Assembly (NCBI GenBank): GCA_017400135.1
Contig: JAFPVJ010000007.1
Coordinates: forward strand, 1-64,000
Reading direction: 5' to 3'
Source of the DNA: Bacteroidales bacterium
GTDB lineage: Bacteria; Bacteroidota; Bacteroidia; Bacteroidales; UBA932
Length of the DNA stretch: 64,000 nucleotides
Within the stretch, counting starts at the first letter, position 1. Each line of letters starts with the position of its first letter. Made by a program: the position numbers and the translations under genes. A model generated the notes under the pieces. The model was not told where the DNA came from. It made no database searches and saw only the letters and a program-made list of their open reading frames with translations. Positions 1-64,000 of the stretch are shown here, piece by piece.

Positions 1-57
1 AGATAAGGACTTTTTCTTTCTTCCCAAACTTTTTGGGATTTTTTTTAGAGAAATCCG

Positions 58-65
58 TAAATTTG
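58..65 (+). promoter_or_regulatory. -7 promoter box TAAATTTG
   Basis: Exact match to the Bacteroidota -7 consensus TAnnTTTG, ending 12 bases before the ATG at 78. A TTTG at 32-35 could be a -33 element, though the spacing (22) is slightly long. It decides the start of the first chromate transporter half: the upstream in-frame TTG at 33 would lie before the predicted transcript start. Confidence 0.6.
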
Positions 66-77
66 TTTTCCCGCTTT

Positions 78-629
78 ATGGACAGTCAAATCTCACTTGC
101 AAAAATCTTCGCCGTTTTCGCCAAAATCGGTGCTTTCACCATCGGCGGAGGCTATATGATGGTGCCCGCGATCCAGAACGAAATGAGCAAGCGGGGCTGG
201 ATCAGCGATGAGGAACTTCCTGACATCGTGGCCATCGCGCAGGGGGCTCCGGGCCTGCTCACGGTCAACATGGCCATCTTTGCCGGATACAAGCTGCGCG
301 GCGTCAAGGGCAGCATCGTGGCCACCCTGGGCAGCATCACCCCGCCCTTCCTGATCATCCTGCTGATCGCGATGCTGGCTACCAATTTCAAGGACAGTCC
401 CATCGTATACAAGATCCTCCAGGGCGTGCGTCCCGTCTCGGTCGCCATCATCGCGGCCTATACGCTCAAGCTCTCGAAGACCAATTGCCGGAACTGGTGG
501 CAATGGGCCATCGCCGTCGTGACCCTGGCGCTGGTCGCCCTGCTCAAGGTCTCCCCCATCTGGATCCTGCTCACGCTCATCGTACTGGCCGTCGCGCTGA
601 CGGCCTGGAAAGAAAGGAGGACGCGCTGA
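78..629 (+). CDS. chromate transporter family protein, N-terminal-type half
   Basis: A 183-residue integral membrane protein of the CHR (ChrA) family in its split, short-chain form. The hallmark FTIGGGYMMVPAIQ segment near the N-terminus and the following AQGAPGLLTVN segment are visible, then about four to five hydrophobic helices. In the family, monodomain CHR genes occur as adjacent pairs that form one antiporter; substrates are chromate or other oxyanions, often unproven. The start is placed at ATG 78 because the -7 box lies just upstream. The stop overlaps the ATG of the next gene (TGATG), so the two are translationally coupled. Family assignment is firm; actual substrate is not known. 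Confidence 0.88.
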   Translation: MDSQISLAKIFAVFAKIGAFTIGGGYMMVPAIQNEMSKRGWISDEELPDIVAIAQGAPGLLTVNMAIFAGYKLRGVKGSIVATLGSITPPFLIILLIAMLATNFKDSPIVYKILQGVRPVSVAIIAAYTLKLSKTNCRNWWQWAIAVVTLALVALLKVSPIWILLTLIVLAVALTAWKERRTR

Positions 630-1231
630 TGGACTTGACCCTGCTCCTCCTCGAAATCTTCTGGACCTTCTTCGTCATCGGGATGTTCACCTTCGGCGGC
701 GGCTACGCCATCATGTCCCTGATACAGGCGCAGGTGGTGTTCGGCAAGGCCTGGATTACCGAAGAGACCTTCATCGACATCGTCGCCATCTCCCAGATGA
801 CCCCCGGCCCAGTCGGACTCAACTGCTCGACCTACGTGGGCTATGAGGTGATGCGGGCGGCAGGATACGGCCAGGCGCTGTCCGTGACCGGTTCCCTGAT
901 TGCCTCGCTCGCCATCGTCCTCCCCTCCTTCCTGATCGTGCTGGCCATTGCCAAAGCCTACGCCAAGTTCCACGAAAACACCCTTTTCAAAGGGGCGATG
1001 AGCGCCTTGCGGCCGGCGGTGGTCGGTCTGATCGGCGCGGCCGCCCTCGTTATGATCTTTCGCATCTCGCTCGGCGGCGGGACCCCGGCCTTCACCCTGA
1101 TCCGGGAGAACTTCCCCGACTGGAAGAGCTGGGCGCTGTTCGCCGCGGCCTTTGTCGCTTCCTGGCGATTCAAGGCCGATCCGGTCGTCATTCTCCTGGC
1201 CGGCGCCGTGCTGGGACTCTTCCTTTATTGA
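629..1231 (+). CDS. chromate transporter family protein, C-terminal-type half
   Basis: A 200-residue membrane protein, the partner half of the split CHR transporter. It repeats the family signature (FTFGGGYAIMSLIQ, then ISQMTPGPVGLN) in an independent version, as expected for two inverted halves that assemble as a heterodimer. The ATG at 629 overlaps the preceding stop by two bases and has a purine-rich AGGAGG about 10 bases upstream. A longer in-frame extension back to 485 lies inside the first gene and is not likely to be translated. Six or so hydrophobic segments are visible, the last running to the C-terminal LFLY. Confidence 0.88.
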   Translation: MDLTLLLLEIFWTFFVIGMFTFGGGYAIMSLIQAQVVFGKAWITEETFIDIVAISQMTPGPVGLNCSTYVGYEVMRAAGYGQALSVTGSLIASLAIVLPSFLIVLAIAKAYAKFHENTLFKGAMSALRPAVVGLIGAAALVMIFRISLGGGTPAFTLIRENFPDWKSWALFAAAFVASWRFKADPVVILLAGAVLGLFLY

Positions 1232-1242
1232 AACGATTTTCC

Positions 1243-1250
1243 TATTTTTG
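1243..1250 (+). promoter_or_regulatory. -7 promoter box TATTTTTG
   Basis: Exact TAnnTTTG match 29 bases before the ATG of the GH20 gene. No convincing -33 element was seen. Confidence 0.55.
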
Positions 1251-1279
1251 TCTCCGGACTATAACATTCAAACACAGAT

Positions 1280-2944
1280 ATGCGTTCCAAGAGATTCCTT
1301 GCCGTCTGCGTAGCCTTGATGGCCGCCGTCGGTCTCATCGCCAAAGAGAGCGAACCCCTCCATGTCATCCCCTACCCGCAGAGCGTGGAGATGCAGAAGG
1401 GCAGTTTCAAGGCGCGCGGCGCCCAGTTCAACTGCGACCCGTCCGTCGATCCCTTCAGCCAGCGGGCCATCCGAGGCTTTGCCATCCAGCTGTCCAAGAT
1501 CAGCGGCAAGACCAGTTCGTTCGCCACGCCCATCGGCATCGCCAAGACCGTCCAGAACGGCACCGCCAAGGGATTCGCCTTCTACGGAGACCCGTCCCTG
1601 AAGAGCGGTGAATACAGGATCAACGTCGGCAAGAAAGCCGTCACCGTCGCCGCTTCGGACCGCTATGGATTCCTCTATGCCATCCAGACGATCAAGCAGA
1701 TGCTGCCCGTCGAGATCTACGGCTCCAAACCGGCCTCCGACAAGGTAAAATGGAATCTGCCCGCCGTCATCATCAAGGATGCGCCGCGCTTCGGATACCG
1801 GGGCGCGCACCTCGACTGCTGCCGCCATTTCTTCAGCGTCGCGGAGGTGAAGAAGTACCTCGACGTGATGGCGATGTACAAGCTCAACCGTTTCCACTGG
1901 CATCTGACCGAAGACCAGGGCTGGAGGATCGAGCTCAAGCGTTATCCCGAGCTGACCGAGATCGGCGCCTTCCGCAACGGCACCATGATCGGCAAGGACT
2001 GGGAGAGCAACGACGGCGTCCGCTACGGCGGCTACTACACCCAGGACCAGATCCGGGACATTATCGCTTATGCAGATGAACTCGGCATCACCGTCATTCC
2101 CGAAATTGACCTGCCCGGCCACATGGTAGCGGCGCTGGCCACGTATCCGGAGCTCGGCTGCGGCACGGGTCCCTACGAGGTGCGCACGACCTGGGGTATC
2201 GCGAAACAGGTCCTCAACGTCGGCAAGGAAGAGACGATGGTCTTCCTGGAGAATGTCCTGGACGAAGTGGCGGATCTCTTCCCGTCGGAATACTTCCATA
2301 TCGGCGGCGACGAATGTCCCAAGGATGAGTGGAAGAACAGCCCCGAGTGCCAGGCCAAGATCAAGGAACTGGGGCTCAAGGACGACGAGCATGGCACCGC
2401 CGAGCAGCACCTGCAGAACTATGTGACCTACCGGATGCAGAAGTTCCTGGAGAAGAAGGGAAAGAAGATCATCGGCTGGGACGAGATCCTCGAAGGCAAA
2501 CTCGAGCCCGGTGCGACCGTGATGTCCTGGCGGGGTGCGAAAGGTGGCATCCAGGCCGCCCAGGCCGGTTTCGACGTCATCATGACCCCCAACAGCCACT
2601 GCTACCTTGACTATTATCAGGCCGAGGACAAGATTCATGAGCCCCTCGCCATCGGCGGCTATCTTCCGATAGAAAAGGTATACGAACTGGAGCCGACCGA
2701 CCAGATCGCTCCGGAGAACCAGCACCACGTGCTCGGCGCCCAGGCCAATCTCTGGACCGAATACATTCCCACCCCGCAGCAGCTGGAATACATGCTCCTG
2801 CCGCGCCTGCTGGCCCTCAGCGAGGTGGCCTGGTGCCAGCCTGAAGTCAAGAATTTCGAGCGCTTCAAGCAGACGGTGATCTCCCACGAATTCCCCATCC
2901 TGAAGAGTCTGGGCTATTCGTACTGCCTCCAGATCGAGAAATAA
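1280..2944 (+). CDS. beta-N-acetylhexosaminidase, GH20
   Basis: A 554-residue secreted exo-hexosaminidase that would remove terminal beta-GlcNAc or GalNAc from glycans. Residues 1-20 form a signal peptide (MRSKRF... then a hydrophobic run). A GH20b-type domain spans about 25-150 and the TIM-barrel catalytic domain about 152-510. The paired catalytic acids are seen as HIGGDE, Asp344-Glu345, and the barrel starts with RGAHLDCCRHF, LNRFHWHLTEDQGWR. The GH20 length is normal. It is followed by a sulfatase on the same strand and faces a sialate O-acetylesterase, a set typical of mucin-type or glycosaminoglycan breakdown. The exact substrate cannot be told from the sequence. Confidence 0.95.
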   Translation: MRSKRFLAVCVALMAAVGLIAKESEPLHVIPYPQSVEMQKGSFKARGAQFNCDPSVDPFSQRAIRGFAIQLSKISGKTSSFATPIGIAKTVQNGTAKGFAFYGDPSLKSGEYRINVGKKAVTVAASDRYGFLYAIQTIKQMLPVEIYGSKPASDKVKWNLPAVIIKDAPRFGYRGAHLDCCRHFFSVAEVKKYLDVMAMYKLNRFHWHLTEDQGWRIELKRYPELTEIGAFRNGTMIGKDWESNDGVRYGGYYTQDQIRDIIAYADELGITVIPEIDLPGHMVAALATYPELGCGTGPYEVRTTWGIAKQVLNVGKEETMVFLENVLDEVADLFPSEYFHIGGDECPKDEWKNSPECQAKIKELGLKDDEHGTAEQHLQNYVTYRMQKFLEKKGKKIIGWDEILEGKLEPGATVMSWRGAKGGIQAAQAGFDVIMTPNSHCYLDYYQAEDKIHEPLAIGGYLPIEKVYELEPTDQIAPENQHHVLGAQANLWTEYIPTPQQLEYMLLPRLLALSEVAWCQPEVKNFERFKQTVISHEFPILKSLGYSYCLQIEK

Positions 2945-2960
2945 AGCGTCTCGCTTTTTT
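2943..2960 (+). terminator. short hairpin with T-run at the end of the GH20 gene
   Basis: AAAGCG, loop TCT, CGCTTT at 2943-2957, followed by more T to 2960. The stem starts inside the TAA stop. It resembles a weak intrinsic terminator or attenuator between the hexosaminidase and the sulfatase, whose ATG is at 2962. The stem is short (six pairs, half of them A-T), so partial read-through is likely. Confidence 0.4.
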
Positions 2961-2961
2961 C

Positions 2962-4515
2962 ATGAAACGCCGTTCGCTGCTATCCCTCGGCCTGCTGGCT
3001 GCGGCCACCGGCGCCTGGGCGCAGGAGAGGCCCAACATCGTCCTCTTCCTGGTGGACGACATGGGGATGATGGACACCTCCGTTCCCTTCCTGACCGATG
3101 GAGCCGGGAAGCCGGTCCGTTACCCCCTCAACGAACGCTATCGGACGCCGAACATGGAGCGGCTCGCCAAGCAGGGCACGCGTTTCTCCCAGTTCTATGC
3201 CCAGGGGGTCAGTTCCCCTTCCCGGGCGTCCCTGATGACCGGTCAGGATGCAGCCCGGCACCGGGTCACGAACTGGATCCGTAGCGAAAGCAACAACCGG
3301 GACGACTACGGGCCGTATGACTGGAACTGGGAGGGTCTCCGCAGTTCGGATTGGACGCTCCCCCGGATCCTGCAGGCCGTCGGCTACCGGACCATCCACG
3401 TGGGCAAGGGTCATTTCGGGCCCTTCGGCAGCGAAGGGGAACGGCCGGAGAATCTGGGCTTCGACGTCAATGTCGCCGGATCTTCCATCGGCGAGCCGGG
3501 CAGCTATTTCGGAGAGAACGGATATGGACTGATCCGCGGTACGCGCTCCCGGGCGGTCCCCGGCCTGGAAAAATACCACGGGACAGATACCTTCCTGACG
3601 GAGGCCCTGACGCTGGAAGCGAAGGCTCAGCTTGATACGGCCGTCGCCGCCGGGCAGCCGTTCTTCCTGTACCTATCCCACTACGCAGTCCATAATCCCT
3701 TCGAGACGGATCCCCGCTTCGCGGCTCATTATCAGAACAGTACGTACAGCGATGCCGCCCGCGGCTATGCCTCGCTGATCGAGGGGATGGATAAGTCCCT
3801 CGGCGACATCCTGGACCATCTGCAGGCCCTTGGCGTGGCGGAGAATACGCTGGTCATCTTCCTGGGCGACAATGGTTCCGATGCGCCCCTCGGAGGGGCC
3901 TCCGACATCGGATCATCCGCCCCGCTGCGGGGCAAGAAAGGCTCCGAGTTCGAGGGCGGCACCCGCGTACCGTGCATATTCGCCTGGGCGCAGCCCCGCC
4001 AGGATATTCCCGTCCAGCGGCGCTACCCGATACGCGAAAACTTCCTCTCTCTGGAAATCGCGACCATCATGGATATCTATCCCACGCTGAATGCGCTGAC
4101 GGGAGCCCTGCCTCCGCTCCCGCCGGCTTACATTGTAGACGGGGATCTTCTTTGGGGCCTGCTGGAGGGAAATCACGACCCCTGGCATAGAGACACTTTC
4201 CTCTGCCATTTTCCTCACGAGCACAGGGGCAGCTTTTTCACGACCTGGCGGCATGGGGACTGGAAACTCATCTATTATTATAACCCTGAGCATCCGGACG
4301 AGCCTCACTGCTCCCTGTTCAACCTGAAAAAAGACCCGTCGGAAAGCAACGACGTCCTACGGAAGCACCGGCGCATCGCCCGTCGCCTCCTGAAGGAGAT
4401 GACCGAAAGGCTGGAGCGCGAGGACGCCTGCTATCCCGTCGACTCCCTCGGCCGGACCCTCCGGCCTCAGAAGTCCGTCCTGAAAGGCCAGGCGGGAAGA
4501 CCCGCCGAGTTATAG
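2962..4515 (+). CDS. secreted sulfatase, serine-type
   Basis: A 517-residue alkaline-phosphatase-fold sulfatase that hydrolyses sulfate esters, probably on a sulfated glycan. The signal peptide ends near GAWAQ (residue 21). The metal site begins with NIVLFLVDDMG. The modified-residue motif reads S-S-P-S-R with Ser84 in the Cys/Ser position, so it is a Ser-type sulfatase that needs a radical-SAM maturase (anSME), which is not in this window. Other family blocks are HVGKGHFG, LFLGDNGSD and the C-terminal WKLIYYYNP. It lies 17 bases after the GH20 gene and its last 49 bases overlap the convergent esterase gene. Desulfation ahead of GH20 is the inferred role. Confidence 0.93.
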   Translation: MKRRSLLSLGLLAAATGAWAQERPNIVLFLVDDMGMMDTSVPFLTDGAGKPVRYPLNERYRTPNMERLAKQGTRFSQFYAQGVSSPSRASLMTGQDAARHRVTNWIRSESNNRDDYGPYDWNWEGLRSSDWTLPRILQAVGYRTIHVGKGHFGPFGSEGERPENLGFDVNVAGSSIGEPGSYFGENGYGLIRGTRSRAVPGLEKYHGTDTFLTEALTLEAKAQLDTAVAAGQPFFLYLSHYAVHNPFETDPRFAAHYQNSTYSDAARGYASLIEGMDKSLGDILDHLQALGVAENTLVIFLGDNGSDAPLGGASDIGSSAPLRGKKGSEFEGGTRVPCIFAWAQPRQDIPVQRRYPIRENFLSLEIATIMDIYPTLNALTGALPPLPPAYIVDGDLLWGLLEGNHDPWHRDTFLCHFPHEHRGSFFTTWRHGDWKLIYYYNPEHPDEPHCSLFNLKKDPSESNDVLRKHRRIARRLLKEMTERLEREDACYPVDSLGRTLRPQKSVLKGQAGRPAEL

Positions 4516-6509
4516 AGATTGCAGACCGGATTGTCGGCCCAGCCGTAGCGCACGGCCACCGGGTTCAGGACCTCCTGACTGGAAACGATGACGTACTGGG
4601 GCCCAAAGGGTTTCTTCAGCGGCACGATCTGAGCCACGGCCCAGTGCCAGACCCCGTCGGGACCGGCGATCTGGAAGCCGGTCGGCACGCCGCTCTCGGC
4701 CTGTTTCACCAGATCCAGATCCATCGCAGCCTTGCCGTAACGCGCTTCGGCGTAGGGACCGGACGGGCGGGTGCATAAACCCATCCCCACATCTCTGAAA
4801 CACAATTCGACGGCTCCGTCCTTGATTACATACGATAGAAGCCGCGGCCCGTCGCAGATCACTTTGGACTGATAATACCGCTTGGAGAGCGCCAGCAGGG
4901 CCAGCCGCTCCCCTGCCTCCTGCTTGCGCACCGGATGCACGTCTTCCGCTTCACCCAGATCGATGATACAGGCCTGCTCCACACCCTCTTCGTGAAGGGC
5001 CGTCAGCGACTGGGCCTCCCGAAGTTCCGCCCAGGTTGACTCGGCCGGTTCCGGAAGGACGGCGTGGTAATTCGCAATCTGCGTGATAAGGAAGGGGAAA
5101 TCATACCCCCAGGTCCGGCGCCAGTCCGTGACCATCGTCGGCATCAGATCGCGGTAGCGGGCTGCCCGTTCGGCATTGGACTCGCCCTGGTACCAGATGA
5201 CGCCCGCAATGCGATAGGGCGCAAGGGGTCTGACCATGGCGTTGTAAAGGACCGACATGCGGTTGGGCTCGCGGGCAGGATTCTGCGGGACATATTCGAA
5301 GGATACAGCCAATTGTACCTTCCATTCGTTGTCCAGCCGGATCTTGCGGCCGTCAGGGCCCTGGACAAAGAGTTGCTCCGCCGCCCCGTACAGGCCGCCG
5401 TCGCCGTGGTCGTCGGTGTTGCGCAGGGCAATGACGGTCTTGCCGGCATGTACCAGGCGCCCGGGGATGGTGTATTCGCGCGGCAGGTTCCAGACGCTGC
5501 CACTCCCCACGGGCTCCCCGTCCCAGTATGTTTCATCGAAATCATCGACGGGGCCCAGGCTGAGCGTCAGGTCCTTGCCGGCCCATTCCGCGGGAACGTC
5601 GATTCCCTTGCGGAACCAATACACGCCGTTGATTCCTTTCCAAAGGGTTTGGATCTTGGCGGGCAGGACGATGCCGGGCCAGTCCGCATCCGGCTGGGAA
5701 GGGCGCTCCCAGTGCTCCCGCAGACCCGCATCTTCTTCCCGCGCCTGGCGCATCAGGGCGTCGACGGCATCCTGGAAGGTCTGTTCGCGCGCGCTCTCCC
5801 CTTCCGCCATTGACTGCACTTCGGCCAGTTTTTCGCGCAGTTCGGGGAATTCCGAGATGGCGCCGGCACTCATCCAGGCCTCGATGATGGTCCCGCCCCA
5901 GCTGCTATGGATCAGGCCCACCGGGACTTTCAATTCCTGCTGCAACTTGCGGCCGAAGTACCAGGCGATGGCAGAGAAATTCCGCACGGTCTTGGGCGAA
6001 GAGGGCTGCCAGCCACCGAAATCGGCAGCAAACGACTCCCGCTCGGAAAGACCGGTGGCCCGGCTCACCTGCAGCAGGCGCAGGTCCGGATACTGACCGG
6101 AGGTGGCGATGTCCTCCTGGTTCAGGCGCACCGCCTGCCAGCTCTCCATCGGCATCTGCATGTTGGACTGGCCGGCGCAGAACCACACTTCTCCGATCAG
6201 GACGTCCTGGAGAATGACGGGCTCGACGCCGTCGTCAATCTTGACCGTATGCTTCTTGAAACTGCCTTTGGGAGTCGTGAGCAGGACGCTCCACCTGCCG
6301 TCGGCGTCCGCCTGCGCCGTTTCGGCTTTCCGGCTCCAGGATGGCTTGACGCTGACCGTCGCACCGGGCGCCGCCTTGCCCCAGACAGGCACCTCGGTCT
6401 GGCGCTGGAGCACGATATGGTCGGTAAACAAAGGATTGAGCTGCACCTGGGCCGAGACGGGAACCAGGGCCGCCAGAACCAGCAGGGAGAGGAAAAGCCT
6501 TTTCATCAT
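4467..6509 (-). CDS. sialate O-acetylesterase (SASA family)
   Basis: A 680-residue secreted esterase predicted to remove O-acetyl groups from sialic acids or other acetylated sugars. The signal peptide ends near VSAQ (residues 1-20/21). The SGNH-type nucleophile lies in FCAGQSNMQMP, Ser115, and a later GVIWYQGESNA block is also typical. A jelly-roll beta-domain between about 270 and 400 interrupts the hydrolase fold, as in many Bacteroidales members. The neighbours (GH20, sulfatase) fit mucin-type glycan removal. The last 49 bases overlap the end of the sulfatase gene. A TATTTTTG box lies 22 bases upstream on this strand. Confidence 0.92.
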   Translation of the reverse strand: MMKRLFLSLLVLAALVPVSAQVQLNPLFTDHIVLQRQTEVPVWGKAAPGATVSVKPSWSRKAETAQADADGRWSVLLTTPKGSFKKHTVKIDDGVEPVILQDVLIGEVWFCAGQSNMQMPMESWQAVRLNQEDIATSGQYPDLRLLQVSRATGLSERESFAADFGGWQPSSPKTVRNFSAIAWYFGRKLQQELKVPVGLIHSSWGGTIIEAWMSAGAISEFPELREKLAEVQSMAEGESAREQTFQDAVDALMRQAREEDAGLREHWERPSQPDADWPGIVLPAKIQTLWKGINGVYWFRKGIDVPAEWAGKDLTLSLGPVDDFDETYWDGEPVGSGSVWNLPREYTIPGRLVHAGKTVIALRNTDDHGDGGLYGAAEQLFVQGPDGRKIRLDNEWKVQLAVSFEYVPQNPAREPNRMSVLYNAMVRPLAPYRIAGVIWYQGESNAERAARYRDLMPTMVTDWRRTWGYDFPFLITQIANYHAVLPEPAESTWAELREAQSLTALHEEGVEQACIIDLGEAEDVHPVRKQEAGERLALLALSKRYYQSKVICDGPRLLSYVIKDGAVELCFRDVGMGLCTRPSGPYAEARYGKAAMDLDLVKQAESGVPTGFQIAGPDGVWHWAVAQIVPLKKPFGPQYVIVSSQEVLNPVAVRYGWADNPVCNLYNSAGLPAWPFRTDF
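4491..4506. other. GC hairpin inside the convergent gene overlap
   Basis: GGCGGG AAGA CCCGCC, a perfect six-pair stem with a four-base loop, sits where the sulfatase and the esterase genes overlap tail to tail. There is no T-run on either side, so it is not a classical terminator. It could slow polymerase or protect both 3' ends. Confidence 0.35.
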
Positions 6510-6531
6510 CGATCGAATTGTCTTGTCTTTT

Positions 6532-6539
6532 CAAAAATA
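6532..6539 (-). promoter_or_regulatory. -7 promoter box TATTTTTG for the esterase
   Basis: The plus strand reads CAAAAATA, that is TATTTTTG on the minus strand, 22 bases upstream of the esterase ATG at 6509. It is part of a divergent promoter region shared with the gene at 6569. Confidence 0.55.
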
Positions 6540-6554
6540 CGAAGAAAGATTGAC

Positions 6555-6562
6555 TATCTTTG
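6555..6562 (+). promoter_or_regulatory. -7 promoter box TATCTTTG, near-leaderless geometry
   Basis: Exact TAnnTTTG match whose last G is only seven bases before the A of the ATG at 6569. The transcript is therefore expected to begin at or just before the start codon. Confidence 0.6.
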
Positions 6563-6568
6563 CGTTGT

Positions 6569-6874
6569 ATGAAAAAAGTGAAGATCACCGCGGTTCGCAG
6601 GACCGAATATCCCGACCTGATGGCACGGTACGAAAACCCTATCGAGCATGCATGCGAGACCTGCCTGGGGCAGACTTGGATTTCAGTGGGCGGCCGGAAG
6701 CCGGAAGGCCTGTGCTCTGCCGCCTGGACTTCCATGCGTCCCTTCGTCCGAGCCCTCGCCCGCGGCGAAGGCAACTTCTACGACGGCTGGATGAAAGATC
6801 CCTTCAGCGCCATGATCAGCTGCAACGACGGCTTCCGCCCGGTCAGTTTTTATCTGGAAACGCTGGATCAGTAG
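6569..6874 (+). CDS. TIGR04076 family protein
   Basis: A 101-residue cytoplasmic protein of the small TIGR04076 family, whose function is unknown. The recognisable pattern is: MKKVKITAVRRTEYPDL at the N-terminus, CETCLGQ, PEGLCSAAW, PFVRALARG, WMKDPFSAMISCNDGFRPV. Four cysteines (in CETC, GLCS and SCND) are in positions that are usual for the family as I recall it. The start at ATG 6569 is preferred over an upstream TTG because the TATCTTTG box ends just before it. Its end overlaps the convergent repeat-protein gene by seven bases. Confidence 0.8.
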   Translation: MKKVKITAVRRTEYPDLMARYENPIEHACETCLGQTWISVGGRKPEGLCSAAWTSMRPFVRALARGEGNFYDGWMKDPFSAMISCNDGFRPVSFYLETLDQ

Positions 6875-7353
6875 CAATACAAAACCGTGTGCCAGACGGC
6901 CACGAACTCTACGATGGTCAGATATCCGTCCAGGGTGAAACGGACGTCTGAATTGTAATTGGACGTCCCGTCGTAGACCTTTCCGTCCCGGATATTGGCC
7001 AGGACGTCGGAATTGTAGATGGAGGTGCCCTTATAGATCTTCCCGTCGCGGATCGTCATCACGATGTCGGAGTTGTAGCTGGAGGTCCCCCTGTACACTT
7101 TTCCGTCCCGGACGGTGTACAGGACATCCGAGCGGTAGACGCTGGTTCCCTTGAATACCTGGTCCTTCCGGACGGTGCAGACGACGTCTGAATTGTACAC
7201 GGAAGTTTTCTTGTAAACCTTTCCGTCGCGAACGGTGCAGATCACGTCGCTGTTGTAGCGGCTCGTGCCTTTGTATACTTTCACATCCATGGGAGCAGCC
7301 TGGGTAAAGACCGATATAAGCAGTAATAATATGACGGCCAATTTCTTGAGCAT
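6868..7353 (-). CDS. secreted protein with six 20-residue repeats
   Basis: A 161-residue protein with a clear signal peptide (MLKKLAVILLLLISVFTQA). Residues 22-140 are six head-to-tail repeats of about 20 residues with the pattern [VI]RDGK[VI]YKGTSxYNSDVxxT. The regular Tyr/Asp/Gly positions suggest a stacked beta structure, with one strand pair per repeat. The last 21 residues (DGYLTIVEFVAVWHTVLYCY region) break the pattern and look like a separate cap. I recall similar repeat proteins in gut Bacteroidales but know no function. It lies alone, divergent from the lipoprotein island, with a TATCTTTA box upstream. Confidence 0.8.
   Translation of the reverse strand: MLKKLAVILLLLISVFTQAAPMDVKVYKGTSRYNSDVICTVRDGKVYKKTSVYNSDVVCTVRKDQVFKGTSVYRSDVLYTVRDGKVYRGTSSYNSDIVMTIRDGKIYKGTSIYNSDVLANIRDGKVYDGTSNYNSDVRFTLDGYLTIVEFVAVWHTVLYCY
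6934..7290 (-). repeat. 60-bp in-frame tandem repeats, six copies
   Basis: The coding repeats of the protein above are visible at DNA level as a roughly 60-base period (for example GATC/GGTC + GTCTGAATTGTA-like segments recurring on the plus strand). Copies have diverged by point changes but keep exact length, so the array could change copy number in frame by slippage or recombination. Confidence 0.85.
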
Positions 7354-7372
7354 GGTAACGGTGCGCTTGGGA

Positions 7373-7380
7373 TAAAGATA
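7373..7380 (-). promoter_or_regulatory. -7-like box TATCTTTA for the repeat protein
   Basis: Plus strand TAAAGATA reads TATCTTTA on the minus strand, one base off the consensus, 19 bases upstream of the ATG at 7353. Confidence 0.4.
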
Positions 7381-7392
7381 TGAAATTTTTCT

Positions 7393-7400
7393 TATTTTTG
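7393..7400 (+). promoter_or_regulatory. -7 promoter box TATTTTTG for the lipoprotein island
   Basis: Exact consensus box 31 bases upstream of the short conserved ORF at 7432. It is the only good box before the three large lipoprotein genes, so they may be one transcript. Confidence 0.55.
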
Positions 7401-7431
7401 TTCATTACTAATCAGCTATAACCAAACTCCT

Positions 7432-7581
7432 ATGCTTAACAAGCCCGAGACCGTCAGTCCGGACGCACGAGCCTATTTGGCCCCCGCCGTCATCATTATC
7501 CCCATCTGTCCCGAAGATCTCATCTGCGAAAGCCCCCTCCCCGGCGGCAACGAAGGGATCGGCTTTGAGAACTGGAACTAA
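7432..7581 (+). CDS. short conserved protein upstream of modular lipoprotein
   Basis: A 49-residue reading frame. From Tyr15 on it aligns without gaps over 35 residues with the 45-residue frame at 49762-49899; both end in a C-terminus of the form CESPLPGGNEGIGFExWN. Between the two loci the codons of that segment differ almost only at synonymous positions, which is strong evidence that both are translated. The stop is followed by ACGGAAGGAGGA and then the ATG of the lipoprotein at 7601, and this junction is also conserved at the other locus. It has no signal peptide or membrane segment. The function is unknown; a leader peptide, a small partner or a secreted peptide precursor are all possible. 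I recall similar short Y-x-A-P...C-x-S proteins in Bacteroidales but no role for them. Confidence 0.72.
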   Translation: MLNKPETVSPDARAYLAPAVIIIPICPEDLICESPLPGGNEGIGFENWN

Positions 7582-7600
7582 ACGGAAGGAGGACTGAATC

Positions 7601-10600
7601 ATGAGAAAGAGTCTTTTCTTTGGGCTGATCGCTGCCCTGACGCTTGTTGTTTCCTGCACGTTTGAGCCGCAGGACCCGTATTTGTTCACCAAAGACATGG
7701 CTCTTACGGCCATCACGGAGCAGCCGACGGGGACCAGAACCATCGTGGAATCCGGCAACCAGGTCTGGTGGGAACCGGGAGACGAGATTGCCGTATTCTG
7801 GAAGGGCTGGTGCGGCAAATTTGTCTCCGACCTTTCCGCCCCGGCATCGACGGCCACGTTCCTGGGGTCGCTGGCGGGCTGGACGGGAGGCTCGGAGATC
7901 TGGGCCGTGTATCCCTATTCGGATGAAGCGAGTTTCGACGGGCAATGCATTACGACGACGCTCCCCTCCCGGCAAACTGCCCGGGCCGGTTCCTTCGCCA
8001 AGGACATGAACCTGGCCATCGCAAAATCCGTCAACCGCACGCTCGAGTTCTACAATGTGGGAGGCGGCGTCTGCTTCAGCGTAGCCGAAGACAGCGTCAA
8101 GAAGGTGATTTTTGAAGGCCTGAACGACGAGATGCTCGCCGGCAAGGTCAAAGTCGGGTTCGAGAACGGACGTCCGAAAGTGATGGAAGTGACCGAAGGC
8201 AGCCGCTATATCACGCTCCTTCCCCCGGACGGAGAAACCTTCCAGAAAAACCAATGGTACTATATCATTGCCGTTCCTGGGGCGCTGGAGAAGGGTTTCA
8301 AGATGAGGTTCTACAAGAGTTCCGTTTATGCCCAGAAAGTCTCGGAGGCCGCGGTGACCATCAAGCGCAGCATTTATGGCTGTTTGGAAGGTGCGGATGA
8401 GGGACTGGAGTATGTGCCGGTGCCGGAGCTGACGGAGTGGACGACAGACAAGACGATGCGTGGGATCCAGTATGAGGAGAAAGGTGGTGGTGAAGGAGAG
8501 GGGGATGAGATTGTTCAGATGCGCCCTGAGGCATTATTCGTGATGGATGACCTGAACAATCTGTTGGTTTCCTTTGATGACAAGAACTGGACGATCACCT
8601 ATCGCAACGGGCCAGCCCTGACCGATGCTGATATCAAGGTGGGGGATGTCCTGTATTCCATGCCGGTTGGGGAAATCGCCCCTGACGGTTATTTACTGCG
8701 TGTGATACATGTCCGCAAAGAGGGAGACCGGGTGGTATTCGATGTGGAGCCGACCGGTCTGGCGGCGGCGTTTGATCACCTTTCAACCGACATCCCTGTT
8801 GATGTAAATCAGTTAACGGAAGATTGCCTTACCTTTTACGACATTCTGGAGCAACCCGATCAGTCATGGCAGATTGGAAATTTTGACGCGAATATCAATT
8901 CACCCGTCTCAATTCCCACCCGCTCCATCTTTGAAGACTGGAGCGTTGACTTTAGCGCTGTTACGGATACCAACAAACTGAAAATCAAATTTGATGCTGA
9001 GGAAGCTAGCGTGTCCTATGTTTTGGCGGATGGTGATAAGAATCCAAAAACTACTTACGATCAAATCCGCCTGGTCATCAGATTTGAATATGGATTCGAT
9101 GATTGTTTCCACTTCGAATTTGATGCCTCCAGGGAATTCTTGTCGCTGGAGTTCTCACCGTCATTAGGCATCACCTGTGGCTTTCAGTACGGAGGGAAAG
9201 GGACCTTAGATCAAGTTCTAGACTTCTTGGATATCGGTGATGCTACTCCTCAATTGTGGGATGCAGGGACTGTCCGTGAGATGAGAGCCATGCAGGAAAA
9301 ACTGATGGGAAAAAGAATCAGAATCTGTTCCATCGACTTGGCAAAGGGGATGAAAGCGGTTAAGGCTATCGTTCGGCCGACAATTGATCTTTACGCCTAT
9401 TTCAAGATCAGTTTGGAGGGCAACCTGGAAGTAGCGTTCGGTTTTGAGAAAACTCGTTGGCATCTAGGTATAGAAAACATTCCTTACTCATTTCAGCCGA
9501 ACCTCAATAAGATGTTGCATCTTGCCGATCATTTAACCCCGGTAGCCAAGTTCATCTGTTCAGCAGAGTTTAAAGGTTCCACAGGACTTGGATTAGGCTT
9601 AGTGGCTCGCCTTCCCTCAGTAGCTGAGAAGGTTAGTTATAAGGATCCAACAACGAAAGAGGTAGAGGTACCCTGGATGGGCTTCTTCTGTGAGTGGGGA
9701 TTGAATGCAAAAGCAAAGACAAAGAATTGGGTCGATGTGCCCAGTGGGAAACTCCATACAGATCTCAGTGTTGATGTTTATAATGAGATTAATGGTTATC
9801 TAGAAGCGTTTGCTCATCTTAAAAACGACTTGTTATTTAACCCCAAGGTTGATCTCATACATAAGAGAATCCCGGAAGAGTCGGTTTATAAATACGAGTA
9901 TTCATGGGAGACAGAGCAGCGTTATCCACTGCCAATCCTGATTTCGCCTTCAAATCGTGAGGCAATTGAAGATAATAGCGTTTCATTGCAATGGAAGATT
10001 CCGAAACCGGATAAATCATTCCTCGCGGCAAATGAACAATTCCAAGATCTTACATTCTATGTTTATGCGGGGACGAATAAAAATGCAGTCAACTCACTTA
10101 ACGAATCATGCATTGTCGGCTATATACAGAATCCGAATGATACTACCAGGTTTGACTTGAAATCAATGGACTTTACCATTGAGAACATGAAAACCTATTG
10201 GTGGAAAGTGGTGTGCATAAATAGGAAGGGAGAGACCTATGAAAGTCCGTTGAGTACTTTCGACTGTGGATATGATGGAAAGCTTGATTTTGATTTGGAT
10301 CTGAAACGATGGCTGTCGGATCATTTCGAAGCCTTGGGAGACGTGTACATCCAAACGGATGGAACTATCCTCAGAACCCTTTCCAACATCAATGCATTAG
10401 CTGCGTTGAAGACTTTGGAAATAAAGGATGGCGGAGCCCACTACCACATTAAGTCCATCGATGCACTCTTGCAAAACCTCCCAGCCCTTGAGACCCTGGA
10501 TTGCCGGAATAATAAAATCACGTCACTAGATCTTTCTCATAATCCCAAACTGACTTCAATTGTCTGCAATGGCAATCAAATAAGCAGCCTGGATCTTAGC

Positions 10601-12799
10601 CGCAACCGTCAGTTGAATAATGTATCTTGCAAGAATAATCAATTGACAGAACTGAACCTGGCCAATTTAAGCAAATTGGAAAACCTCAGTTGTTCCGGCA
10701 ACACTGATTTCGAGGATCTTGATATCAGCGCCTGTCCTTCACTGGCTACCATGAAATGCGACAGTTGCAATTTCCGCACACTGGACCTAAGTAATAATCA
10801 AAACTTGATTGGTCTATTTGCTACTAACAATCGCATAGATTCTCTTGACATCAGCCGTTGTCCCATTCTGATCCGTCTGGATGTGTATGATCAATATGCC
10901 GTTCCACTGATGATATTGCGTTTGACCCATGCCCAGCATGATGGATTCGCACTTTTCAAAAGGCATGTATACATGGACCTCCAGTATGTGGATGTTTCCG
11001 GAATCGAAACCGAAGAGGCCACTGACATCACCAACCACAGTGCCGTCATTAAGGTCAATGCCCTGGACCGGAAGAATTACTCTTCTCTTAGGGTTTATTA
11101 TGCCTATAAAGAGTATTATCTGGAGCACGACTCCGAGTTTGCCAAATCCGAGATCGTCTATGACAAAGTCTCCCATTCGTTCTTGTTGGACAAACTCCTG
11201 CCTGACACTGACTATTACGCCCGCGGTTGCGGCTATGACTCGGAATCTAAGCAATTTGTCTACGGCAATACGATTCATTTCAAGACCCTGCCGGGAGATC
11301 CTGCACCCCAATTCTCGGACAGCGTTGATGAAGATGAATACGATGCTTTCAAAACCGTGCTTGTCGGAACGCGGGCCACGCAAAAGGTGACCATAACCAA
11401 CACGGGACAGCTGGACCTGGTATATCAAGTCATCAATAACGAGAATTCGCCCTTCAGGTTGACACCAACTACGGAGTGTACTCTCGCGCCTGGCGCCAGC
11501 AAGATACACACAATGTCCTTTACCCCCACCCAGGCCGGTGATTTCTACGATATCATCACCATCCGCTCCAACGATCCCAAGGGCGACATTCACTATTATG
11601 TGTGGGGAACTGCGATTGGAGATGATCTGCCTGCCGGAACACCGAGAATCGTCGACCTGGGACTCTCCGTTCATTGGGCATCTTATAACCTCGGCGCCTC
11701 AAGGCCGGAAAGTCTCGGTAAGAAGTTTGCCTGGGGAGAAACGAACACCTGGAAGAATCATTCCGGAGTCGAGAATCCATGGGCTTATTATAAATGGAGT
11801 GATGCTGATGATCCTGACTTGGCCGAGGGGTCTCTCCTAACTAAGTATTGCTCATACCATGACGAAAAAACTGTCCTCGACCCGGAAGACGATGCCGCAT
11901 ATCAGTATCTCGGTGGTCATTGGAGAATGCCGACAAGGGAAGAATGGTCGGAGCTTTCCTACAGCTGTGACAAGACTTGGAGCTCCAATGTAGTTCAGTT
12001 TACAAGCCGGATCAATGGGGAGAGTATCTACCTGCCCATCACTTCCTATTGGACATCATCTCTCTACTGGGACGATTATGGTGCCAGCGTTGAAATAAAC
12101 GAAACCTCAATCAAGACCAGCTATTGTTATGAGGAACGTTGGAAAGGACTTGCGATCCGACCCGTCTATTTCGTCCCGATAGAAAGTGTATCCCTTAATA
12201 AATCACTAATTGAGGTTAATAATTTTGAAAGGGATGTTGTGCTGAAGGCAACTGTGACTCCAGCCGATGCCACGAGAAAGCATTTTGTCTGGGAAGTTGA
12301 TACTCCAAACATCGTGAACTATATCCCTCAAGACGGCGGAGACACCCGAACCGTTTCATTCGACTGGGCCATAGGATCCACAGATATTACCGTGTATGCC
12401 GATGACGGAAAGAACCCGGCAAAGACTGCCACATGCCGGGTTGTATCCAAGATTTATATTGAAGGAGCGGAGATTATTACTCCCAATATAGAGACCTCTC
12501 CCAACTATTATGATGACCATACCTTTCATATAATTCCAGGTGAGAAGTTATCGTTCAGCTCCATTTATCATCCGGAGAACGCATCAGAGTTCACAGACAG
12601 CAGACAATGGATAAGTGATGATCCGTCCGTTGCTTTCATTAGCGAGAATGGACTCGTTACGGGTATCAAATCCGGATCTACTACCATTCGGGTTCGATAT
12701 AAATCTTGGAACAACACCTTTAAGGAAGACTCCTGTGCGATCATAGTCTCAGATCCTGAAGGCTCCCACGAAGGATTTGGAAATGAACATTGGGATTAA
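7601..12799 (+). CDS. giant modular surface lipoprotein (fimbrillin-like, LRR, Fib_succ, Big_2)
   Basis: A 1732-residue lipoprotein; lipobox Cys19 (LVVSC). Modules by eye: fimbrillin-like N-terminal domain about 25-290; a low-complexity GGGEGEG linker; an unrecognised beta-rich region about 300-770; an FN3-like domain about 780-890; a leucine-rich-repeat block about 910-1100 (repeats of LDCxNNxITSLDLSxNPKL type); a second FN3-like domain 1134-1231; an ASH/choice-of-anchor-type domain 1237-1337; one Fib_succ domain 1349-1524; and two Ig-like Big_2-type domains 1527-1720. Such proteins are likely surface-exposed adhesins or pilus-associated anchors (inference). The first kilobase is G+C-rich like the surrounding genome, and the rest is AT-richer. 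The start has a strong AAGGAGG. The tail ends in GFGNEHWD. Confidence 0.88.
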   Translation: MRKSLFFGLIAALTLVVSCTFEPQDPYLFTKDMALTAITEQPTGTRTIVESGNQVWWEPGDEIAVFWKGWCGKFVSDLSAPASTATFLGSLAGWTGGSEIWAVYPYSDEASFDGQCITTTLPSRQTARAGSFAKDMNLAIAKSVNRTLEFYNVGGGVCFSVAEDSVKKVIFEGLNDEMLAGKVKVGFENGRPKVMEVTEGSRYITLLPPDGETFQKNQWYYIIAVPGALEKGFKMRFYKSSVYAQKVSEAAVTIKRSIYGCLEGADEGLEYVPVPELTEWTTDKTMRGIQYEEKGGGEGEGDEIVQMRPEALFVMDDLNNLLVSFDDKNWTITYRNGPALTDADIKVGDVLYSMPVGEIAPDGYLLRVIHVRKEGDRVVFDVEPTGLAAAFDHLSTDIPVDVNQLTEDCLTFYDILEQPDQSWQIGNFDANINSPVSIPTRSIFEDWSVDFSAVTDTNKLKIKFDAEEASVSYVLADGDKNPKTTYDQIRLVIRFEYGFDDCFHFEFDASREFLSLEFSPSLGITCGFQYGGKGTLDQVLDFLDIGDATPQLWDAGTVREMRAMQEKLMGKRIRICSIDLAKGMKAVKAIVRPTIDLYAYFKISLEGNLEVAFGFEKTRWHLGIENIPYSFQPNLNKMLHLADHLTPVAKFICSAEFKGSTGLGLGLVARLPSVAEKVSYKDPTTKEVEVPWMGFFCEWGLNAKAKTKNWVDVPSGKLHTDLSVDVYNEINGYLEAFAHLKNDLLFNPKVDLIHKRIPEESVYKYEYSWETEQRYPLPILISPSNREAIEDNSVSLQWKIPKPDKSFLAANEQFQDLTFYVYAGTNKNAVNSLNESCIVGYIQNPNDTTRFDLKSMDFTIENMKTYWWKVVCINRKGETYESPLSTFDCGYDGKLDFDLDLKRWLSDHFEALGDVYIQTDGTILRTLSNINALAALKTLEIKDGGAHYHIKSIDALLQNLPALETLDCRNNKITSLDLSHNPKLTSIVCNGNQISSLDLSRNRQLNNVSCKNNQLTELNLANLSKLENLSCSGNTDFEDLDISACPSLATMKCDSCNFRTLDLSNNQNLIGLFATNNRIDSLDISRCPILIRLDVYDQYAVPLMILRLTHAQHDGFALFKRHVYMDLQYVDVSGIETEEATDITNHSAVIKVNALDRKNYSSLRVYYAYKEYYLEHDSEFAKSEIVYDKVSHSFLLDKLLPDTDYYARGCGYDSESKQFVYGNTIHFKTLPGDPAPQFSDSVDEDEYDAFKTVLVGTRATQKVTITNTGQLDLVYQVINNENSPFRLTPTTECTLAPGASKIHTMSFTPTQAGDFYDIITIRSNDPKGDIHYYVWGTAIGDDLPAGTPRIVDLGLSVHWASYNLGASRPESLGKKFAWGETNTWKNHSGVENPWAYYKWSDADDPDLAEGSLLTKYCSYHDEKTVLDPEDDAAYQYLGGHWRMPTREEWSELSYSCDKTWSSNVVQFTSRINGESIYLPITSYWTSSLYWDDYGASVEINETSIKTSYCYEERWKGLAIRPVYFVPIESVSLNKSLIEVNNFERDVVLKATVTPADATRKHFVWEVDTPNIVNYIPQDGGDTRTVSFDWAIGSTDITVYADDGKNPAKTATCRVVSKIYIEGAEIITPNIETSPNYYDDHTFHIIPGEKLSFSSIYHPENASEFTDSRQWISDDPSVAFISENGLVTGIKSGSTTIRVRYKSWNNTFKEDSCAIIVSDPEGSHEGFGNEHWD

Positions 12800-12810
12800 A
12801 TCGGAATGCC

Positions 12811-14877
12811 ATGAAAATAGTTAATAATATCTTCTTTTCTATCTGTTTCTTTTGCGCATTTGTTTCATGCCAAGTGAAAGACGTTGCCGAGTCACAAGAG
12901 TCCCTTTTGACTTTTTATGCTTCCGGTGAAATTGAGACGAGGACTCAACTTGGTGAAGGCAAATGGGGAAGCACAAGCGTCTTATGGAGCCCTTTTGACG
13001 AAATCAACATCTATTGTAAAAGCGGCGGCGGAAAGTTTGTATCCTCCAATACTGAACCAACAAATGAAACGGTAAAATTTGTAGGTTCCTTATCCAATGT
13101 CACAGATAGAGGTAAGAATCCTTACTGGGCCGTATATCCGTATTCAGAGAGTAACATCTTTGACGGCAATGCCATCGAAGTTAGTCTCCCTTCGGAACAA
13201 GAGGCAATTGCCAAAGATATTACCAAAGGGCTGCTGATCAGCATGGCTCGATCCAATGATAATAACTTGTATTTCTATAATCTTTGCAGTTGTATTGGCA
13301 TCGGAGTCTTTGAGGAAGGAATCACCAAAATTATATTCAAGGGCAATGACAATGAGCCTCTGGCGGGAAGAGTTCGAGCATCTTTTGACGAATCCGGCAT
13401 TCCTTATGTGACAGAATTCAAGGATGCGGCCCATCAAATCACTTTGCTGGCTCCTGAGGGCGGTGTTTTTACAACCGAAGAAGAGTATTATGTGGTATGC
13501 TTTCCCGGCTCTTTTCCCCAAGGATATACCATTGAGCTATACCGTGGCGAGGATTTGATTTCCATGAAAAGGATTGAGACGCCCGTCAACCTGCCACGGG
13601 CACGGAAAGTACCCCTGTATAGTTTATACTCCGGAGGGACTATATATAGCACTGAAAGAAACGGAAAGAATTACTCAATTAAGTATAGTGTTTATGTCGG
13701 TTGGCCTAATAAGGCCCACTACTGGGTTACCATCGATGGTAGGGATTTTGAAATCCCGGAAGAGTTTGAATCCTACCAATCAGCCCTGTCACAACAAAGT
13801 CCTACTAAGATGGGGCCGGCTGTCGCCATTGATACAGATCGAGATATCATCTATTTCGCCAGACTGAAAGAGACGTCCTATGGGAATTTGGATGATGGTG
13901 TCGTGTATACTATCACGTCTTCCGGTATTGAGAAAGATATAATACCCGTTGGTTACTATCCTTATTTTCATTGGGATGAGAAACAAGAAAGACTGGAACT
14001 TCATTCCTTTTCTTCTTTGTCTGAAGATCGAACCTGTAATCGTTTCGTTTCTTATTTAGACTTTGACGGGAGATGGGTCTCTATTTACAGCTACTCTTCT
14101 TCCTGTGAATACGCGTCTTCTGGATATAACAATAAAAGACTCTCCGACGTTTTATTATGGTTTACCGGAAAGGACCCTTCTTCTCCTCCCATGGATGCCG
14201 TTGAACTGGGTCTCTCCATCAAATGGGCTACTCGTAATCTGGGTGCGGACTCTCCTGAAAAATTTGGTTTCTACTATTCTTGGGGAGAGTTAAATCCGAA
14301 ACACGATTACTCGCTGGACACTTACCGGTTTTACGCGGGAGAGGGAACTTATGACTGGTATGGACGGTTTACGCCCACACTCACCAAGTATTATCTGGAA
14401 GACCAGAAGTATGCCCTAGATGACGAAGATGATGTTGCGCTGGCACAACTGGGCGATAAATGGAGACTCCCAACCCCGGATGAATGGCAGGAACTCATGG
14501 ATAATTGTTCCTGGGATTGGATCTCTCAATCTGGAGTTCTTGGTTACAAAGTGACCGGAGATAACGGCAACAGCATCTTTCTCCCCGCTGCAGCTTATCG
14601 TAATGGTTCTTTCTTGACCCAAAGTGACATGTACTATGGGGAAGAATTCACTGGAGACTATCTCTCTTCGCATACCACCCACGATTGGTATGATAACCCT
14701 CCGACCCATTCTGACTATTACATGGGCGCCTGGATATTCCGTTTTGACGAATATGGCGGCGAAGGTTTCGATTACGGAACCCGATGGTTTGGTTATTCCG
14801 TCCGGCCCGTCTATGATGAATACACCCACTCCGGTGGGAATGAAGGGATCACTCCCGATGATGACATTAATTTATAA
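12811..14877 (+). CDS. modular lipoprotein with fimbrillin-like and Fib_succ domains
   Basis: A 688-residue lipoprotein with lipobox Cys20 (AFVSC). A fimbrillin-like domain covers about 25-265 (ending PRARKVPLYSLYSGG), a region of about 200 residues with Tyr-rich strands follows, and one Fib_succ domain spans 462-673 (MDAVELGLSIKWATRNLGA to FGYSVRPV). The start at ATG 12811 gives a clean signal peptide; an upstream in-frame ATG at 12790 would add seven charged/polar residues. It lies 11 bases after the giant lipoprotein and 15 before the next one, so the three are likely co-transcribed. The C-terminal tail contains SGGNEGI, a piece also seen in the short conserved protein at 7432. Confidence 0.86.
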   Translation: MKIVNNIFFSICFFCAFVSCQVKDVAESQESLLTFYASGEIETRTQLGEGKWGSTSVLWSPFDEINIYCKSGGGKFVSSNTEPTNETVKFVGSLSNVTDRGKNPYWAVYPYSESNIFDGNAIEVSLPSEQEAIAKDITKGLLISMARSNDNNLYFYNLCSCIGIGVFEEGITKIIFKGNDNEPLAGRVRASFDESGIPYVTEFKDAAHQITLLAPEGGVFTTEEEYYVVCFPGSFPQGYTIELYRGEDLISMKRIETPVNLPRARKVPLYSLYSGGTIYSTERNGKNYSIKYSVYVGWPNKAHYWVTIDGRDFEIPEEFESYQSALSQQSPTKMGPAVAIDTDRDIIYFARLKETSYGNLDDGVVYTITSSGIEKDIIPVGYYPYFHWDEKQERLELHSFSSLSEDRTCNRFVSYLDFDGRWVSIYSYSSSCEYASSGYNNKRLSDVLLWFTGKDPSSPPMDAVELGLSIKWATRNLGADSPEKFGFYYSWGELNPKHDYSLDTYRFYAGEGTYDWYGRFTPTLTKYYLEDQKYALDDEDDVALAQLGDKWRLPTPDEWQELMDNCSWDWISQSGVLGYKVTGDNGNSIFLPAAAYRNGSFLTQSDMYYGEEFTGDYLSSHTTHDWYDNPPTHSDYYMGAWIFRFDEYGGEGFDYGTRWFGYSVRPVYDEYTHSGGNEGITPDDDINL

Positions 14878-14892
14878 TCAGGAGGAAACAAG

Positions 14893-17800
14893 ATGAAACA
14901 GACTATTATATCCATCAGCATATTGTTCTCCCTGATTGTCTTTTCCAGCTGTCAGAAACAGCAGGAAAATACAGCCACTACGGAAGTCAAACGGGCCCAA
15001 AGTATCCTGACGGCCACTTTGGAAGGTGGCAAGGAAACACGTACGGGTCTTGACAACCCCGAGAACGGTGTATATTATCCTCATTGGATAGAGACCGATA
15101 AGATAGCCGTATATGGCAGAAACGGGAAACAAGCGGATAAGTTTCTCCTGCATACCGGCGCCGGAACGGCTACAGCCACTTTTGCCGGTCCGGAACCGGG
15201 AGACAATCCAGTTGGGCTATACCCTTATTCCGACATTACTGAAGAAGGCCTGAACGACAATGTCCTGACGCTTGAACTTCCGGCCATCCAAGAATATTCC
15301 TATCGGTCGTTTGGAGACGGAGCCTATCCAATGCTGGCCGTGAGCCAGTCGGGCAATCTCGAATTCAAGAACCTGTGTTCCGTTCTGATCATTCCACTGA
15401 CGGGAACGACAACCCCGGTGGAATCCATTCGTTTCATTGCCCATGATGATAATACGCCCGTGAGCGGAAAAGCAACTGTCCGGACTGATTTTGACACGGA
15501 GCCGGAACTCATCATGAAAGAGGGAGAGTCCCGGGCTGTCACTCTCCAGTGCGGAGGTGTCTATCTACTCCGGGATGTTCCCACCTATTTCTTCCTGGTC
15601 ATTCCACCCGGAACCTATAAAGGCGGATTTGACTTGAAAATCATATCTTCGGCCGGATCTTTAACCCGTAGCGTCAATACTGACGTTACTTTCCGCCGTT
15701 CCAAATACCGTTCGATCTCCACAATCGACTTTATCCCAGAGGAACCTTACACACCGGTTCCCGACATCGTTGACCTTGGACTTTCCGTTCCATGGGCATC
15801 CTGCAATCTGGGCGCATTGAGATCGGATGAAGAGGGATATTATTATGCATGGGGCGAGACACAGAAGAAAGAATCTTATTCCTGGAGTAATTATGCGTTC
15901 GGCAGCAGCAGTTCGAGTCTGAATAAATATACTTCTTCGGACGGGAAAAGTATCCTGGAGCCGGAGGATGATGCCGCCGCAGTACAATTGGGAGACAAAT
16001 GGAGGATTCCAACGGAGGCAGAATTCCAGGAACTCCTTGAAAAATGCAGTTGGACTTGGAAGGAAAGCCGATATAGCTATCTTGTCACCGGCCCTAATGG
16101 CAATTCCATCTACATTCCGGCAGCAGCCTCCTCCGAAGGAACAGACGGGTATGGTTCAACGGAATTCGGATGGTACTGGTCCTCCTGTCTTAATGTGGAA
16201 GATGGGAAAAACCGGCCTTACTACCTCTATTTTTCAGAGGCGTTTTCCGGCCCGGCGCTATACGGCAACGGTTACCGTCCTACGGGAGCATCCATCCGTC
16301 CAGTCTATGGCAATCCTCCCATACATGCAAGCAGTGTCAGTCTGGACCACACCGAATTGGAACTGACAATTGGGGAGCAGGTGCAACTCAAAGCCACGGT
16401 TCTTCCGGAAAATACATCTGTCAAACTCGTCTCTTGGTTCAGTTCTGACAACTCCATTGCAAGCGTTTCCACCGATGGTCTCGTGACCGGTACCGGAAAC
16501 GGAACGGCAACCATTACGGTCAAAACCGTTGACGGAGGAAAGAAAGCAAACTGTAAGGTTACAGTCGGAACTGGTGGGACGGACAGTCCCAGCATTGTCG
16601 ACATGGGTCTGTCCGTGGGTTGGGCATCGTTCAATCTGGGTGCGTCAAAACCGGAAGAACCCGGTTACCATTTTGCCTGGGGAGAATTGACGGAAAAGGC
16701 TTTATATCAATGGTCAACGTACAAGTGGTGTAACGGCACAAATAAGAGTCTGACCAAGTATAACAACCTGGCCGAATATGGCTATAATGGCTTCGTGGAT
16801 AATCTGATGGAGTTGGATCCCGAAGATGATGCCGCACAAGTATATCTCGGGCAAAAATGGCGGATGCCCACATGGGATGAGTGGATTGAACTCTGCGACA
16901 ACACCACATGGACATGGACAACAGTCGGAGACATGGGGGGATACAAGGTTGTCAGTACCATCAATGGCAATTCGCTCTTCTTCCCTGCGGCAGGCTATGG
17001 ACCTTATTCCCAGTATCCTTCAGCGGTTGGAGAGGCTGCTTGCTACTGGTCCAATACCATCGTCGATTTCCAGCCCAGTTCAGCTTACGCCATTTATTTC
17101 GATACGGAAAGGAAGCCTTGGCCACGTGCTGATTACGAAGGAAGGGAGGGTCGCTATTCCATCCGTCCCGTATTCGGAGATTCGGCATTTACACCCAGCA
17201 TATCCTTAGACCATTTAGAACTGGAATTGTCTGTCGGAGGAAGAAAGAAACTGATTGCTACGGTTCTTCCGGAGAGCGCCTCCGACTCTGATAAGGAAGT
17301 CCATTGGTCCAGTTCCGATCGTTCCGTCGCAATCATCGATTATGACGGCATTGTGTGTGGCTTAAGTGAAGGAACCGCCATTATCACCGCAACGGCATTT
17401 AATGGAAGGAGGGAAGCGACCTGTCGCGTGACCGTAGAGAATAAGACCATTGGCGTGCCCGAAGCGGTTGATTTGGGCCTGTCCGTGCAATGGTCAACCT
17501 TTAACCTGGGCGCAGCGGCGCCGGAGGACGACGGTCTGTATTATGCCTGGGGCGAAACTACACCGAATGCATTTGTTTCCAGTTCCAATTATAAATGGTA
17601 CTCCTATCAAGATAGGACTTATCTGAAATATAATTGGATAGAGGGATCCGGGACCGTTGACTACAAGTATTATCTGGATTTAGAAGATGATGCCGCTCAT
17701 TATAATCTTCATGGAGATTGGCGTATGCCTACCGCCTTTGAACAGATGGAATTAATGTATCACTGCGAATGGACCTATGTCAAGAACTATCAAGGAAGTG

Positions 17801-18336
17801 GCATCTCTGGTTGTATTGTCCACGGAGCGACGGAAGAAACCTGCGACAATACTATTTTTATTCCTTCCGGTTCTTATCAGAGCTCCACACTTGAGTTTTC
17901 AAAGTCGTATATCCAAGGCCCCTATGCTCAAAACGGTATGGTTACAGGGGATGATGCTTTGGAATATGGGGATTATTATTATTCAGCTTGCGCCATGCAT
18001 CGTTTATCTTCTTTCTTAATTCGTCCTGTTTCCGGCCCGCGTGTCGCTTGGTCCGCCATCCCCGGGGATCTGGAATTCGGCAATGTCCCAGTAGGGTCAA
18101 CTGCCACTAAACCGCTAATAGTCAAGAATACAGGAGAATCAACGATAGAGATGAATGTGGAAGCTAGAGATCCGTTCTCCATGGATGTCTATTCCGTAAC
18201 CCTCGCGCCCGGTGAATCGCAGACGATCAATGTTTCGTTCTCTCCTACCGAAAAAAGGGATTACAAGGGATCGACAAGCATCGCTGTACGTGGAATGGGC
18301 AGGCCTTGGATCAATATATTTGGTACAGGCATTTAA
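14893..18336 (+). CDS. modular lipoprotein with three Fib_succ and two Big_2 domains
   Basis: An 1147-residue lipoprotein with lipobox Cys20 (VFSSC). The fimbrillin-like N-terminal domain covers about 38-280. Then come Fib_succ 1 (291-474), a Big_2 Ig-like domain (477-560), Fib_succ 2 (567-763), a second Big_2-like domain (767-850), Fib_succ 3 (855-1051) and a C-terminal ASH-type beta domain (1055-1147, GDLEFGNVPVGSTATKPL...). Each Fib_succ copy shows the hallmarks VDxGLSVxWAxxNLGA, YYAWGET, DAAxxxLGxxWRMPT and SIRPV. A good AGGAGG lies upstream of ATG 14893. Surface attachment is inferred from the lipobox and the module types; no ligand can be read. Confidence 0.88.
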   Translation: MKQTIISISILFSLIVFSSCQKQQENTATTEVKRAQSILTATLEGGKETRTGLDNPENGVYYPHWIETDKIAVYGRNGKQADKFLLHTGAGTATATFAGPEPGDNPVGLYPYSDITEEGLNDNVLTLELPAIQEYSYRSFGDGAYPMLAVSQSGNLEFKNLCSVLIIPLTGTTTPVESIRFIAHDDNTPVSGKATVRTDFDTEPELIMKEGESRAVTLQCGGVYLLRDVPTYFFLVIPPGTYKGGFDLKIISSAGSLTRSVNTDVTFRRSKYRSISTIDFIPEEPYTPVPDIVDLGLSVPWASCNLGALRSDEEGYYYAWGETQKKESYSWSNYAFGSSSSSLNKYTSSDGKSILEPEDDAAAVQLGDKWRIPTEAEFQELLEKCSWTWKESRYSYLVTGPNGNSIYIPAAASSEGTDGYGSTEFGWYWSSCLNVEDGKNRPYYLYFSEAFSGPALYGNGYRPTGASIRPVYGNPPIHASSVSLDHTELELTIGEQVQLKATVLPENTSVKLVSWFSSDNSIASVSTDGLVTGTGNGTATITVKTVDGGKKANCKVTVGTGGTDSPSIVDMGLSVGWASFNLGASKPEEPGYHFAWGELTEKALYQWSTYKWCNGTNKSLTKYNNLAEYGYNGFVDNLMELDPEDDAAQVYLGQKWRMPTWDEWIELCDNTTWTWTTVGDMGGYKVVSTINGNSLFFPAAGYGPYSQYPSAVGEAACYWSNTIVDFQPSSAYAIYFDTERKPWPRADYEGREGRYSIRPVFGDSAFTPSISLDHLELELSVGGRKKLIATVLPESASDSDKEVHWSSSDRSVAIIDYDGIVCGLSEGTAIITATAFNGRREATCRVTVENKTIGVPEAVDLGLSVQWSTFNLGAAAPEDDGLYYAWGETTPNAFVSSSNYKWYSYQDRTYLKYNWIEGSGTVDYKYYLDLEDDAAHYNLHGDWRMPTAFEQMELMYHCEWTYVKNYQGSGISGCIVHGATEETCDNTIFIPSGSYQSSTLEFSKSYIQGPYAQNGMVTGDDALEYGDYYYSACAMHRLSSFLIRPVSGPRVAWSAIPGDLEFGNVPVGSTATKPLIVKNTGESTIEMNVEARDPFSMDVYSVTLAPGESQTINVSFSPTEKRDYKGSTSIAVRGMGRPWINIFGTGI

Positions 18337-18403
18337 GTTGACCGACAAACCTGCACCGACTAAATTATCATACTCAGCAGTACAACGTAACTGAAAAAAG
18401 TAT

Positions 18404-18411
18404 TATATTGG
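18404..18411 (+). promoter_or_regulatory. -7-like box TATATTGG
   Basis: A variant of TAnnTTTG, 19 bases before the ATG at 18431. The same variant sequence precedes the GH88 gene on the other strand (27584-27591), which supports its use. Confidence 0.35.
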
Positions 18412-18430
18412 TGGAACTAATTACAAGAAA

Positions 18431-19153
18431 ATGACAAACCAAGACTACAAGAATGCGGCTCTGGCCGCTCTCAAAGGCAGATGGGCGCCGGCGGTGCTGG
18501 CCACGGTCGTGATTTTCCTGCTGATGGCCCCCTATTATGCATTTTCCTTTGGAACACAGGACATTACGGCGGCCATCCAGGCAGATCCCATTGGCGGTGC
18601 GCCTTCCTGGTACTGGTGGACCTATGCAGGTGTCCTGCTCTTTTTCCTGATCGTTGTCAATCCCGCGCAAGTCGGCTACAACAATGCCTGCAAGCATCTT
18701 CTGGTCGAAGGCGACGACCGGGTGACGGCCAATATGTTCAAGATCGGCTTCAGCCGCTGGCTCCGGAATGTCTGGGGTATCTTCCTGATGGGGCTGAAGG
18801 TGTTCCTGTGGGCCCTGCTTTTCATCATCCCCGGCCTTGTCAAGGTATTCGGCTATGCCCTCACGCCCTTCCTGCTGGTTGATTGTCCCGACCTCTCCCC
18901 GCTGCAGTGCATCAAACTCAGCGACCGGATGATGAAGGGGCATAAGTTCGACCTCTTCTATCTATACCTGAGTTTCATCGGCTGGTTCCTCCTCGGCCTC
19001 CTGACGCTGGGCATCGGCTATCTGTGGCTCACGCCCTACGTGGAGACCTCCTTTGCCTCCTTCTACCTTGACGTCAAGGAGCAATACCGCGCCCAGCTCG
19101 ACCCCCCGGTGCAAACCCCGACCGAAGCCCCGGTGGAAACTCCGGCCGAATAA
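18431..19153 (+). CDS. DUF975 family integral membrane protein
   Basis: A 240-residue membrane protein with about five to six hydrophobic segments (for example VLATVVIFLLMAPYYAFSF and WYWWTYAGVLLFFLIVV). It matches the DUF975 family pattern: N-terminal NAALAALKGRWAPAVL, the motif NPAQVGYNNAC, GDDRVTANMFKIGF, and the C-terminal membrane part. The last 30 residues are a Pro/Thr/Glu-rich tail (PVQTPTEAPVETPAE), probably cytoplasmic. The function of the family is not known. A small membrane protein gene follows 29 bases downstream. Confidence 0.82.
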   Translation: MTNQDYKNAALAALKGRWAPAVLATVVIFLLMAPYYAFSFGTQDITAAIQADPIGGAPSWYWWTYAGVLLFFLIVVNPAQVGYNNACKHLLVEGDDRVTANMFKIGFSRWLRNVWGIFLMGLKVFLWALLFIIPGLVKVFGYALTPFLLVDCPDLSPLQCIKLSDRMMKGHKFDLFYLYLSFIGWFLLGLLTLGIGYLWLTPYVETSFASFYLDVKEQYRAQLDPPVQTPTEAPVETPAE

Positions 19154-19182
19154 ACGACAAAACCAATTAAAACCAATAAGTT

Positions 19183-19356
19183 ATGGCAAAAATCATTTAC
19201 ATCCTTGGTATCATCATCGCCATCTGGTGCGTCCTCGACATCTTCAAGAAGACTTCGATCGGCATCATCGGCAAGATCCTCCTCTCCATCGCCGTCCTTG
19301 CGTTCAGCTGGATTGGATTCCTCGTGTATTATTTCCTGATCAAGGACAAGATCTAG
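19183..19356 (+). CDS. small two-helix membrane protein
   Basis: A 57-residue frame starting at ATG 19183 after AACCAATAAGTT. It has two hydrophobic helices (about residues 3-20 and 27-50) separated by FKKTS and ends in LIKDKI, a layout seen in phospholipase-D-N-terminal-like or small stress-type membrane proteins. No specific family can be named. It follows the DUF975 gene on the same strand and its stop overlaps the rimM stop by four bases, so the genes are packed tail to tail. Codon use is like its neighbours, which supports it being real. Confidence 0.6.
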   Translation: MAKIIYILGIIIAIWCVLDIFKKTSIGIIGKILLSIAVLAFSWIGFLVYYFLIKDKI

Positions 19357-19841
19357 AGATCCAGGAGTCCGTCCGGAATCTCCATTTCGAGCATCCGGGC
19401 GTCGGGATCTGCCGAAAGGATCAGATCCTCGTGGAACGGGACCAGTACGCTGGTTCCGTTCTTCGTTTCCACCTCCAGACAGGGGTTGGCGGGGATGTCG
19501 AGGAAGCCGGTGATCCGGCCCGCCCCGGCGAGGGTCCATCCGACGAGGTCCCCGAGACCTTCCTCGTCACCCTCTCCCTCTTCCCAATCCACCCAGATGC
19601 TCTGGCCGACCAGTTCTTCGGCATCCTCCAACGACGAAACGTCGTTGAGGTGGACGACGGCGCGGCTGTTGCCCCTCCGGGTCAGGGAAGAAATAAAAAA
19701 TGGAACCGGTAATCCATCGAAATAGATGAATACCGGTTCCCCAAGCGAAATATCTTCAGGGTCGATGTCGCGGAATCCGACGAGGAGTCCGCCATCTGTC
19801 CCATTGGACTTAAGAACCTTGGCTATCTGCTGCAGGGGCAT
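19353..19841 (-). CDS. rimM: ribosome maturation factor RimM
   Basis: A 162-residue protein of the RimM family, which binds S19 and helps mature the 30S subunit. The N-terminal RimM beta-barrel is seen in IAKVLKSNGTDGGLLVGF and VFIYFDGLPVPFF, and the PRC-barrel follows with GWTLAGAGRITGFLDIP and VPFHEDLILSADP. The length is normal. It starts three bases after the rpsP stop, so rpsP-rimM is a two-gene operon, an arrangement found widely in bacteria. It is somewhat divergent and very acidic in the middle (EEGEGDEEG). Confidence 0.9.
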   Translation of the reverse strand: MPLQQIAKVLKSNGTDGGLLVGFRDIDPEDISLGEPVFIYFDGLPVPFFISSLTRRGNSRAVVHLNDVSSLEDAEELVGQSIWVDWEEGEGDEEGLGDLVGWTLAGAGRITGFLDIPANPCLEVETKNGTSVLVPFHEDLILSADPDARMLEMEIPDGLLDL

Positions 19842-19844
19842 AAA

Positions 19845-20384
19845 CTATGCCTCGGGAGCGACCTCGGCCTCTTCAGCGGTCTCGGCGGCAGCTTCGGCGG
19901 CCTTCTCGGCGGCTTCAGCCTCAGCCTCTGCGCGCTTCTTGGCGATAGCCTCGGCCCTCTGCTCAGAAACCTTGATCTCCGCAGCCTTCGCAGCCTTGGC
20001 GGCCTCGATGGCGGCCATGGTCAGGTTGGACTTCTTAGCGGCGATCTTGGCATCCCTCTGAGCCTTCCAGTCGTTCCATTTCTGATCTGCCACTTCCTGC
20101 GTGAGAGCTCCCTTGGCGACGCCACCGTCGAGGTGGTGCTTGAGGAGGACACCCTCGTAGGAGAGGATGCGGCGAGCGGTGAGCGTGGGCTGGGCACCAA
20201 CCTTCAGCCAAGCCAGGGCACGGTCAAACTTGAGGTTGATCGTGGCGGGGTTGGTGTTGGGGTTGTAGGAGCCGATCTGCTCGATGTAACGACCGTCGCG
20301 AGGTGCGCGAGCGTCTGCCACAACAATGTGGAAGAATGCGAAATTCTTCTTTCCGTGGCGCTGTAAACGAATCTTAACAGCCAT
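19845..20384 (-). CDS. rpsP: 30S ribosomal protein bS16, C-terminally extended
   Basis: A 179-residue ribosomal protein S16. The core is at residues 1-85 ([37 protein letters not shown]). Beyond that is an Ala/Glu/Lys-rich helical extension (residues 110-179), as is usual in Bacteroidota, against about 80-90 residues in other phyla. Gene order rpsP-rimM supports the call. A TAACTTTA box lies about 22 bases upstream of the ATG, and the upstream tRNA-Leu gene is separated from it by a terminator. Confidence 0.97.
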
Positions 20385-20406
20385 TGTGAATCTGTTTTTT
20401 GTTTAA

Positions 20407-20414
20407 TAAAGTTA
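20407..20414 (-). promoter_or_regulatory. -7-like box TAACTTTA for rpsP
   Basis: One base off TAnnTTTG on the minus strand, 22 bases upstream of the rpsP ATG and downstream of the tRNA-Leu terminator. Confidence 0.4.
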
Positions 20415-20440
20415 TACCTTGGCGTCCCTTCCCGAGGGAC

Positions 20441-20467
20441 AAAAAACTCTGAGAAAGCTCCCAGAGT
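20441..20467 (-). terminator. intrinsic terminator after tRNA-Leu
   Basis: On the minus strand an eight-pair stem (ACTCTGGG, loop AGCTTT, CTCAGAGT with one G-T pair) at 20446-20467 is followed by five T at 20441-20445. It sits five bases after the tRNA and before the rpsP promoter. Confidence 0.85.
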
Positions 20468-20471
20468 CTTG

Positions 20472-20554
20472 TGCGGTAGGTGAGAGTCGAACTCACACAG
20501 GCCAATGCCCACTACCCCCTCAAAGTAGCGTGTCTACCATTTCACCACTACCGC
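20472..20554 (-). tRNA. tRNA-Leu (anticodon GAG)
   Basis: Cloverleaf read on the minus strand: acceptor GCGGTAG/CTACCGC, D-arm with GTGAAATGGTAGACAC, anticodon stem CTACT/GGTAG with loop TTGAGGG (anticodon GAG), a long class-II variable arm (GGGCATTGGCC), T-arm GTGAG-TTCGACT-CTCAC, discriminator A. CCA is not encoded. It reads CUC/CUU leucine codons. Confidence 0.95.
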
Positions 20555-20587
20555 AAAATATGTCTCCCTTCATTACATAAGGGACTG

Positions 20588-20618
20588 CAAAGATACACCA
20601 AAAACTCTAATCCGCAAA
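20588..20618 (-). promoter_or_regulatory. promoter of tRNA-Leu, TTTG-N19-TATCTTTG
   Basis: Minus strand: -33 element TTTG (20615-20618) and perfect -7 box TATCTTTG (20588-20595) with 19 bases between, 33 bases upstream of the tRNA 5' end. Confidence 0.75.
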
Positions 20619-20634
20619 TATTTCCGACATATTT

Positions 20635-23091
20635 TTATAGATACAGGCGGTTTTCGCCCGGGCGCAGGGGACGGGTACGGCCGTTCCAGATGAAGATGCC
20701 TTCCACGCCTTCGGGAAGGGTGACCGTCGCGTTGAGTTTGCCCGTGGAGCTTCGCTTATAGGCGACCGTTACCGTTCCCCGCGGATGCGGGATGCTCCCG
20801 GAGACCTCCTGGAGCGTGCCGAGGGCCGGAGCGACCCGCACTTTGCGGAAACCGGCGGAGACAGCGTCGATCCCCAGTACGGTGCGGAAGAATTCGATGT
20901 TGGGACTGGACCCCCAAGCGTGGCAGTCGGAACGCGAAGGCTCGGGCATCTCGGCCCAGGTCGTCAGGCCCAGGGCCATCTGGTCATGCAGGAAGCCCAG
21001 GCTGGAGAGGTATTCCTCGCCGCAGCCGCTGTGAGCCATGGCGCGCTGCAGGTAATAGCGGAAATAAATCGTGCAGGGGCGCAAGTCCTTGTCATTCAGG
21101 GTGCGTTTCAGCAGGTCGGCGCTCTCGGGACCGGTCACCAGGTCCGCAAGGATGGCGAGGGCGTTGACGTGCTGGGAGAAGGCCTTACGCGCGCCGTCAT
21201 CGGCGAAAAGCTGCTTCTCCGGGACCCAATAGGCGCTCTTGGCCGCAGTGACCGCTTTCTCCGCCGTCCGGCGATAACCCGCCGCAAACCAGGGATCCCC
21301 GAAGGCATCTTCCATCTCCGCGGCATCCCGAAGGGCGAGGATGTGGATCAGGTCCAGGTAGGCGCTCCTTCCTTCCGCGTCGGTCGGGAAGGATCCGTTG
21401 GCCAGGTTCGCCCAGTCGGCGAAATTCCACGAAGGGACGTGGTGCAACAGACCGTCGGGACCGAGCCGCTCGCTGAACCAGCGCAGGGTGCTGCGCATCG
21501 CGGGCAGGAGGGTCTTGAGATAGCTCTCGTCGCCGCGGTACATCCACCAGTCGTGGCAGGTATTGAGCCAGAAGAGCGCGTAGGGCGCGATGTCCTGGAG
21601 GATGTGGGAAGGATAACGGCTGGCCATCAGGCCATCCGCATTGAGGGACTGTCTCCCCTGCTCCAGCAGGTTGCGGACCAGGCAGGTGTCACGAGTGTTG
21701 AACATGGTCACGAGGGCCTGGATGCGGGCGTCGCCGAAATACTGCAACTGCTCATAGTACGGGCAATCCATATAGGTCTCGTGGGCGCAGAGGCGGGCCG
21801 TGCGCCAGCCGATGTCGAGCATCTGCTTCAATGACGGATCTTCCCGGGTTTCGAAAGTGCTCTCGCGTTCGAAGGGATACATGGAGGAGACAGCAGTCAG
21901 TGAATCGAGGATCAGAGGCTCGTCCGCAGTGTTGACGGTCAGTTGGAGGTAGCGCCAGGTGCGCCACCACAACGGTTCGAAACTTCTGCCTTCGCCCCCA
22001 TCGGGAAGGATCACATCCCGGTACCCGACGAAAACCTTGCCCTCCGTGACGTTCCGGTCGCCCTTGGCCCAGCCATTGCTTTGCTCGAAGAGGGCTTCGG
22101 CATAACCGAGCGTAATCTCGGCGCCTGCGCCACCGCTGAAATGCAGGCGGGGATATCCGGTCGTAAGTTCCTTGTTGTCAATAAGGAAGGAAGCGGTACT
22201 CCCGGCAGGAATGACCTTTCCGTTCAGGCCATGCTGCATCTGAATGGGCTTGACTTCCATCGGCGGAATGGGCCGGGGAACCAGGTACCACAGATGATAG
22301 TTGCCGGCGCCTTTCAGGGCGGCCTGACTCAGGGTTCGAGCAGCGCTCCAGCTGCTGTCGGCGAAGGCGCACGTATCACCAGGAGCGGCAGGTTGCTCCC
22401 AGCCCCAGGGATACTTCTCTCCGTCCAGGCGGTCGGTGCAGCCGGCGGCGTAATATCCTCTCACCTGCACGGGCTCCGGGCTGTAGGCATCCGTTTTGAG
22501 GACCTTCCACTCCTTGCCCGTATCCAGCGCCCGTTCCGCTTCCGTATTTCCCTGGACCAGGAATCCGCTCTGTCCCAGACTCATGAGTGCCACGGGGCGC
22601 TGCTCCGCGAAGTTCCAGACCACGGCGGCGACCAGGTTGTCCCCGGCCTTCAGCCAGGGCGCGATGTCGACCGTATCGAAACTCCAGTTGCGCACGTCGC
22701 CCTTGGCGGGACCGGCCGCGACCTGGGTGCCATTGACGTAGAGTTTGTAACGGTTGTCCGCGGAAACGTGTATGATGAACCGGTCGGGCTTCTCGCCGAG
22801 CGTCAGGCTCTTTCGGAAGAAACGGACCCCGTAGCCGCAGTCCGCATCCGGGCTGGTGATCCAGGACGCGCTCCAGCGGCCGTTGTTGTGGCCATTCCCT
22901 GCCGACCAGGCGTCCAGGAGTTCAGGGTTGATGCGCTGATCATACGCCGGCAGGCGGATCTGGGCGGTCAATGGATTCGCTATGATAACCGATAACAGAA
23001 AAGCCGCCAACACGGGGAGGCAAAGGGTGGAAAAGATAGTTTTTGACGGCTTATGATTCGTATTCATGATTATGTTGCTCGAACGGTTCAT
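20635..23091 (-). CDS. alpha-L-rhamnosidase, GH78
   Basis: An 818-residue secreted glycosidase that removes alpha-L-rhamnose, as in pectin side chains or plant glycosides. Signal peptide within the first 44 residues; N-terminal beta-sandwich domains (about 60-400) with the ADNRYKLYVNG sugar-binding-like motif; the (alpha/alpha)6 catalytic domain from about 410 with MDCPYYEQLQYFGDARIQ at 441-458, the GH78 acid region; and a C-terminal beta-sandwich closing domain. ATG 23091 would be almost leaderless behind a TATCTTCG box; the in-frame ATG at 23067 is an alternative that keeps the signal peptide. The gene stands alone, without a SusC/D pair nearby. Confidence 0.9.
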   Translation of the reverse strand: MNRSSNIIMNTNHKPSKTIFSTLCLPVLAAFLLSVIIANPLTAQIRLPAYDQRINPELLDAWSAGNGHNNGRWSASWITSPDADCGYGVRFFRKSLTLGEKPDRFIIHVSADNRYKLYVNGTQVAAGPAKGDVRNWSFDTVDIAPWLKAGDNLVAAVVWNFAEQRPVALMSLGQSGFLVQGNTEAERALDTGKEWKVLKTDAYSPEPVQVRGYYAAGCTDRLDGEKYPWGWEQPAAPGDTCAFADSSWSAARTLSQAALKGAGNYHLWYLVPRPIPPMEVKPIQMQHGLNGKVIPAGSTASFLIDNKELTTGYPRLHFSGGAGAEITLGYAEALFEQSNGWAKGDRNVTEGKVFVGYRDVILPDGGEGRSFEPLWWRTWRYLQLTVNTADEPLILDSLTAVSSMYPFERESTFETREDPSLKQMLDIGWRTARLCAHETYMDCPYYEQLQYFGDARIQALVTMFNTRDTCLVRNLLEQGRQSLNADGLMASRYPSHILQDIAPYALFWLNTCHDWWMYRGDESYLKTLLPAMRSTLRWFSERLGPDGLLHHVPSWNFADWANLANGSFPTDAEGRSAYLDLIHILALRDAAEMEDAFGDPWFAAGYRRTAEKAVTAAKSAYWVPEKQLFADDGARKAFSQHVNALAILADLVTGPESADLLKRTLNDKDLRPCTIYFRYYLQRAMAHSGCGEEYLSSLGFLHDQMALGLTTWAEMPEPSRSDCHAWGSSPNIEFFRTVLGIDAVSAGFRKVRVAPALGTLQEVSGSIPHPRGTVTVAYKRSSTGKLNATVTLPEGVEGIFIWNGRTRPLRPGENRLYL

Positions 23092-23095
23092 TTCA

Positions 23096-23103
23096 CGAAG
23101 ATA
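23096..23103 (-). promoter_or_regulatory. -7-like box TATCTTCG for the GH78 gene
   Basis: One base off TAnnTTTG on the minus strand. It ends five bases before ATG 23091 and 29 before ATG 23067. The same TTCG variant precedes the helicase (25235-25242). Confidence 0.4.
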
Positions 23104-23126
23104 AACATTATTTCTAAACCTGAAGG

Positions 23127-25229
23127 CTATTCTGATGAGGGCGGTGCTTCCCCCTCCGATAACACCTTCAGGATCTCCAGCCCGAACTTCTTCCAGAGTT
23201 CCGGGCCGAACCCCCAGACTTCAAGCAACTGCGCCCGCGAATCGGGCTTGGCGTCGGCGATGCCCATCAGGGTTTTCTGATGGAGGACACAATAGGACGG
23301 GACACCGAGTTCTTTAGCCTTCTCGCGGCGCCAGGCGATGAGTTTCTCCACCAGCTCGGGGTGGCGGTTGTCGTTGTAGACATCCCGGGTCTCGACGGGT
23401 TTCGGCCGGGCGGTTTTTCGGGATTTCTTCCCATCCTCCAGCAGCGCCGCCAGCCGCAGGCTCCGGTAGGCCTGGGAATCAAAACCTTCCGCCTGGACCT
23501 CCCGGAGGGTGTCCCGGTGGATCTGCAGCTGTGGCAGGAGCTCGGCCGACAGGTTCTTGATCCGCTTCTTCACCTCGGCGTTGTCCACTTCCACGGAAAG
23601 GATCTTTTCCATTTCGAGGCCATCCACAAGGGGCAGGAAGTAATCGCAGGCCTTCGCAATGCGCTCCGCACGCTTGTCGGGATCGTTGCGGAGGGCCTGG
23701 AGCTGCTTGCGGAACCGAGCGGCCACATCCTCCATTTCCACCGCCGTATCGGCATCCTTCTCCAGTTTTTCCGTCAGCGCGGAATAGGTCCCCGGCAGCG
23801 CCGAATCCTTCCAGACCTTCTTCAGCGATAGGATCAGGCGCCGGAGTTCCCCGAAGTCAAAGCATGCGCAGACCTGCTCCACTTTATAGTCCTGACGGAA
23901 ACGGTCGAGCGCTCCTTCCACCGCTTCTTCCGAGGGGAATGAGGCATTGAAGGCCGCCACATCGGCGTCTGAAAGCAGCAGGGAGGGGCTGATTGGGGTC
24001 GTCAGGGAAATCCTTTCCAGCGACCGACAGCGAGACAGCGCCACGTAGACCTGCCCGAAGGCAAAGGCGGCCCCGGCGTCGATGACCACATGGTCGAAAG
24101 TCAGGCCCTGGCTCTTGTGGATGGTCACGGCCCAGGCGGGACGCAGGGGGAACTGGCGGAATACGCCTTTCACCTCCTGCTCGATTTCGCCGGTCTCGGC
24201 GTTCAGCGCATAGTTGAGATTCTCCCAGTCGACGCGCTCCAGATCGACATCCAGCCCTTCATCATCCGTCACGACGATGGCTCCCGCCTCAATGGATTTG
24301 ACCGTCCCCAGCTTGCCGTTGAAGAAGCGCCCGTCGGCGTCGTTCCGGATGAACATCACGCGGGCACCCTCCTTCAGGGAAAGGGTCGGGGCTGCAGGAT
24401 AAAGGTTCTCCGGGAAGTCGCCGTCGATCTCCGCGGAAAGCAGATGCATGTCGCCGGGCAGGCCTTCCATTCTCCGGTTATTGATGCCGTCCGCCTGGGC
24501 GTTGTGGGTCGTGAGCCGGATCCAGTCGTCGCCGGCCGGGGCCCCGACGCGAGCGTTGAGACGCATCAGCTGCTGCCGTGTCAGATGTGCGTCCCGCACG
24601 GCGTTGAGGATTTCGATGAAATCGGCATCTTCCTGACGGTGAATCGTTTCCAGCTCAATGGTCACGAACGGGAGTTGCTGCAGGGCCTTGCTGTGGAAGA
24701 AATAGGGAGACGGATAGATGCGGCCGATGAAAGACCGTTCGGCCTCCGTCACGACCGGGGAGAGCTGCCGGGCGTCTCCGATCATCAGCAACTGGACGCC
24801 GCCGAAAGGCTTGGACGAACGACGGTAACGCCGAAGGGTCGCATCCACGGCATCCAGCAGGTCGGCGCGCACCATCGAGATCTCGTCGATGATGAGCAGG
24901 TCCAGGGTTCGGATGATCTTGATCTTTTCCTTCTTGAGCTTTCGGAGCCGCTCCGGCATCTGGTACTCCGTCTTGAGTTCGGGAACATCCGGGAGATAGG
25001 GACAAAGCGGAAGGGAGAAGAAGGAATGGATCGTGCTGCCTTGGGCATTGACGGCAGCGACGCCGGTCGGGGCCAGCACCACGCAGCGCTTCGAGGTTTT
25101 CTCCACGATGTAGCGCAGGAACGTGGTTTTCCCTGTCCCCGCCTTCCCCGTAAGGAACACGGAGACGGAGGTCTCTTCCACATATTTCTCCGCCAGGTCG
25201 AACTGCCGGTCCCGGATGATGGTTTCCAT
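23127..25229 (-). CDS. PIF1-like SF1B helicase with C-terminal HRDC-like domain
   Basis: A 700-residue 5'-3' DNA helicase of the PIF1/RecD2 type. Walker A is GKAGTGKTT (about residues 28-36), followed by LAPTGVAAVNAQGSTIHSFF, Walker B LLIIDEISMV, the GDARQLSPVV motif, and the UvrD-C2-type block WAVTIHKSQGLTFDHV with VALSRCRSLE. Residues about 620-690 look like an HRDC domain (ELGVPSYCVLHQKTLMGIA, LLEVWGFGPELWKKFG), often found on RecQ and on Bacteroidota PIF1-like proteins. It likely resolves G-quadruplexes or stalled forks (family knowledge). The start is METIIRD at 25229, six bases after a TATCTTCG box. It lies 16 bases downstream of the transposase gene on the same strand. Confidence 0.9.
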   Translation of the reverse strand: METIIRDRQFDLAEKYVEETSVSVFLTGKAGTGKTTFLRYIVEKTSKRCVVLAPTGVAAVNAQGSTIHSFFSLPLCPYLPDVPELKTEYQMPERLRKLKKEKIKIIRTLDLLIIDEISMVRADLLDAVDATLRRYRRSSKPFGGVQLLMIGDARQLSPVVTEAERSFIGRIYPSPYFFHSKALQQLPFVTIELETIHRQEDADFIEILNAVRDAHLTRQQLMRLNARVGAPAGDDWIRLTTHNAQADGINNRRMEGLPGDMHLLSAEIDGDFPENLYPAAPTLSLKEGARVMFIRNDADGRFFNGKLGTVKSIEAGAIVVTDDEGLDVDLERVDWENLNYALNAETGEIEQEVKGVFRQFPLRPAWAVTIHKSQGLTFDHVVIDAGAAFAFGQVYVALSRCRSLERISLTTPISPSLLLSDADVAAFNASFPSEEAVEGALDRFRQDYKVEQVCACFDFGELRRLILSLKKVWKDSALPGTYSALTEKLEKDADTAVEMEDVAARFRKQLQALRNDPDKRAERIAKACDYFLPLVDGLEMEKILSVEVDNAEVKKRIKNLSAELLPQLQIHRDTLREVQAEGFDSQAYRSLRLAALLEDGKKSRKTARPKPVETRDVYNDNRHPELVEKLIAWRREKAKELGVPSYCVLHQKTLMGIADAKPDSRAQLLEVWGFGPELWKKFGLEILKVLSEGEAPPSSE

Positions 25230-25234
25230 GATGC

Positions 25235-25242
25235 GAAGATAG
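25235..25242 (-). promoter_or_regulatory. -7-like box TATCTTCG for the helicase
   Basis: Plus strand CGAAGATA; on the minus strand it ends six bases before the helicase ATG, so a leaderless transcript is predicted. It lies between the transposase stop and the helicase start. Confidence 0.4.
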
Positions 25243-25245
25243 CGA

Positions 25246-26127
25246 TTATTCTGAATCTAGCAGCCTGGCGGCCTCATCGTAAGTTAGTCCTGTAACTCGG
25301 GCCAGCTGATGGGCGTTGGACGAGAAGCGGTATCGTAATTGCCTGAGTATCTCTGTCTTCTGTGAATCCGCAAGTTCCTTGAAAGTAAAATATCCAAACA
25401 GTTTGTAACATAATTCAGGCAAGACCGAGAGTAAAGTCTGATCCTTGAAAGAGGGTTGTGTTTCCGGGCCGGATTCCAGTCTCTGTCGTGCCTTGGACGA
25501 ATTTTTCAGGAAGTAATCCATTCGTTTTGGGGTGCGAAACAGTTTTTCTACAAGATCGAGCCTTACAAATGAGGAAGGAAGAATGTAACCATCTTCCCCG
25601 ACCAGCCAGTGTCCTGGAAAAACTGCTTTGGTGTGTAACAATCGGAATCTTTCCCTTTCTGATAATGAATCTACACGCATACCCTTAGGGGGCGTCGCAT
25701 TGAAATAAAGGTTACCGGTCCCCCAGGGATACTGGGTCGGCTGGAGACAGATGTTAGCCGCAATGCAATTCATCAGCACGTATGCAATAGCCCGTTCGGG
25801 CTTCTCTTCCTCAAAGGGAACGAGTTTGACATCGACCTTGTTTTGTTTCAAAAACTTAGTCGTGCCATATTTATACTGGAAATACTTGGAATAGCGCCTT
25901 TTGAACTCATTGATAAACGCTTCTGCATCCTTTTTAGTCCCCAATAAGAGGAAATGTACATGATTTGACATCAAGATGAATGCCAGGACAAAAGATGGTG
26001 AACCAGCAGCGATGGCGGCCACATAATTCATTCCCACTTTGAAATCTTCCTCCTCCCTGAACCACAAGTTGTCTTCCAGATGATCCGTTGTAACAAGCCA
26101 AAAGCTAACCTTCTTCTTCATATCCAT
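25246..26127 (-). CDS. REP-associated tyrosine transposase (RAYT, Y1_Tnp family)
   Basis: A 293-residue HUH single-strand nuclease. The HUH motif is seen as LMSNHVHFLLLG, and the catalytic Tyr region as RAIAYVLMNCIAANI, followed by the usual YPWGTGNLYF block of RAYT proteins. A long C-terminal extension (about residues 190-293) ends in a helical region with a possible small DNA-binding fold (LARVTGLTYDEAARLL). The ATG at 26127 is used; an upstream TTG at 26172 would add 15 residues. Four alternating palindromic elements lie just upstream (26206-26293), as expected for a RAYT and its REP sequences. There are no flanking insertion-sequence ends, so it looks domesticated and not an active IS200. 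Confidence 0.87.
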   Translation of the reverse strand: MDMKKKVSFWLVTTDHLEDNLWFREEEDFKVGMNYVAAIAAGSPSFVLAFILMSNHVHFLLLGTKKDAEAFINEFKRRYSKYFQYKYGTTKFLKQNKVDVKLVPFEEEKPERAIAYVLMNCIAANICLQPTQYPWGTGNLYFNATPPKGMRVDSLSERERFRLLHTKAVFPGHWLVGEDGYILPSSFVRLDLVEKLFRTPKRMDYFLKNSSKARQRLESGPETQPSFKDQTLLSVLPELCYKLFGYFTFKELADSQKTEILRQLRYRFSSNAHQLARVTGLTYDEAARLLDSE

Positions 26128-26205
26128 TGTCCTCAAAGCCTTTTTTATTTTCGAGCCCAAAATAGGACTCAAAATGATTAATTCCTAACAAAAACATATA
26201 TTCTC

Positions 26206-26293
26206 GTGCTCCCAATAGACATTATTTTACGCCATTGGGTGCAAATAAAGCCGAAAATGCGCCCAATGGAAAGAAAAACAAGCCATTGGGCGC
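26206..26293. repeat. REP-like cluster: four alternating inverted elements
   Basis: Core GCCATTGGGCGC occurs at 26282-26293, as GCCATTGGGTGC at 26231-26242, inverted as GCGCCCAATGG at 26259-26269, and a degenerate inverted copy GTGCTCCCAATAG at 26206-26218. The alternation inverted-direct-inverted-direct with 12-16 base spacers gives hairpins of the BIME/REP kind. It fills the space between the RAYT start and the GH88 stop. Confidence 0.75.
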
Positions 26294-26325
26294 ACTAAGG
26301 ACGACTAAGGTCCAATATTCAAATC

Positions 26326-27570
26326 TTATTCCCCGAGCGGAACGACCGGCTCTCCCTTGGCCAGGCGCTCTTTGCGGACGAGGGCTTCGATGAAGTAATA
26401 GTCGGCGTAGTTGAGAGGCACGCTGACCTCCACGTTGCCGGGCCGGTGGCCGACACTCGAGTTGGTGAGGAAGCCATGCAATTCGCCCACGCCATTCCGG
26501 TATTTCTCCGAGATGCTTTTGACGATCTTGTCGGCCGCAGCGAGATACTGCCCGCCGTTGGTCTCCGACATCGTCGAGAGTTCATACAGGGCCGAGGCGG
26601 CAATGGCGGAAGCAGAAACGTCGCGCGGCTCATCCGGGATCTCCGGCGCATCGAAATCCCAGTAGAATACGCCATCCTCCGGCCAGTTTTTGTTGTTCAG
26701 GATAAACTGGGCGATGCCCTCCGCCTGCTTCAGGTAGTTGGGATCGCCGGTCTCGCGGTAACACATCGTGAAACCGTACAGGCCCCAGGCCTGTCCGCGG
26801 CCCCAGGCCGATTCGTCGGCATAGCCTTGATGGGTGTTGAATTGGATCGGCTTGCCGTCGCCGGCGGCGTCATAGTCGACGACGTGATAGGAGCTGTAAT
26901 CAGGGCGGAAATGGTTCGCCATCGTCGTATTGGCGTGGGTGACCGCAATGTCGCGGAACACGGGATCCCCGCTGACCTTCGAGGCCCAGAACAGGAGTTC
27001 CAGATTCATCATGTTGTCGATGATCACCGGGAACTGCCATTTCCCGCCATCCCAGGAACGGATACAGCCGACGGTGGGGTTGAAACGCGTGCTGAGCGAA
27101 CGGGCCGCTTCGAGCATGATGTCCTTATACCCGGGGACATCGGCCAGGCGCAGGCCGTTGCCGTAACTGCAGTTGATCATGAAGCCCAGGTCGTGCGTTC
27201 CCTTGAAGGTCTTGACCGATTCGAGGTAATCGGTGAACTTGATCGCCTTCTCTTTCCAGAACGCATCCCCGCTCTTCTCATACATATACCAGAGCGTGCC
27301 CGGGAAAAAGCCGGAGGTCCAGTCTCTCGGAGTGGCGAGCAGCAGTGCGCCATCCGGGCTGATCGTCCGGGGCTCGACCTTCGTCGTTTCGGTGATGGTC
27401 ACCGTATCCAAAGCCGCTTCCGTCTCGTTCAGCAGCACGCGCAGCTGCTCATCGGCAAAAACGAAATTGTCCCGGACCAGGGGATCCTGGATCGATGAAT
27501 AGCTGGCCTTGGGAGCCGTGCAGGCGACCAGACAAAGCGGCAATAAAAACAACAGGCGTTTCATTTTCAA
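26326..27570 (-). CDS. unsaturated glucuronyl hydrolase, GH88
   Basis: A 414-residue lipoprotein enzyme that hydrolyses unsaturated uronic acid residues left by polysaccharide lyases. The lipobox is LVACT (Cys17). The (alpha/alpha)6 fold carries the two catalytic aspartates in HDLGF (Asp127) and IIDNMMNLELL (Asp185). WTSGFFPGTLWYMYE and the GRGQAWGLYG block are typical. Lipidation suggests periplasmic or surface action on lyase products from pectin or glycosaminoglycans; no lyase is in the window. A TATATTGG box lies 14 bases upstream. Start may be ATG 27570 or ATG 27564. Confidence 0.92.
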   Translation of the reverse strand: MKMKRLLFLLPLCLVACTAPKASYSSIQDPLVRDNFVFADEQLRVLLNETEAALDTVTITETTKVEPRTISPDGALLLATPRDWTSGFFPGTLWYMYEKSGDAFWKEKAIKFTDYLESVKTFKGTHDLGFMINCSYGNGLRLADVPGYKDIMLEAARSLSTRFNPTVGCIRSWDGGKWQFPVIIDNMMNLELLFWASKVSGDPVFRDIAVTHANTTMANHFRPDYSSYHVVDYDAAGDGKPIQFNTHQGYADESAWGRGQAWGLYGFTMCYRETGDPNYLKQAEGIAQFILNNKNWPEDGVFYWDFDAPEIPDEPRDVSASAIAASALYELSTMSETNGGQYLAAADKIVKSISEKYRNGVGELHGFLTNSSVGHRPGNVEVSVPLNYADYYFIEALVRKERLAKGEPVVPLGE

Positions 27571-27583
27571 GTTTTTTGTTTAC

Positions 27584-27591
27584 CCAATATA
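27584..27591 (-). promoter_or_regulatory. -7-like box TATATTGG for the GH88 gene
   Basis: Variant of TAnnTTTG on the minus strand, 14 bases upstream of ATG 27570; identical to the variant before the DUF975 gene. Confidence 0.35.
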
Positions 27592-27615
27592 GCCATTATT
27601 TGTAAAAAACAATCA

Positions 27616-27645
27616 TTGCTCCTTGCGAAAGAATCGCTAACTTCG
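27616..27645 (+). promoter_or_regulatory. promoter TTG-N19-TAACTTCG for pncB
   Basis: TTG at 27616-27618 and TAACTTCG (one base off consensus) at 27638-27645 with 19 bases between; the pncB ATG is 22 bases downstream. Confidence 0.45.
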
Positions 27646-27666
27646 CGTTGTTAAAGCTATTTTGCC

Positions 27667-28863
27667 ATGAGACCCATCGTCACCCACTTCACGGACAACG
27701 ACCTGTACACCTTCACCTGCCAGTACTATATCCTGATGAAATACCCCCGTGCCGAAGTGGAATATACCTTCTTCGACCGCAACGGCACCTGCTATCCCAA
27801 GGGTTTCGACAAGCTGCTGCGGGAGCAGCTCGACCACATGGCCGAGGTCGTGTGCACCCAGGAGGAAGCCGACTACATGCGCGACGCGTGCTACTTCCTT
27901 CCCCTGTGGTATTTCACCTTCCTGAAGGGCTACCGTTTCAACCCCAGGGAGGTCAGCATCCATCAGGATGAAGAAGGGCATCTGGAGATCACCGTGAGGG
28001 GCAAATGGTTCTCCACCATCATGTGGGAGATGCCCATCCTTTCCACCATCTCCGAGCTGATGCACGAACTGCAGGGCGATTTCGAGAAATACGATCCCGT
28101 CTTGGAGCGCAAACGCGCCGTCGAGAAGTCCGAGCGCATCTTCGGCGCCGGCCTGACCTTCGGTGACATGGGCACGCGCCGGCGTTTCAGCTTCGAGCAC
28201 CAGGACATGGTCATCGGCGTCATGAAAGAGGTGTACAATTCCCGGAAGTGGCCGGGCATCTTCACCGGCACCAGCAATGTCTGGCTCGCGATGAAGCACG
28301 GCACCAAGTGCCTCGGCACGATGTCCCACCAGCTCATCTCCTTCGAGGAAATCGTCAGCGGCGTCTTCGAGTGCAATTTCAACGTGATGCGCAAGTTCAG
28401 CGACGTCTACGACGGCGACAACGGCATCTACCTCTACGACTGCTTCGGTGACAAGGTCTTCTTCAACAATCTCTCGAAGCGCATGGCCATGATGTACAAG
28501 GGCCTGCGCGTGGACAGCGGCGACGAGGCCGAGCAGACGGAGAAAATCATCGCCAAGTATAAGTCCCTGGGCATCGATCCCGCGACCAAGCAGGTGGTCT
28601 ATTCCAACGGCCTGGACATCGACAAGGCCATCGAAATCCACAAGATGTGCGCGGGCCGGGTGCAGGATTCGTATGGCGTAGGCACGCATATCACCTGCGA
28701 CATCGTGGGCGTCAAGCCGATGAACATCGTCGTGAAGCTGACCCGCGGCCGCATCACGGAGCTGCGCGAATGGCACGACTGCATCAAGCTCTCCTGCGAC
28801 AAGGGCAAGACCCTGGGCAATCCGGACAAGTGCAAGTATATCCTGTCCATCGTGGGTGATTAA
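27667..28863 (+). CDS. pncB: nicotinate phosphoribosyltransferase
   Basis: A 398-residue enzyme of NAD salvage that joins nicotinate to PRPP to make nicotinate mononucleotide. The family is recognised by THFTDNDLYTFTCQYY at the N-terminus, FLKGYRFNP, the FGDMGTRRRFSFEHQ block, FTGTSNVWLAMK, GTMSHQLISFEE (with the His that becomes phosphorylated in the family) and GLRVDSGDEAEQTEKI. It is cytoplasmic and of normal length for the bacterial PncB type. ispF follows 12 bases downstream in the same direction. A PnuC-like transporter is encoded elsewhere in this window (35097-35726). Confidence 0.95.
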   Translation: MRPIVTHFTDNDLYTFTCQYYILMKYPRAEVEYTFFDRNGTCYPKGFDKLLREQLDHMAEVVCTQEEADYMRDACYFLPLWYFTFLKGYRFNPREVSIHQDEEGHLEITVRGKWFSTIMWEMPILSTISELMHELQGDFEKYDPVLERKRAVEKSERIFGAGLTFGDMGTRRRFSFEHQDMVIGVMKEVYNSRKWPGIFTGTSNVWLAMKHGTKCLGTMSHQLISFEEIVSGVFECNFNVMRKFSDVYDGDNGIYLYDCFGDKVFFNNLSKRMAMMYKGLRVDSGDEAEQTEKIIAKYKSLGIDPATKQVVYSNGLDIDKAIEIHKMCAGRVQDSYGVGTHITCDIVGVKPMNIVVKLTRGRITELREWHDCIKLSCDKGKTLGNPDKCKYILSIVGD

Positions 28864-28875
28864 TCTTCCTCTGCC

Positions 28876-29355
28876 ATGGATATCAGGATCGGTCAGGGTT
28901 ATGACGTGCACGTGCTGCAGTCGGGGCTTCCGATGTGGCTCGGTGGCGTGAAGATTCTTTCGGACAAGGGATTCGTCGCGCATAGCGACGGGGACGTGGC
29001 GATCCACGCGCTCTGCGACGCCCTGCTGGGGGCGCTGGCCCTTGGCGACATCGGGCATCATTTCCCGGACACTTCCGACGAATGGAAGGGCGTGGACAGC
29101 AAGCTGCTGCTCTCCAAAGTCTGCGCACTGGTCGCGGAGAAGGGATATGCGGTGTCGAACGTGGACGTCACGATCGCCCTGCAGGCGCCGAAGATCGGGC
29201 GTTATGTCCCGCAGATGCGGGAATGCCTGGCATCGGTGATGGGGATTGCCGTGGACCGCGTGTCCGTCAAGGCGACCACGACCGAACGGCTCGGTTTCGT
29301 GGGGCGCGGCGAGGGTTGCGAGGTCTGGGCCGTGGCGCTGCTGACCACTCTTTGA
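28876..29355 (+). CDS. ispF: 2-C-methyl-D-erythritol 2,4-cyclodiphosphate synthase
   Basis: A 159-residue MEP-pathway enzyme that cyclises CDP-methylerythritol phosphate. The family signatures are IRIGQGYDVHVL (metal-binding Asp and His), HSDGDVAIHALCDALLGALALGDIGHHFPDT and the C-terminal TTERLGFVGRGEG. Length is normal. It is 12 bases after pncB and probably co-transcribed with it. Another MEP gene, ispE, is in the suf operon at 32903-33739, so the pathway is complete in part within this window. Confidence 0.96.
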   Translation: MDIRIGQGYDVHVLQSGLPMWLGGVKILSDKGFVAHSDGDVAIHALCDALLGALALGDIGHHFPDTSDEWKGVDSKLLLSKVCALVAEKGYAVSNVDVTIALQAPKIGRYVPQMRECLASVMGIAVDRVSVKATTTERLGFVGRGEGCEVWAVALLTTL

Positions 29356-29395
29356 CGCGTCCCCTCAACTTTTTCGGACAAAAGGGCGGATTTTT

Positions 29396-29426
29396 TTTGC
29401 AATTAATTAAAAGTGTTGTACTTTTG
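29396..29426 (+). promoter_or_regulatory. promoter of tRNA-Gln, TTTG-N19-TACTTTTG
   Basis: -33 TTTG at 29396-29399 and perfect -7 box TACTTTTG at 29419-29426, 19 bases apart, 28 bases before the tRNA. Confidence 0.75.
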
Positions 29427-29454
29427 CACTCCCGTTTTGAGCGGGGACAGACAT

Positions 29455-29525
29455 TGAGATATGGTGTAATGGTAGCACTACAGATTCTGGCTCTGTCAGT
29501 GAGGGTTCGAGTCCTTCTATCTCAA
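29455..29525 (+). tRNA. tRNA-Gln (anticodon CTG)
   Basis: Acceptor TGAGATA/TATCTCA, D-arm GTGTAATGGTAGCAC, anticodon stem ACAGA/TCTGT with loop TTCTGGC (anticodon CTG), T-arm AGGG-TTCGAGT-CCTT, discriminator A. CCA not encoded. Confidence 0.95.
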
Positions 29526-29533
29526 CAAGTCGG

Positions 29534-29559
29534 CAACCGGTGCGTCCGGTTGTTTTTTT
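29534..29559 (+). terminator. intrinsic terminator after tRNA-Gln
   Basis: Perfect seven-pair stem CAACCGG, loop TGCGT, CCGGTTG, then seven T. It lies between the two tRNA genes. Confidence 0.9.
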
Positions 29560-29574
29560 GACAGCAAGTGTGTT

Positions 29575-29648
29575 GGCGGGGTAGCTCAGCTGGTTAGAGC
29601 GTCGGATTCATAATCCGGAGGTCGTGGGATCGTGACCCACTCCCGCTA
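29575..29648 (+). tRNA. tRNA-Met (anticodon CAT)
   Basis: Acceptor GGCGGGG/TCCCGCT (G-T at both ends), D-arm GCTCAGCTGGTTAGAGC, anticodon stem TCGGA/TCCGG with loop TTCATAA (CAT), T-stem GTGGG/CCCAC, discriminator A; CCA not encoded. The anticodon stem lacks three G-C pairs, so it is not the initiator. A tRNA-Ile that is modified by TilS would have the same anticodon and cannot be excluded. The T-loop is ATCGTGA in place of TTCRANY. Confidence 0.88.
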
Positions 29649-29710
29649 CGAAATATATGTAAGTGGCAAGTACGAAGCCCCTTACACCGAAAACCTTCAG
29701 CATATAGTCC

Positions 29711-29739
29711 CCGGCGCAGTACCTTGCGGCGGTTTTTTT
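29711..29739 (+). terminator. intrinsic terminator after tRNA-Met
   Basis: CCG-g-CGCA, loop GTACCT, TGCG-g-CGG (a G.G mismatch inside the stem) followed by seven T. Confidence 0.75.
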
Positions 29740-29777
29740 GTATATTGTGCCGGATATAAAGACGGATAAGATTTGAC

Positions 29778-29785
29778 TATCTTTG
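29778..29785 (+). promoter_or_regulatory. -7 promoter box TATCTTTG
   Basis: Exact consensus 25 bases upstream of the TfoX-like gene's ATG. Confidence 0.55.
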
Positions 29786-29810
29786 TCAAGACGATATAAT
29801 GTAATTCAAC

Positions 29811-30152
29811 ATGGCAAGCAACGCGGATTTCGTACAATATATCGTGGACCAGTGCTCCGGTGCCGGGGAGATTACCGTCAAGAAGATGATGGGCGATTAT
29901 TGCATATACTGCGACGGAGTCATTTTCGGCCTTATCTGCGATAACAACCTGTTTATCAAGCCGACCGACCCGGGCGCGGTCCGCTTGAAGGAGGTCGTGA
30001 TGCGTTCTCCTTACCCCGGGGCCAGGGAACATTTCCTGATCAATGATGTAGATGACAGGGATTATCTGGTGGCTATCATCAAGGCGACAATTCCGGCTCT
30101 GCCGAAGCCAAAGTCAAAAAAGAATCCGATGGCGGAACGGAAGATCAAATAG
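29811..30152 (+). CDS. TfoX/Sxy N-terminal-domain protein
   Basis: A 113-residue protein with the TfoX_N fold pattern: FVQYIVDQC, ITVKKMMGDYCIYCDGVIFGLICDNNLFIKP, and a C-terminal region ending in a Lys-rich tail (PKPKSKKNPMAERKIK). In gamma-proteobacteria full-length TfoX is a competence regulator; free-standing TfoX_N proteins in Bacteroidota have no proven role. It has its own promoter box after the tRNA-Met terminator. The gene stands next to a truncated Fib_succ gene. Confidence 0.82.
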   Translation: MASNADFVQYIVDQCSGAGEITVKKMMGDYCIYCDGVIFGLICDNNLFIKPTDPGAVRLKEVVMRSPYPGAREHFLINDVDDRDYLVAIIKATIPALPKPKSKKNPMAERKIK

Positions 30153-30200
30153 GATGTCATGGACGTTTACAAGAGCAACTTGGACGCAGTCAAATAAACA

Positions 30201-30458
30201 ATGGGCAAGACCTACCATTCGAAATATGAATTCAAAAAACTAGTGAAGGAACTGAGTGTCCGAGCTGCAAAAGCCAGGGCATCCAGGCATCCGGAGGGAA
30301 CGCGTGCAAAGGGACTGAGGAAGCTGTCACAGGATAAGATCCATATCGCAGATGATAGGAACCGTTTTGGCGATGCCTACGAGAAGAGTTCCCGGATGCG
30401 ACGGATCCGACGATATATTAATCATTCCGCTCGGCAAGAAAAACAGAATGGTATTTAA
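30201..30458 (+). CDS. hypothetical basic protein
   Basis: An 85-residue frame, strongly basic (many Arg/Lys, for example KLVKELSVRAAKARASRHPEG) with no signal peptide or membrane segment. I do not recognise it. It begins 48 bases after the TfoX-like stop and overlaps the start of the Fib_succ fragment in another frame. The DNA here is closer in composition to the core genome than the fragment that follows. It may be an intact small gene or a piece of one cut when the neighbouring fragment arrived; confidence that it is translated is low. Confidence 0.35.
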   Translation: MGKTYHSKYEFKKLVKELSVRAAKARASRHPEGTRAKGLRKLSQDKIHIADDRNRFGDAYEKSSRMRRIRRYINHSARQEKQNGI

Positions 30459-30861
30459 CGCTCACTCTTCCGGTGGGCGTATTTTTGTCCGGTCAACAGG
30501 CAATCCTTCATCTTTTGTAGATGCTGCCACAATCTGGTGGGGTAAAGGTTGGAGAACACCGACATATAGTGAATTGAATAAATTTTGTCAAACGGATTCT
30601 TTTACCTGGGAATGGGATAATTCAATTAAGTGTTACAAAGTTACTTGCAAGGCCAACAACAACAGTATCCTTCTTCCCGCTGCTGGATATCGTAACGGAA
30701 CGACTCATGACCGTTTTGGTACTCAGGGGTTCTATTGGTCTTCCGAGTTGTATGGAGGATCTGCAAGATTTCTCTATTTCAATTCTGCGAACAATACTTA
30801 TACTATGGATGGAAACAGTTGTTATTATGGTCAACCTATTCGTCCCATAGTCGCCGAGTAA
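30352..30861 (+). pseudogene. 5'-truncated Fib_succ domain gene
   Basis: Residues from about 60 onward are the second half of a Fib_succ domain: WWGKGWRTPTYSELNKFC, YKVTCKANNNSILLPAAGYRN, FYWSSELYGGS and the closing QPIRPI. The first half (VDLGLSVxWAxxNLG, YYAWGE) and any signal peptide are missing, and the first 35 codons look unrelated. The DNA turns AT-rich at about 30430, like the lipoprotein island at 8.8-18.3 kb. It is most likely a remnant of a Fib_succ lipoprotein gene; an intact strong terminator follows it. Confidence 0.65.
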
Positions 30862-30885
30862 ACGAAATCACATACAAGTTTTTCA

Positions 30886-30919
30886 AGAGAACCAGATTAC
30901 AAGTCTGGTTCTCTTTTTA
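30886..30919 (+). terminator. strong intrinsic terminator
   Basis: Perfect 11-pair stem AGAGAACCAGA, loop TTACAAG, TCTGGTTCTCT, then TTTTTAT on the plus strand. It separates the Fib_succ fragment from the convergent phosphatase gene and could also stop the minus-strand suf transcript. Confidence 0.9.
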
Positions 30920-32878
30920 TTTGCGGATGGTTCTGATGACCAGCATGGTGAGGTCGTCGCTCTGCTCGGCGTCGCCGACGAAGGATTCGACGGCGGCGCT
31001 AATATGGGCGACGATGTCTTTGGAGGAAGTCGTGGCGTTCAGGCCGGTGAGGCAGGAGAATACCCTCTCTTCCCCGAAAAGGGAACCGTCCACGCGGGCG
31101 GCTTCCGTCAGCCCGTCCGTGTAGAGGAAGAGGGTCGATCCGGGTGAAAGCACCGTCGACTGCAGGGAGTATTTCCAGTCGGACATGATGCCGACCGGAA
31201 CGTTCGCATCCGTCTCCAGGAAGCGAGGAACCCCGTCCTCCAGGACAACCGGGACGTTGTGTCCGGCGTTGCAGTATTTCAGTTCTCCGGTCTCCAGATC
31301 AAGCGCACCGGCAAAGAGCGTGACGAACATCAGGCTCTCATTGCGGGCGGCCATGGAAGAATTAATGACGGACATCAGTCTCTCCGGGTTGTCTTCAGAA
31401 GCTGAAAGGGTCCTGAACAGGGAACTGATAACGGTCATGACCAGGGAAGCCGGAACGCCCTTGCCGGAGACGTCGCCGATGCAGAAATACAACCTGCCGT
31501 CACGCAGGCAGAAATCGTACAGGTCGCCTCCAACGGCTTTCGCCGGGGTGACGCTGCCGTAGATGTCGATGTCGTTCCGGTCGGGGAATGCCGGCCAGGT
31601 GATCGGAAGCATGGACATCTGGATCTTCCTCGCGACATCCAATTCGTTTTCCATCGAAGCCTTCTGGGCCGTCGTTTCGGTCAGGTCTGCGATATATTTG
31701 GAGAGCGACTGTTGCATATTGTCGAAGGAGTCGCGAAGCAGCCGTATCTCGTCCTCGGTCTTGATGACGGGAAGCGGAGTGTCGAACTTTCCCCGGGCCA
31801 CTTCCGTGGCCGAATCGGCGAGTTTCACCAGGGGCCTGGTGAACTTCTTGATGGCCCTGTGACTGATCAGGGACGCAATGATCAGTCCCAGAAGAGATAG
31901 CAGGAGGATGGCGGCGCCGAAAGAAAGAGCCGGTCCCAGGAGACTGATCAACGGCACTGCGATCGCCATGGACCAGCCGGAATCCGAGAGCGGAGCGTAG
32001 AAAACTTCATACCGTCGATCATCCATCAGCACGATGTCTTCTCCGGTCTTTCCATCACACATGGCCTCCCCCAGTTTCCGGTATTGGCCGAAGTCACCAT
32101 CATCCGCATAATCGAAGAAATTCTTCCCATTGAGGAAACGTGCCCTGTCCGGATGCGCGATATATTCTCCGTCTGGTCCTAAAATGAAGCTGTAGATCCC
32201 CCGATCCTTGTTCCCCATGATCGAAGGCAACAGGCCCGATTCGTTCTCCCTGACGTCTATGGCGTGCATGAGCTCTGTCAGCCAAATCAGGGACAAGTCC
32301 GCACCGAGCACGCCTGCAATCTCTCCGTCGGCATTGATAATAGGCAGACTGTAGGTGCAGAGCAGGGTATGGGCCCCATCCGTGTCCAAATAGGGTCTGG
32401 ACCAGATTCCGTCGCGAGTGGACAGACCCGAGGTATACCATTCACACTGATGATAATCATGGGAATCAGAGCCGATGTCTTGAACGGAAGCCCCGTTTTC
32501 CGTATACTGGGCGTATGGCTCGAACCATCTTCCCTTTTCCGGGAAATAGTCGGGGACGAAGCCGACCCCGCATCCGGTCAAGGTTCGGTTCACCTCGATC
32601 TCATACAGCAAGGTCGATGTGACGATCTCAGGGGAGGTAATATGCCAGGTGACCTCATCGGCGATATTGGCTGCTGCGATTTCGACCTTCTCGAGGTTCA
32701 GGGTGATGTTGCTGCTTATGTTGTCGATGGCATCCACGAAATGCTCCCGGAAAGACTTATAAAACGCGCTTGCCGTCAGGATGAAGGCCAGGAATGAAAT
32801 GATGGTCATCGACACCAGGACAATGATAACGATGATCCGGGTCAGTCTGCCGGAGAAGGATTTCATGGGCTTGCTCAT
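30917..32878 (-). CDS. SpoIIE/RsbU-type PP2C phosphatase with Cache and HAMP domains
   Basis: A 653-residue membrane-bound serine phosphatase. TM1 at about 11-36; an extracytoplasmic dCache-like sensor about 40-310 (with FVPDYFPEKGRWFEPYAQ, YLDTDGAHTLLCTYSLPI, GVLGADLSL); TM2 about 315-345; a HAMP segment; a short coiled coil (ENELDVARKIQMSMLP, the typical linker); and the SpoIIE PP2C domain with AVGGDLYDF, GDVSGKGVPASLVM, YTDGLTEAARV and SDDLTML. Such proteins dephosphorylate anti-anti-sigma or STAS-type partners; none is in the window. It starts 24 bases after ispE, and may be the last gene of the suf operon. Its end touches the terminator above. Confidence 0.92.
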   Translation of the reverse strand: MSKPMKSFSGRLTRIIVIIVLVSMTIISFLAFILTASAFYKSFREHFVDAIDNISSNITLNLEKVEIAAANIADEVTWHITSPEIVTSTLLYEIEVNRTLTGCGVGFVPDYFPEKGRWFEPYAQYTENGASVQDIGSDSHDYHQCEWYTSGLSTRDGIWSRPYLDTDGAHTLLCTYSLPIINADGEIAGVLGADLSLIWLTELMHAIDVRENESGLLPSIMGNKDRGIYSFILGPDGEYIAHPDRARFLNGKNFFDYADDGDFGQYRKLGEAMCDGKTGEDIVLMDDRRYEVFYAPLSDSGWSMAIAVPLISLLGPALSFGAAILLLSLLGLIIASLISHRAIKKFTRPLVKLADSATEVARGKFDTPLPVIKTEDEIRLLRDSFDNMQQSLSKYIADLTETTAQKASMENELDVARKIQMSMLPITWPAFPDRNDIDIYGSVTPAKAVGGDLYDFCLRDGRLYFCIGDVSGKGVPASLVMTVISSLFRTLSASEDNPERLMSVINSSMAARNESLMFVTLFAGALDLETGELKYCNAGHNVPVVLEDGVPRFLETDANVPVGIMSDWKYSLQSTVLSPGSTLFLYTDGLTEAARVDGSLFGEERVFSCLTGLNATTSSKDIVAHISAAVESFVGDAEQSDDLTMLVIRTIRK

Positions 32879-32902
32879 AACAACATCATCTTGATAAGGT
32901 GG

Positions 32903-33739
32903 CTATCGGGCGAAAAGGGCGAAGAGGGCGGAGCCGCTGCCGGACATGGAGGCGTAGAGGGCGCCGTCGTCGTAGAGGCGCTGCTTGAGGGCGGCGAGTT
33001 CCGGGTGAGCGGCGAAGACGGTGGTTTCGAAGTCGTTGACGAGGGTGTCGCGCCATTGCTCCACGGGTCGGGAGAGGGTTTCTCGGAGAGATATTCCCTC
33101 GCGGGGGACAATGCCGCGGTATGCTTCGGCGGTGCTGACGGCGATGCCGTCGGGGACGATGACGCGGAGGTCGAAGGCGGAGAGATCAAGGTCGTAGGGA
33201 GTCAGGATTTCGCCGCGGCCCTCCCCCATCATCGGGCGGTCGTGGAGGAAGAAGGCGCAGTCGCTGCCCAGGCGGGCGGCATAGGCGGCCAAGGCCTCCT
33301 CTCCGAGGTCCAGTCCGGCCAGGTCTGCAATCATCCGCAGCGCGAAAGCGGCATCCGACGAGCCGCCGCCGAGGCCGGCCCCGACGGGGGCGGTCTTCTC
33401 CAGAAAGATCTTCATCGGCGGCAGTTTGAAGTCAGCCGCCAGCAGGGCGTAGGCGCGGGCCGTCAGGTCCTTCAGCGGATCCCAGTCCACACCGCCGCGG
33501 CGCGCGAGGGTCACCATCAGCGAGCCGTCGGGCGCGATCGCCTGCGCGATCTCGGAGGACGCATAGCGGGCGAAGAGCGAAGCCGACGTCTCGCTCCAGT
33601 CATCGCCCACGATGATTTCCAGGGTGTCGGACAGGCCGTGGTAAGGCACGAACAGCGTCTCGATGTCGTGGTACCCGTCCGGGCGCCGGCGCAGGACCGA
33701 CAGGCCCAGGTTGATCTTGACGTGCGGATGGGTAATCAT
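32903..33739 (-). CDS. ispE: 4-diphosphocytidyl-2-C-methyl-D-erythritol kinase
   Basis: A 278-residue GHMP kinase of the MEP pathway that phosphorylates CDP-methylerythritol. Recognised by HPHVKINLGLSVLRRRPDGYHDIET, the ATP-binding PVGAGLGGGSSDAAF and the C-terminal MSGSGSALFALF. Its ATG overlaps the sufD stop in an ATGA junction, so it is translationally coupled to the Fe-S assembly genes. This fits biochemically, since the later MEP enzymes IspG and IspH are Fe-S proteins, but co-location is the only evidence for a regulatory link. Confidence 0.94.
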   Translation of the reverse strand: MITHPHVKINLGLSVLRRRPDGYHDIETLFVPYHGLSDTLEIIVGDDWSETSASLFARYASSEIAQAIAPDGSLMVTLARRGGVDWDPLKDLTARAYALLAADFKLPPMKIFLEKTAPVGAGLGGGSSDAAFALRMIADLAGLDLGEEALAAYAARLGSDCAFFLHDRPMMGEGRGEILTPYDLDLSAFDLRVIVPDGIAVSTAEAYRGIVPREGISLRETLSRPVEQWRDTLVNDFETTVFAAHPELAALKQRLYDDGALYASMSGSGSALFALFAR

Positions 33740-34350
33740 AGGCCGCGGACCGCCGCCTCCACCTCGGCCGAAAGACGATCCCGTTCGCCGGCATCGCCGA
33801 TGCGTGCCAGGACGGGAGAGAGGAAAGATATCATCTGCAGCACCCGTGCCTCCGACTCCGGAATGCCCCGGGAACGCATATAGAACTGCTCCTCAGCGCT
33901 CAGGAAGCCCGTCGTGGCGCCGTGCGAGCACTCCACATCGTCGGCATAGATCTCCAGCTGGGGCGTCGTCTCCACGCGTGCTTCCTCACTCAGCAGGATG
34001 TTGTGATTCTCTTGGAAGGCCTTGATCCGCTGGGCGCCTTCCTGCACCAGGATGCGACCGTGGAAGGCAGCGCGTGAAGTCCCTCCGGCAATGCCGTTGA
34101 AGAACTGGTGCGAGTGTGAATCTCCCGCATTGTGCCGGACTTCGATGTCGAAGGAGACACGCTCGTCGCCCCCGCAGAGATACAGGCCGGAAAGGCGCAC
34201 CTCGGCCCCCGGTCCGTCGATGTCGACAGTCAGGGGAATGTCAGCGCTCACGCCCGGCAGTACGATGAACACCCAGTCGAGGACCTCGTCCCGACCGACG
34301 CTCACCTGCTGCGGCAGTTCGCTCTTTCCGACGATGAATACCCGGCTCAT
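33736..34350 (-). CDS. sufD: SufD, short form
   Basis: A 204-residue protein matching the C-terminal beta-helix part of SufD, the partner of SufB and SufC in Fe-S cluster scaffold assembly. The conserved block ECSHGATTGFLSAEEQFYM followed by RSRGIPESEARVLQM is clear, as is the preceding RIKAFQENHNILLSEEA. Typical SufD proteins have more than 400 residues, so about half is missing from the N-terminus. ATG 34350 overlaps the sufC stop (ATGA) and the stop overlaps the ispE start, so the short length is set by tight coupling on both sides and not by a visible frameshift. The earlier in-frame start at 34377 would lie inside sufC. Confidence 0.87.
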   Translation of the reverse strand: MSRVFIVGKSELPQQVSVGRDEVLDWVFIVLPGVSADIPLTVDIDGPGAEVRLSGLYLCGGDERVSFDIEVRHNAGDSHSHQFFNGIAGGTSRAAFHGRILVQEGAQRIKAFQENHNILLSEEARVETTPQLEIYADDVECSHGATTGFLSAEEQFYMRSRGIPESEARVLQMISFLSPVLARIGDAGERDRLSAEVEAAVRGL

Positions 34351-35090
34351 ACGATGCTTTCGAATCCTTCTTTCCAAATCTGTTCGGCCAGTTCGCGGCC
34401 GGCGGTGCGCACGATGCGGCCTTCTTTCAATACATGGACTACATCCGGTACGATGTATTCCAGAAGTTTCTGGTAATGGGTGATGATCAGGACGGACTTT
34501 TCAGGGGTGCGGAGGGCATTGACCCCGGCCGCCACGACCTTGAGAGCATCCACGTCCAGGCCGCTGTCCGTCTCGTCCAGGATGGATAGGACCGGATCGA
34601 GCATCGCCATCTGGAAGATCTCGTTGCGTTTTTTCTCGCCGCCGGAAAAGCCGACGTTGACCTCGCGCTTGGCCATTTCGCCCTTCATCTGGACGAAGGC
34701 CATCTTCTCCTTCATCAACTTCAGGAACTCGCCGGCCTTCATTTCCTCAAGGCCCTGGGCCTTCCGGCGGGCGTTCACCGCGGCCTTCATGAAATTGGTG
34801 ATCGACACGCCGGGGATCTCGACCGGATACTGGAAGGACAGGAAGAGGCCCGCCCAGGCGCGCTCCTCGGGCGCCATCGTCAAAAGGTCCCGGCCGTCGA
34901 AGGTCACGGTCCCTTCGGTCACCTCATAGCCCGGACGGCCCGTCAGGACGGCGCCCAGGGTGGATTTGCCCGCTCCATTGGGACCCATGATGGCATGGAC
35001 TTCACCCCGGCCGACCGTCAGGTCGATCCCCCGGAGGATTTCTTTGCCTTCCACCGATGCATGAAGGTTTTTTATCTCTAAAAGACTCAT
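34347..35090 (-). CDS. sufC: Fe-S assembly ATPase SufC
   Basis: A 247-residue ABC-type ATPase that drives the SufBC2D scaffold. Walker A is MGPNGAGKSTLG, the family-specific SufC region VEIPGVSITNFMKAA is present, the ABC signature reads FSGGEKKRNEI, and Walker B is LSILDETDSGLDVDAL. All hallmarks and the length are normal. It lies six bases after the pnuC-like gene and overlaps sufD by four bases. Confidence 0.97.
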   Translation of the reverse strand: MSLLEIKNLHASVEGKEILRGIDLTVGRGEVHAIMGPNGAGKSTLGAVLTGRPGYEVTEGTVTFDGRDLLTMAPEERAWAGLFLSFQYPVEIPGVSITNFMKAAVNARRKAQGLEEMKAGEFLKLMKEKMAFVQMKGEMAKREVNVGFSGGEKKRNEIFQMAMLDPVLSILDETDSGLDVDALKVVAAGVNALRTPEKSVLIITHYQKLLEYIVPDVVHVLKEGRIVRTAGRELAEQIWKEGFESIV

Positions 35091-35096
35091 ATCGTG

Positions 35097-35726
35097 TTAT
35101 GCTTTTTTCTGATACAGTTTCCACCAGGACCAGAGCGACCAGAGGCCGTTGATCAGGTATAGCGCGCAGACGATCGGCATGAAGACGTTGCCCACGCTGA
35201 CGTGCAGGATGATCTGCGTCACGTTGACCAGCAGCCAGGCGATCCAGCAGTCCCATTTCTTCAGGGCAGACAACAGTTGCGCCGTCAGGATCAGCACGGT
35301 CACGCAGCAGTCCAGGTAGGGGTGCGGGTCTGCAGGGAAAAGCGAATCCATCGCCCAGCCCCAGACCAGTGCCACTACGAGGATTGCGCCGATGACGAAA
35401 CCGCGCCCCCGCCAGCTCAGCATGCTGACCTTCAGCCGGCTGCTGTCCTCGGAAGACTGTTCCGACTCCCGGGGATGCGTCCAGCGCCAATGACCCAGGA
35501 CATTGATGGCCAGGGAAATGGGCTGCAGCAGGAGGTTGGCGTAGAGGTTGCGGCTCCAGAACAGGAAGAACAGGGCGGCCGTATACAGGTAGCCGACCCA
35601 GAAGTTGTATTTCGAGTTGCGCCCCGCCAGGAAGACGCAGGTCAGTCCCAGCAATGAACTCACCAGGTCCACCAGCAGCACCGGCTTCCCGCCCAGGGTA
35701 AACAACACGAGTTCAGTCCATTCCAT
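35097..35726 (-). CDS. pnuC: PnuC-like nicotinamide riboside/vitamin transporter
   Basis: A 209-residue membrane protein of the PnuC family, facilitators for nicotinamide riboside and related vitamins. Seven or so hydrophobic segments are visible, with the family regions FLAGRNSKYNFWVGYLYT, QPISLAINVLGHWRW, and WLLVNVTQIILHV close to the C-terminus. It sits between sufB (three bases away) and sufC (six bases away), an unusual place for a transporter. It could equally import thiamine or riboflavin in this phylum, so the substrate is open; the gene symbol is given for the family. Confidence 0.85.
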   Translation of the reverse strand: MEWTELVLFTLGGKPVLLVDLVSSLLGLTCVFLAGRNSKYNFWVGYLYTAALFFLFWSRNLYANLLLQPISLAINVLGHWRWTHPRESEQSSEDSSRLKVSMLSWRGRGFVIGAILVVALVWGWAMDSLFPADPHPYLDCCVTVLILTAQLLSALKKWDCWIAWLLVNVTQIILHVSVGNVFMPIVCALYLINGLWSLWSWWKLYQKKA

Positions 35727-35729
35727 ACG

Positions 35730-37163
<1,434 letters not shown>

Positions 37164-37169
37164 AGGATA

Positions 37170-37177
37170 CAAAGATA
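37170..37177 (-). promoter_or_regulatory. -7 promoter box TATCTTTG for the suf operon
   Basis: Exact consensus on the minus strand, last base seven positions before the A of sufB's ATG; near-leaderless transcript predicted. Confidence 0.6.
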
Positions 37178-37199
37178 CACACTATTTCCATATTTTTCT

Positions 37200-37207
37200 T
37201 ACCTTTG
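37200..37207 (+). promoter_or_regulatory. -7 promoter box TACCTTTG
   Basis: Exact consensus 28 bases upstream of ATG 37236, divergent from the suf promoter. Confidence 0.55.
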
Positions 37208-37235
37208 TTTCCGCGAGAAACTAAAGCCAGAACCC

Positions 37236-38363
37236 ATGATAGAAATTGTCGAGACCCTGACCCGCCGTCAGCAGCTTGATTTCTTGAATTTCCCCAACCG
37301 CCTCTTCAAAGGCAACCCCTGCTATGTCCCGCCGCTCTGGATGGACGAGAAAAAAATCTTCCGGAAGGACTATCTCTATTATGAGACCTGCGAGGCCGTC
37401 TATTACAACGCCTACAAGGACGGCGTGATGGCCGGACGCATCAGCGGCATCCTCCAGAAAGCTTCCAACGAGAAGATGGGCCAGAAGCGCATCCGCTTCA
37501 CCCGCTTCGACTGCATCGAGGACTTCGAGGTCGCGAAGGCCCTTTTCGAGAAAGTGGAGGCCTGGGCCAAGTCGAAAGGAATGGACACGGTCTGCGGCCC
37601 GCTGGGCTTCTCGGACCTGGAGCGCGAAGGCCTGCTGGTCGATGGCTTCGAAGAGCCGGAGACCTTCGAAGAGCAGTACAATCCCCCTTATTACGTGGAT
37701 TTCATCGAGCGGCTGGGTTACGTCAAGGAAGTGGACTGGCTGGAATCCCGCGTCTATGCGGCGGATCCCCAGACGGAGAAGCAGATGTTCGAGATGTCCG
37801 AGTTCATCATGAAGCGCTACAACCTGCGTTTCGGCCCCGCCAAGAACGGCCGCGACTTCATCAAGCGCTATGTGGACGGTTTCTTCGAGATCCTGGACAA
37901 GTCCTACGAACACATCTATGGCACCGTTCCCTTCACCGAGAGCATGAAACAGCTGATGGTGGACAATTTCACCCTGCTGGTGGATGAGAAGCATGCCGCC
38001 GTGGTCCTGGACGAGAATGACAAAGTCGTCCTCATCGCCCTCTGCCTGCCGAGCATCGCGAAAGCCATGCAGCGAAGCGGCGGTCGTCTCACACCCCGCG
38101 CCTTGATCGAAATCCTCCGGGCCAAGCGCCGGCCGGAGATCATCGACTTCGCCCTGATCGGCGTGGATCCCGCCTGGATGAACCGGGGCGTCAGCGTCTG
38201 CATCGCGGCCCGGCTCTCAGAGCGCCTGCGCACTTCCCCGGGCCTGAAATACGGCGAGACCAACCTCAACCTGGAAGACAACGCCGCCATCCTGCACCTG
38301 TGGAAACGCTTCCGGCACGAAACCGTGAAGCGCAGGCGGGCCTACGTCAAGACGCTGGCCTGA
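37236..38363 (+). CDS. GNAT-fold acyltransferase-like protein
   Basis: A 375-residue cytoplasmic protein of a conserved Bacteroidota family of unknown function that looks like an acyl-CoA N-acyltransferase. Visible features: NPCYVPPLWMDEKKIF near the start, VMAGRISGILQ as a typical GNAT strand pair, CGPLGFSDLEREGLLVDGF, NPPYYVDFIERLGYVKEVDW, and a second acyltransferase-like half ending with FALIGVDPAWMNRGVS and TNLNLEDNAAILHLWKRF. The start at 37236 follows its promoter box; a long in-frame extension to 35919 runs antisense through sufB and is spurious. Substrate unknown. Confidence 0.75.
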   Translation: MIEIVETLTRRQQLDFLNFPNRLFKGNPCYVPPLWMDEKKIFRKDYLYYETCEAVYYNAYKDGVMAGRISGILQKASNEKMGQKRIRFTRFDCIEDFEVAKALFEKVEAWAKSKGMDTVCGPLGFSDLEREGLLVDGFEEPETFEEQYNPPYYVDFIERLGYVKEVDWLESRVYAADPQTEKQMFEMSEFIMKRYNLRFGPAKNGRDFIKRYVDGFFEILDKSYEHIYGTVPFTESMKQLMVDNFTLLVDEKHAAVVLDENDKVVLIALCLPSIAKAMQRSGGRLTPRALIEILRAKRRPEIIDFALIGVDPAWMNRGVSVCIAARLSERLRTSPGLKYGETNLNLEDNAAILHLWKRFRHETVKRRRAYVKTLA

Positions 38364-38376
38364 AATCTGTCGGCAG

Positions 38377-39234
38377 CTAATAAGTATGGACGCTGATGCC
38401 TCGGGCAGACGGCAAATAATTGACACCCCACCAGCACATCTGGAGAAGCAGGAAGCAAAGGATCAGGGCCAGGAAGGCCCGAAGGGCGTTGCGACGGCTG
38501 ACGACATCGAACGACAAGGCATTGTCTCCCGCAGGACCTGAAGGATCCGGAGCGTGAATGACGCCGGCGGGCCCGCGGCGCAAATGCAGATAACCCAGAT
38601 AGCCCAGCCAGGTAGCCAACGCCCAGGTTTCCTTCGGGTCCCAGCTCCACCAGTCTCCCCAGGCCTCCTTGGCCCAGAGCGCCCCCATCACCATTCCGAA
38701 GGTTAGAAAGGCCCATCCGATCCGCACCAGGATGTCGCAGCGCCGCATCTCCTCCGGCAGCGGCGTCTGTTTCTTCATCCGTATCCATAGCCAGATCGCG
38801 TACAGAGTCACGGCTCCCAGCAGCGCGTAGGCGAACATATATACGATCACGTGCGGCACGAACCAGGGACTCTGCAACGCCGGCATCAGCGGCCGGTCGT
38901 GTATCTCGGGCTTAAAGAGATTGATGCAGAGGAAAACGACCGCCATCACGGTCCCGTACGGCAAGATCCACTTGTAGCGCCAGCTCAGATAGATGACGGC
39001 GCCTATCAGCGACAGGAAAAACGAATACCAGAGCCGCGTCTCCCCCATCGTGCGCATCGGCGGGCGCTTCAGCGTCACCCACATCCCTACGATGAAAACC
39101 AGCAAAGCGGCCGTTCCCAGCAGGAACAGCGCCGCCCCCGGTCCCGTCTTTTTCGAGAAGATGGAGACCACGGATCCAAGGACCCAGCACAAAGCCGCAA
39201 AAGCGGCGAACCAGACGAACAGATCCCAACTCAT
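38377..39234 (-). CDS. ccsA: cytochrome c biogenesis protein CcsA
   Basis: A 285-residue multi-pass membrane protein of the system II cytochrome c maturation pathway, which carries heme across the membrane. The tryptophan-rich heme motif WGDWWSWDPKET is present, and several hydrophobic helices flank it. Start ATG 39234 overlaps the stop of the upstream ResB-like gene (ATGA). It is the last gene of the cytochrome operon 44000-38377; together with the ResB-like protein it would attach heme to the CxxCH motifs of the cytochrome encoded at the operon head. Confidence 0.93.
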   Translation of the reverse strand: MSWDLFVWFAAFAALCWVLGSVVSIFSKKTGPGAALFLLGTAALLVFIVGMWVTLKRPPMRTMGETRLWYSFFLSLIGAVIYLSWRYKWILPYGTVMAVVFLCINLFKPEIHDRPLMPALQSPWFVPHVIVYMFAYALLGAVTLYAIWLWIRMKKQTPLPEEMRRCDILVRIGWAFLTFGMVMGALWAKEAWGDWWSWDPKETWALATWLGYLGYLHLRRGPAGVIHAPDPSGPAGDNALSFDVVSRRNALRAFLALILCFLLLQMCWWGVNYLPSARGISVHTY

Positions 39235-40190
39235 CGCGGCAGATCCTCCTTTTTCCGGCGACCGCCGGCCGTCAAAAACATTAGTATACCTGCAGCGAGC
39301 AGCAGCCACAGTCCTGCGGCAATCACGGGATACCAGCCGTCCTTGACACAAAGCAATTCACTGTAACGGCTCTCCTTGCCCTGTGACATATCATAACCAT
39401 ACTGATAGATCCGCCAGGGTCCCTGGCGGACCGGATGGTTGACCGAGATGTCGACTTTCCGCTCCCCTTTCCCGGTCCGCAGCGTCACGTCGGAAAGATA
39501 ACGTTTGGGGAAACGGGGAGGCATCGTCACCACCCTTCCGTCCTCCATTCTCACCGTGTCGACCGGCCCCGTGACCGGGTATTCTTCGATGGTGAAATCG
39601 TTCAGGACCAGCATGAAAGGCAGTTCCACCAATGCGCCGGCCTCATCCTCGCCGACCGCGACCGGCTGTCCCCGCTCCGCCGTCACCAGCGCCTCAACCT
39701 TGTCCCCGCTGCCGAAAAATGATCCGGCCAGGACCAGATAGACGGCGACATGGGACAGCGTCGAAGCCAGACGGCCGGACTTCAGATGCAGGAGTCCCGA
39801 TACCGCCGAGATCCCGATCCCGGTCATCAGATAAAGCGCCAGGAAGTTGAAAGCCCAGGAAGAGCGCATGTCCGTCCAGCCCAGCGCCGCGACAACTCCC
39901 TTCCCATCCGGGACCTGGGGAACCAAGCCGAACAGTACGCAGAGCGCCGTGAATGAGACAACCGAAGCGACGCTCGCATAACGGTCGTACAGGCGCCTCA
40001 GGCGGGGAAAACGGTCTGACAGCGTGAAGATCAGGACCAGCCCGTAAGTATAGACCAGCGCCGCGACGGCGCTCCAGGGATACTGCAGCAGCCGGGGCGG
40101 AATCCCTCCCCACAATAACTGAAAAACTGTGCCCAGCAGAAAAAGCAGGGCACAGCAGATGAAAGCGCGTTTGTATCCCCAGGGGAGCAT
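39231..40190 (-). CDS. ResB/Ccs1-like cytochrome c biogenesis protein
   Basis: A 319-residue membrane protein with four to five hydrophobic helices and a large extracytoplasmic loop before the last helix (WPVIAAGLWLLLAAGILMFL region). The pattern of the ResB/Ccs1 family is seen in SHVAVYLVLAGSFFG, the periplasmic strand-rich region with SVNHPVRQGPWRIYQYGYD, and the short Lys/Arg-rich C-terminus. It works with CcsA to keep apocytochrome cysteines reduced and to ligate heme. It is in the same operon, coupled by an ATGA to ccsA, and 14 bases after the isomerase gene. Confidence 0.88.
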   Translation of the reverse strand: MLPWGYKRAFICCALLFLLGTVFQLLWGGIPPRLLQYPWSAVAALVYTYGLVLIFTLSDRFPRLRRLYDRYASVASVVSFTALCVLFGLVPQVPDGKGVVAALGWTDMRSSWAFNFLALYLMTGIGISAVSGLLHLKSGRLASTLSHVAVYLVLAGSFFGSGDKVEALVTAERGQPVAVGEDEAGALVELPFMLVLNDFTIEEYPVTGPVDTVRMEDGRVVTMPPRFPKRYLSDVTLRTGKGERKVDISVNHPVRQGPWRIYQYGYDMSQGKESRYSELLCVKDGWYPVIAAGLWLLLAAGILMFLTAGGRRKKEDLPR

Positions 40191-40204
40191 GGCCTCAAAG
40201 GAGA

Positions 40205-41113
40205 TCAGGCCTCAGCCCACTGGTCACGAAGCAACTGCACCGCCGCGGGAACCAGGACCTCCCGGTCGCCGCCGCAGCCACATTCGAAGCTGACGAAATG
40301 CTCATAATGGATCTCCTTGAGAGCCCGGAATCCCTGGACGTACGTATCCGTATCCGGGAACTCGCCAGGCATCGTCCGGTCTCCCTTGGACGCGATGTGG
40401 ACGTGGCGCAGATAACCCCAACCGGCGGCCATGAAGGCGGCGTAGTCGGAAGTCTCTTCCTTCATGTGCCAGAAGTCGCCCATGCACTTGACACCCTCGC
40501 ACTGGACATCCCGGCAGATAGCGGCCGCATCGGCCACCTGGCGCAGATAGAACGCCTCCTTGCGGTTGAGCGGCTCCAGGATCACGGTCGTACCGTGCTG
40601 CAGGGCATATTGGCCCAATTCGCGGAGCTGGGCGACCAGATAGTCGCGAGTCTCCATCGTATGGGGCAGGCAGGGCTTCTGTCCGTTGAACGCCGGCACC
40701 ATGATGACGCCGACCGAGCCGATCTGGCCCGCTGCGTCGATGATCTCACGCATCGAAGAGTCGAAGGCGGCCTTCACGGCCGGATCTTCGGCCAGGATGA
40801 ACCCGTCGAAACCCGCACAGATGGCCGAAACCTTGATGTCGCGGCCGCGCAGGTTCTGCTCGATCTCATTGTAGTGCGAAAGCAGGTATTTGCCGCCGGG
40901 CTCGTAGCCTTCGATCCCGAGTTTCTCCATGTAATCGAATTTCTCGGCCAGGCTTTCGCCGGGAGGCGTGCCGTGCTGGAAGGAAAGGTGCAGCTTTACG
41001 TCGGACTTCTTCGCCTTCGGGGCGCAGCCGGAAAGCAGACCCAGGGGCGAAGAGGCTGCCGCAACGGCACCCGCCCCCAGGAGGGAAGTCTTGAAGAAAT
41101 CTCTTCTATCCAT
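40205..41113 (-). CDS. Tat-exported sugar phosphate isomerase/epimerase-like lipoprotein
   Basis: A 302-residue TIM-barrel protein of the AP-endonuclease-2/xylose-isomerase-like superfamily. The N-terminus MDRRDFFKTSLLGAGA is a twin-arginine signal, followed by a lipobox LLSGC (Cys30), so it should be folded and cofactor-loaded in the cytoplasm and then anchored outside. Barrel features are TVILEPLNRKEAFYL, CMGDFWHMKEE, HVHIASKGDRTMPGEFPD and FVSFECGCGG, which offer Glu, Asp, His and Glu metal ligands. In Bacteroides, exported proteins of this fold work with Gfo/Idh/MocA enzymes on 3-keto sugars; that role here is inferred from the neighbour at 41122. Confidence 0.86.
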   Translation of the reverse strand: MDRRDFFKTSLLGAGAVAAASSPLGLLSGCAPKAKKSDVKLHLSFQHGTPPGESLAEKFDYMEKLGIEGYEPGGKYLLSHYNEIEQNLRGRDIKVSAICAGFDGFILAEDPAVKAAFDSSMREIIDAAGQIGSVGVIMVPAFNGQKPCLPHTMETRDYLVAQLRELGQYALQHGTTVILEPLNRKEAFYLRQVADAAAICRDVQCEGVKCMGDFWHMKEETSDYAAFMAAGWGYLRHVHIASKGDRTMPGEFPDTDTYVQGFRALKEIHYEHFVSFECGCGGDREVLVPAAVQLLRDQWAEA

Positions 41114-41121
41114 AAGCCGTC

Positions 41122-42456
41122 TTATTTAGCCTTGCCCGGCACCTGGACGGTGTATTTGGACATATCCATCGGACCCATCTCCAGTTTCTCAGGCATGTAG
41201 TCGATCTGGGAGGCGTTGATCTCGTCCCAGGTCACGGACTCACCCGTGTAAGCAGCCTCACGGCCCATGACGCCGGCCAAGCAGGAGATGGCCGTTTCCT
41301 CGGCCTCGACGTGCATCTCGCCCTTGCGGATATGGTTGACCCAGTCGACGTGCTCCAGGACGTACGGATTGTTCTGGGTGTGCTCCGCCTTCTCGGCTTC
41401 CTCGTCATATTTCCAGAGCACATTGCCCTTGAGGTCATAGATTTCCTTCTTGTCGCTGCGCCAGTAGCCCTTCGTGCCGTGCACTTCCTCGCGGACGGCG
41501 GTGGTGCAGCCGTCGATCTGGCGGCACATGCTGTGGCAGTGGACGCCGTTGCCGAACTGGAAGTCAACGCTGAACTGGTCATACTGGTCGCCGGTGATAC
41601 GGCGATGCCGGGCACCAACCGCGTGGGCGCGAGTCGGCTTGAGACCGGACATCCAGAGGAAAACATCGATGTTGTGGACGTGCTGCTCGACGATGTGGTC
41701 GCCGGAGAGCCATTTCCAGTTGACCCAGTCACGGATCATCCATTCCATGTCGCTCCAACCCTTCTGACGCTCACGATACCAGAGCATGCCCTGGTTCCAG
41801 TAGACATTGCCGCCGGTGATCTCGCCGATCAGGCCTTCGGAAATCTTCTGATAGGCCTCGACATACTCGCGCTGGTGGTGGCGCTGGGTGCCGGTGACGA
41901 CGCACAGGCCCTTCGCCTCGGCCTGCTTGGAAGCGGCCACGCAGGTGCGGTAGCCCTTGGGATCCACGCAGATCGGCTTCTCCAGGAAGGAATGGACACC
42001 CTTCTCGACCGCATACTTGAACTGGTCGGGACGGAAGACGGGCGGCGTGGTGAGGATCACCATGTCGACCATGTCGATAACCTTCTTGTAGGCGTCGAAG
42101 CCCACGAAGCAGTTCTCGTCCGGGACGACCTGTCCTCGCTTGTCAAGCATCGCCTTGACATCGGCGATCCGGTCCTGGAAGACATCGCCCAACGCAACGA
42201 CCTTGATGCCGTCAGCGGCATCCAGCAGGTTCTGGATGGCACCCGAGCCACGGCCGCCGCAACCGACGAGACCGACTTTCAGTTCCTTGCCGTCAATGGC
42301 CTTGTCGGGGAGTTCAGGCACATAATAGCTGCCCGGCTGGCGGAGCGGAGTGATTCTTTCTTTTTTGCTGCAGGAAGAGAGGCCGACGACGCCCGCTGCG
42401 CCGAGGACCGCGGAATAAGAGAGAAACTCTCTTCTACCCATTTTGTTGTCGCTCAT
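41122..42456 (-). CDS. Tat-exported Gfo/Idh/MocA family oxidoreductase lipoprotein
   Basis: A 444-residue NAD(P)-dependent sugar oxidoreductase. The Tat signal is GRREFLSYSAVLGAAGVVG followed by a lipobox LSSC. The Rossmann motif is VGLVGCGGRGSG, the catalytic Lys is in the EKP motif of SFLEKPICVDP, and the C-terminal alpha/beta domain contains GGNVYWNQGMLWYRE and DHIVEQHVHNIDVFLWMSG. Members with Tat export keep a bound nicotinamide cofactor and oxidise or interconvert sugars outside the cytoplasm. The ATG at 42456 is chosen since it opens the Tat signal; a longer frame to 42543 lies inside the cytochrome gene. It lies eight bases before the isomerase gene. Confidence 0.92.
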   Translation of the reverse strand: MSDNKMGRREFLSYSAVLGAAGVVGLSSCSKKERITPLRQPGSYYVPELPDKAIDGKELKVGLVGCGGRGSGAIQNLLDAADGIKVVALGDVFQDRIADVKAMLDKRGQVVPDENCFVGFDAYKKVIDMVDMVILTTPPVFRPDQFKYAVEKGVHSFLEKPICVDPKGYRTCVAASKQAEAKGLCVVTGTQRHHQREYVEAYQKISEGLIGEITGGNVYWNQGMLWYRERQKGWSDMEWMIRDWVNWKWLSGDHIVEQHVHNIDVFLWMSGLKPTRAHAVGARHRRITGDQYDQFSVDFQFGNGVHCHSMCRQIDGCTTAVREEVHGTKGYWRSDKKEIYDLKGNVLWKYDEEAEKAEHTQNNPYVLEHVDWVNHIRKGEMHVEAEETAISCLAGVMGREAAYTGESVTWDEINASQIDYMPEKLEMGPMDMSKYTVQVPGKAK

Positions 42457-42473
42457 ACTATCTCTTGTTTTAG

Positions 42474-44000
42474 TTATTGTTTCAGTTCGTCGGGTACCTC
42501 GCAGACCACCCGGAAGCCGATGCCCTTGATGTCGGAGTACCACCAGATGCTCTTCGGGTTCTGCGGATCCGTCCGCAGCCAGGCATCGTGCTCGGTAGGG
42601 CGCCGGGAGGCGCTGCGCACGTCGGCCGCATCATCGGCGTAATTACCGCCGCGGACCACATGCTCTTTTCCGCTCTCCGGCCCCTTGGGATCCACGGCGC
42701 CATCCTGGAGCCGCACATACGCATCGGGGGCATACCAGTCGGCACAATACTCGAGGACGTTGCCACTCATGTTCTTCAGGCCGAAGGGATTGGAGCGTAC
42801 CCGGGAAGGCTCGGCCGTCCGGCTCTTGCTGTTGGCCGCATAAATGACGTTGCTCGCAATGACGGAGGTATCCGCCTTCGCGAAACGGCGCCAGAAGCCT
42901 CGGTCGGAGAACTTCTTGGGACTGCCCTCGAAGAAATAAGGCGTATCGGTACCGCCGCGGGCCGCATATTCCCATTCCGCTTCCGTCGGGAGGCGGTAGT
43001 GCTTACCCGTCTTGAGGGAAAGCCATTCGCAGAAGACGGTGGCCGCATAGTGCGTCATCGTCAGGGCGGGACGGTCGCCCATGCCCCAGCCCTGGTCGGG
43101 ATTGCCGAAAGGCGGGGTCGGGCCGCTGATTGCATCCAGCTCCCAGCGCGCATTGTTGGCATAGACGGTCTCCGGAGGCGTCCGGCCCTCGGACATAGTC
43201 TCACCGTAGAAGGCCCAGTACTGGTCCCAGGTCACCTCGACCTCACCCATGAAGAAGGGGGAAACGGTCACGCTCTTTTGCGGGGACTCGTCTTCTCCGT
43301 GAAATGGCTCCCCTTCCGGGCTGCCGATCCGGAAGGAACCGCCCGGCACGGCGACCATGCGCAGAGACACGGGGGTACCCGGAATGGTCTCCGTGAAATT
43401 CTCAAAGGCGCTGACGGGACAGGGTTCCGTGTAGACTTCGGCATTGGCATCCGCACGGACCGGCACGCCGGTCATCTTCTTGTGCTGGTAGTTGGGGTTG
43501 TAGTGACCGACGTCCAGATGACAGCTGATGCACTGTAGGCCCAGCTTTTCCTCATTCTCTTCATAATAGAGATGGGCGATCACGCCGTCGTCGGAGATCC
43601 CCTCCGGGAAGAGGTTGACATGGCATTCCTTGCAGGAGGCGTTGTAGACGATCGTGACCGCGTGGTCCAGCTCCTTCTTGCTCTCGAAGTCGAGGTCTTC
43701 CTTCTTTTTGGTGTGGAAGGCCCAGACATCCTTGAGCCCGCTCTTGACCTTGGCGGCATAATAGCCCCTGCTGCCCTTCGGAGGCAGGTGGCAGGCCGCG
43801 CAGTCGGTCTTGGTGCCGCTGGGATTGTTGTAGTGGGAAGAAAGCTTCCAGGCCGCATCGGCGTCCGGATGGACGTGGCAGGACATGCAGTACGCGTTGG
43901 TCGAGGTCTTCTGCATGGTCGAGTCGAACAGGATCATCAGCGCCACGCCGAGCACGAGGCCGGCGAGCGCCACCAGAAGATATTTGTTCTTTTTCGACAT
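42474..44000 (-). CDS. NrfH-like tetraheme cytochrome fused to a SUMF1-like domain
   Basis: A 508-residue membrane-anchored protein. One N-terminal helix (about 8-25) is followed by four CxxCH heme sites (Cys38-His42, Cys67-His71, Cys123-His127, Cys157-His161) within the first 165 residues, the layout of NapC/NrfH menaquinol dehydrogenases. Residues about 212-503 form a SUMF1/formylglycine-enzyme-like (FGE) domain: VPGGSFRIGSPEGE, EVTWDQYWAFYG, YRLPTEAEWEYAARGG, NPFGLKNMSGNVLEYCADWY and VVRGGNYADDAADVRSASR. The two active-site cysteines of true FGE are absent from the last block, so it is not a sulfatase maturase. The gene heads an operon with two Tat lipoprotein enzymes, ResB and CcsA. Electron flow between menaquinol and the sugar enzymes is inferred. 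Confidence 0.92.
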   Translation of the reverse strand: MSKKNKYLLVALAGLVLGVALMILFDSTMQKTSTNAYCMSCHVHPDADAAWKLSSHYNNPSGTKTDCAACHLPPKGSRGYYAAKVKSGLKDVWAFHTKKKEDLDFESKKELDHAVTIVYNASCKECHVNLFPEGISDDGVIAHLYYEENEEKLGLQCISCHLDVGHYNPNYQHKKMTGVPVRADANAEVYTEPCPVSAFENFTETIPGTPVSLRMVAVPGGSFRIGSPEGEPFHGEDESPQKSVTVSPFFMGEVEVTWDQYWAFYGETMSEGRTPPETVYANNARWELDAISGPTPPFGNPDQGWGMGDRPALTMTHYAATVFCEWLSLKTGKHYRLPTEAEWEYAARGGTDTPYFFEGSPKKFSDRGFWRRFAKADTSVIASNVIYAANSKSRTAEPSRVRSNPFGLKNMSGNVLEYCADWYAPDAYVRLQDGAVDPKGPESGKEHVVRGGNYADDAADVRSASRRPTEHDAWLRTDPQNPKSIWWYSDIKGIGFRVVCEVPDELKQ

Positions 44001-44025
44001 CCGTTTTACTTTACGCGTAATCGTA

Positions 44026-44056
44026 CAAATTTATCTTTTTTTTCTTTCACTTCCAA
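44026..44056 (-). promoter_or_regulatory. promoter TTG-N20-TAAATTTG for the cytochrome operon
   Basis: Minus strand: -33 TTG at 44054-44056 and exact -7 box TAAATTTG at 44026-44033, 25 bases before the cytochrome ATG. Confidence 0.6.
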
Positions 44057-44091
44057 TTTTACTTCGATTTCTCCGATTTGATAATAATTGT

Positions 44092-44099
44092 TATCTTTG
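44092..44099 (+). promoter_or_regulatory. -7 promoter box TATCTTTG
   Basis: Exact consensus 24 bases upstream of ATG 44124, divergent from the cytochrome promoter. Confidence 0.6.
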
Positions 44100-44123
44100 T
44101 ACGCTTGATTAAATCATTTCACC

Positions 44124-44411
44124 ATGAATCTCAGAGACATCAAAAAAGACATCGAGTATGTGCTGGGCGCATTCATCGACGACTGCGGCGTATTCGCTAC
44201 GATCAACGCAAAGGCCTCCGACGAGGATCTCGCCGGGCTGTTTGAGGAAGCGGCGGATCTCTACAACGAGTTGAAGGACAAGGTCAACGCGAAGGTGGAA
44301 GGCAGCAAGAAGGCCTATTACACCGCACTCCGCAAGGAGGTCCTCGACAAGACAGACGCCTTGTACGAGAAGCTCAGCGAGGTTGTGAAGAAAGCAAAGG
44401 CTGAAGCATAG
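44124..44411 (+). CDS. small conserved helical protein of unknown function
   Basis: A 95-residue, mostly helical and highly charged cytoplasmic protein (MNLRDIKKDIEYVLGAFIDDCG at the start, then two long Lys/Glu/Ala helices). It resembles a small family found widely in Bacteroidales next to unrelated genes; I know no function. It has its own promoter box and is followed by an intrinsic terminator, so it forms a single-gene unit and is likely well expressed. Confidence 0.8.
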   Translation: MNLRDIKKDIEYVLGAFIDDCGVFATINAKASDEDLAGLFEEAADLYNELKDKVNAKVEGSKKAYYTALRKEVLDKTDALYEKLSEVVKKAKAEA

Positions 44412-44433
44412 AAACACCCAAAAAGACCATTTC

Positions 44434-44460
44434 GAGGGCGCCTGCGCGGCACCCTCTTTT
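44434..44460 (+). terminator. intrinsic terminator after the helical protein gene
   Basis: GAGGG-c-GCC, loop TGCGC, GGC-a-CCCTC with a C.A mismatch, followed by TTTT and A/T-rich sequence that runs into the PBP4 start. Confidence 0.8.
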
Positions 44461-44478
44461 ATTTTGATGATTGCGACG

Positions 44479-45981
44479 ATGAGAAAGACGGCGATCCTTC
44501 TGATCACGCTTGCGCTGGCCCTCCCGGCCTCCGCACAGACCTCCCTCCGTACCACGGTCCGCCAGCTGCAGGGCCATGCGGCGCTGAAAGGCGCGACCTG
44601 GGGCGTCCTGGCCTTACGTCTGAGCGGCGATACGCTGGCCGCCTACAATGCGGACCGGAGGATGGTGCCGGCTTCCAACGTCAAGGTCATCACCGCCGGC
44701 ACCGCACTGCACGCTCTCGGCTCCGACTACCGTTTCCGGACCGACATCGCCTATAGCGGCAGGATCATGGACGGGGTGCTGCAGGGAGATATCTATATCG
44801 TCGGCGGCGGAGACCCGACCACGGCCTCCAAATACGACTGCGCCGTCCCGACGGAAGAACTGTTCGCCGAATGGAAGAGCATCATCGAGGCTGCGGGCAT
44901 CCGTGCCATCGAAGGCACCATCATCGGCGACGGCCGCGGCTGGGGCGGCAGGGTCCCGTGCAAGGACTGGAGCGGCGAGGACCTGGGATTCTACTACGGC
45001 GCCGCGCCGGGCGCCCTCAATTTCTACGAAAACGCCCAGGACTTTACCGTTGCCCCCGCGGACACTGTCGGCCATCCGATTTCGGTCACCCCTTTCTTCC
45101 CGGATGCCCCCTGGATGATTTTCAACCACGCCGCCGTCACCGGAGCGCAGGGCAGCGGCGACCAGCTTCTGTATGACGCCTCGAGCGCCGGGCCTTTCGG
45201 CCGTATGTACGGCAAGTTCGGCATCGACCGCAAATCCAAGGTCGAGGAGTGCATCAATCTCTTCCCGGAATATACTTGCGCTTATTATTTCCACAATTAC
45301 CTGGTGGAGCATGGGATGGAGGTGAGCAACGCCTTCGCCGAAATCAGCCCATACGGCCTGATCCGGCGCGACATGTTCCTCTACGACGACGGTGAGCCCG
45401 CCGCCACGACGCGGGAGATGACCCGCCTGGGCGGCACGCAGTCTCCCCCGCTGATCCGCATCGTCGGCGAGATGATGAAGCGCAGCGACAATTTCTATGC
45501 GGAGGCCGTGCTCAAGGCCTTGGGCCAGGACACCTACGGACGGGCGGTCCTGGATTCCGCCCTGCTGGCGGAAAAACGCATCCTGGGCCAGCTGGGGCTC
45601 AAGACGGACGGAGTGGCCCAGCTGCGTGACGGCAGCGGCCTGGCGCGTACCAACTACGTCTCCCCCGCCTTCTTCGTTCAGTTCCTGCGCACGATGGCGC
45701 GCCAGAGCGAATACCGGGAGTTCCGGCAGTGTTTTCCGCAGCCCGGACAGGGTACGCTGGCCGCCCGGATGTCAAAAGCCGACCCGTCCCTCAAGAGACG
45801 GGTCTACATGAAAAGCGGTTCGATGAATGGGGTTCGCTGCTTCTGCGGCTATGTCACCCCTGCCGACGGGCGCAATGAGAGTACGATTGTCTTTTCCCTG
45901 ATGATCAACGGGGCCACGGCGACTTCCGCCACCCTGAACCCCGTCATCGACCAGCTCTTGACCGCTATTGCGAGTCAATAG
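44479..45981 (+). CDS. dacB: D-alanyl-D-alanine carboxypeptidase/endopeptidase, PBP4 (S13 family)
   Basis: A 500-residue periplasmic penicillin-binding protein that trims or cleaves peptidoglycan cross-links. The signal peptide ends at PASAQ (residue 20). The three active-site motifs are SNVK (Ser66-Lys69, SxxK), SDN (in KRSDNFYAEA) and KSG (in YMKSGSMNG). The domain-insertion region between SxxK and SxN is of normal length for PBP4. ATG 44479 gives the best signal peptide; in-frame ATG 44467 adds four residues. The gene begins right after a terminator, and a TATTTTG sequence at 44460-44466, one base shorter than the consensus, is the only promoter candidate. Confidence 0.93.
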   Translation: MRKTAILLITLALALPASAQTSLRTTVRQLQGHAALKGATWGVLALRLSGDTLAAYNADRRMVPASNVKVITAGTALHALGSDYRFRTDIAYSGRIMDGVLQGDIYIVGGGDPTTASKYDCAVPTEELFAEWKSIIEAAGIRAIEGTIIGDGRGWGGRVPCKDWSGEDLGFYYGAAPGALNFYENAQDFTVAPADTVGHPISVTPFFPDAPWMIFNHAAVTGAQGSGDQLLYDASSAGPFGRMYGKFGIDRKSKVEECINLFPEYTCAYYFHNYLVEHGMEVSNAFAEISPYGLIRRDMFLYDDGEPAATTREMTRLGGTQSPPLIRIVGEMMKRSDNFYAEAVLKALGQDTYGRAVLDSALLAEKRILGQLGLKTDGVAQLRDGSGLARTNYVSPAFFVQFLRTMARQSEYREFRQCFPQPGQGTLAARMSKADPSLKRRVYMKSGSMNGVRCFCGYVTPADGRNESTIVFSLMINGATATSATLNPVIDQLLTAIASQ

Positions 45982-45982
45982 C
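45964..45982. other. hairpin over the PBP4 stop codon
   Basis: GCTATTG, loop CGAGT, CAATAGC, seven perfect pairs spanning the PBP4 stop, between two convergent genes. There is no T-run, so termination is possible but not shown. Confidence 0.35.
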
Positions 45983-45995
45983 GCCTTAACAGAAA

Positions 45996-48900
45996 TCATT
46001 CTGAAACAGGACGGATCGGATGTCCTTCACAACGGGGAAACGCCCGTAAAACTTCCACTTCAGAATAATCTTGATACAGGCAAAGCCCTTCAGACAATGC
46101 TGAATCAGGATAATTGGCAACGTGAGTTTGAGCCAGGGAAGAGGACCGGTATGGATAATGGGTCCAGCTGCTTCCCCGAGCCGGGATAAAGATACTGTTT
46201 TCATTCCGACCCGTGACGCGATAACCGCTCGCCCCGTTCTGGGTAACCCATTCCCAGGTGCAGTTATGGATCAACTCCCGCCACTCGTCCATCGTCGGCG
46301 TCCGCCAATTATCACCGAGTAAGACATGGGCGGCGTCATCTTCCGGATCCAGGACAACCTTGTTGTCAGTACAATACTTGGTCAACGAATACATGGATCC
46401 ATCGCACCACTTATAGTTGGACCATTCAAAATACTCTTTCGGCTTCGTCTCTCCCCAGGCATACAGGCATCCTCTTCCCTCGGGTTCCGAAGCCCCCAGA
46501 TTGAATGATGCCCATTTGACGGAAAGGCCCAGGTCAACAGCTTCCGGGACAGCCTTGACGGTGACTTCGCAGGTGGCCATCTTGCCGCCATCCAGGGCAG
46601 TAACCGTAATTGTTGCGAAACCGCCCGAGACGCCCGTCACAATGATTTGGTCTCCATTTCCCAATGCTGCCTTCGCCACTTTGGTGTCGCTGGACGATAT
46701 AATCCTTCTGCTTCTGAAGATTGCGTTTTCCGGCTGGATCGTATTCTCCAGCGTCACTGTTTCACCCACGCCTATGACAATCTCCGTCTTATCCAGCGTA
46801 ACACTCTCCACGGGGATATAAGGCCGCCCGGAAACAGGACGGATCGTCAAGCCGTAACGCCGGTACCAGCCTGAAATCCAACAGACTCCCTCTGCGTCAA
46901 AATTCACGGCGACGGACAGATCCGGCCTGGTTGTATAAAGAGAGGATGTCCAATATAAACCTTCAGCATTCAAGAGCTCGATGGACGTGTTATATCTTTC
47001 TCCTGCGGCGGGGAGGAAAATACTATTGCCGTTGGGACCCGTCACCTTGTACCCGTTGACACCGCCCTGCATCGTCCATTCCCAGAAACACTCATCCTTC
47101 AGCTCATTCATTTCCGCCCAGGATGGCATCCTCCAGTCTCCTCCGAACGCCACATGCGCCACATCGTCTTCCGGATCCAGGACCGTCTTTCCATCCGTGA
47201 ACCCATCGTATCCATATACGGCCCTTGTGCAATATTTTGACAAATCCCTGGAATCCCACATGTAAAACTTATAGGCATTCCAATCATATCCTCCTTCAAA
47301 AGACTTTTCCCCATAATCACTCCAATCTTCGGGCTTCCAAACCGGGAAATCCGACTGTGCATATCCGGGTTCATAATGGGTTATCGTTTCGCCCCAGGCA
47401 TAATAGTCACCATAGTCCTCCGGTCGGGAAGCACCTATATTGAAAGATGCCCATTTGACCCCTGAAGGAAGCCCCAGATCTACCGGATCGGGACAGCCGA
47501 CCCTGACCGTGCATTGGGCCACCTTCGAGCCATCCATGAGAAGGGCGTAAATGACGGTTTCCCCGAGGCCGACACCTTTCACTTCGCCTGTGGAGGATAC
47601 GGTAGCGACCTTCTCCCTGTCACTGATCCAAAGAATCGCCTTATGGGTCGTATTTTCCGGAAGGACGGAAGCATTCAGGGTAAGCGTTTCTCCGATCTTG
47701 AGATCGAGTTCGGTCTTATCCAACGAGAAGCTTTCGGCAAAAACAGGAGCAGGACCGAAGACCGGACGGATGGATATGCCAGAACAAAGATCGACCCCCG
47801 GCTCAGTCAGGAGGCAACGGTCTTGATAAGGAAAATCATAATCATTTTCGTCCCATTCGTCCATTTCCGGAGTAAATCCGAAAATCCAACCACCGACCTC
47901 TCCATCTTCAACACTGAGTTCGGTAGAAGCCCAGAATACTCCCAGCTCACCAACGTCACTGATATCGGAACCATCTCCCGCGCCACCGCCGGGAGGAAGG
48001 ATGATGCTGTTGCCGTTGGGACCGGTCAGTTTCGCGCAAGTCACTCCACCCAGGGTGACCCATTCCCGGGTGCACAGGCGAGCCAACTCATCCCATTCCC
48101 CGGCAGTGGGCATACGCCAATCTTCTCCGAGATGCACATGGGCGGCGTCATCTTCCGGATCCAGCAGCCATTTGCCATCCTGGAATCCATCAAATCCGAC
48201 ATCGGGATCAGAACAGTATTTCGTCAGTCCATGGGCCCCTTCTTCTATCCTGTACCACTTGTACGTTCTCCAATTGAACACCGACTTCGGTTCTGTTTCA
48301 CCCCAGGAATAATAATTGCCGTACTCCTCCGGTTTCGAGGCGCCCAGGTTGAAGGATGCCCACTTGGTGCCGGAAGGAAGGCCCAGATCCACGGCCTCGG
48401 GGACTTCGTAGGAAGGCTCTTCCGTGGCCCGGATCCGCTCAGCATATTCGTTCCAGGCCGAGACATACTGGTCCACGACATCCTCAGGGACGGAGATGGG
48501 GCAGTTACCGGAGTTGGCGAATGCATCCGTTCCGATGGCGGGCGGCGTGGGAGACAGTACTATGATGGACTGGAGACCGGTACAGCCGTTGAAGGCGTTG
48601 TCACCGATGGATGTGACGGTTTCCGGAATGGTGACAGAAGTCAACTGCTCGCAGCCGGCAAAGGCGCCGTCTTCGATCCGGGTCAGACCGGTGAAATAGA
48701 CCATCTCATCGAAGGATGTGATGTCGGTTCCAGCGAAGATGCTCACCTTATCGTCATCGGCACGGGTCTGGGACTTGTCCACCAGGAAAGAGCGGACGAT
48801 TGCCGCTTCACGGACCGAAATCCTGCCGTCTCCGGTCACGTCAAAATGGCTGGCCAAAATAGACTTCACCTTCTCGTCCTTGAAGGCGATGATGCCGTCC

Positions 48901-49742
48901 GCGCAGGGCACATAGCTTACACCTTCGTCCGCACGGGTCACGGTCCCGTAGATGCTCCGCTTGATCGTGACGGACTTGTCGAAGACGCGGCCTCCGTGCG
49001 TGTCCTCCTTGAAGAAATCCAGGGCGAAACCCTTCTCCAGCGCACCCGGAATGGCGACAAAGTAATACCAGGTGTCTTTTACGAAAGATTGGCCGTAAGG
49101 GGCGGTGAGTATGATGGCCTGCTTGCCTTCCACGACATCCAGGACCGCCGGCTCGTCGTTCTGGAAACCGACCTGGATCTTACCGGCTAGGACTTCGCCG
49201 TCCAATCCCTGCAGGATCACCTCCTTGATGCCCTCTTCCTGGACAGAGAAACGTACACCGCCGCCCACGTTGTAAAACTGAATCGTATTGGAAGTGGTAT
49301 GGGCGATGGCAAGATTCGCGTCACGCGCGAAAGTGCCCGGCTGGGCCTGCTGCCGGGAAGGCAGAACCGCCGTGAGGACCCCGTCCTCAAAACTCGCTTC
49401 CCAAGAATCGGGATACAGGGCCCAAACGTCCATGCCGGGTTCCCAAATGCCTGTTTCGAAGTAACCCCGGAAAGGCGCCGTCTCGCAAGGCTCGGAAATC
49501 TGCGAGTAAAAATATCCTCTTTGTCCGCCACTGAAAGCCACAAATGAATCTCCCGGTTGCCAGTAGATCCGGGCGGAGGTTTCATCACTTTCAGCCACCA
49601 GGGTTCTCGTCCCGGCCGGACACTCCGTCAAAGCCGTAAAAGTCACATTGGCCTCGGGTTTAAGATCCTCTTCGGGGCCCCGGACACACGCGACAAGGGA
49701 AACAAGGGCAAACGAAAGGCCCAAAATCATGCTTCTTTTCAT
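45996..49742 (-). CDS. modular lipoprotein with EF-hand, BspA-type LRR, three Fib_succ and two Big_2 domains
   Basis: A 1248-residue lipoprotein, lipobox Cys19 (SLVAC). The fimbrillin-like N-terminal domain (about 25-285) is a close paralogue of that in the protein at 7601: both contain AIPGALEKGF/AVPGALEKGF and VTIKRSIYG. Next come an EF-hand-like loop DVTGDGRISVRE (about residue 293), a BspA-like leucine-rich segment (331-421, IEDGAFAGCEQLTSVTIPETV), Fib_succ 1 (447-658), Big_2 (659-744), Fib_succ 2 (747-975), Big_2 (976-1061) and Fib_succ 3 (1066-1248). ATG 49742 follows a conserved CGGAAGGAGGA. The short conserved protein gene lies directly upstream. Probably a surface adhesin or pilus-linked protein; ligand unknown. 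Confidence 0.88.
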   Translation of the reverse strand: MKRSMILGLSFALVSLVACVRGPEEDLKPEANVTFTALTECPAGTRTLVAESDETSARIYWQPGDSFVAFSGGQRGYFYSQISEPCETAPFRGYFETGIWEPGMDVWALYPDSWEASFEDGVLTAVLPSRQQAQPGTFARDANLAIAHTTSNTIQFYNVGGGVRFSVQEEGIKEVILQGLDGEVLAGKIQVGFQNDEPAVLDVVEGKQAIILTAPYGQSFVKDTWYYFVAIPGALEKGFALDFFKEDTHGGRVFDKSVTIKRSIYGTVTRADEGVSYVPCADGIIAFKDEKVKSILASHFDVTGDGRISVREAAIVRSFLVDKSQTRADDDKVSIFAGTDITSFDEMVYFTGLTRIEDGAFAGCEQLTSVTIPETVTSIGDNAFNGCTGLQSIIVLSPTPPAIGTDAFANSGNCPISVPEDVVDQYVSAWNEYAERIRATEEPSYEVPEAVDLGLPSGTKWASFNLGASKPEEYGNYYSWGETEPKSVFNWRTYKWYRIEEGAHGLTKYCSDPDVGFDGFQDGKWLLDPEDDAAHVHLGEDWRMPTAGEWDELARLCTREWVTLGGVTCAKLTGPNGNSIILPPGGGAGDGSDISDVGELGVFWASTELSVEDGEVGGWIFGFTPEMDEWDENDYDFPYQDRCLLTEPGVDLCSGISIRPVFGPAPVFAESFSLDKTELDLKIGETLTLNASVLPENTTHKAILWISDREKVATVSSTGEVKGVGLGETVIYALLMDGSKVAQCTVRVGCPDPVDLGLPSGVKWASFNIGASRPEDYGDYYAWGETITHYEPGYAQSDFPVWKPEDWSDYGEKSFEGGYDWNAYKFYMWDSRDLSKYCTRAVYGYDGFTDGKTVLDPEDDVAHVAFGGDWRMPSWAEMNELKDECFWEWTMQGGVNGYKVTGPNGNSIFLPAAGERYNTSIELLNAEGLYWTSSLYTTRPDLSVAVNFDAEGVCWISGWYRRYGLTIRPVSGRPYIPVESVTLDKTEIVIGVGETVTLENTIQPENAIFRSRRIISSSDTKVAKAALGNGDQIIVTGVSGGFATITVTALDGGKMATCEVTVKAVPEAVDLGLSVKWASFNLGASEPEGRGCLYAWGETKPKEYFEWSNYKWCDGSMYSLTKYCTDNKVVLDPEDDAAHVLLGDNWRTPTMDEWRELIHNCTWEWVTQNGASGYRVTGRNENSIFIPARGSSWTHYPYRSSSLAQTHVANYPDSALSEGLCLYQDYSEVEVLRAFPRCEGHPIRPVSE

Positions 49743-49761
49743 ACAGCGATCCTCCTTCCGT

Positions 49762-49899
49762 TTAATTCCAAGGTTCAAAGCCGATACCCTCATTCCCTCC
49801 AGGCAAAGGGCTTTCACATAAAACGTTTTCCATCTGGAATGGAAGAATCGTGGACTCCGGCGCTACATACACGCGGTCCTGCTCAGTTATTTGTTTCAT
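49762..49899 (-). CDS. short conserved protein upstream of modular lipoprotein (second copy)
   Basis: A 45-residue frame, paralogue of the 49-residue frame at 7432-7581. From Tyr11 the two align without gaps to the end; the last 18 residues are the same but for one position. It ends in GFEPWN. The junction to the lipoprotein start (TAAACGGAAGGAGGA then ATG) is also conserved. It has no signal peptide. It begins 33 bases after the galE stop, with a TAACTTTC box in between, so it is either co-transcribed with radA-galE or has its own weak promoter. Function unknown. Confidence 0.72.
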   Translation of the reverse strand: MKQITEQDRVYVAPESTILPFQMENVLCESPLPGGNEGIGFEPWN

Positions 49900-49903
49900 A
49901 GTA

Positions 49904-49911
49904 GAAAGTTA
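49904..49911 (-). promoter_or_regulatory. -7-like box TAACTTTC
   Basis: One base off TAnnTTTG on the minus strand, ending five bases before the ATG of the 45-residue gene. Confidence 0.35.
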
Positions 49912-49932
49912 AATGTCAATCTTTTACGGAAA

Positions 49933-50952
49933 CTATTCCCCCGCCAGGTGCTTTTCCCAGGCCCAGGCGGAAGCGAGGGTCTCCTCGACGGTGCGGGTGG
50001 CTTTCCAGCCGAGCTTTTCGTTCGCGAGGGTCGGATCGGCCCAGATGGCGGTCACGTCGCCGGGGCGGCGCGGGGCGTATTTCCAGTTGAGCTTCACGCC
50101 GTTGACCTTCTCGAAGGCGTTGACCAGCTCCAACACTGAAATGGGGCGGCCGGTGCCGACATTGTAGATTTCGTACGGCTCCTCCATTTTCCCGTCCAAC
50201 ATGCGCGCCACGGCGCAGACGTGTGCCCGAGCCAGGTCCACGATGTCGATGTAGTCCCGCTGGCAGGTGCCGTCGGGGGTCGGATAATCGTTGCCGAAGA
50301 TTGAAAGGCATTCGCGCTTGCCGATCGCAGTCTGGGTGATGAAGGGGACCAGATTGTTGGGCACGCCGCGGGGCAGCTCGCCGATCAGGGCCGAAGGATG
50401 GGCCCCGATGGGGTTGAAATAGCGCAGGGCGATACCCTTGATGCCGGGATAGGCCTTCACGCTGTCGCGCAGGATGTCCTCGCAGATCTGCTTGGTGTTG
50501 CCGTAGGGCGAGGTGGCCGGCTGCCGGGGCGATTGTTCGGTAACAGGCAGCACATCCGTCTCGCCATAGACGGTCGCAGAGGAGGAGAACAGCACGTTGC
50601 AACCCTTCCGGCGCGCGACTTCCAGCAGGTTCAGGAAACTCAGCAAATTGTTCTTGTAGTACAGGATCGGTTCCGCAACCGACTCCCCCACCGCCTTGTA
50701 GGCCGCGAAATGGATAACGGCATCTATTTGATAGTCAGCGAAAAGCCGCTCCACCGCGGCCAGGTCGCAGAAATCCATCTCCACCAGGGGCGGGCGGCAT
50801 CCCAGGATCTTGCACACGCCTTCGTAACAGGTCTTGTCACAGTTGGAGAAATTGTCCGCCACGACCACGTCGAAACCCGCCTGCACGAGTTCGACCGTCA
50901 CATGGCTCCCGATGAATCCGGCACCGCCGGAAACCAGCACTTGCTTTGCCAT
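49933..50952 (-). CDS. galE: UDP-glucose 4-epimerase
   Basis: A 339-residue short-chain dehydrogenase-type epimerase interconverting UDP-glucose and UDP-galactose. The NAD-binding motif is VSGGAGFIGSHV, the catalytic Tyr-Lys pair is in SPYGNTKQICE (YxxxK), and SSATVYGE carries the conserved Ser/Thr. The C-terminal WADPTLANEKLGWKATR block is typical. Normal length. It lies three bases after radA, which is unusual company, and 33 bases before the short conserved gene. Confidence 0.96.
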   Translation of the reverse strand: MAKQVLVSGGAGFIGSHVTVELVQAGFDVVVADNFSNCDKTCYEGVCKILGCRPPLVEMDFCDLAAVERLFADYQIDAVIHFAAYKAVGESVAEPILYYKNNLLSFLNLLEVARRKGCNVLFSSSATVYGETDVLPVTEQSPRQPATSPYGNTKQICEDILRDSVKAYPGIKGIALRYFNPIGAHPSALIGELPRGVPNNLVPFITQTAIGKRECLSIFGNDYPTPDGTCQRDYIDIVDLARAHVCAVARMLDGKMEEPYEIYNVGTGRPISVLELVNAFEKVNGVKLNWKYAPRRPGDVTAIWADPTLANEKLGWKATRTVEETLASAWAWEKHLAGE

Positions 50953-50955
50953 ATC

Positions 50956-52326
50956 TTATTTGAATAAACTCTTGACCAGGGCGGGCACATCCGCCACCTT
51001 GACAACCTTGATCCCTGCCGGAGTCTTCTGCTCCAGGGACGAGAAAGCGGAAACGAAAATGCGGCTGAATCCCATCCGGGCCGCCTCCGAGATGCGGCGG
51101 TCGGTCTGGCCGACCGGCCGGATCTCGCCGCTCAGTCCTACCTCGCCCGCGAAGCAGACGTCGGAGGGGATGGCGAAATCGAAATTGGACGAAAGGACCG
51201 CACAGATCACCGCCAGGTCGCAGGCGGGATCCGTGACCCGCAGGCCGCCCGCCATGTTGAGGAACACATCCTTGGCGCTCAGATGGAAGCCGGCACGCTT
51301 CTCCAACACCGCCAGCAACATATTGAGCCGCCGCACGTCGTAGCCCGTCGCGCTGCGCTGAGCCGTACCGTACACGGCGCTGCTGACCAAGGCCTGGACC
51401 TCGAACAAAAAAGATCTTGTCCCGTCCAGCATGGCCGCGACCGCCGTTCCGCTGAGTCCCTGCTCGTGCATGGGCATCAGCAGTTCGGAAGGATTCAAGA
51501 CCGGACGCAACCCGGTGCCCGTCATCTCGAAGACCGCCAGTTCAGCCGTGGAGCCGAAGCGGTTCTTGATGCTTCGCAGGACGCGGTAGGAGCCTCTGTT
51601 CTCGCCTTCGAACTGCAGCACGACGTCGACGATGTGCTCCAGGATCTTCGGGCCGGCGATGTAACCGTCCTTGGTGATGTGGCCGATCAGGATCACGGCC
51701 ACCCCGCTCTCTTTGGCGAAACGCAGGAGCGTCGCCGCCACTTCCTTGATCTGGGTGACGGAGCCCGGCGTGGACTCCACGCTGCCCGTGTACATGGTCT
51801 GGACCGAGTCAACGATCATCAGCTGGGGCTTCACGGCCTCCGCTTCTTCCAGGATGTTTTCGATACAAGTCTCGCTGAAAATCAGGCAGTCGCTGCCGTC
51901 TCCGCCGAGGCGGTCGGCGCGCATCTTGACCTGGCGCACGCTTTCTTCACCGGTGACATAAAGGGTCTTCAGCTCCGGGCAGCCCAGGGGAATCTGGAGG
52001 GAAAGGGTGGACTTGCCAATGCCCGGCTCACCGCCGATCAGCACCAGCGACCCCGGCACGATGCCGCCGCCCAGGATGCGGTCCACCTCGGCGTTGCCCA
52101 GGGAGATGCGGGGTTCGTCCGCCGTCTGGATCTCCTTGAGCCGCTGCGGCCGGCGTACCGACCCCGCGGAAGTGTTCCGCGCCCGCTGAGGTCCGGCCTC
52201 CAGCACCTTCTCCACCATCGTATTCCATTCCCCGCAGGCAGGACAGCGTCCCATCCACTTGCTGCTCTCGTTGCCGCACGAAGTGCAGTACCAGAGCGAT
52301 TTGCTTTTCGATCCCATCGTCGCCAT
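50956..52326 (-). CDS. radA: DNA repair protein RadA
   Basis: A 456-residue RecA-like ATPase of recombination and branch migration. The N-terminal zinc finger is YCTSCGNESSKWMGRCPACG; Walker A is GGEPGIGKST; the RadA-specific KNRFGS motif is present (IKNRFGST); and the C-terminal Lon-protease-like domain follows (LSAKDVFLNMAGGLRV, LSGEIRPVGQ). All parts and the length are normal. A TAAATTTG box is upstream. ATG 52317 is an alternative start three codons further in. Confidence 0.97.
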   Translation of the reverse strand: MATMGSKSKSLWYCTSCGNESSKWMGRCPACGEWNTMVEKVLEAGPQRARNTSAGSVRRPQRLKEIQTADEPRISLGNAEVDRILGGGIVPGSLVLIGGEPGIGKSTLSLQIPLGCPELKTLYVTGEESVRQVKMRADRLGGDGSDCLIFSETCIENILEEAEAVKPQLMIVDSVQTMYTGSVESTPGSVTQIKEVAATLLRFAKESGVAVILIGHITKDGYIAGPKILEHIVDVVLQFEGENRGSYRVLRSIKNRFGSTAELAVFEMTGTGLRPVLNPSELLMPMHEQGLSGTAVAAMLDGTRSFLFEVQALVSSAVYGTAQRSATGYDVRRLNMLLAVLEKRAGFHLSAKDVFLNMAGGLRVTDPACDLAVICAVLSSNFDFAIPSDVCFAGEVGLSGEIRPVGQTDRRISEAARMGFSRIFVSAFSSLEQKTPAGIKVVKVADVPALVKSLFK

Positions 52327-52358
52327 TGTACAAAGCAGCCCTTTCGTGGGCTGGAAGA

Positions 52359-52366
52359 CAAATTTA
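52359..52366 (-). promoter_or_regulatory. -7 promoter box TAAATTTG for radA
   Basis: Exact consensus on the minus strand, 32 bases before ATG 52326, divergent from the mutL-side promoter. Confidence 0.55.
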
Positions 52367-52391
52367 ATAATTAAATGTGAAGTATTTTCAT

Positions 52392-52399
52392 TATTTTTG
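52392..52399 (+). promoter_or_regulatory. -7 promoter box TATTTTTG
   Basis: Exact consensus 26 bases before ATG 52426. It would drive the run of rightward genes from 52426 to 57052. Confidence 0.55.
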
Positions 52400-52425
52400 T
52401 TCGATCACCGAAGACAAAAAGAGTT

Positions 52426-52740
52426 ATGGGTATTTTCAATATGTTCGGCGAGCAGGAACACCGCGTGTTCAACTACAAGCCAATTTACTACGACGAGAAG
52501 AAAGAAGAGCGGAAACGCATGTTCGGGGCCGTGGACGGATCCCTGGACCGCGAGATGGAGAAAGCGAAGGAAGACGGCACCTACGTGCCCGGATCCTTCA
52601 TTAAGGAATCGATGCGGGAAGGACGCGAGCGCCGGACCCGTTCGCACGCCAACAAGGCCCAGAACATCATCGGCCTCGTGGGCCTGCTGCTGATCTTCAT
52701 CGTCCTCTTCTACATCGCCAAGTTCTATACCCTCCTGTAA
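52426..52740 (+). CDS. small membrane protein upstream of mutL
   Basis: A 104-residue protein with a charged N-terminal part (FNYKPIYYDEKKEERK) and one C-terminal transmembrane helix (about 82-100, IIGLVGLLLIFIVLFYI). I recall the same kind of protein next to mutL in many Bacteroidota; no function is known. Its stop overlaps the mutL ATG by one base, so translation is coupled. Confidence 0.82.
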   Translation: MGIFNMFGEQEHRVFNYKPIYYDEKKEERKRMFGAVDGSLDREMEKAKEDGTYVPGSFIKESMREGRERRTRSHANKAQNIIGLVGLLLIFIVLFYIAKFYTLL

Positions 52741-54572
52741 TGGGCGCGCTAAAGATCCTACCCGGCAACATCGCCAACATGATCGCGGCGGGCGAAGTCG
52801 TGCAGCGGCCCGCTTCCGTCGTGAAGGAATTGATGGAGAATGCCGTCGATGCCGGCGCCACCTCCGTGACCGTGGCCGTCACGGATGCGGGCCGGACTTT
52901 GATTCAGGTGATCGACAACGGCAGCGGCATGTCGCCGGACGACGCCCTGCTCTGCTTCGAGCGTCACGCGACCTCCAAGATCGCCACGGCCGAAGACCTG
53001 GAAAAAATCCTGACATACGGGTTCCGCGGAGAGGCCCTGGCCTCGATCGCAGCCGTTGCAGAGGTCACGCTGAAGACCCGCCGCCCCAAGGACGAAGTGG
53101 GTACGCAGGTGCGCATCACTTCCTTCAACCATATCGAGACGTCGCAGGTCGCCGCTCCGGTCGGATCCAATTTCGCGGTGCGCAACCTGTTCTACAACAC
53201 GCCGGCGCGGCGCAAGTTCCTCAAGAGTGACAACGTCGAGCTGAAGCACATCGTCGAGGAGTTCTCGCGCATCGCCCTGACCCGCCCGGACATCGCTTTC
53301 TCCCTGTCGCACAACGGGCGCGACCTCTATGTCCTGAAGCCGGCCAAGTCCCTGAAATTCAGGGCGCAGGACCTGCTGGGGGCCAACGTGGTCGGCGAGT
53401 TGGTGGACATCGAGGCCCAGACTTCGCTGGTGCGCATCACCGGTTTCGTCGGCCGGCCCGACACCGCCAAGAAGACGCTCGGCAACCAGTTCTTCTTCGT
53501 CAACGGGCGCTATTTCCGCAGTCCCTACCTGCACAAGGCGGTCATGAAGGCCTACGAGGATTTCATCCCGGAGGGATTCACCCCGTCCTACTTCCTGTAT
53601 CTGGACGTCGATCCGCATTCGGTGGACGTCAACATCCATCCGACCAAGACGGAGATCAAGTTCGAGGATGACTCGCTGGTCTTCCAGGTCCTGTACGCCA
53701 GCATCAAGGAGACCCTGGGCAAGCACGCCTTCGGGGCCAGCATCGACTTCAACACCGAAGGCGCCGTGCAGATGCCCGTGCTGGGACCCAATTTCGACCA
53801 ATATCATCCCACGACCTCGCCGGCGGTGGATTTCGATCCGAATTATAATCCTTTCGAGTCGTCCGGACCCGCTCCTTCCTTCGATTTCCCGCAGCAGACG
53901 GAGGCCGACCGACAGGCGGAGCGGAACGGCGGGAGCGGCTACGGAGGCGGAGGCATACTTCCGAAGACGCAGAACTACGGCAAGCTCTTCGAGGAAAGCG
54001 TTCTGCCTTCGACGCGCCTGCTTCTGATCCAGGACAAGTTCATCCTCACGCCCGTGAAGTCCGGCGTGATGGTCATCCGGGTCCGCCGGGCGCAGGAGCG
54101 CATCCTGTACGACCGTTTCCTGCGGGCGATGAACGCCGAACACCACGTGACCCAGACGGCCTTGTTCCCGGTCCAGGTCCAGGTGGGCGTGGAGAACCGC
54201 CTGCTCTTTGACGCCAATGCGGAACTGTTGCAGCGCCTGGGCTTCGACATCACGCCCTTCGGTACCGACACCATCGTCGTGAGCGGCGTGCCGGAAGGGT
54301 ATTCCTGCGAAGCGGGCAAGATTGAGACGATGGTCTACGACCTGCTGCTGATCCTGAGCGACAGCAGCAAGAGCCTCAAGGAGATGATGGACAGTTCGAC
54401 GGCGTTGAAGTTCGCCAAGCTGGGCGCTTCGACCGGCCGGAACATCGGTTCCACCCAGGAGGCGCAGGCCCTGGTCGACGCCCTGCTGAACTGCGAGAAC
54501 GCGGAATTCACCCCTTCGGGCCAGCGCATCCTCTCGATCCTGACCCTCGATGAATTGGAAAAAAGATTTTAG
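52740..54572 (+). CDS. mutL: DNA mismatch repair protein MutL
   Basis: A 610-residue mismatch-repair ATPase that links MutS to downstream steps. The N-terminal GHKL part is standard: IAAGEVVQRPASVVKELMENAVDAGA, DNGSGM, RHATSKI and YGFRGEALASIAAV. The C-terminal dimerisation domain starts near residue 420 after a linker rich in Pro/Gly/Ser. The endonuclease motif expected as DQHAxxERxxYE reads RVRRAQERILYD, so the Asp and His are missing, and no CPHGRP-type zinc motif is visible near the end. It may therefore lack nicking activity, or be a lineage variant. Downstream genes follow at close spacing. Confidence 0.95.
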   Translation: MGALKILPGNIANMIAAGEVVQRPASVVKELMENAVDAGATSVTVAVTDAGRTLIQVIDNGSGMSPDDALLCFERHATSKIATAEDLEKILTYGFRGEALASIAAVAEVTLKTRRPKDEVGTQVRITSFNHIETSQVAAPVGSNFAVRNLFYNTPARRKFLKSDNVELKHIVEEFSRIALTRPDIAFSLSHNGRDLYVLKPAKSLKFRAQDLLGANVVGELVDIEAQTSLVRITGFVGRPDTAKKTLGNQFFFVNGRYFRSPYLHKAVMKAYEDFIPEGFTPSYFLYLDVDPHSVDVNIHPTKTEIKFEDDSLVFQVLYASIKETLGKHAFGASIDFNTEGAVQMPVLGPNFDQYHPTTSPAVDFDPNYNPFESSGPAPSFDFPQQTEADRQAERNGGSGYGGGGILPKTQNYGKLFEESVLPSTRLLLIQDKFILTPVKSGVMVIRVRRAQERILYDRFLRAMNAEHHVTQTALFPVQVQVGVENRLLFDANAELLQRLGFDITPFGTDTIVVSGVPEGYSCEAGKIETMVYDLLLILSDSSKSLKEMMDSSTALKFAKLGASTGRNIGSTQEAQALVDALLNCENAEFTPSGQRILSILTLDELEKRF

Positions 54573-54574
54573 AC

Positions 54575-55246
54575 ATGGCTTTTCTTGACAATGTCCCGAA
54601 AGTGACGCGCAACCTCATCATCATCAACGTGCTGATGTTCATCGGCACGCTGCTGGCCGAGGAAACGATGATCAAGACTTTCGCGTTGTTTTATCCAACT
54701 TCACCCTTTTTCCACTGGTGGCAGTACATCACGCACATGTTCATGCACGGCGGGTGGTGGCACATCTTCTTCAACATGTATTCCCTGTTCATCTTCGGCT
54801 CTGTCCTGGAGCGGATCATCGGGGAGAAGAAGTTCCTGATCTTCTATTTCGTCTGCGGACTGGGAGCGGTCGCGCTCCACACGGGGGTCCAGTATCTCCA
54901 GGCGCAGAGCTACATGGCGGAGATCGCGAAAGGCTCGAAAGAGGCGATGGAGGCTTACCAGGTTTTGAAGATGACGCCGACGGTTGGCGCCTCGGGTGCC
55001 ATCTACGGCCTGCTGATCGGTTATGCGATGCTGTTCCCGAACGCGCAGCTGACGCTGATCTTCCCGCCCATCACGCTGAGCGCGAAGTGGTGGATCATCA
55101 TTTTTGCCGCAATCGAGCTGGTGACGGGCGTGACCGGGGTCGCTTCGGGCATCGCGCATTTCGCGCACCTGGGCGGCATGTTGTTCGGTTTCTTGCTAAT
55201 CCGGTACTGGCGCAGGAAGGGGACGTTGTTCCCGAATTCTTATTAG
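54575..55246 (+). CDS. rhomboid family intramembrane serine protease
   Basis: A 223-residue six-helix membrane protease. The catalytic Ser140 lies in GASGAIYG, and the catalytic His198 in AHLGG; HMFMHGGWWHIFFNM carries the conserved loop-1 and HxxxN features. It starts two bases after mutL. Substrates unknown. In Bacteroidota a rhomboid gene is commonly next to mutL, as I recall. Confidence 0.93.
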   Translation: MAFLDNVPKVTRNLIIINVLMFIGTLLAEETMIKTFALFYPTSPFFHWWQYITHMFMHGGWWHIFFNMYSLFIFGSVLERIIGEKKFLIFYFVCGLGAVALHTGVQYLQAQSYMAEIAKGSKEAMEAYQVLKMTPTVGASGAIYGLLIGYAMLFPNAQLTLIFPPITLSAKWWIIIFAAIELVTGVTGVASGIAHFAHLGGMLFGFLLIRYWRRKGTLFPNSY

Positions 55247-55249
55247 CGT

Positions 55250-55831
55250 ATGAATACGGCTGAGGTTTTGAAGGAGGCGCTTGCGGCGCTGAGGGCTGGG
55301 GGCGTGATCCTGTATCCGACCGATACGGTCTGGGGCATCGGGTGCGACGCGACGAATCCGGAGGCGGTCTCACGGGTGTATGCGATCAAGCGGCGAAGTG
55401 AGGCGAAGTCGCTGGTGCTACTGGCGTCGGATCTGGATATGGTGGCGCGGTATGTGAAGGCGGTGCCGAACATTGCAATCGATCTGGTGGAGGTGAACGA
55501 CCGGCCGATGACGCTGATCTATCCCGGCGCAATCGTTGGAGCTTATGGTTTGGCCGAAAATGTCGTTGCAGAAGACGGGAGTGTCGGGATAAGAATACCG
55601 ATGATGGATTTCTGTCGGGAGTTGGTCCGTAAGCTGGGGCGGCCGCTGGTGTCGACTTCGGCCAATGTTTCCGGAGAGGCGACGCCGCGACGGTTTGCGG
55701 AGATTCCGGAGGAGATACGCTCAGCGGTGGACTATGTCGTGCCGGCAGCGCTGGAGCGCGGGGCGACCGGGACCGCTTCGCAGATCATCAAGGTAGGGCT
55801 GGGCGGCGAAGTTGAAATCATCCGGGCCTGA
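55250..55831 (+). CDS. L-threonylcarbamoyladenylate synthase-type protein (Sua5/YciO/YrdC)
   Basis: A 193-residue YrdC-domain protein that would make threonylcarbamoyl-AMP for the t6A modification of tRNAs. The family features are GGVILYPTDTVWGIGCDATN, VYAIKRRSEAKSLVLL, DRPMTLIYPGA, VGIRIPMMDFC and STSANVSGEATP. The length fits the single-domain TsaC/YwlC type. It starts three bases after the rhomboid stop. YciO-type members have an uncertain role, so the specific symbol is left out. Confidence 0.9.
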   Translation: MNTAEVLKEALAALRAGGVILYPTDTVWGIGCDATNPEAVSRVYAIKRRSEAKSLVLLASDLDMVARYVKAVPNIAIDLVEVNDRPMTLIYPGAIVGAYGLAENVVAEDGSVGIRIPMMDFCRELVRKLGRPLVSTSANVSGEATPRRFAEIPEEIRSAVDYVVPAALERGATGTASQIIKVGLGGEVEIIRA

Positions 55832-55832
55832 T

Positions 55833-56546
55833 ATGGAAGTTTTTTATTCACGGTCTTTCGAAGGCGGCTTTTGCACGTTGGATCTGGAGGAGTCCGGACA
55901 CTGCGTGCGGGTGCTGCGGCACCGCGAGGGTGACGAGATCTTCGTCATCGACGGCGAAGGGACCCTGTACACCTGCGTGCTGACGGAGGCTTCGCCCAAG
56001 GCGGCCGTGGCGAGGGTGGTCAAGGAGGAGCCCGACTGGGGGGCGCATCCGTATTGGCTGCAGATGGCGGTATGTCCGACCAAGAATCTGGACCGTTACG
56101 AGTGGTTCGCGGAGAAAGCGACGGAGCTGGGCCTGGATGAAATCGTGCCGGTGATTGGGGAGCATTCGGAGCGTCGGGTCTTCAAGCCGGAGCGCCTGCG
56201 CCGCATCTTGCTCTCGGCCTCCAAGCAGTCGCTGAAGGGCGCCATCCCGACGGTCGCCGAGCCCCTTTCGGTGAAGGAATTCATCCGCGCCTCCTCCCCC
56301 GACGACCTCCGTCTGATCTGCTGCTGCTTCGAAGGCGAAGTCCCCCGCCTATCCATCAACGACGTCCTGGCCGGTGGGCAAGCACGTATCGTCGTGCTGA
56401 TCGGGCCGGAAGGCGATTTTTCGAGAGAAGAAGCGGCCCTGGCGATCCAGGCCGGCTTCATCCCCGTCCACCTCGGCCCCTCCCGCCTCCGCACCGAAAC
56501 CGCCGCCCTCACCGCCGTCGAAGCCGTCTACCTTCACCACATCTAG
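55833..56546 (+). CDS. rsmE: 16S rRNA (uracil1498-N3)-methyltransferase RsmE
   Basis: A 237-residue SPOUT-fold methyltransferase acting on U1498 of 16S rRNA. An N-terminal PUA-like part (HCVRVLRHREGDEIFVIDGEG) is followed by the SPOUT domain with CPTKNLDRYEWFAEKATELGLDEI, the knot motif VLIGPEGDFSREE and the C-terminal HLGPSRLRTETAALTAV. The ATG at 55833, one base after the preceding stop, is used in place of an overlapping earlier start. Normal length. Confidence 0.95.
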   Translation: MEVFYSRSFEGGFCTLDLEESGHCVRVLRHREGDEIFVIDGEGTLYTCVLTEASPKAAVARVVKEEPDWGAHPYWLQMAVCPTKNLDRYEWFAEKATELGLDEIVPVIGEHSERRVFKPERLRRILLSASKQSLKGAIPTVAEPLSVKEFIRASSPDDLRLICCCFEGEVPRLSINDVLAGGQARIVVLIGPEGDFSREEAALAIQAGFIPVHLGPSRLRTETAALTAVEAVYLHHI

Positions 56547-56560
56547 TCCCCGCCAGAACC

Positions 56561-57052
56561 ATGTACATCGGCCTCCTCTCCGACACCCACGGCGTCTTCG
56601 ACCCCGCCTTCAAGGAATTCCTCCAGCCCTGCGACCAACTCTGGCACGCCGGAGACTTCGGCGGCGGCCTGGAGACCGCCAAGGAGATTGCGGCCTTCAA
56701 GCCCCTGATCGGCGTCTACGGCAACTGCGACGACTACAACCTGCGTTACGAATATCCCGGCCACCGCTTCTTCGAATGCGAAGGAATGACCGTCCTGATG
56801 ACCCATATCGGCGGACATCCCGGGCGCTATGACTACCGCGCCCAGGCGCTTATCGAGCGCTTCCGGCCCCAGGTCTTCGTCTGCGGCCATTCCCACATCC
56901 TGCGGGTCGAATACGACAAGCACTACGAGATGATGACCCTCAATCCCGGCGCCGCCGGCATCCAGGGCTGGCACACCGTCCGCACCGCCCTCCGCTTCCG
57001 CATTGAGGCCGGCGAAATCAAAGACATGGAAGTCCTCAACGTCCCCCGCTAG
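56561..57052 (+). CDS. YfcE/MJ0936-type metallophosphoesterase
   Basis: A 163-residue calcineurin-like phosphoesterase. The metal-binding motifs are SDTHG (residues 7-11), HAGDFG, YGNCD, MTHIGGHPG and CGHSHI. The family cleaves phosphodiesters of unknown natural substrates. It is the last gene of the rightward run that starts at 52426, and its stop overlaps the stop of the convergent TolC-like gene by four bases. Confidence 0.92.
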   Translation: MYIGLLSDTHGVFDPAFKEFLQPCDQLWHAGDFGGGLETAKEIAAFKPLIGVYGNCDDYNLRYEYPGHRFFECEGMTVLMTHIGGHPGRYDYRAQALIERFRPQVFVCGHSHILRVEYDKHYEMMTLNPGAAGIQGWHTVRTALRFRIEAGEIKDMEVLNVPR

Positions 57053-58368
57053 AACGTCAGCGGACGGCCGCGGTAGAAGTCAATCAGACGGGACTGGTAG
57101 AGTTGCTCGTAGCGGGCACGGGCACAGTTGGAAGCTGCCTCGAGATAACGGGCTTTGGCTTCGTTGAATTCCGTGATGTTCGCCTGCCCGATCTCATATT
57201 TGGCAGAAGTCAGACGGAAAGCCTCCTCGGCGGAACGCGCAGCCTCTTCGCTGCTGCGGTACTTCTCCTGAGAAGCGACGGCATTGTAATACGCCTGCTG
57301 AATCTCCTTGTACAAGCTCTTCTTGACATTCTCCAGCTGCAGTTCCTGGTTCCGGTATGACAGTTCGGCCGAACGGAGATTGTTGCGGTTGGAGAAACGC
57401 GTGAAGATCGGCACGCTCAGGCTCAGGCCCAGGTACTGGCTGAAGTTATTCTTCATCTGGTCGATGAACTTGGCGGATCCCAGGCCCGAAGAAGTATAAT
57501 AGTTGGAGCCGATGCCCCCGCTCAGCGACAGGGAAGGAAGGAAAGCACCCTTTGCCAGGTCGATGTTGGTCTTGGCATAATCCAGCCGAATTCTCTCCGC
57601 CTCGATGGCCGGCTTGACCGACACCGCCTCGGCGTAGATGTCCTCCGGAAGCGGCAACAGGCCCGGCAGCAGCGACTCCTCGGAAGGCACGACCACGTCG
57701 AAACCCTCGGGCGAAGGCAGCTCCAGCAACTGGGTCAGCTCCAGCAAAGCCAGGGACAGCGTCCCCTCCGCCTGCACAGCCGTCGAACGGCTCTGGGCAA
57801 GCGTCGCCTTCTGGGCGGCCACCTCGGCACCGGACGCACGGCCCAGCCGGGCCATTTCCTCCAGCCGGTCTACCTGAAGAGAATCGATGTCCACCTGCCT
57901 CAAAGCCACGTCCAGGATCTCCTTGTCGTAGAGAATCTGCACGTATGCCTGCGCCACGGCGACCCGGATGTCGTCGCGCGCCTTCTCCAGGTCCACCGTC
58001 GCCGCAGCCAGGTTCAGCTTGCTCAGCGCGATGTTGTTCTTGATCTGGAAACCTTGGAAAAGCGGCACGTCCGATCCCAGGCTGAAACCTGTGGACGTCG
58101 TATTGGTATTGGCGTAGGTATTGTCCGCGGTCAGGCCGCGGCCGAAAGAGAAGTTCTGCGAGGCGCTGCCGCTCAGGGAAGGCAGGCGCCGTGCCTCGGC
58201 CGTATTGAGCTCGATCTCGCGCTGGGCGGTGTTGAGTTCGTTCTGCTGGACCGTGATATTGTGGTCCAGCGCATAGTCGATGCATTGCGACAGGGTCCAG
58301 GGACCTTCCTGCGCCCCGGCGCCGGCAGCCAAAACAAGGGCCGCCACTGCCAAAATCATCCGTCTCAT
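57049..58368 (-). CDS. TolC family outer membrane efflux protein
   Basis: A 439-residue outer membrane channel. Signal peptide MRRMILAVAALVLAAGAGAQ; then the two-fold repeat of TolC-like coiled-coil helices (LSQCIDYALDHNITVQQNELN, AQAYVQILYDKEILDVALRQ, then GLSLSVPIFTRFSNRNNLRSAEL and the second helical pair). It is the last gene of a five-gene exporter operon and starts one base after the adaptor stop. It would let substrates pass the outer membrane. Confidence 0.93.
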   Translation of the reverse strand: MRRMILAVAALVLAAGAGAQEGPWTLSQCIDYALDHNITVQQNELNTAQREIELNTAEARRLPSLSGSASQNFSFGRGLTADNTYANTNTTSTGFSLGSDVPLFQGFQIKNNIALSKLNLAAATVDLEKARDDIRVAVAQAYVQILYDKEILDVALRQVDIDSLQVDRLEEMARLGRASGAEVAAQKATLAQSRSTAVQAEGTLSLALLELTQLLELPSPEGFDVVVPSEESLLPGLLPLPEDIYAEAVSVKPAIEAERIRLDYAKTNIDLAKGAFLPSLSLSGGIGSNYYTSSGLGSAKFIDQMKNNFSQYLGLSLSVPIFTRFSNRNNLRSAELSYRNQELQLENVKKSLYKEIQQAYYNAVASQEKYRSSEEAARSAEEAFRLTSAKYEIGQANITEFNEAKARYLEAASNCARARYEQLYQSRLIDFYRGRPLTF

Positions 58369-58369
58369 C

Positions 58370-59473
58370 TTACTTCTTTTTCTTTTCTTCGAAAATCTGG
58401 TTGCCCCGGACCGTCTGGCCCAGATTCACCCCCTCCTTGATCTCGATACGGATGCCGTCGCTCAGACCCGTCTTGACCGGCGTACGCACATAGTCGGCGC
58501 CCTCCCCTTTCACATAGACGAAGGTCGAATCACCGGCGAATTCCAGCGCGCTCTCCGGCACGGAAAGCACCTGGGCGACTTCCTGAAGGACAATCTCGGC
58601 ATTGGCGCTGTATCCCGAGCGTATCGTCTGGTCCGCCGGGACCGTGACCGCCGCCTTGATCTCGAACTGGTTGGTGCCGTTGTTCTCCACCGCCTTCGGC
58701 GAAATGTACTCCAGGGTCGCATCGAAGGAATAATCCTGCAGGGCGCCGATGGTGATGATCACGGGCATCCCTTCCGACAGGGAGCCGACCTCGGTCTCGT
58801 CGATGTTGCCGTCGAAGATCAGGTCGTTCATGTTCGCCACCGTAGCGACCGTGGTACCCTCGTTGAGCGTATTGGCCTGGATGACGGAATTACCCACTTT
58901 GACCGGGATGTCCAGGATCAGGCCCGAGATCGTCGAGCGCACCAGGGTGGAACTCCCGGTCTTGTTGGACGAGGAGACACCGTCCCGGATGACCTCCAGG
59001 GCGTCCTTGGCGGCCGCACGTTCCTCTTTCGCCTGATTTAGCGCCTGGAGCACTTTCTCGTACTCGTCCGCACTTACCAGTTTCTGGTCGTAGAGCGCCT
59101 TTTCACGGTCGTAGTTGGTCTGCGCCTGCCTGAGATTGATGTCAGCAAGCCGTACGCGGCTCTGGGCGGAACTCAGGGAATTCATGTCCGGAATCACCTT
59201 CAACTTGGCGATGACCTCGTTTTCCTTCACTTCCTGGCCCGCTTCCTTGTACAGTTCGGAAATGATGCCGTTGATCTGGGGCTTGATGTTGACCTCGTCG
59301 CGCGGCTGGATCTTGCCCGTCACGACGGTCGTGCGCCGGATGTCGGCGTTCTCGACCTGCAAATCCTGATACTTGACCTCCTTCGGACGGGATTTCTTGT
59401 ACAGGAAGACAAAGGTCCCGATGAAGAGCAACGCCACCAGGGCGATCAAAAAATACCTGAAAAACTTTTTCAT
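58370..59473 (-). CDS. periplasmic adaptor (HlyD/MFP family) of a MacAB-type exporter
   Basis: A 367-residue membrane fusion protein. One N-terminal helix (about 6-26) anchors it; then the beta-barrel/lipoyl/coiled-coil hairpin layout: GKIQPRDEVNIKPQINGIISELY, AGQEVKENEVIAKL, the hairpin about 95-170 rich in Ala/Gln/Glu, ISGLILDIPVKVGNSV, and VPESALEF with the closing domain. It connects the ABC permeases to the TolC-like channel. Spacing: 15 bases after the upstream permease, one before the TolC gene. Confidence 0.93.
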   Translation of the reverse strand: MKKFFRYFLIALVALLFIGTFVFLYKKSRPKEVKYQDLQVENADIRRTTVVTGKIQPRDEVNIKPQINGIISELYKEAGQEVKENEVIAKLKVIPDMNSLSSAQSRVRLADINLRQAQTNYDREKALYDQKLVSADEYEKVLQALNQAKEERAAAKDALEVIRDGVSSSNKTGSSTLVRSTISGLILDIPVKVGNSVIQANTLNEGTTVATVANMNDLIFDGNIDETEVGSLSEGMPVIITIGALQDYSFDATLEYISPKAVENNGTNQFEIKAAVTVPADQTIRSGYSANAEIVLQEVAQVLSVPESALEFAGDSTFVYVKGEGADYVRTPVKTGLSDGIRIEIKEGVNLGQTVRGNQIFEEKKKK

Positions 59474-59488
59474 ATCGTTTACTTATTA

Positions 59489-60718
59489 TCATTCATCTCT
59501 CATGGCATCCACCGGTTTGACGGCCATCGCACGCGTGGCCGGAGCCAAGCCCGCCAGCACACCCAGGACCGCCAGGAGCAGCAGGGCGCCGACCGCGGTC
59601 CAGAAGCCGATCTGGAAGCCCGCGTCCGGTTTCAGCGCATCCGCGCCCGAAAGGATCAGTACCGAAATCACTATGCCGAACATGCCCGCGACCAGGGTCA
59701 GCGTCATGCTCTCCAGCATGATCTGGCCCAGGATGTCCCGCGGCGTGGCGCCGATGGCCCGGCGAATGCCGATCTCCGTGGTCCGCTCGCGCACCGTCAC
59801 CATCATGATGTTGCTGACACCAATCGCACCGGCCAGCAAGGTACCGAGCCCGACCAGCAGGATCAGGAAATTCAGACCCCGGAACAGGTTGTCCACCATG
59901 GTGAACAGCTGCTCCGTGTTGATCATGAACAGCGCCTGCTCGTCCGTAGGATCGAAAAGGTGCTCCCGGGCCATGATGCTACGCAGGCGGCTGTTGAGGG
60001 TGGACATCTGCACGCCCTTCTTGCCCGTCAGGCAGATCAGGTCCACGTAATTGCCCCGGTGGTAGATCTTCTGGGCGACCGTGAGCGGAATCGTGACCGT
60101 CTCGTCGGCCCGCCCGTTGATGCTCATGTTGCCGGCATTGACATCCACGCCCACGACCTGATAGTAAATGGGACCCGCCTGAATGTAGGTGCCGCATGGA
60201 TCTTCCCCTCCAGGGAACAGGGACTCGTAAATGCGCCTGCCGATGACGCAGACCTTGCGTTCCTGCTGCACGTCGGTCTCATTGATATAGCGTCCGTAGA
60301 GGAGTTTCGGCGTCTCGACCTGGTTATAATCGGCCTTTACTCCCTTGACGGAGCAATTGGCCGTCTTCTTGTCATACAGGGCCGTCTGGCCCCAGTTGCT
60401 GACGACGGGTGTCACGACGTCCAGTTCGGGAACCATCAGCTTCAGCCGGTCCACGTCCTTGTAGTACAGGCGCCAGTGACGGTTCTCCTTGAGTCCCTTC
60501 CAGGGTTTGGTGGTCGTTCCGTCGACGAGGATGACCGTGTTGGTGGCGAATCCCTCGAAGTTGGTCATCAGCAACGACTTCAGCCCCTGTCCTCCGCCCA
60601 GCATCGCGAGCAGCATGAACAGACCCCAGAAGATGCCGAAACCGGTCAGCAGGGTACGGCTCTTGTTGCGCAAGAGCGTATCCAGGATTTCCTTGAAACT
60701 GTCACGGTCGAACTTCAT
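59489..60718 (-). CDS. MacB-type ABC transporter permease
   Basis: A 409-residue permease with the MacB layout: an N-terminal helix (SRTLLTGFGIFWGLFMLLAML), a large extracytoplasmic MacB_PCD domain (about 40-270) and the C-terminal FtsX-like three-helix bundle (NFLILLVGLGTLLAGAIGV, VRERTTEIGIRRAIGATP). The second permease of the operon; its start is one base after the stop of the first. The two permeases are paralogues and likely form a heterodimer. Confidence 0.93.
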   Translation of the reverse strand: MKFDRDSFKEILDTLLRNKSRTLLTGFGIFWGLFMLLAMLGGGQGLKSLLMTNFEGFATNTVILVDGTTTKPWKGLKENRHWRLYYKDVDRLKLMVPELDVVTPVVSNWGQTALYDKKTANCSVKGVKADYNQVETPKLLYGRYINETDVQQERKVCVIGRRIYESLFPGGEDPCGTYIQAGPIYYQVVGVDVNAGNMSINGRADETVTIPLTVAQKIYHRGNYVDLICLTGKKGVQMSTLNSRLRSIMAREHLFDPTDEQALFMINTEQLFTMVDNLFRGLNFLILLVGLGTLLAGAIGVSNIMMVTVRERTTEIGIRRAIGATPRDILGQIMLESMTLTLVAGMFGIVISVLILSGADALKPDAGFQIGFWTAVGALLLLAVLGVLAGLAPATRAMAVKPVDAMRDE

Positions 60719-60719
60719 G

Positions 60720-61988
60720 TCATTCTGCCCTCAGGGCTTCTATGGGTCTAACACGGGCCGCCTTGACGGCCGGGAACAAGCCGGCGACGGTTCCTGCCAC
60801 GATCAACAGGAGGGTGGCTTCCAGGGCCACGTCCACGCCGACGAAGGGGTCTTTCAGCATTTGGACGGACTCTCCCAACAATTCCATGCGGGATGCGCCC
60901 ACGGTCGCGTTCAGTACTTCACAGGCCACCAGTCCCAGGATCATCCCGACATAGCCGAATACGGCCGTGATCGAGACGCTCTCCGCGATGATCAGCTTGG
61001 TGATCTGCCAGGGATTGGCACCGATCGCCTTGCGGATGCCGAATTCACGCGTGCGCTCCTTGACCGTGATGAGCATAATGTTGCTCACGCCCACGATGCC
61101 GCTCAGCAGGGTGAACAGGCCGATGATCCAGAGGGCGGTCCGCAGGATGCCGGTCGCCTTCTCCATCTGTAGGTTCTGCGTGTAGCGGTTCCAGATCCAG
61201 AGGGCGGCCTTGTCGCCCGGATCTGCACGGTGGCGGGTCAGGATGGCAGCCCGGTAACTATCTTCGAACGCGGTGTTTTCCTTCTCCGTATCCAAGCCGT
61301 GGAAGGTGAAATGGATGCTTTCCAGCACATCGCCCTTTTGATATATGGTACGCAGGGTGGTGAAGGGGAGATAGATGGATTCCCACATCGAATCCTCCCG
61401 CGACTTGTACACGCCGACCACCCGGTACATCAGGTTGCCGATCTTGATGTAGCGGCCCACCATCCCCTCGTAATCCGTCTTCCCGTCCAGCAGGTTCTTC
61501 ACGTGGCTCATCGCCAGCAGGGCGACCTTCTTGCTGCCGGAAATGTCCTGCGGATTGAGCGGGCGGCCGGCCACGATCTCGATCTTGTTCATTTCCTCAT
61601 ACTCAGGGTAGATGCCGCGCAGATGGCCATCCATATTGCGCTTGCCATAGTTGACCTTCATTCCGCTCTGGTCGATCGATGCGCTGACATGGTCGATGTT
61701 TTCCGAGAAAAGGCTGCTTCGGGTGATGGCCAGGTCCTTCTGGTCCAGGCGGATGTAACGTCCGCTTTTCAGGCCGTCGTGAGGGATTGAGGTGAACCAG
61801 CCGTTGATCTCCATCGTATTGACCAGGACATCGTCACCCTGACTCAGGAATGCGTTCATCAGGCCGTTTCCCGCGCCCAGCAGCACGATGATCATGAAGA
61901 TGCCCCACGCCACCGAGAAGCCGGTGAGCGCGGTGCGCAGCTTGTTGCGCCGCAGGGATTCGAGGATTTCGGTCAGGAGGTCACGCAT
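60720..61988 (-). CDS. MacB-type ABC transporter permease
   Basis: A 422-residue permease, the paralogue of the next gene. N-terminal helix after LRRNKLRTALTGFSVAWGIF, extracytoplasmic MacB_PCD domain, and C-terminal FtsX bundle (TLLSGIVGVSNIMLITVKERTREFGIRKAIGA as separate blocks). Its ATG overlaps the stop of the ATPase gene by one base. Substrate unknown: MacB-type systems export macrolides, peptides or lipoproteins. Confidence 0.93.
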   Translation of the reverse strand: MRDLLTEILESLRRNKLRTALTGFSVAWGIFMIIVLLGAGNGLMNAFLSQGDDVLVNTMEINGWFTSIPHDGLKSGRYIRLDQKDLAITRSSLFSENIDHVSASIDQSGMKVNYGKRNMDGHLRGIYPEYEEMNKIEIVAGRPLNPQDISGSKKVALLAMSHVKNLLDGKTDYEGMVGRYIKIGNLMYRVVGVYKSREDSMWESIYLPFTTLRTIYQKGDVLESIHFTFHGLDTEKENTAFEDSYRAAILTRHRADPGDKAALWIWNRYTQNLQMEKATGILRTALWIIGLFTLLSGIVGVSNIMLITVKERTREFGIRKAIGANPWQITKLIIAESVSITAVFGYVGMILGLVACEVLNATVGASRMELLGESVQMLKDPFVGVDVALEATLLLIVAGTVAGLFPAVKAARVRPIEALRAE

Positions 61989-62710
61989 TATTTCATCACG
62001 GTATCGCGGCCGAAGGCGGAGGCCTCGTGGCGTTTGTTCATTTCAATCTCACCGATGATACCGTCCTTGATGTGGATGATCTTATCAGTGCAGTTGGCCA
62101 CCCCGCTCTCGTGGGTCACGACGATGATCGTCATTCCCTCCTGCTTGTTGAGCGAGGTCAGCAAGTCCATCACCTCGACGCTGGTCTTGGAATCGAGGGC
62201 ACCGGTCGGCTCGTCGGCCAGGATGATGCGGGGCCGGGTGATCAGGGCACGGGCGATCGCCACGCGCTGTTTCTGCCCGCCGGACATCTCGTTGGGATAA
62301 TGGTGGGACCAGTCCTTCAGCCCCAGCTTGTCCAGGTATTCCATCGCCTGCTCGTGACGCTTCTTGCGCGGAACGCCCTGGTAGAAGAGCGGCAGTTCCA
62401 CGTTCTCCACAGCCGTCTTGAAGGGGATCAGGTTGAAGGACTGGAAGATGAATCCGATCATCCGGTTCCTGTAATCGGCGGCCTCCCGCTCGCTCAGGTT
62501 CCGGATCAGGGCACCGTCCAACCAGTACTCGCCCGTATCGTAATTGTCCAGGATTCCCAGGATATTGAGCAGGGTCGACTTGCCGGACCCGGACGCGCCC
62601 ATGATGGAGACGAATTCGCCTTTATCAATGGAAAGGTCTATCCCCTTCAGCACATGGAGCGGCTGTCCGTTGTCGTAGGTCTTGTTGACACCTTTCAGTT
62701 CAATCAGCAT
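61988..62710 (-). CDS. MacB/LolD-type ABC transporter ATP-binding protein
   Basis: A 240-residue ATPase. Walker A is MGASGSGKST, the signature motif is MSGGQKQRVAIARAL, Walker B is IILADEPTGALD, and the H-loop is VVTHE. The size and motifs match LolD/MacB-like ATPases. It opens the operon ATPase-permease-permease-adaptor-TolC, behind a textbook promoter at 62744-62774. Confidence 0.95.
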   Translation of the reverse strand: MLIELKGVNKTYDNGQPLHVLKGIDLSIDKGEFVSIMGASGSGKSTLLNILGILDNYDTGEYWLDGALIRNLSEREAADYRNRMIGFIFQSFNLIPFKTAVENVELPLFYQGVPRKKRHEQAMEYLDKLGLKDWSHHYPNEMSGGQKQRVAIARALITRPRIILADEPTGALDSKTSVEVMDLLTSLNKQEGMTIIVVTHESGVANCTDKIIHIKDGIIGEIEMNKRHEASAFGRDTVMK

Positions 62711-62743
62711 AAAAAACTACTGTATTAGTTCAATAGGACACTG

Positions 62744-62774
62744 CAAAGGTAAGAAGAAAAAAGTATCCTGCAAA
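62744..62774 (-). promoter_or_regulatory. promoter TTTG-N19-TACCTTTG for the exporter operon
   Basis: Minus strand: -33 TTTG at 62771-62774 and exact -7 box TACCTTTG at 62744-62751 with 19 bases between, 33 bases before the ATPase ATG. Confidence 0.75.
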
Positions 62775-62835
62775 TTTTTTCATCAAAAAGTATGCAGAAA
62801 AATGCAGGATTTGGGAAAAAGCGGACCGAATCCGC

Positions 62836-63504
62836 CTATTTGATATAGGATTTGACGATGCCTTCTATGACTTTGTACGCATCCATCGTCAGATGGACGC
62901 CGTCGGGGCTGTATTCCGGGCGGATGCCGTTGGTCGGGCTCTTGAGCGCGTCAAAGTAATTGACGTAGGTGACACCGCGGGTCTTGGCGGCGTAGGCTGC
63001 CAGTTCGGCGTTGATACCCATGATGATCTCCGACGGGTCCTCGGTCATCAGTTTGGACCAATGGTAGCGGTTGACGGGGGTGATGGAGCAAAGCAGCACC
63101 TTGATCTTGTTGGCACGGGCCAGCTCGCACATCGAGATGAGGTTTTCGACGATCTTTTCCGGAGCAATCAGGCCGTTGTTGCCCGCAATGTCATTCGTGC
63201 CGGCCAGGATGGCGACATATTTCGGATGCAGGTTGATGACGTCCGAACGGAAGCGGACCAGCATCTGGGCGGTCGTCTGGCCGCTGATGCCGCGCGCCTG
63301 GTAATTGTTGTCAGTAAAGAAGGCGGCGTCCCTCCACCACTGCTCGGTGATGGAATCCCCCATGAAAACAGCCTTCGGCCGGACGGTCACGGCGGCATTG
63401 TCCGCGGCATAGCGGTCGGTGTGGGCCCAGTCCTTGACCGGCTCCTGCGCCAGCGCAGTGGAAGCAAGCAGTAAGCTCATGGCAATCAGTATCAGTTTCT
63501 TCAT
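62836..63504 (-). CDS. secreted SGNH/GDSL family esterase
   Basis: A 222-residue secreted hydrolase. Signal peptide ends at ALAQ (residue 20). Block I is VFMGDSITE with Ser51; block III GTNDIAGNN; block V SPDGVHLT with the catalytic Asp/His. The type is close to acetyl-xylan or platelet-activating-factor acetylhydrolase-like members from gut Bacteroidales, which remove acetyl groups from sugars. A TAAATTTG box lies 25 bases upstream. Confidence 0.92.
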   Translation of the reverse strand: MKKLILIAMSLLLASTALAQEPVKDWAHTDRYAADNAAVTVRPKAVFMGDSITEQWWRDAAFFTDNNYQARGISGQTTAQMLVRFRSDVINLHPKYVAILAGTNDIAGNNGLIAPEKIVENLISMCELARANKIKVLLCSITPVNRYHWSKLMTEDPSEIIMGINAELAAYAAKTRGVTYVNYFDALKSPTNGIRPEYSPDGVHLTMDAYKVIEGIVKSYIK

Positions 63505-63529
63505 GGCACAATACGGTTTTAGCTGAAAA

Positions 63530-63537
63530 CAAATTTA
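63530..63537 (-). promoter_or_regulatory. -7 promoter box TAAATTTG for the esterase
   Basis: Exact consensus on the minus strand. It lies 12 bases from an identical box on the plus strand, so the two divergent promoters overlap. Confidence 0.6.
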
Positions 63538-63549
63538 ACAATAATTACG

Positions 63550-63557
63550 TAAATTTG
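63550..63557 (+). promoter_or_regulatory. -7 promoter box TAAATTTG, near-leaderless geometry
   Basis: Exact consensus ending six positions before the A of ATG 63563. Confidence 0.6.
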
Positions 63558-63562
63558 TCACG

Positions 63563-64000
63563 ATGAACCTGAAGAATCCCAAATTCACCACCCAGACCAA
63601 ACTCGCCGAGATGCTCGACCGGGATCCTTCCCTGCTCGATGTCCTGGACCGTCTGGGCATACGCCTGGGTTTCGGCGAGCGCACCCTGGGCGAGGCGGCC
63701 GAATGCGCCGGACTGGATCCGGAAACGACCTGCCTGATCTGCAACGTTTACACCTTCGAAGACTACAAGCCCGACCCGGAAACGCTCCTGCGCGGCCGGA
63801 TCACTGATGTCGTCAAATATATCCGCCATTCGCACCAAAGCTATCTGACCACCGAACTGGTCTGGCTGGAGCGCTCGATCGGCACCCTTATCGCCCCTTT
63901 CGGCGAGAAGCAGCAGAAGGTCATCTGGCGCTTCTTCAACGAGTACAAGGCCGAGCTTGAAAAGCATTTCGCCTTTGAGGAAGAAGAGGTGCTGCCCTAC
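63563..64000 (+). CDS. hemerythrin-like protein, partial (runs off the window)
   Basis: The first 146 residues of a gene cut by the window end. The N-terminal about 75 residues (KLAEMLDRDPSLLDVLDRLGI, GERTLGEAAECAGL) resemble the ScdA/DUF542-type or similar N-terminal domain, and the rest begins a hemerythrin fold: KYIRHSHQSYLTTEL with the first His ligands, and ELEKHFAFEEEEVLPY with the His and Glu ligands. Such two-domain proteins are linked to nitric oxide or oxygen stress and repair of iron centres. The start is set by the promoter box right in front. The second half and further ligands are outside the window. Confidence 0.8.
   Translation, partial: MNLKNPKFTTQTKLAEMLDRDPSLLDVLDRLGIRLGFGERTLGEAAECAGLDPETTCLICNVYTFEDYKPDPETLLRGRITDVVKYIRHSHQSYLTTELVWLERSIGTLIAPFGEKQQKVIWRFFNEYKAELEKHFAFEEEEVLPY

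Follow-up and report, generated by a model that had tools for sequence, protein, structure and literature searches.

Small proteins and lipoproteins at the locus

Within the window, which is the whole 64,000-nucleotide stretch of DNA analysed here, two short genes stand directly ahead of genes for large lipoproteins. The first (7432..7581, forward strand) encodes a small protein of 49 residues that is built of two modules, an N-terminal part of the form Y-x-x-P...C-x-S and a tail, PGGNEGIGFENWN. The second (49762..49899, reverse strand) encodes a paralogue of 45 residues with the tail PGGNEGIGFEPWN. Both frames lie exactly where the initial annotation had put them, and its gap-free alignment of the pair also holds, running from the Tyr to the end with an Asn/Pro exchange as the sole difference in the last 18 residues. 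A search of the window's own genome with the first copy retrieves the second at E = 3.8e-13, which excludes chance as the source of their likeness.

The gene behind the first small protein (7601..12799, forward) encodes a lipoprotein of 1732 residues in which an N domain belonging to the fimbrillin-like profile A4 is combined with LRR_4 and Big_2, and which ends in EGSHEGFGNEHWD (codons 12758-12796). It is followed by a second lipoprotein of 688 residues (12811..14877, forward), which starts 11 nt past the previous tail and ends in GGNEGITPDDDINL (codons 14833-14874), and by a third of 1147 residues (14893..18336, forward), which is the last of the run and has no tail. At the second locus the lipoprotein has 1248 residues (45996..49742, reverse) with LRR_5 and Big_2; there is no lipoprotein directly behind it and it also lacks a tail. 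Both small proteins have their stop codon 19 nt 5' of the ATG of the large lipoprotein, and AGGAGGA is found in each of these junctions (7582..7600, forward, with the motif at 7587-7593; 49743..49761, reverse). The 15-nt junction between the second and third lipoproteins (14878..14892, forward) contains the same motif at 14880-14886. Divergent from the first small protein gene is a gene (6868-7353, reverse) for a secreted-looking protein of 161 residues with a match to Bflower_3 (Pfam, 6-fold beta flower, E 1e-33).

Selection on the small proteins

The initial annotation had held that the DNA differences between the two copies are mostly synonymous and that the peptide itself is under selection, and both statements are borne out. 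The stretch from Cys to Trp, 17 codons long, differs between the copies at 14 bases, and 3 of these differences are nonsynonymous (Nei-Gojobori, paths averaged); when 14 changes were placed at random in these codons the median was 12 nonsynonymous changes, and 3 or fewer were seen in 0 of 2000 trials. Upstream of the Cys the pair has 26 differences, of which 16.6 are nonsynonymous, and these counts show that the N-terminal half of the pair is freer than the part from Cys to Trp. Among 24 relatives the ratio pN/pS falls from 0.68 for the N part to 0.36 for the C-x-S part and 0.26 for the tail, a contrast that is favoured by the search pattern used to find the relatives, as this demanded the Tyr, the Pro, the Cys/Ala, the GG, both Glu and the Trp. 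The test on the window pair alone is free of columns imposed by the pattern, the pair itself having been picked by the initial annotation. Across the 24 relatives pS is 0.75-0.80, so the synonymous sites are near saturation, and the low pN/pS in the tail and the C-x-S region shows the small proteins to be under purifying selection at the protein level, strongest in the tail.

This selection bears on the idea that the small proteins have no function of their own and are the conserved edge of duplicated surface-gene cassettes. Many paralogues do adjoin variable surface genes, and the junction DNA is related within the window's subclade. Protein-level selection at near-saturated synonymous sites argues against such an edge, as does the use of all four Gly codons at both invariant Gly positions (columns that the search pattern required), and we regard the idea as very improbable.

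Spread and anatomy of the family

A search with profiles made from window and locus copies matched the family in at least 185 of 300 genomes of the window's genus (E <= 0.01), and in the window's own genome matches were found at 13 places or more (profile, E <= 5). In a sample of 294 genomes of the order a genus-based profile matched at least 8 and a broader profile (E <= 0.003) at least 14, the own genome being included both times, and in a phylum sample of 247 the own genome was the sole one matched. These counts are lower bounds, because short profiles miss much. The close-relative pattern gave 15 named loci, which belong to Bacteroidales or Bacteroidia MAGs, and a ruminant gut sample is named for 9 of them. 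Searches of Pfam, NCBIfam and PDB with 47 distinct members or their profiles gave no relative of the small protein (single matches at E 0.03 or worse), and the Pfam scan of the 47 members gave one chance-level match to an unrelated family and no C-terminal sorting domain. We also did not find the family described in open-licence papers. The family of roughly 45-residue proteins is thus real and apparently undescribed. A phage or plasmid origin was set aside, since a single viral scan with the window subclade and a single tblastn against plasmids with a peptide of family f107 both gave no relative.

The anatomy of the family consists of Y-x-x-P, 13 residues, [C/A]-x-S, and then a variable acidic tail which is usually aromatic-ended. 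This core pattern fits 66 of 90 lipoprotein-linked members and did not fit the other 24. Among the 66 fitting members there are 3 to 29 residues ahead of the Tyr-x-x-Pro, and the first position of [C/A/S]-x-[S/T] is C in 56, A in 5 and S in 5; Val and Ile look frequent, on inspection by eye, among the 13 residues after the Tyr-x-x-Pro. From the Tyr to the [C/A/S] the spacing is 17 residues in 51 of these 66, and the same spacing is seen in 19 of 22 members that are linked to secretion cargo (see below). As for the tail, 89 of the 90 members are net acidic by 2 or more over their final 15 residues, 63 have a Trp among the final eight, and 85 have an aromatic residue among the final five. The initial annotation had reasoned that stops in the frame as frequent as in neutral DNA would speak against a selected peptide; among the matches listed, which are best matches only, two have one in-frame stop each (G289:C43 and G216:C40). 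The stop codon TGA is rare in the small proteins (9 of 90) when compared to long genes at the same loci (181 of 635).

Among the candidate functions proposed earlier was a precursor cut at the Gly-Gly to give a secreted or modified peptide. In the window copies the GG does precede the conserved end, and with a Gly-Gly in about half of the members there is some likeness to double-glycine leader peptides. However, unlike in such leaders, the Gly-Gly is not conserved (44 of 90 members), and no peptide-processing transporter was seen by eye among the frames around the window copies. We have therefore dropped this candidate to the level of a slim chance.

Partner lipoproteins

In the window's genus the proposed link to lipoproteins stands. 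A lipoprotein follows 37 of 40 picked matches (36 found by script and L053 by eye), these 40 having been hand-picked for score and spread from the best matches listed, and many of them having been seen earlier with short flanks. The lipoprotein start lies at -35 to 118 nt from the peptide stop when starts are chosen by script; with refined starts the gap has a median of 13 nt and quartiles of 11 and 17 (n=90 pairs). Small proteins of other families of the order (f109, f104 and f55) likewise precede signal-peptide frames. The three picked matches without an intact lipoprotein behind are L044, L050 and L068. The L050 peptide precedes an enolase-like frame and the L068 peptide stands behind an M64-peptidase-like frame, both named by eye. 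At L044 (G179:C50) the lipoprotein is reduced to a stub of 30 residues; the peptide frame there is intact with two extra end residues, and a galE-like frame lies upstream, like at window 49762. Gene calls were made with our own script (longest frames, a lipoprotein-signal pattern and a peptide pattern) and no trained gene finder.

The description of these lipoproteins as fimbrillin-like is correct in part. No Pfam fimbrillin family is matched (E <= 0.01) by the two lipoproteins that adjoin a peptide, nor by any of three window lipoproteins scanned, but 2 of 12 related N-terminal domains of the same profile do match Mfa_like_1, with a best E of 1e-9. To this extent the partner lipoproteins may share a related N domain with the fimbrillin-like lipoproteins. 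The small protein itself is unlike them, since by eye it is without a signal sequence and it matches no family. Among 19 listed of the 21 fimbrillin-like domains in the own genome, a peptide precedes 9, a tail-bearing lipoprotein precedes 4, and the other 6 have neither ahead of them (C19, which is among these 6, was left uncalled by the gene-calling script), and these six speak against a general need for a preceding peptide or tail.

Gene junctions

A Shine-Dalgarno-like 5-mer is found ahead of 27 of 90 lipoproteins that come after a peptide, compared to 10 of 85 lipoproteins that come after a long gene. Its frequency is 14 of 170 before other internal genes, 8 of 247 before first genes and 2 of 61 before first lipoproteins, and ahead of the peptide starts it was seen in 0 of 90. 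The excess comes partly from the window's subclade (10 of 12), with 17 of 78 in the remainder. At the fetched loci the junction thus retains a Shine-Dalgarno sequence more often than other gene starts do, and this in a class whose ribosomes are reported to leave such sequences unrecognised, rpsU being a special case (PMC9976891).

These features bear on the possibility of a leader that acts in cis, in which translation of the tail that ends the preceding frame would couple or tune translation of the lipoprotein, either via the nascent chain or via termination-reinitiation. The tight gap (interquartile range of 11-17 nt, n=90) and the enrichment of Shine-Dalgarno sequences where ribosomes of the class are reported to be blind to them (PMC9976891) both favour it. 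Folding the RNA of the two window junctions, on the other hand, gave nothing better than shuffles (z = 1.30 and 0.04), which counts against the leader; an RNA element at the junction was set aside, as shuffles of these two fold equally well.

Leader and arrest peptides such as TnaC, SecM and ErmCL are short frames directly before a gene, conserved towards their end and often with a Trp. The small protein resembles them in being, in the window's genus, a short frame before a gene, with an end that is conserved at the protein level and often has a Trp. It differs from them in that folding of the two window junctions gave no RNA structure beyond chance, and in that its conserved residues are at no fixed distance from the stop: in 25 relatives with a GG-x-E tail the distance from the conserved Trp/Leu to the stop is 0 (3 relatives), 1 (12), 2 (8), 3 (1) or 8 (1), and this variation speaks against a cis leader.

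Tail-like ends on lipoproteins

What the initial annotation had missed is that two lipoproteins of the same operon, ending at 12799 and 14877, carry a tail-like C-terminus themselves. Each of these two has the next lipoprotein within 15 nt. When 196 distinct lipoprotein ends were scored against the tails of small proteins, 16 reached the tail cut-off of 36 and 180 were below it. Sorted by what follows, tail-like ends occur in 12 of 41 lipoproteins with another lipoprotein within 45 nt, in 0 of 17 that stand ahead of a separate peptide, in 2 of 39 ahead of some other gene and in 2 of 99 with none nearby. The comparison of 12 of 41 with 4 of 155 for the rest gives a Fisher value of 1.6e-6, and such P values overstate independence, because many of the loci are related and were chosen for holding peptides or tandem lipoproteins. 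The cut-off of 36 is one of three used, and at 38 or 40 the counts become 10 of 41 versus 4 of 155. Two of the 12 tail-bearing lipoproteins (L176 and L180) look like chance; in the scoring two further tails were added by hand, and the comparison set includes the peptide of the own operon where one was called. Taken singly, several lipoprotein tails are not above the maximum of 60 shuffles, including both of the window ones (42 against 43 for lipoprotein 1, and 37 against 39 for lipoprotein 2).

The operons L074 and L189 each have three alike tails, on the peptide and on two lipoproteins, those of L074 ending in DEELNP. For 11 lipoprotein tails compared to 91 peptides (the set of 90 and one added by hand), the best match is of the own operon's type in 7, where the type was judged by tail sequence and is not always the exact peptide; in the other 4 it ranks 9, 30, 63 and 72. 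The tail could on such grounds be a C-terminal tag for sorting, anchoring or turnover, read by one factor on the small protein and on some lipoproteins. The tail-like lipoprotein ends, their likeness within L074 and L189 and the 7 tails that best match their own type all favour a tag. It has against it the 4 tails that do not, the 180 of 196 lipoproteins under the cut-off and the tails that singly are within shuffle range, and overall we judge it unlikely.

For a leader acting in cis the tail-like ends of non-final lipoproteins are favourable evidence. Against it, 29 of the 41 lipoproteins with a lipoprotein directly behind are tail-less, and at L074 one tail is on a gene without a same-strand gene close behind. 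A strict rule, by which a tail occurs only before a next lipoprotein, was rejected; it is broken by those same 29 tail-less lipoproteins among the 41 in tandem, by L074, by L192 (where the next gene is 166 nt off) and by two tails that stand before other genes. A single run at L192 (G023:C1) holds two proteins with tail-like ends, GNHEGVGFDNWNY and EGGVGFKDL, and on neither side of them did the script call an adjoining peptide.

A second genomic context

In the genomes of a family here called f107 the small protein stands behind a large protein that ends TGI...YDLxGRR...GLYIVNGKKVIVK. Short C-terminal domains (CTDs) on type IX secretion cargo of Prevotella intermedia are described in PMC11969387, and as far as the sequence pattern goes the f107 end agrees with them. 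As in that cargo, the partner in this second context ends TGI...Y-D-L-x-G-R...G-x-Y-I...K; unlike the cargo domain, the small protein is a product of its own and has no match among CTD families. Pfam recognised none of the eight f107 cargo ends scanned. In the genomes G405 and G565, 24 of 32 peptides (20 of 25 and 4 of 7) are behind a short-CTD cargo domain, 23 of them within 70 nt and one at 140 nt, this adjacency being counted by eye from coordinates with one listing that runs to E = 0.3. The short-CTD profile (A8) was built from cargo ends before peptides, and the peptide profile (A5) includes peptides of the same genomes. Direct adjacency to the gene of a surface lipoprotein or of type IX secretion cargo is thereby shown, and the claim that the family precedes lipoproteins, which is right for the window's genus, is too narrow for these two genomes of another family.

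Seen from the cargo, 24 of 136 short-CTD matches in G405 and G565 have a peptide and 112 do not, so the peptide is not a general requirement for export. In G054 two peptides follow proteins above the TIGR04183 cut-off; with Pfam Por_Secre_tail one of the same two proteins is above the cut-off and the other just under. Both contexts can occur in one genome, as G405 also holds a lipoprotein-linked member (L092/L211), and in G492 lipoprotein-linked members occur together with one (L249) whose preceding frame has, by eye, a cargo-like end. The own genome was matched neither by TIGR04183 nor by the short-CTD profile. At two f107 loci (L208 and L218) the peptide was not caught by the pattern. At G405:C28:42757-43133 two small-protein matches stand in tandem behind one short-CTD match, and at G405:C14:100526-100684 a peptide precedes a secreted frame, with a short-CTD match ~2 kb further on the same strand.

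The 24 of 32 peptides behind a cargo gene contradict a pure upstream leader, so the peptide is not simply that. Moreover, a hairpin with a T run, resembling an intrinsic terminator, is found within 110 nt 3' of 11 of the 28 f107 peptides listed, and a position behind the partner gene and before a terminator-like site is a further difference from TnaC, SecM and ErmCL. A last point against the cis leader comes from L238, in the distant genome G524, where a typical N module, MKKIYTQPRIETVATTPQQILCASGG..., continues in frame into a lipoprotein signal, the peptide and lipoprotein parts being uninterrupted by a stop. The fused frame has 370 residues, and Pfam assigns it no family.

Proposed role and comparison with known systems

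Selection at the protein level, the near-fixed spacing of the N module, the two gene orders, the two export routes and the fusion point to a protein that works with its neighbour. The fixed order and gap in the lipoprotein context, the Shine-Dalgarno sequence at the junction and the tails on non-final lipoproteins point to action at the polysome or to tight co-production. From the evidence of selection and context together with that of the junction, we rank first a cytoplasmic small protein of two modules which is co-transcribed with one large surface protein and acts locally on it before or during its export, although we hold this most probable reading tentatively. The genes of the small protein and the surface protein would share a transcript, and the small protein, with no signal sequence visible by eye, would probably stay in the cytoplasm. 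There, at the polysome, it may bind either the pre-protein encoded next to it or a shared factor of export or assembly, with the tail as its putative contact part, and the short and often Shine-Dalgarno-bearing junction could serve the joint production of both products. A partner acting locally would explain the tail that ends a preceding lipoprotein as well as the whole small protein fused before a lipoprotein signal.

The same evidence places the cis leader second, as a possible but doubtful explanation. In the window operon all three lipoproteins come after a tail-ending frame, and this arrangement ahead of every lipoprotein is no less compatible with a cis reading. The rigid N module, however, is left unexplained by it. 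The local partner has its own difficulties, in that a tail exported on a lipoprotein cannot remain a cytoplasmic partner and in that three of the 40 picked matches lack an intact lipoprotein behind them. Somewhat less probable again is a movable C-terminal signal, in which a nascent acidic and usually aromatic-ended tail before a surface-lipoprotein gene would license the production or export of the next protein; the tail would for this purpose sit on a stand-alone small protein or be grafted onto the previous lipoprotein, in a class of bacteria that seldom uses Shine-Dalgarno signals otherwise. The presence of tail-like ends on some of the surface proteins suggests a shared role of small protein and tail in making them.

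Returning to the local partner, a similar arrangement of genes is known from FAD-I, RapA and RapB, small proteins in the operon of the large surface adhesin RadD (PMC7023056). The family is likened to them by gene arrangement, in that a small protein is encoded with a large surface protein. Their hosts, unlike those of the family, are oral fusobacteria, and FAD-I is itself a lipoprotein (PMC7023056).

If the family contributes to the making of surface adhesins and of type IX cargo, it would be an overlooked part of surface building in gut and rumen Bacteroidales. The exchange of tails with lipoproteins would then offer a natural experiment by which action in cis could be told from action in trans.

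The -7 element of Bacteroidales promoters is TAnnTTTG. Sequences that by eye are like it stand just 5' of both peptide starts in the window, TATTTTTG (7384-7432) and TAACTTTC (49899-49912), and the latter site would imply an almost leaderless mRNA for the 45-residue peptide.
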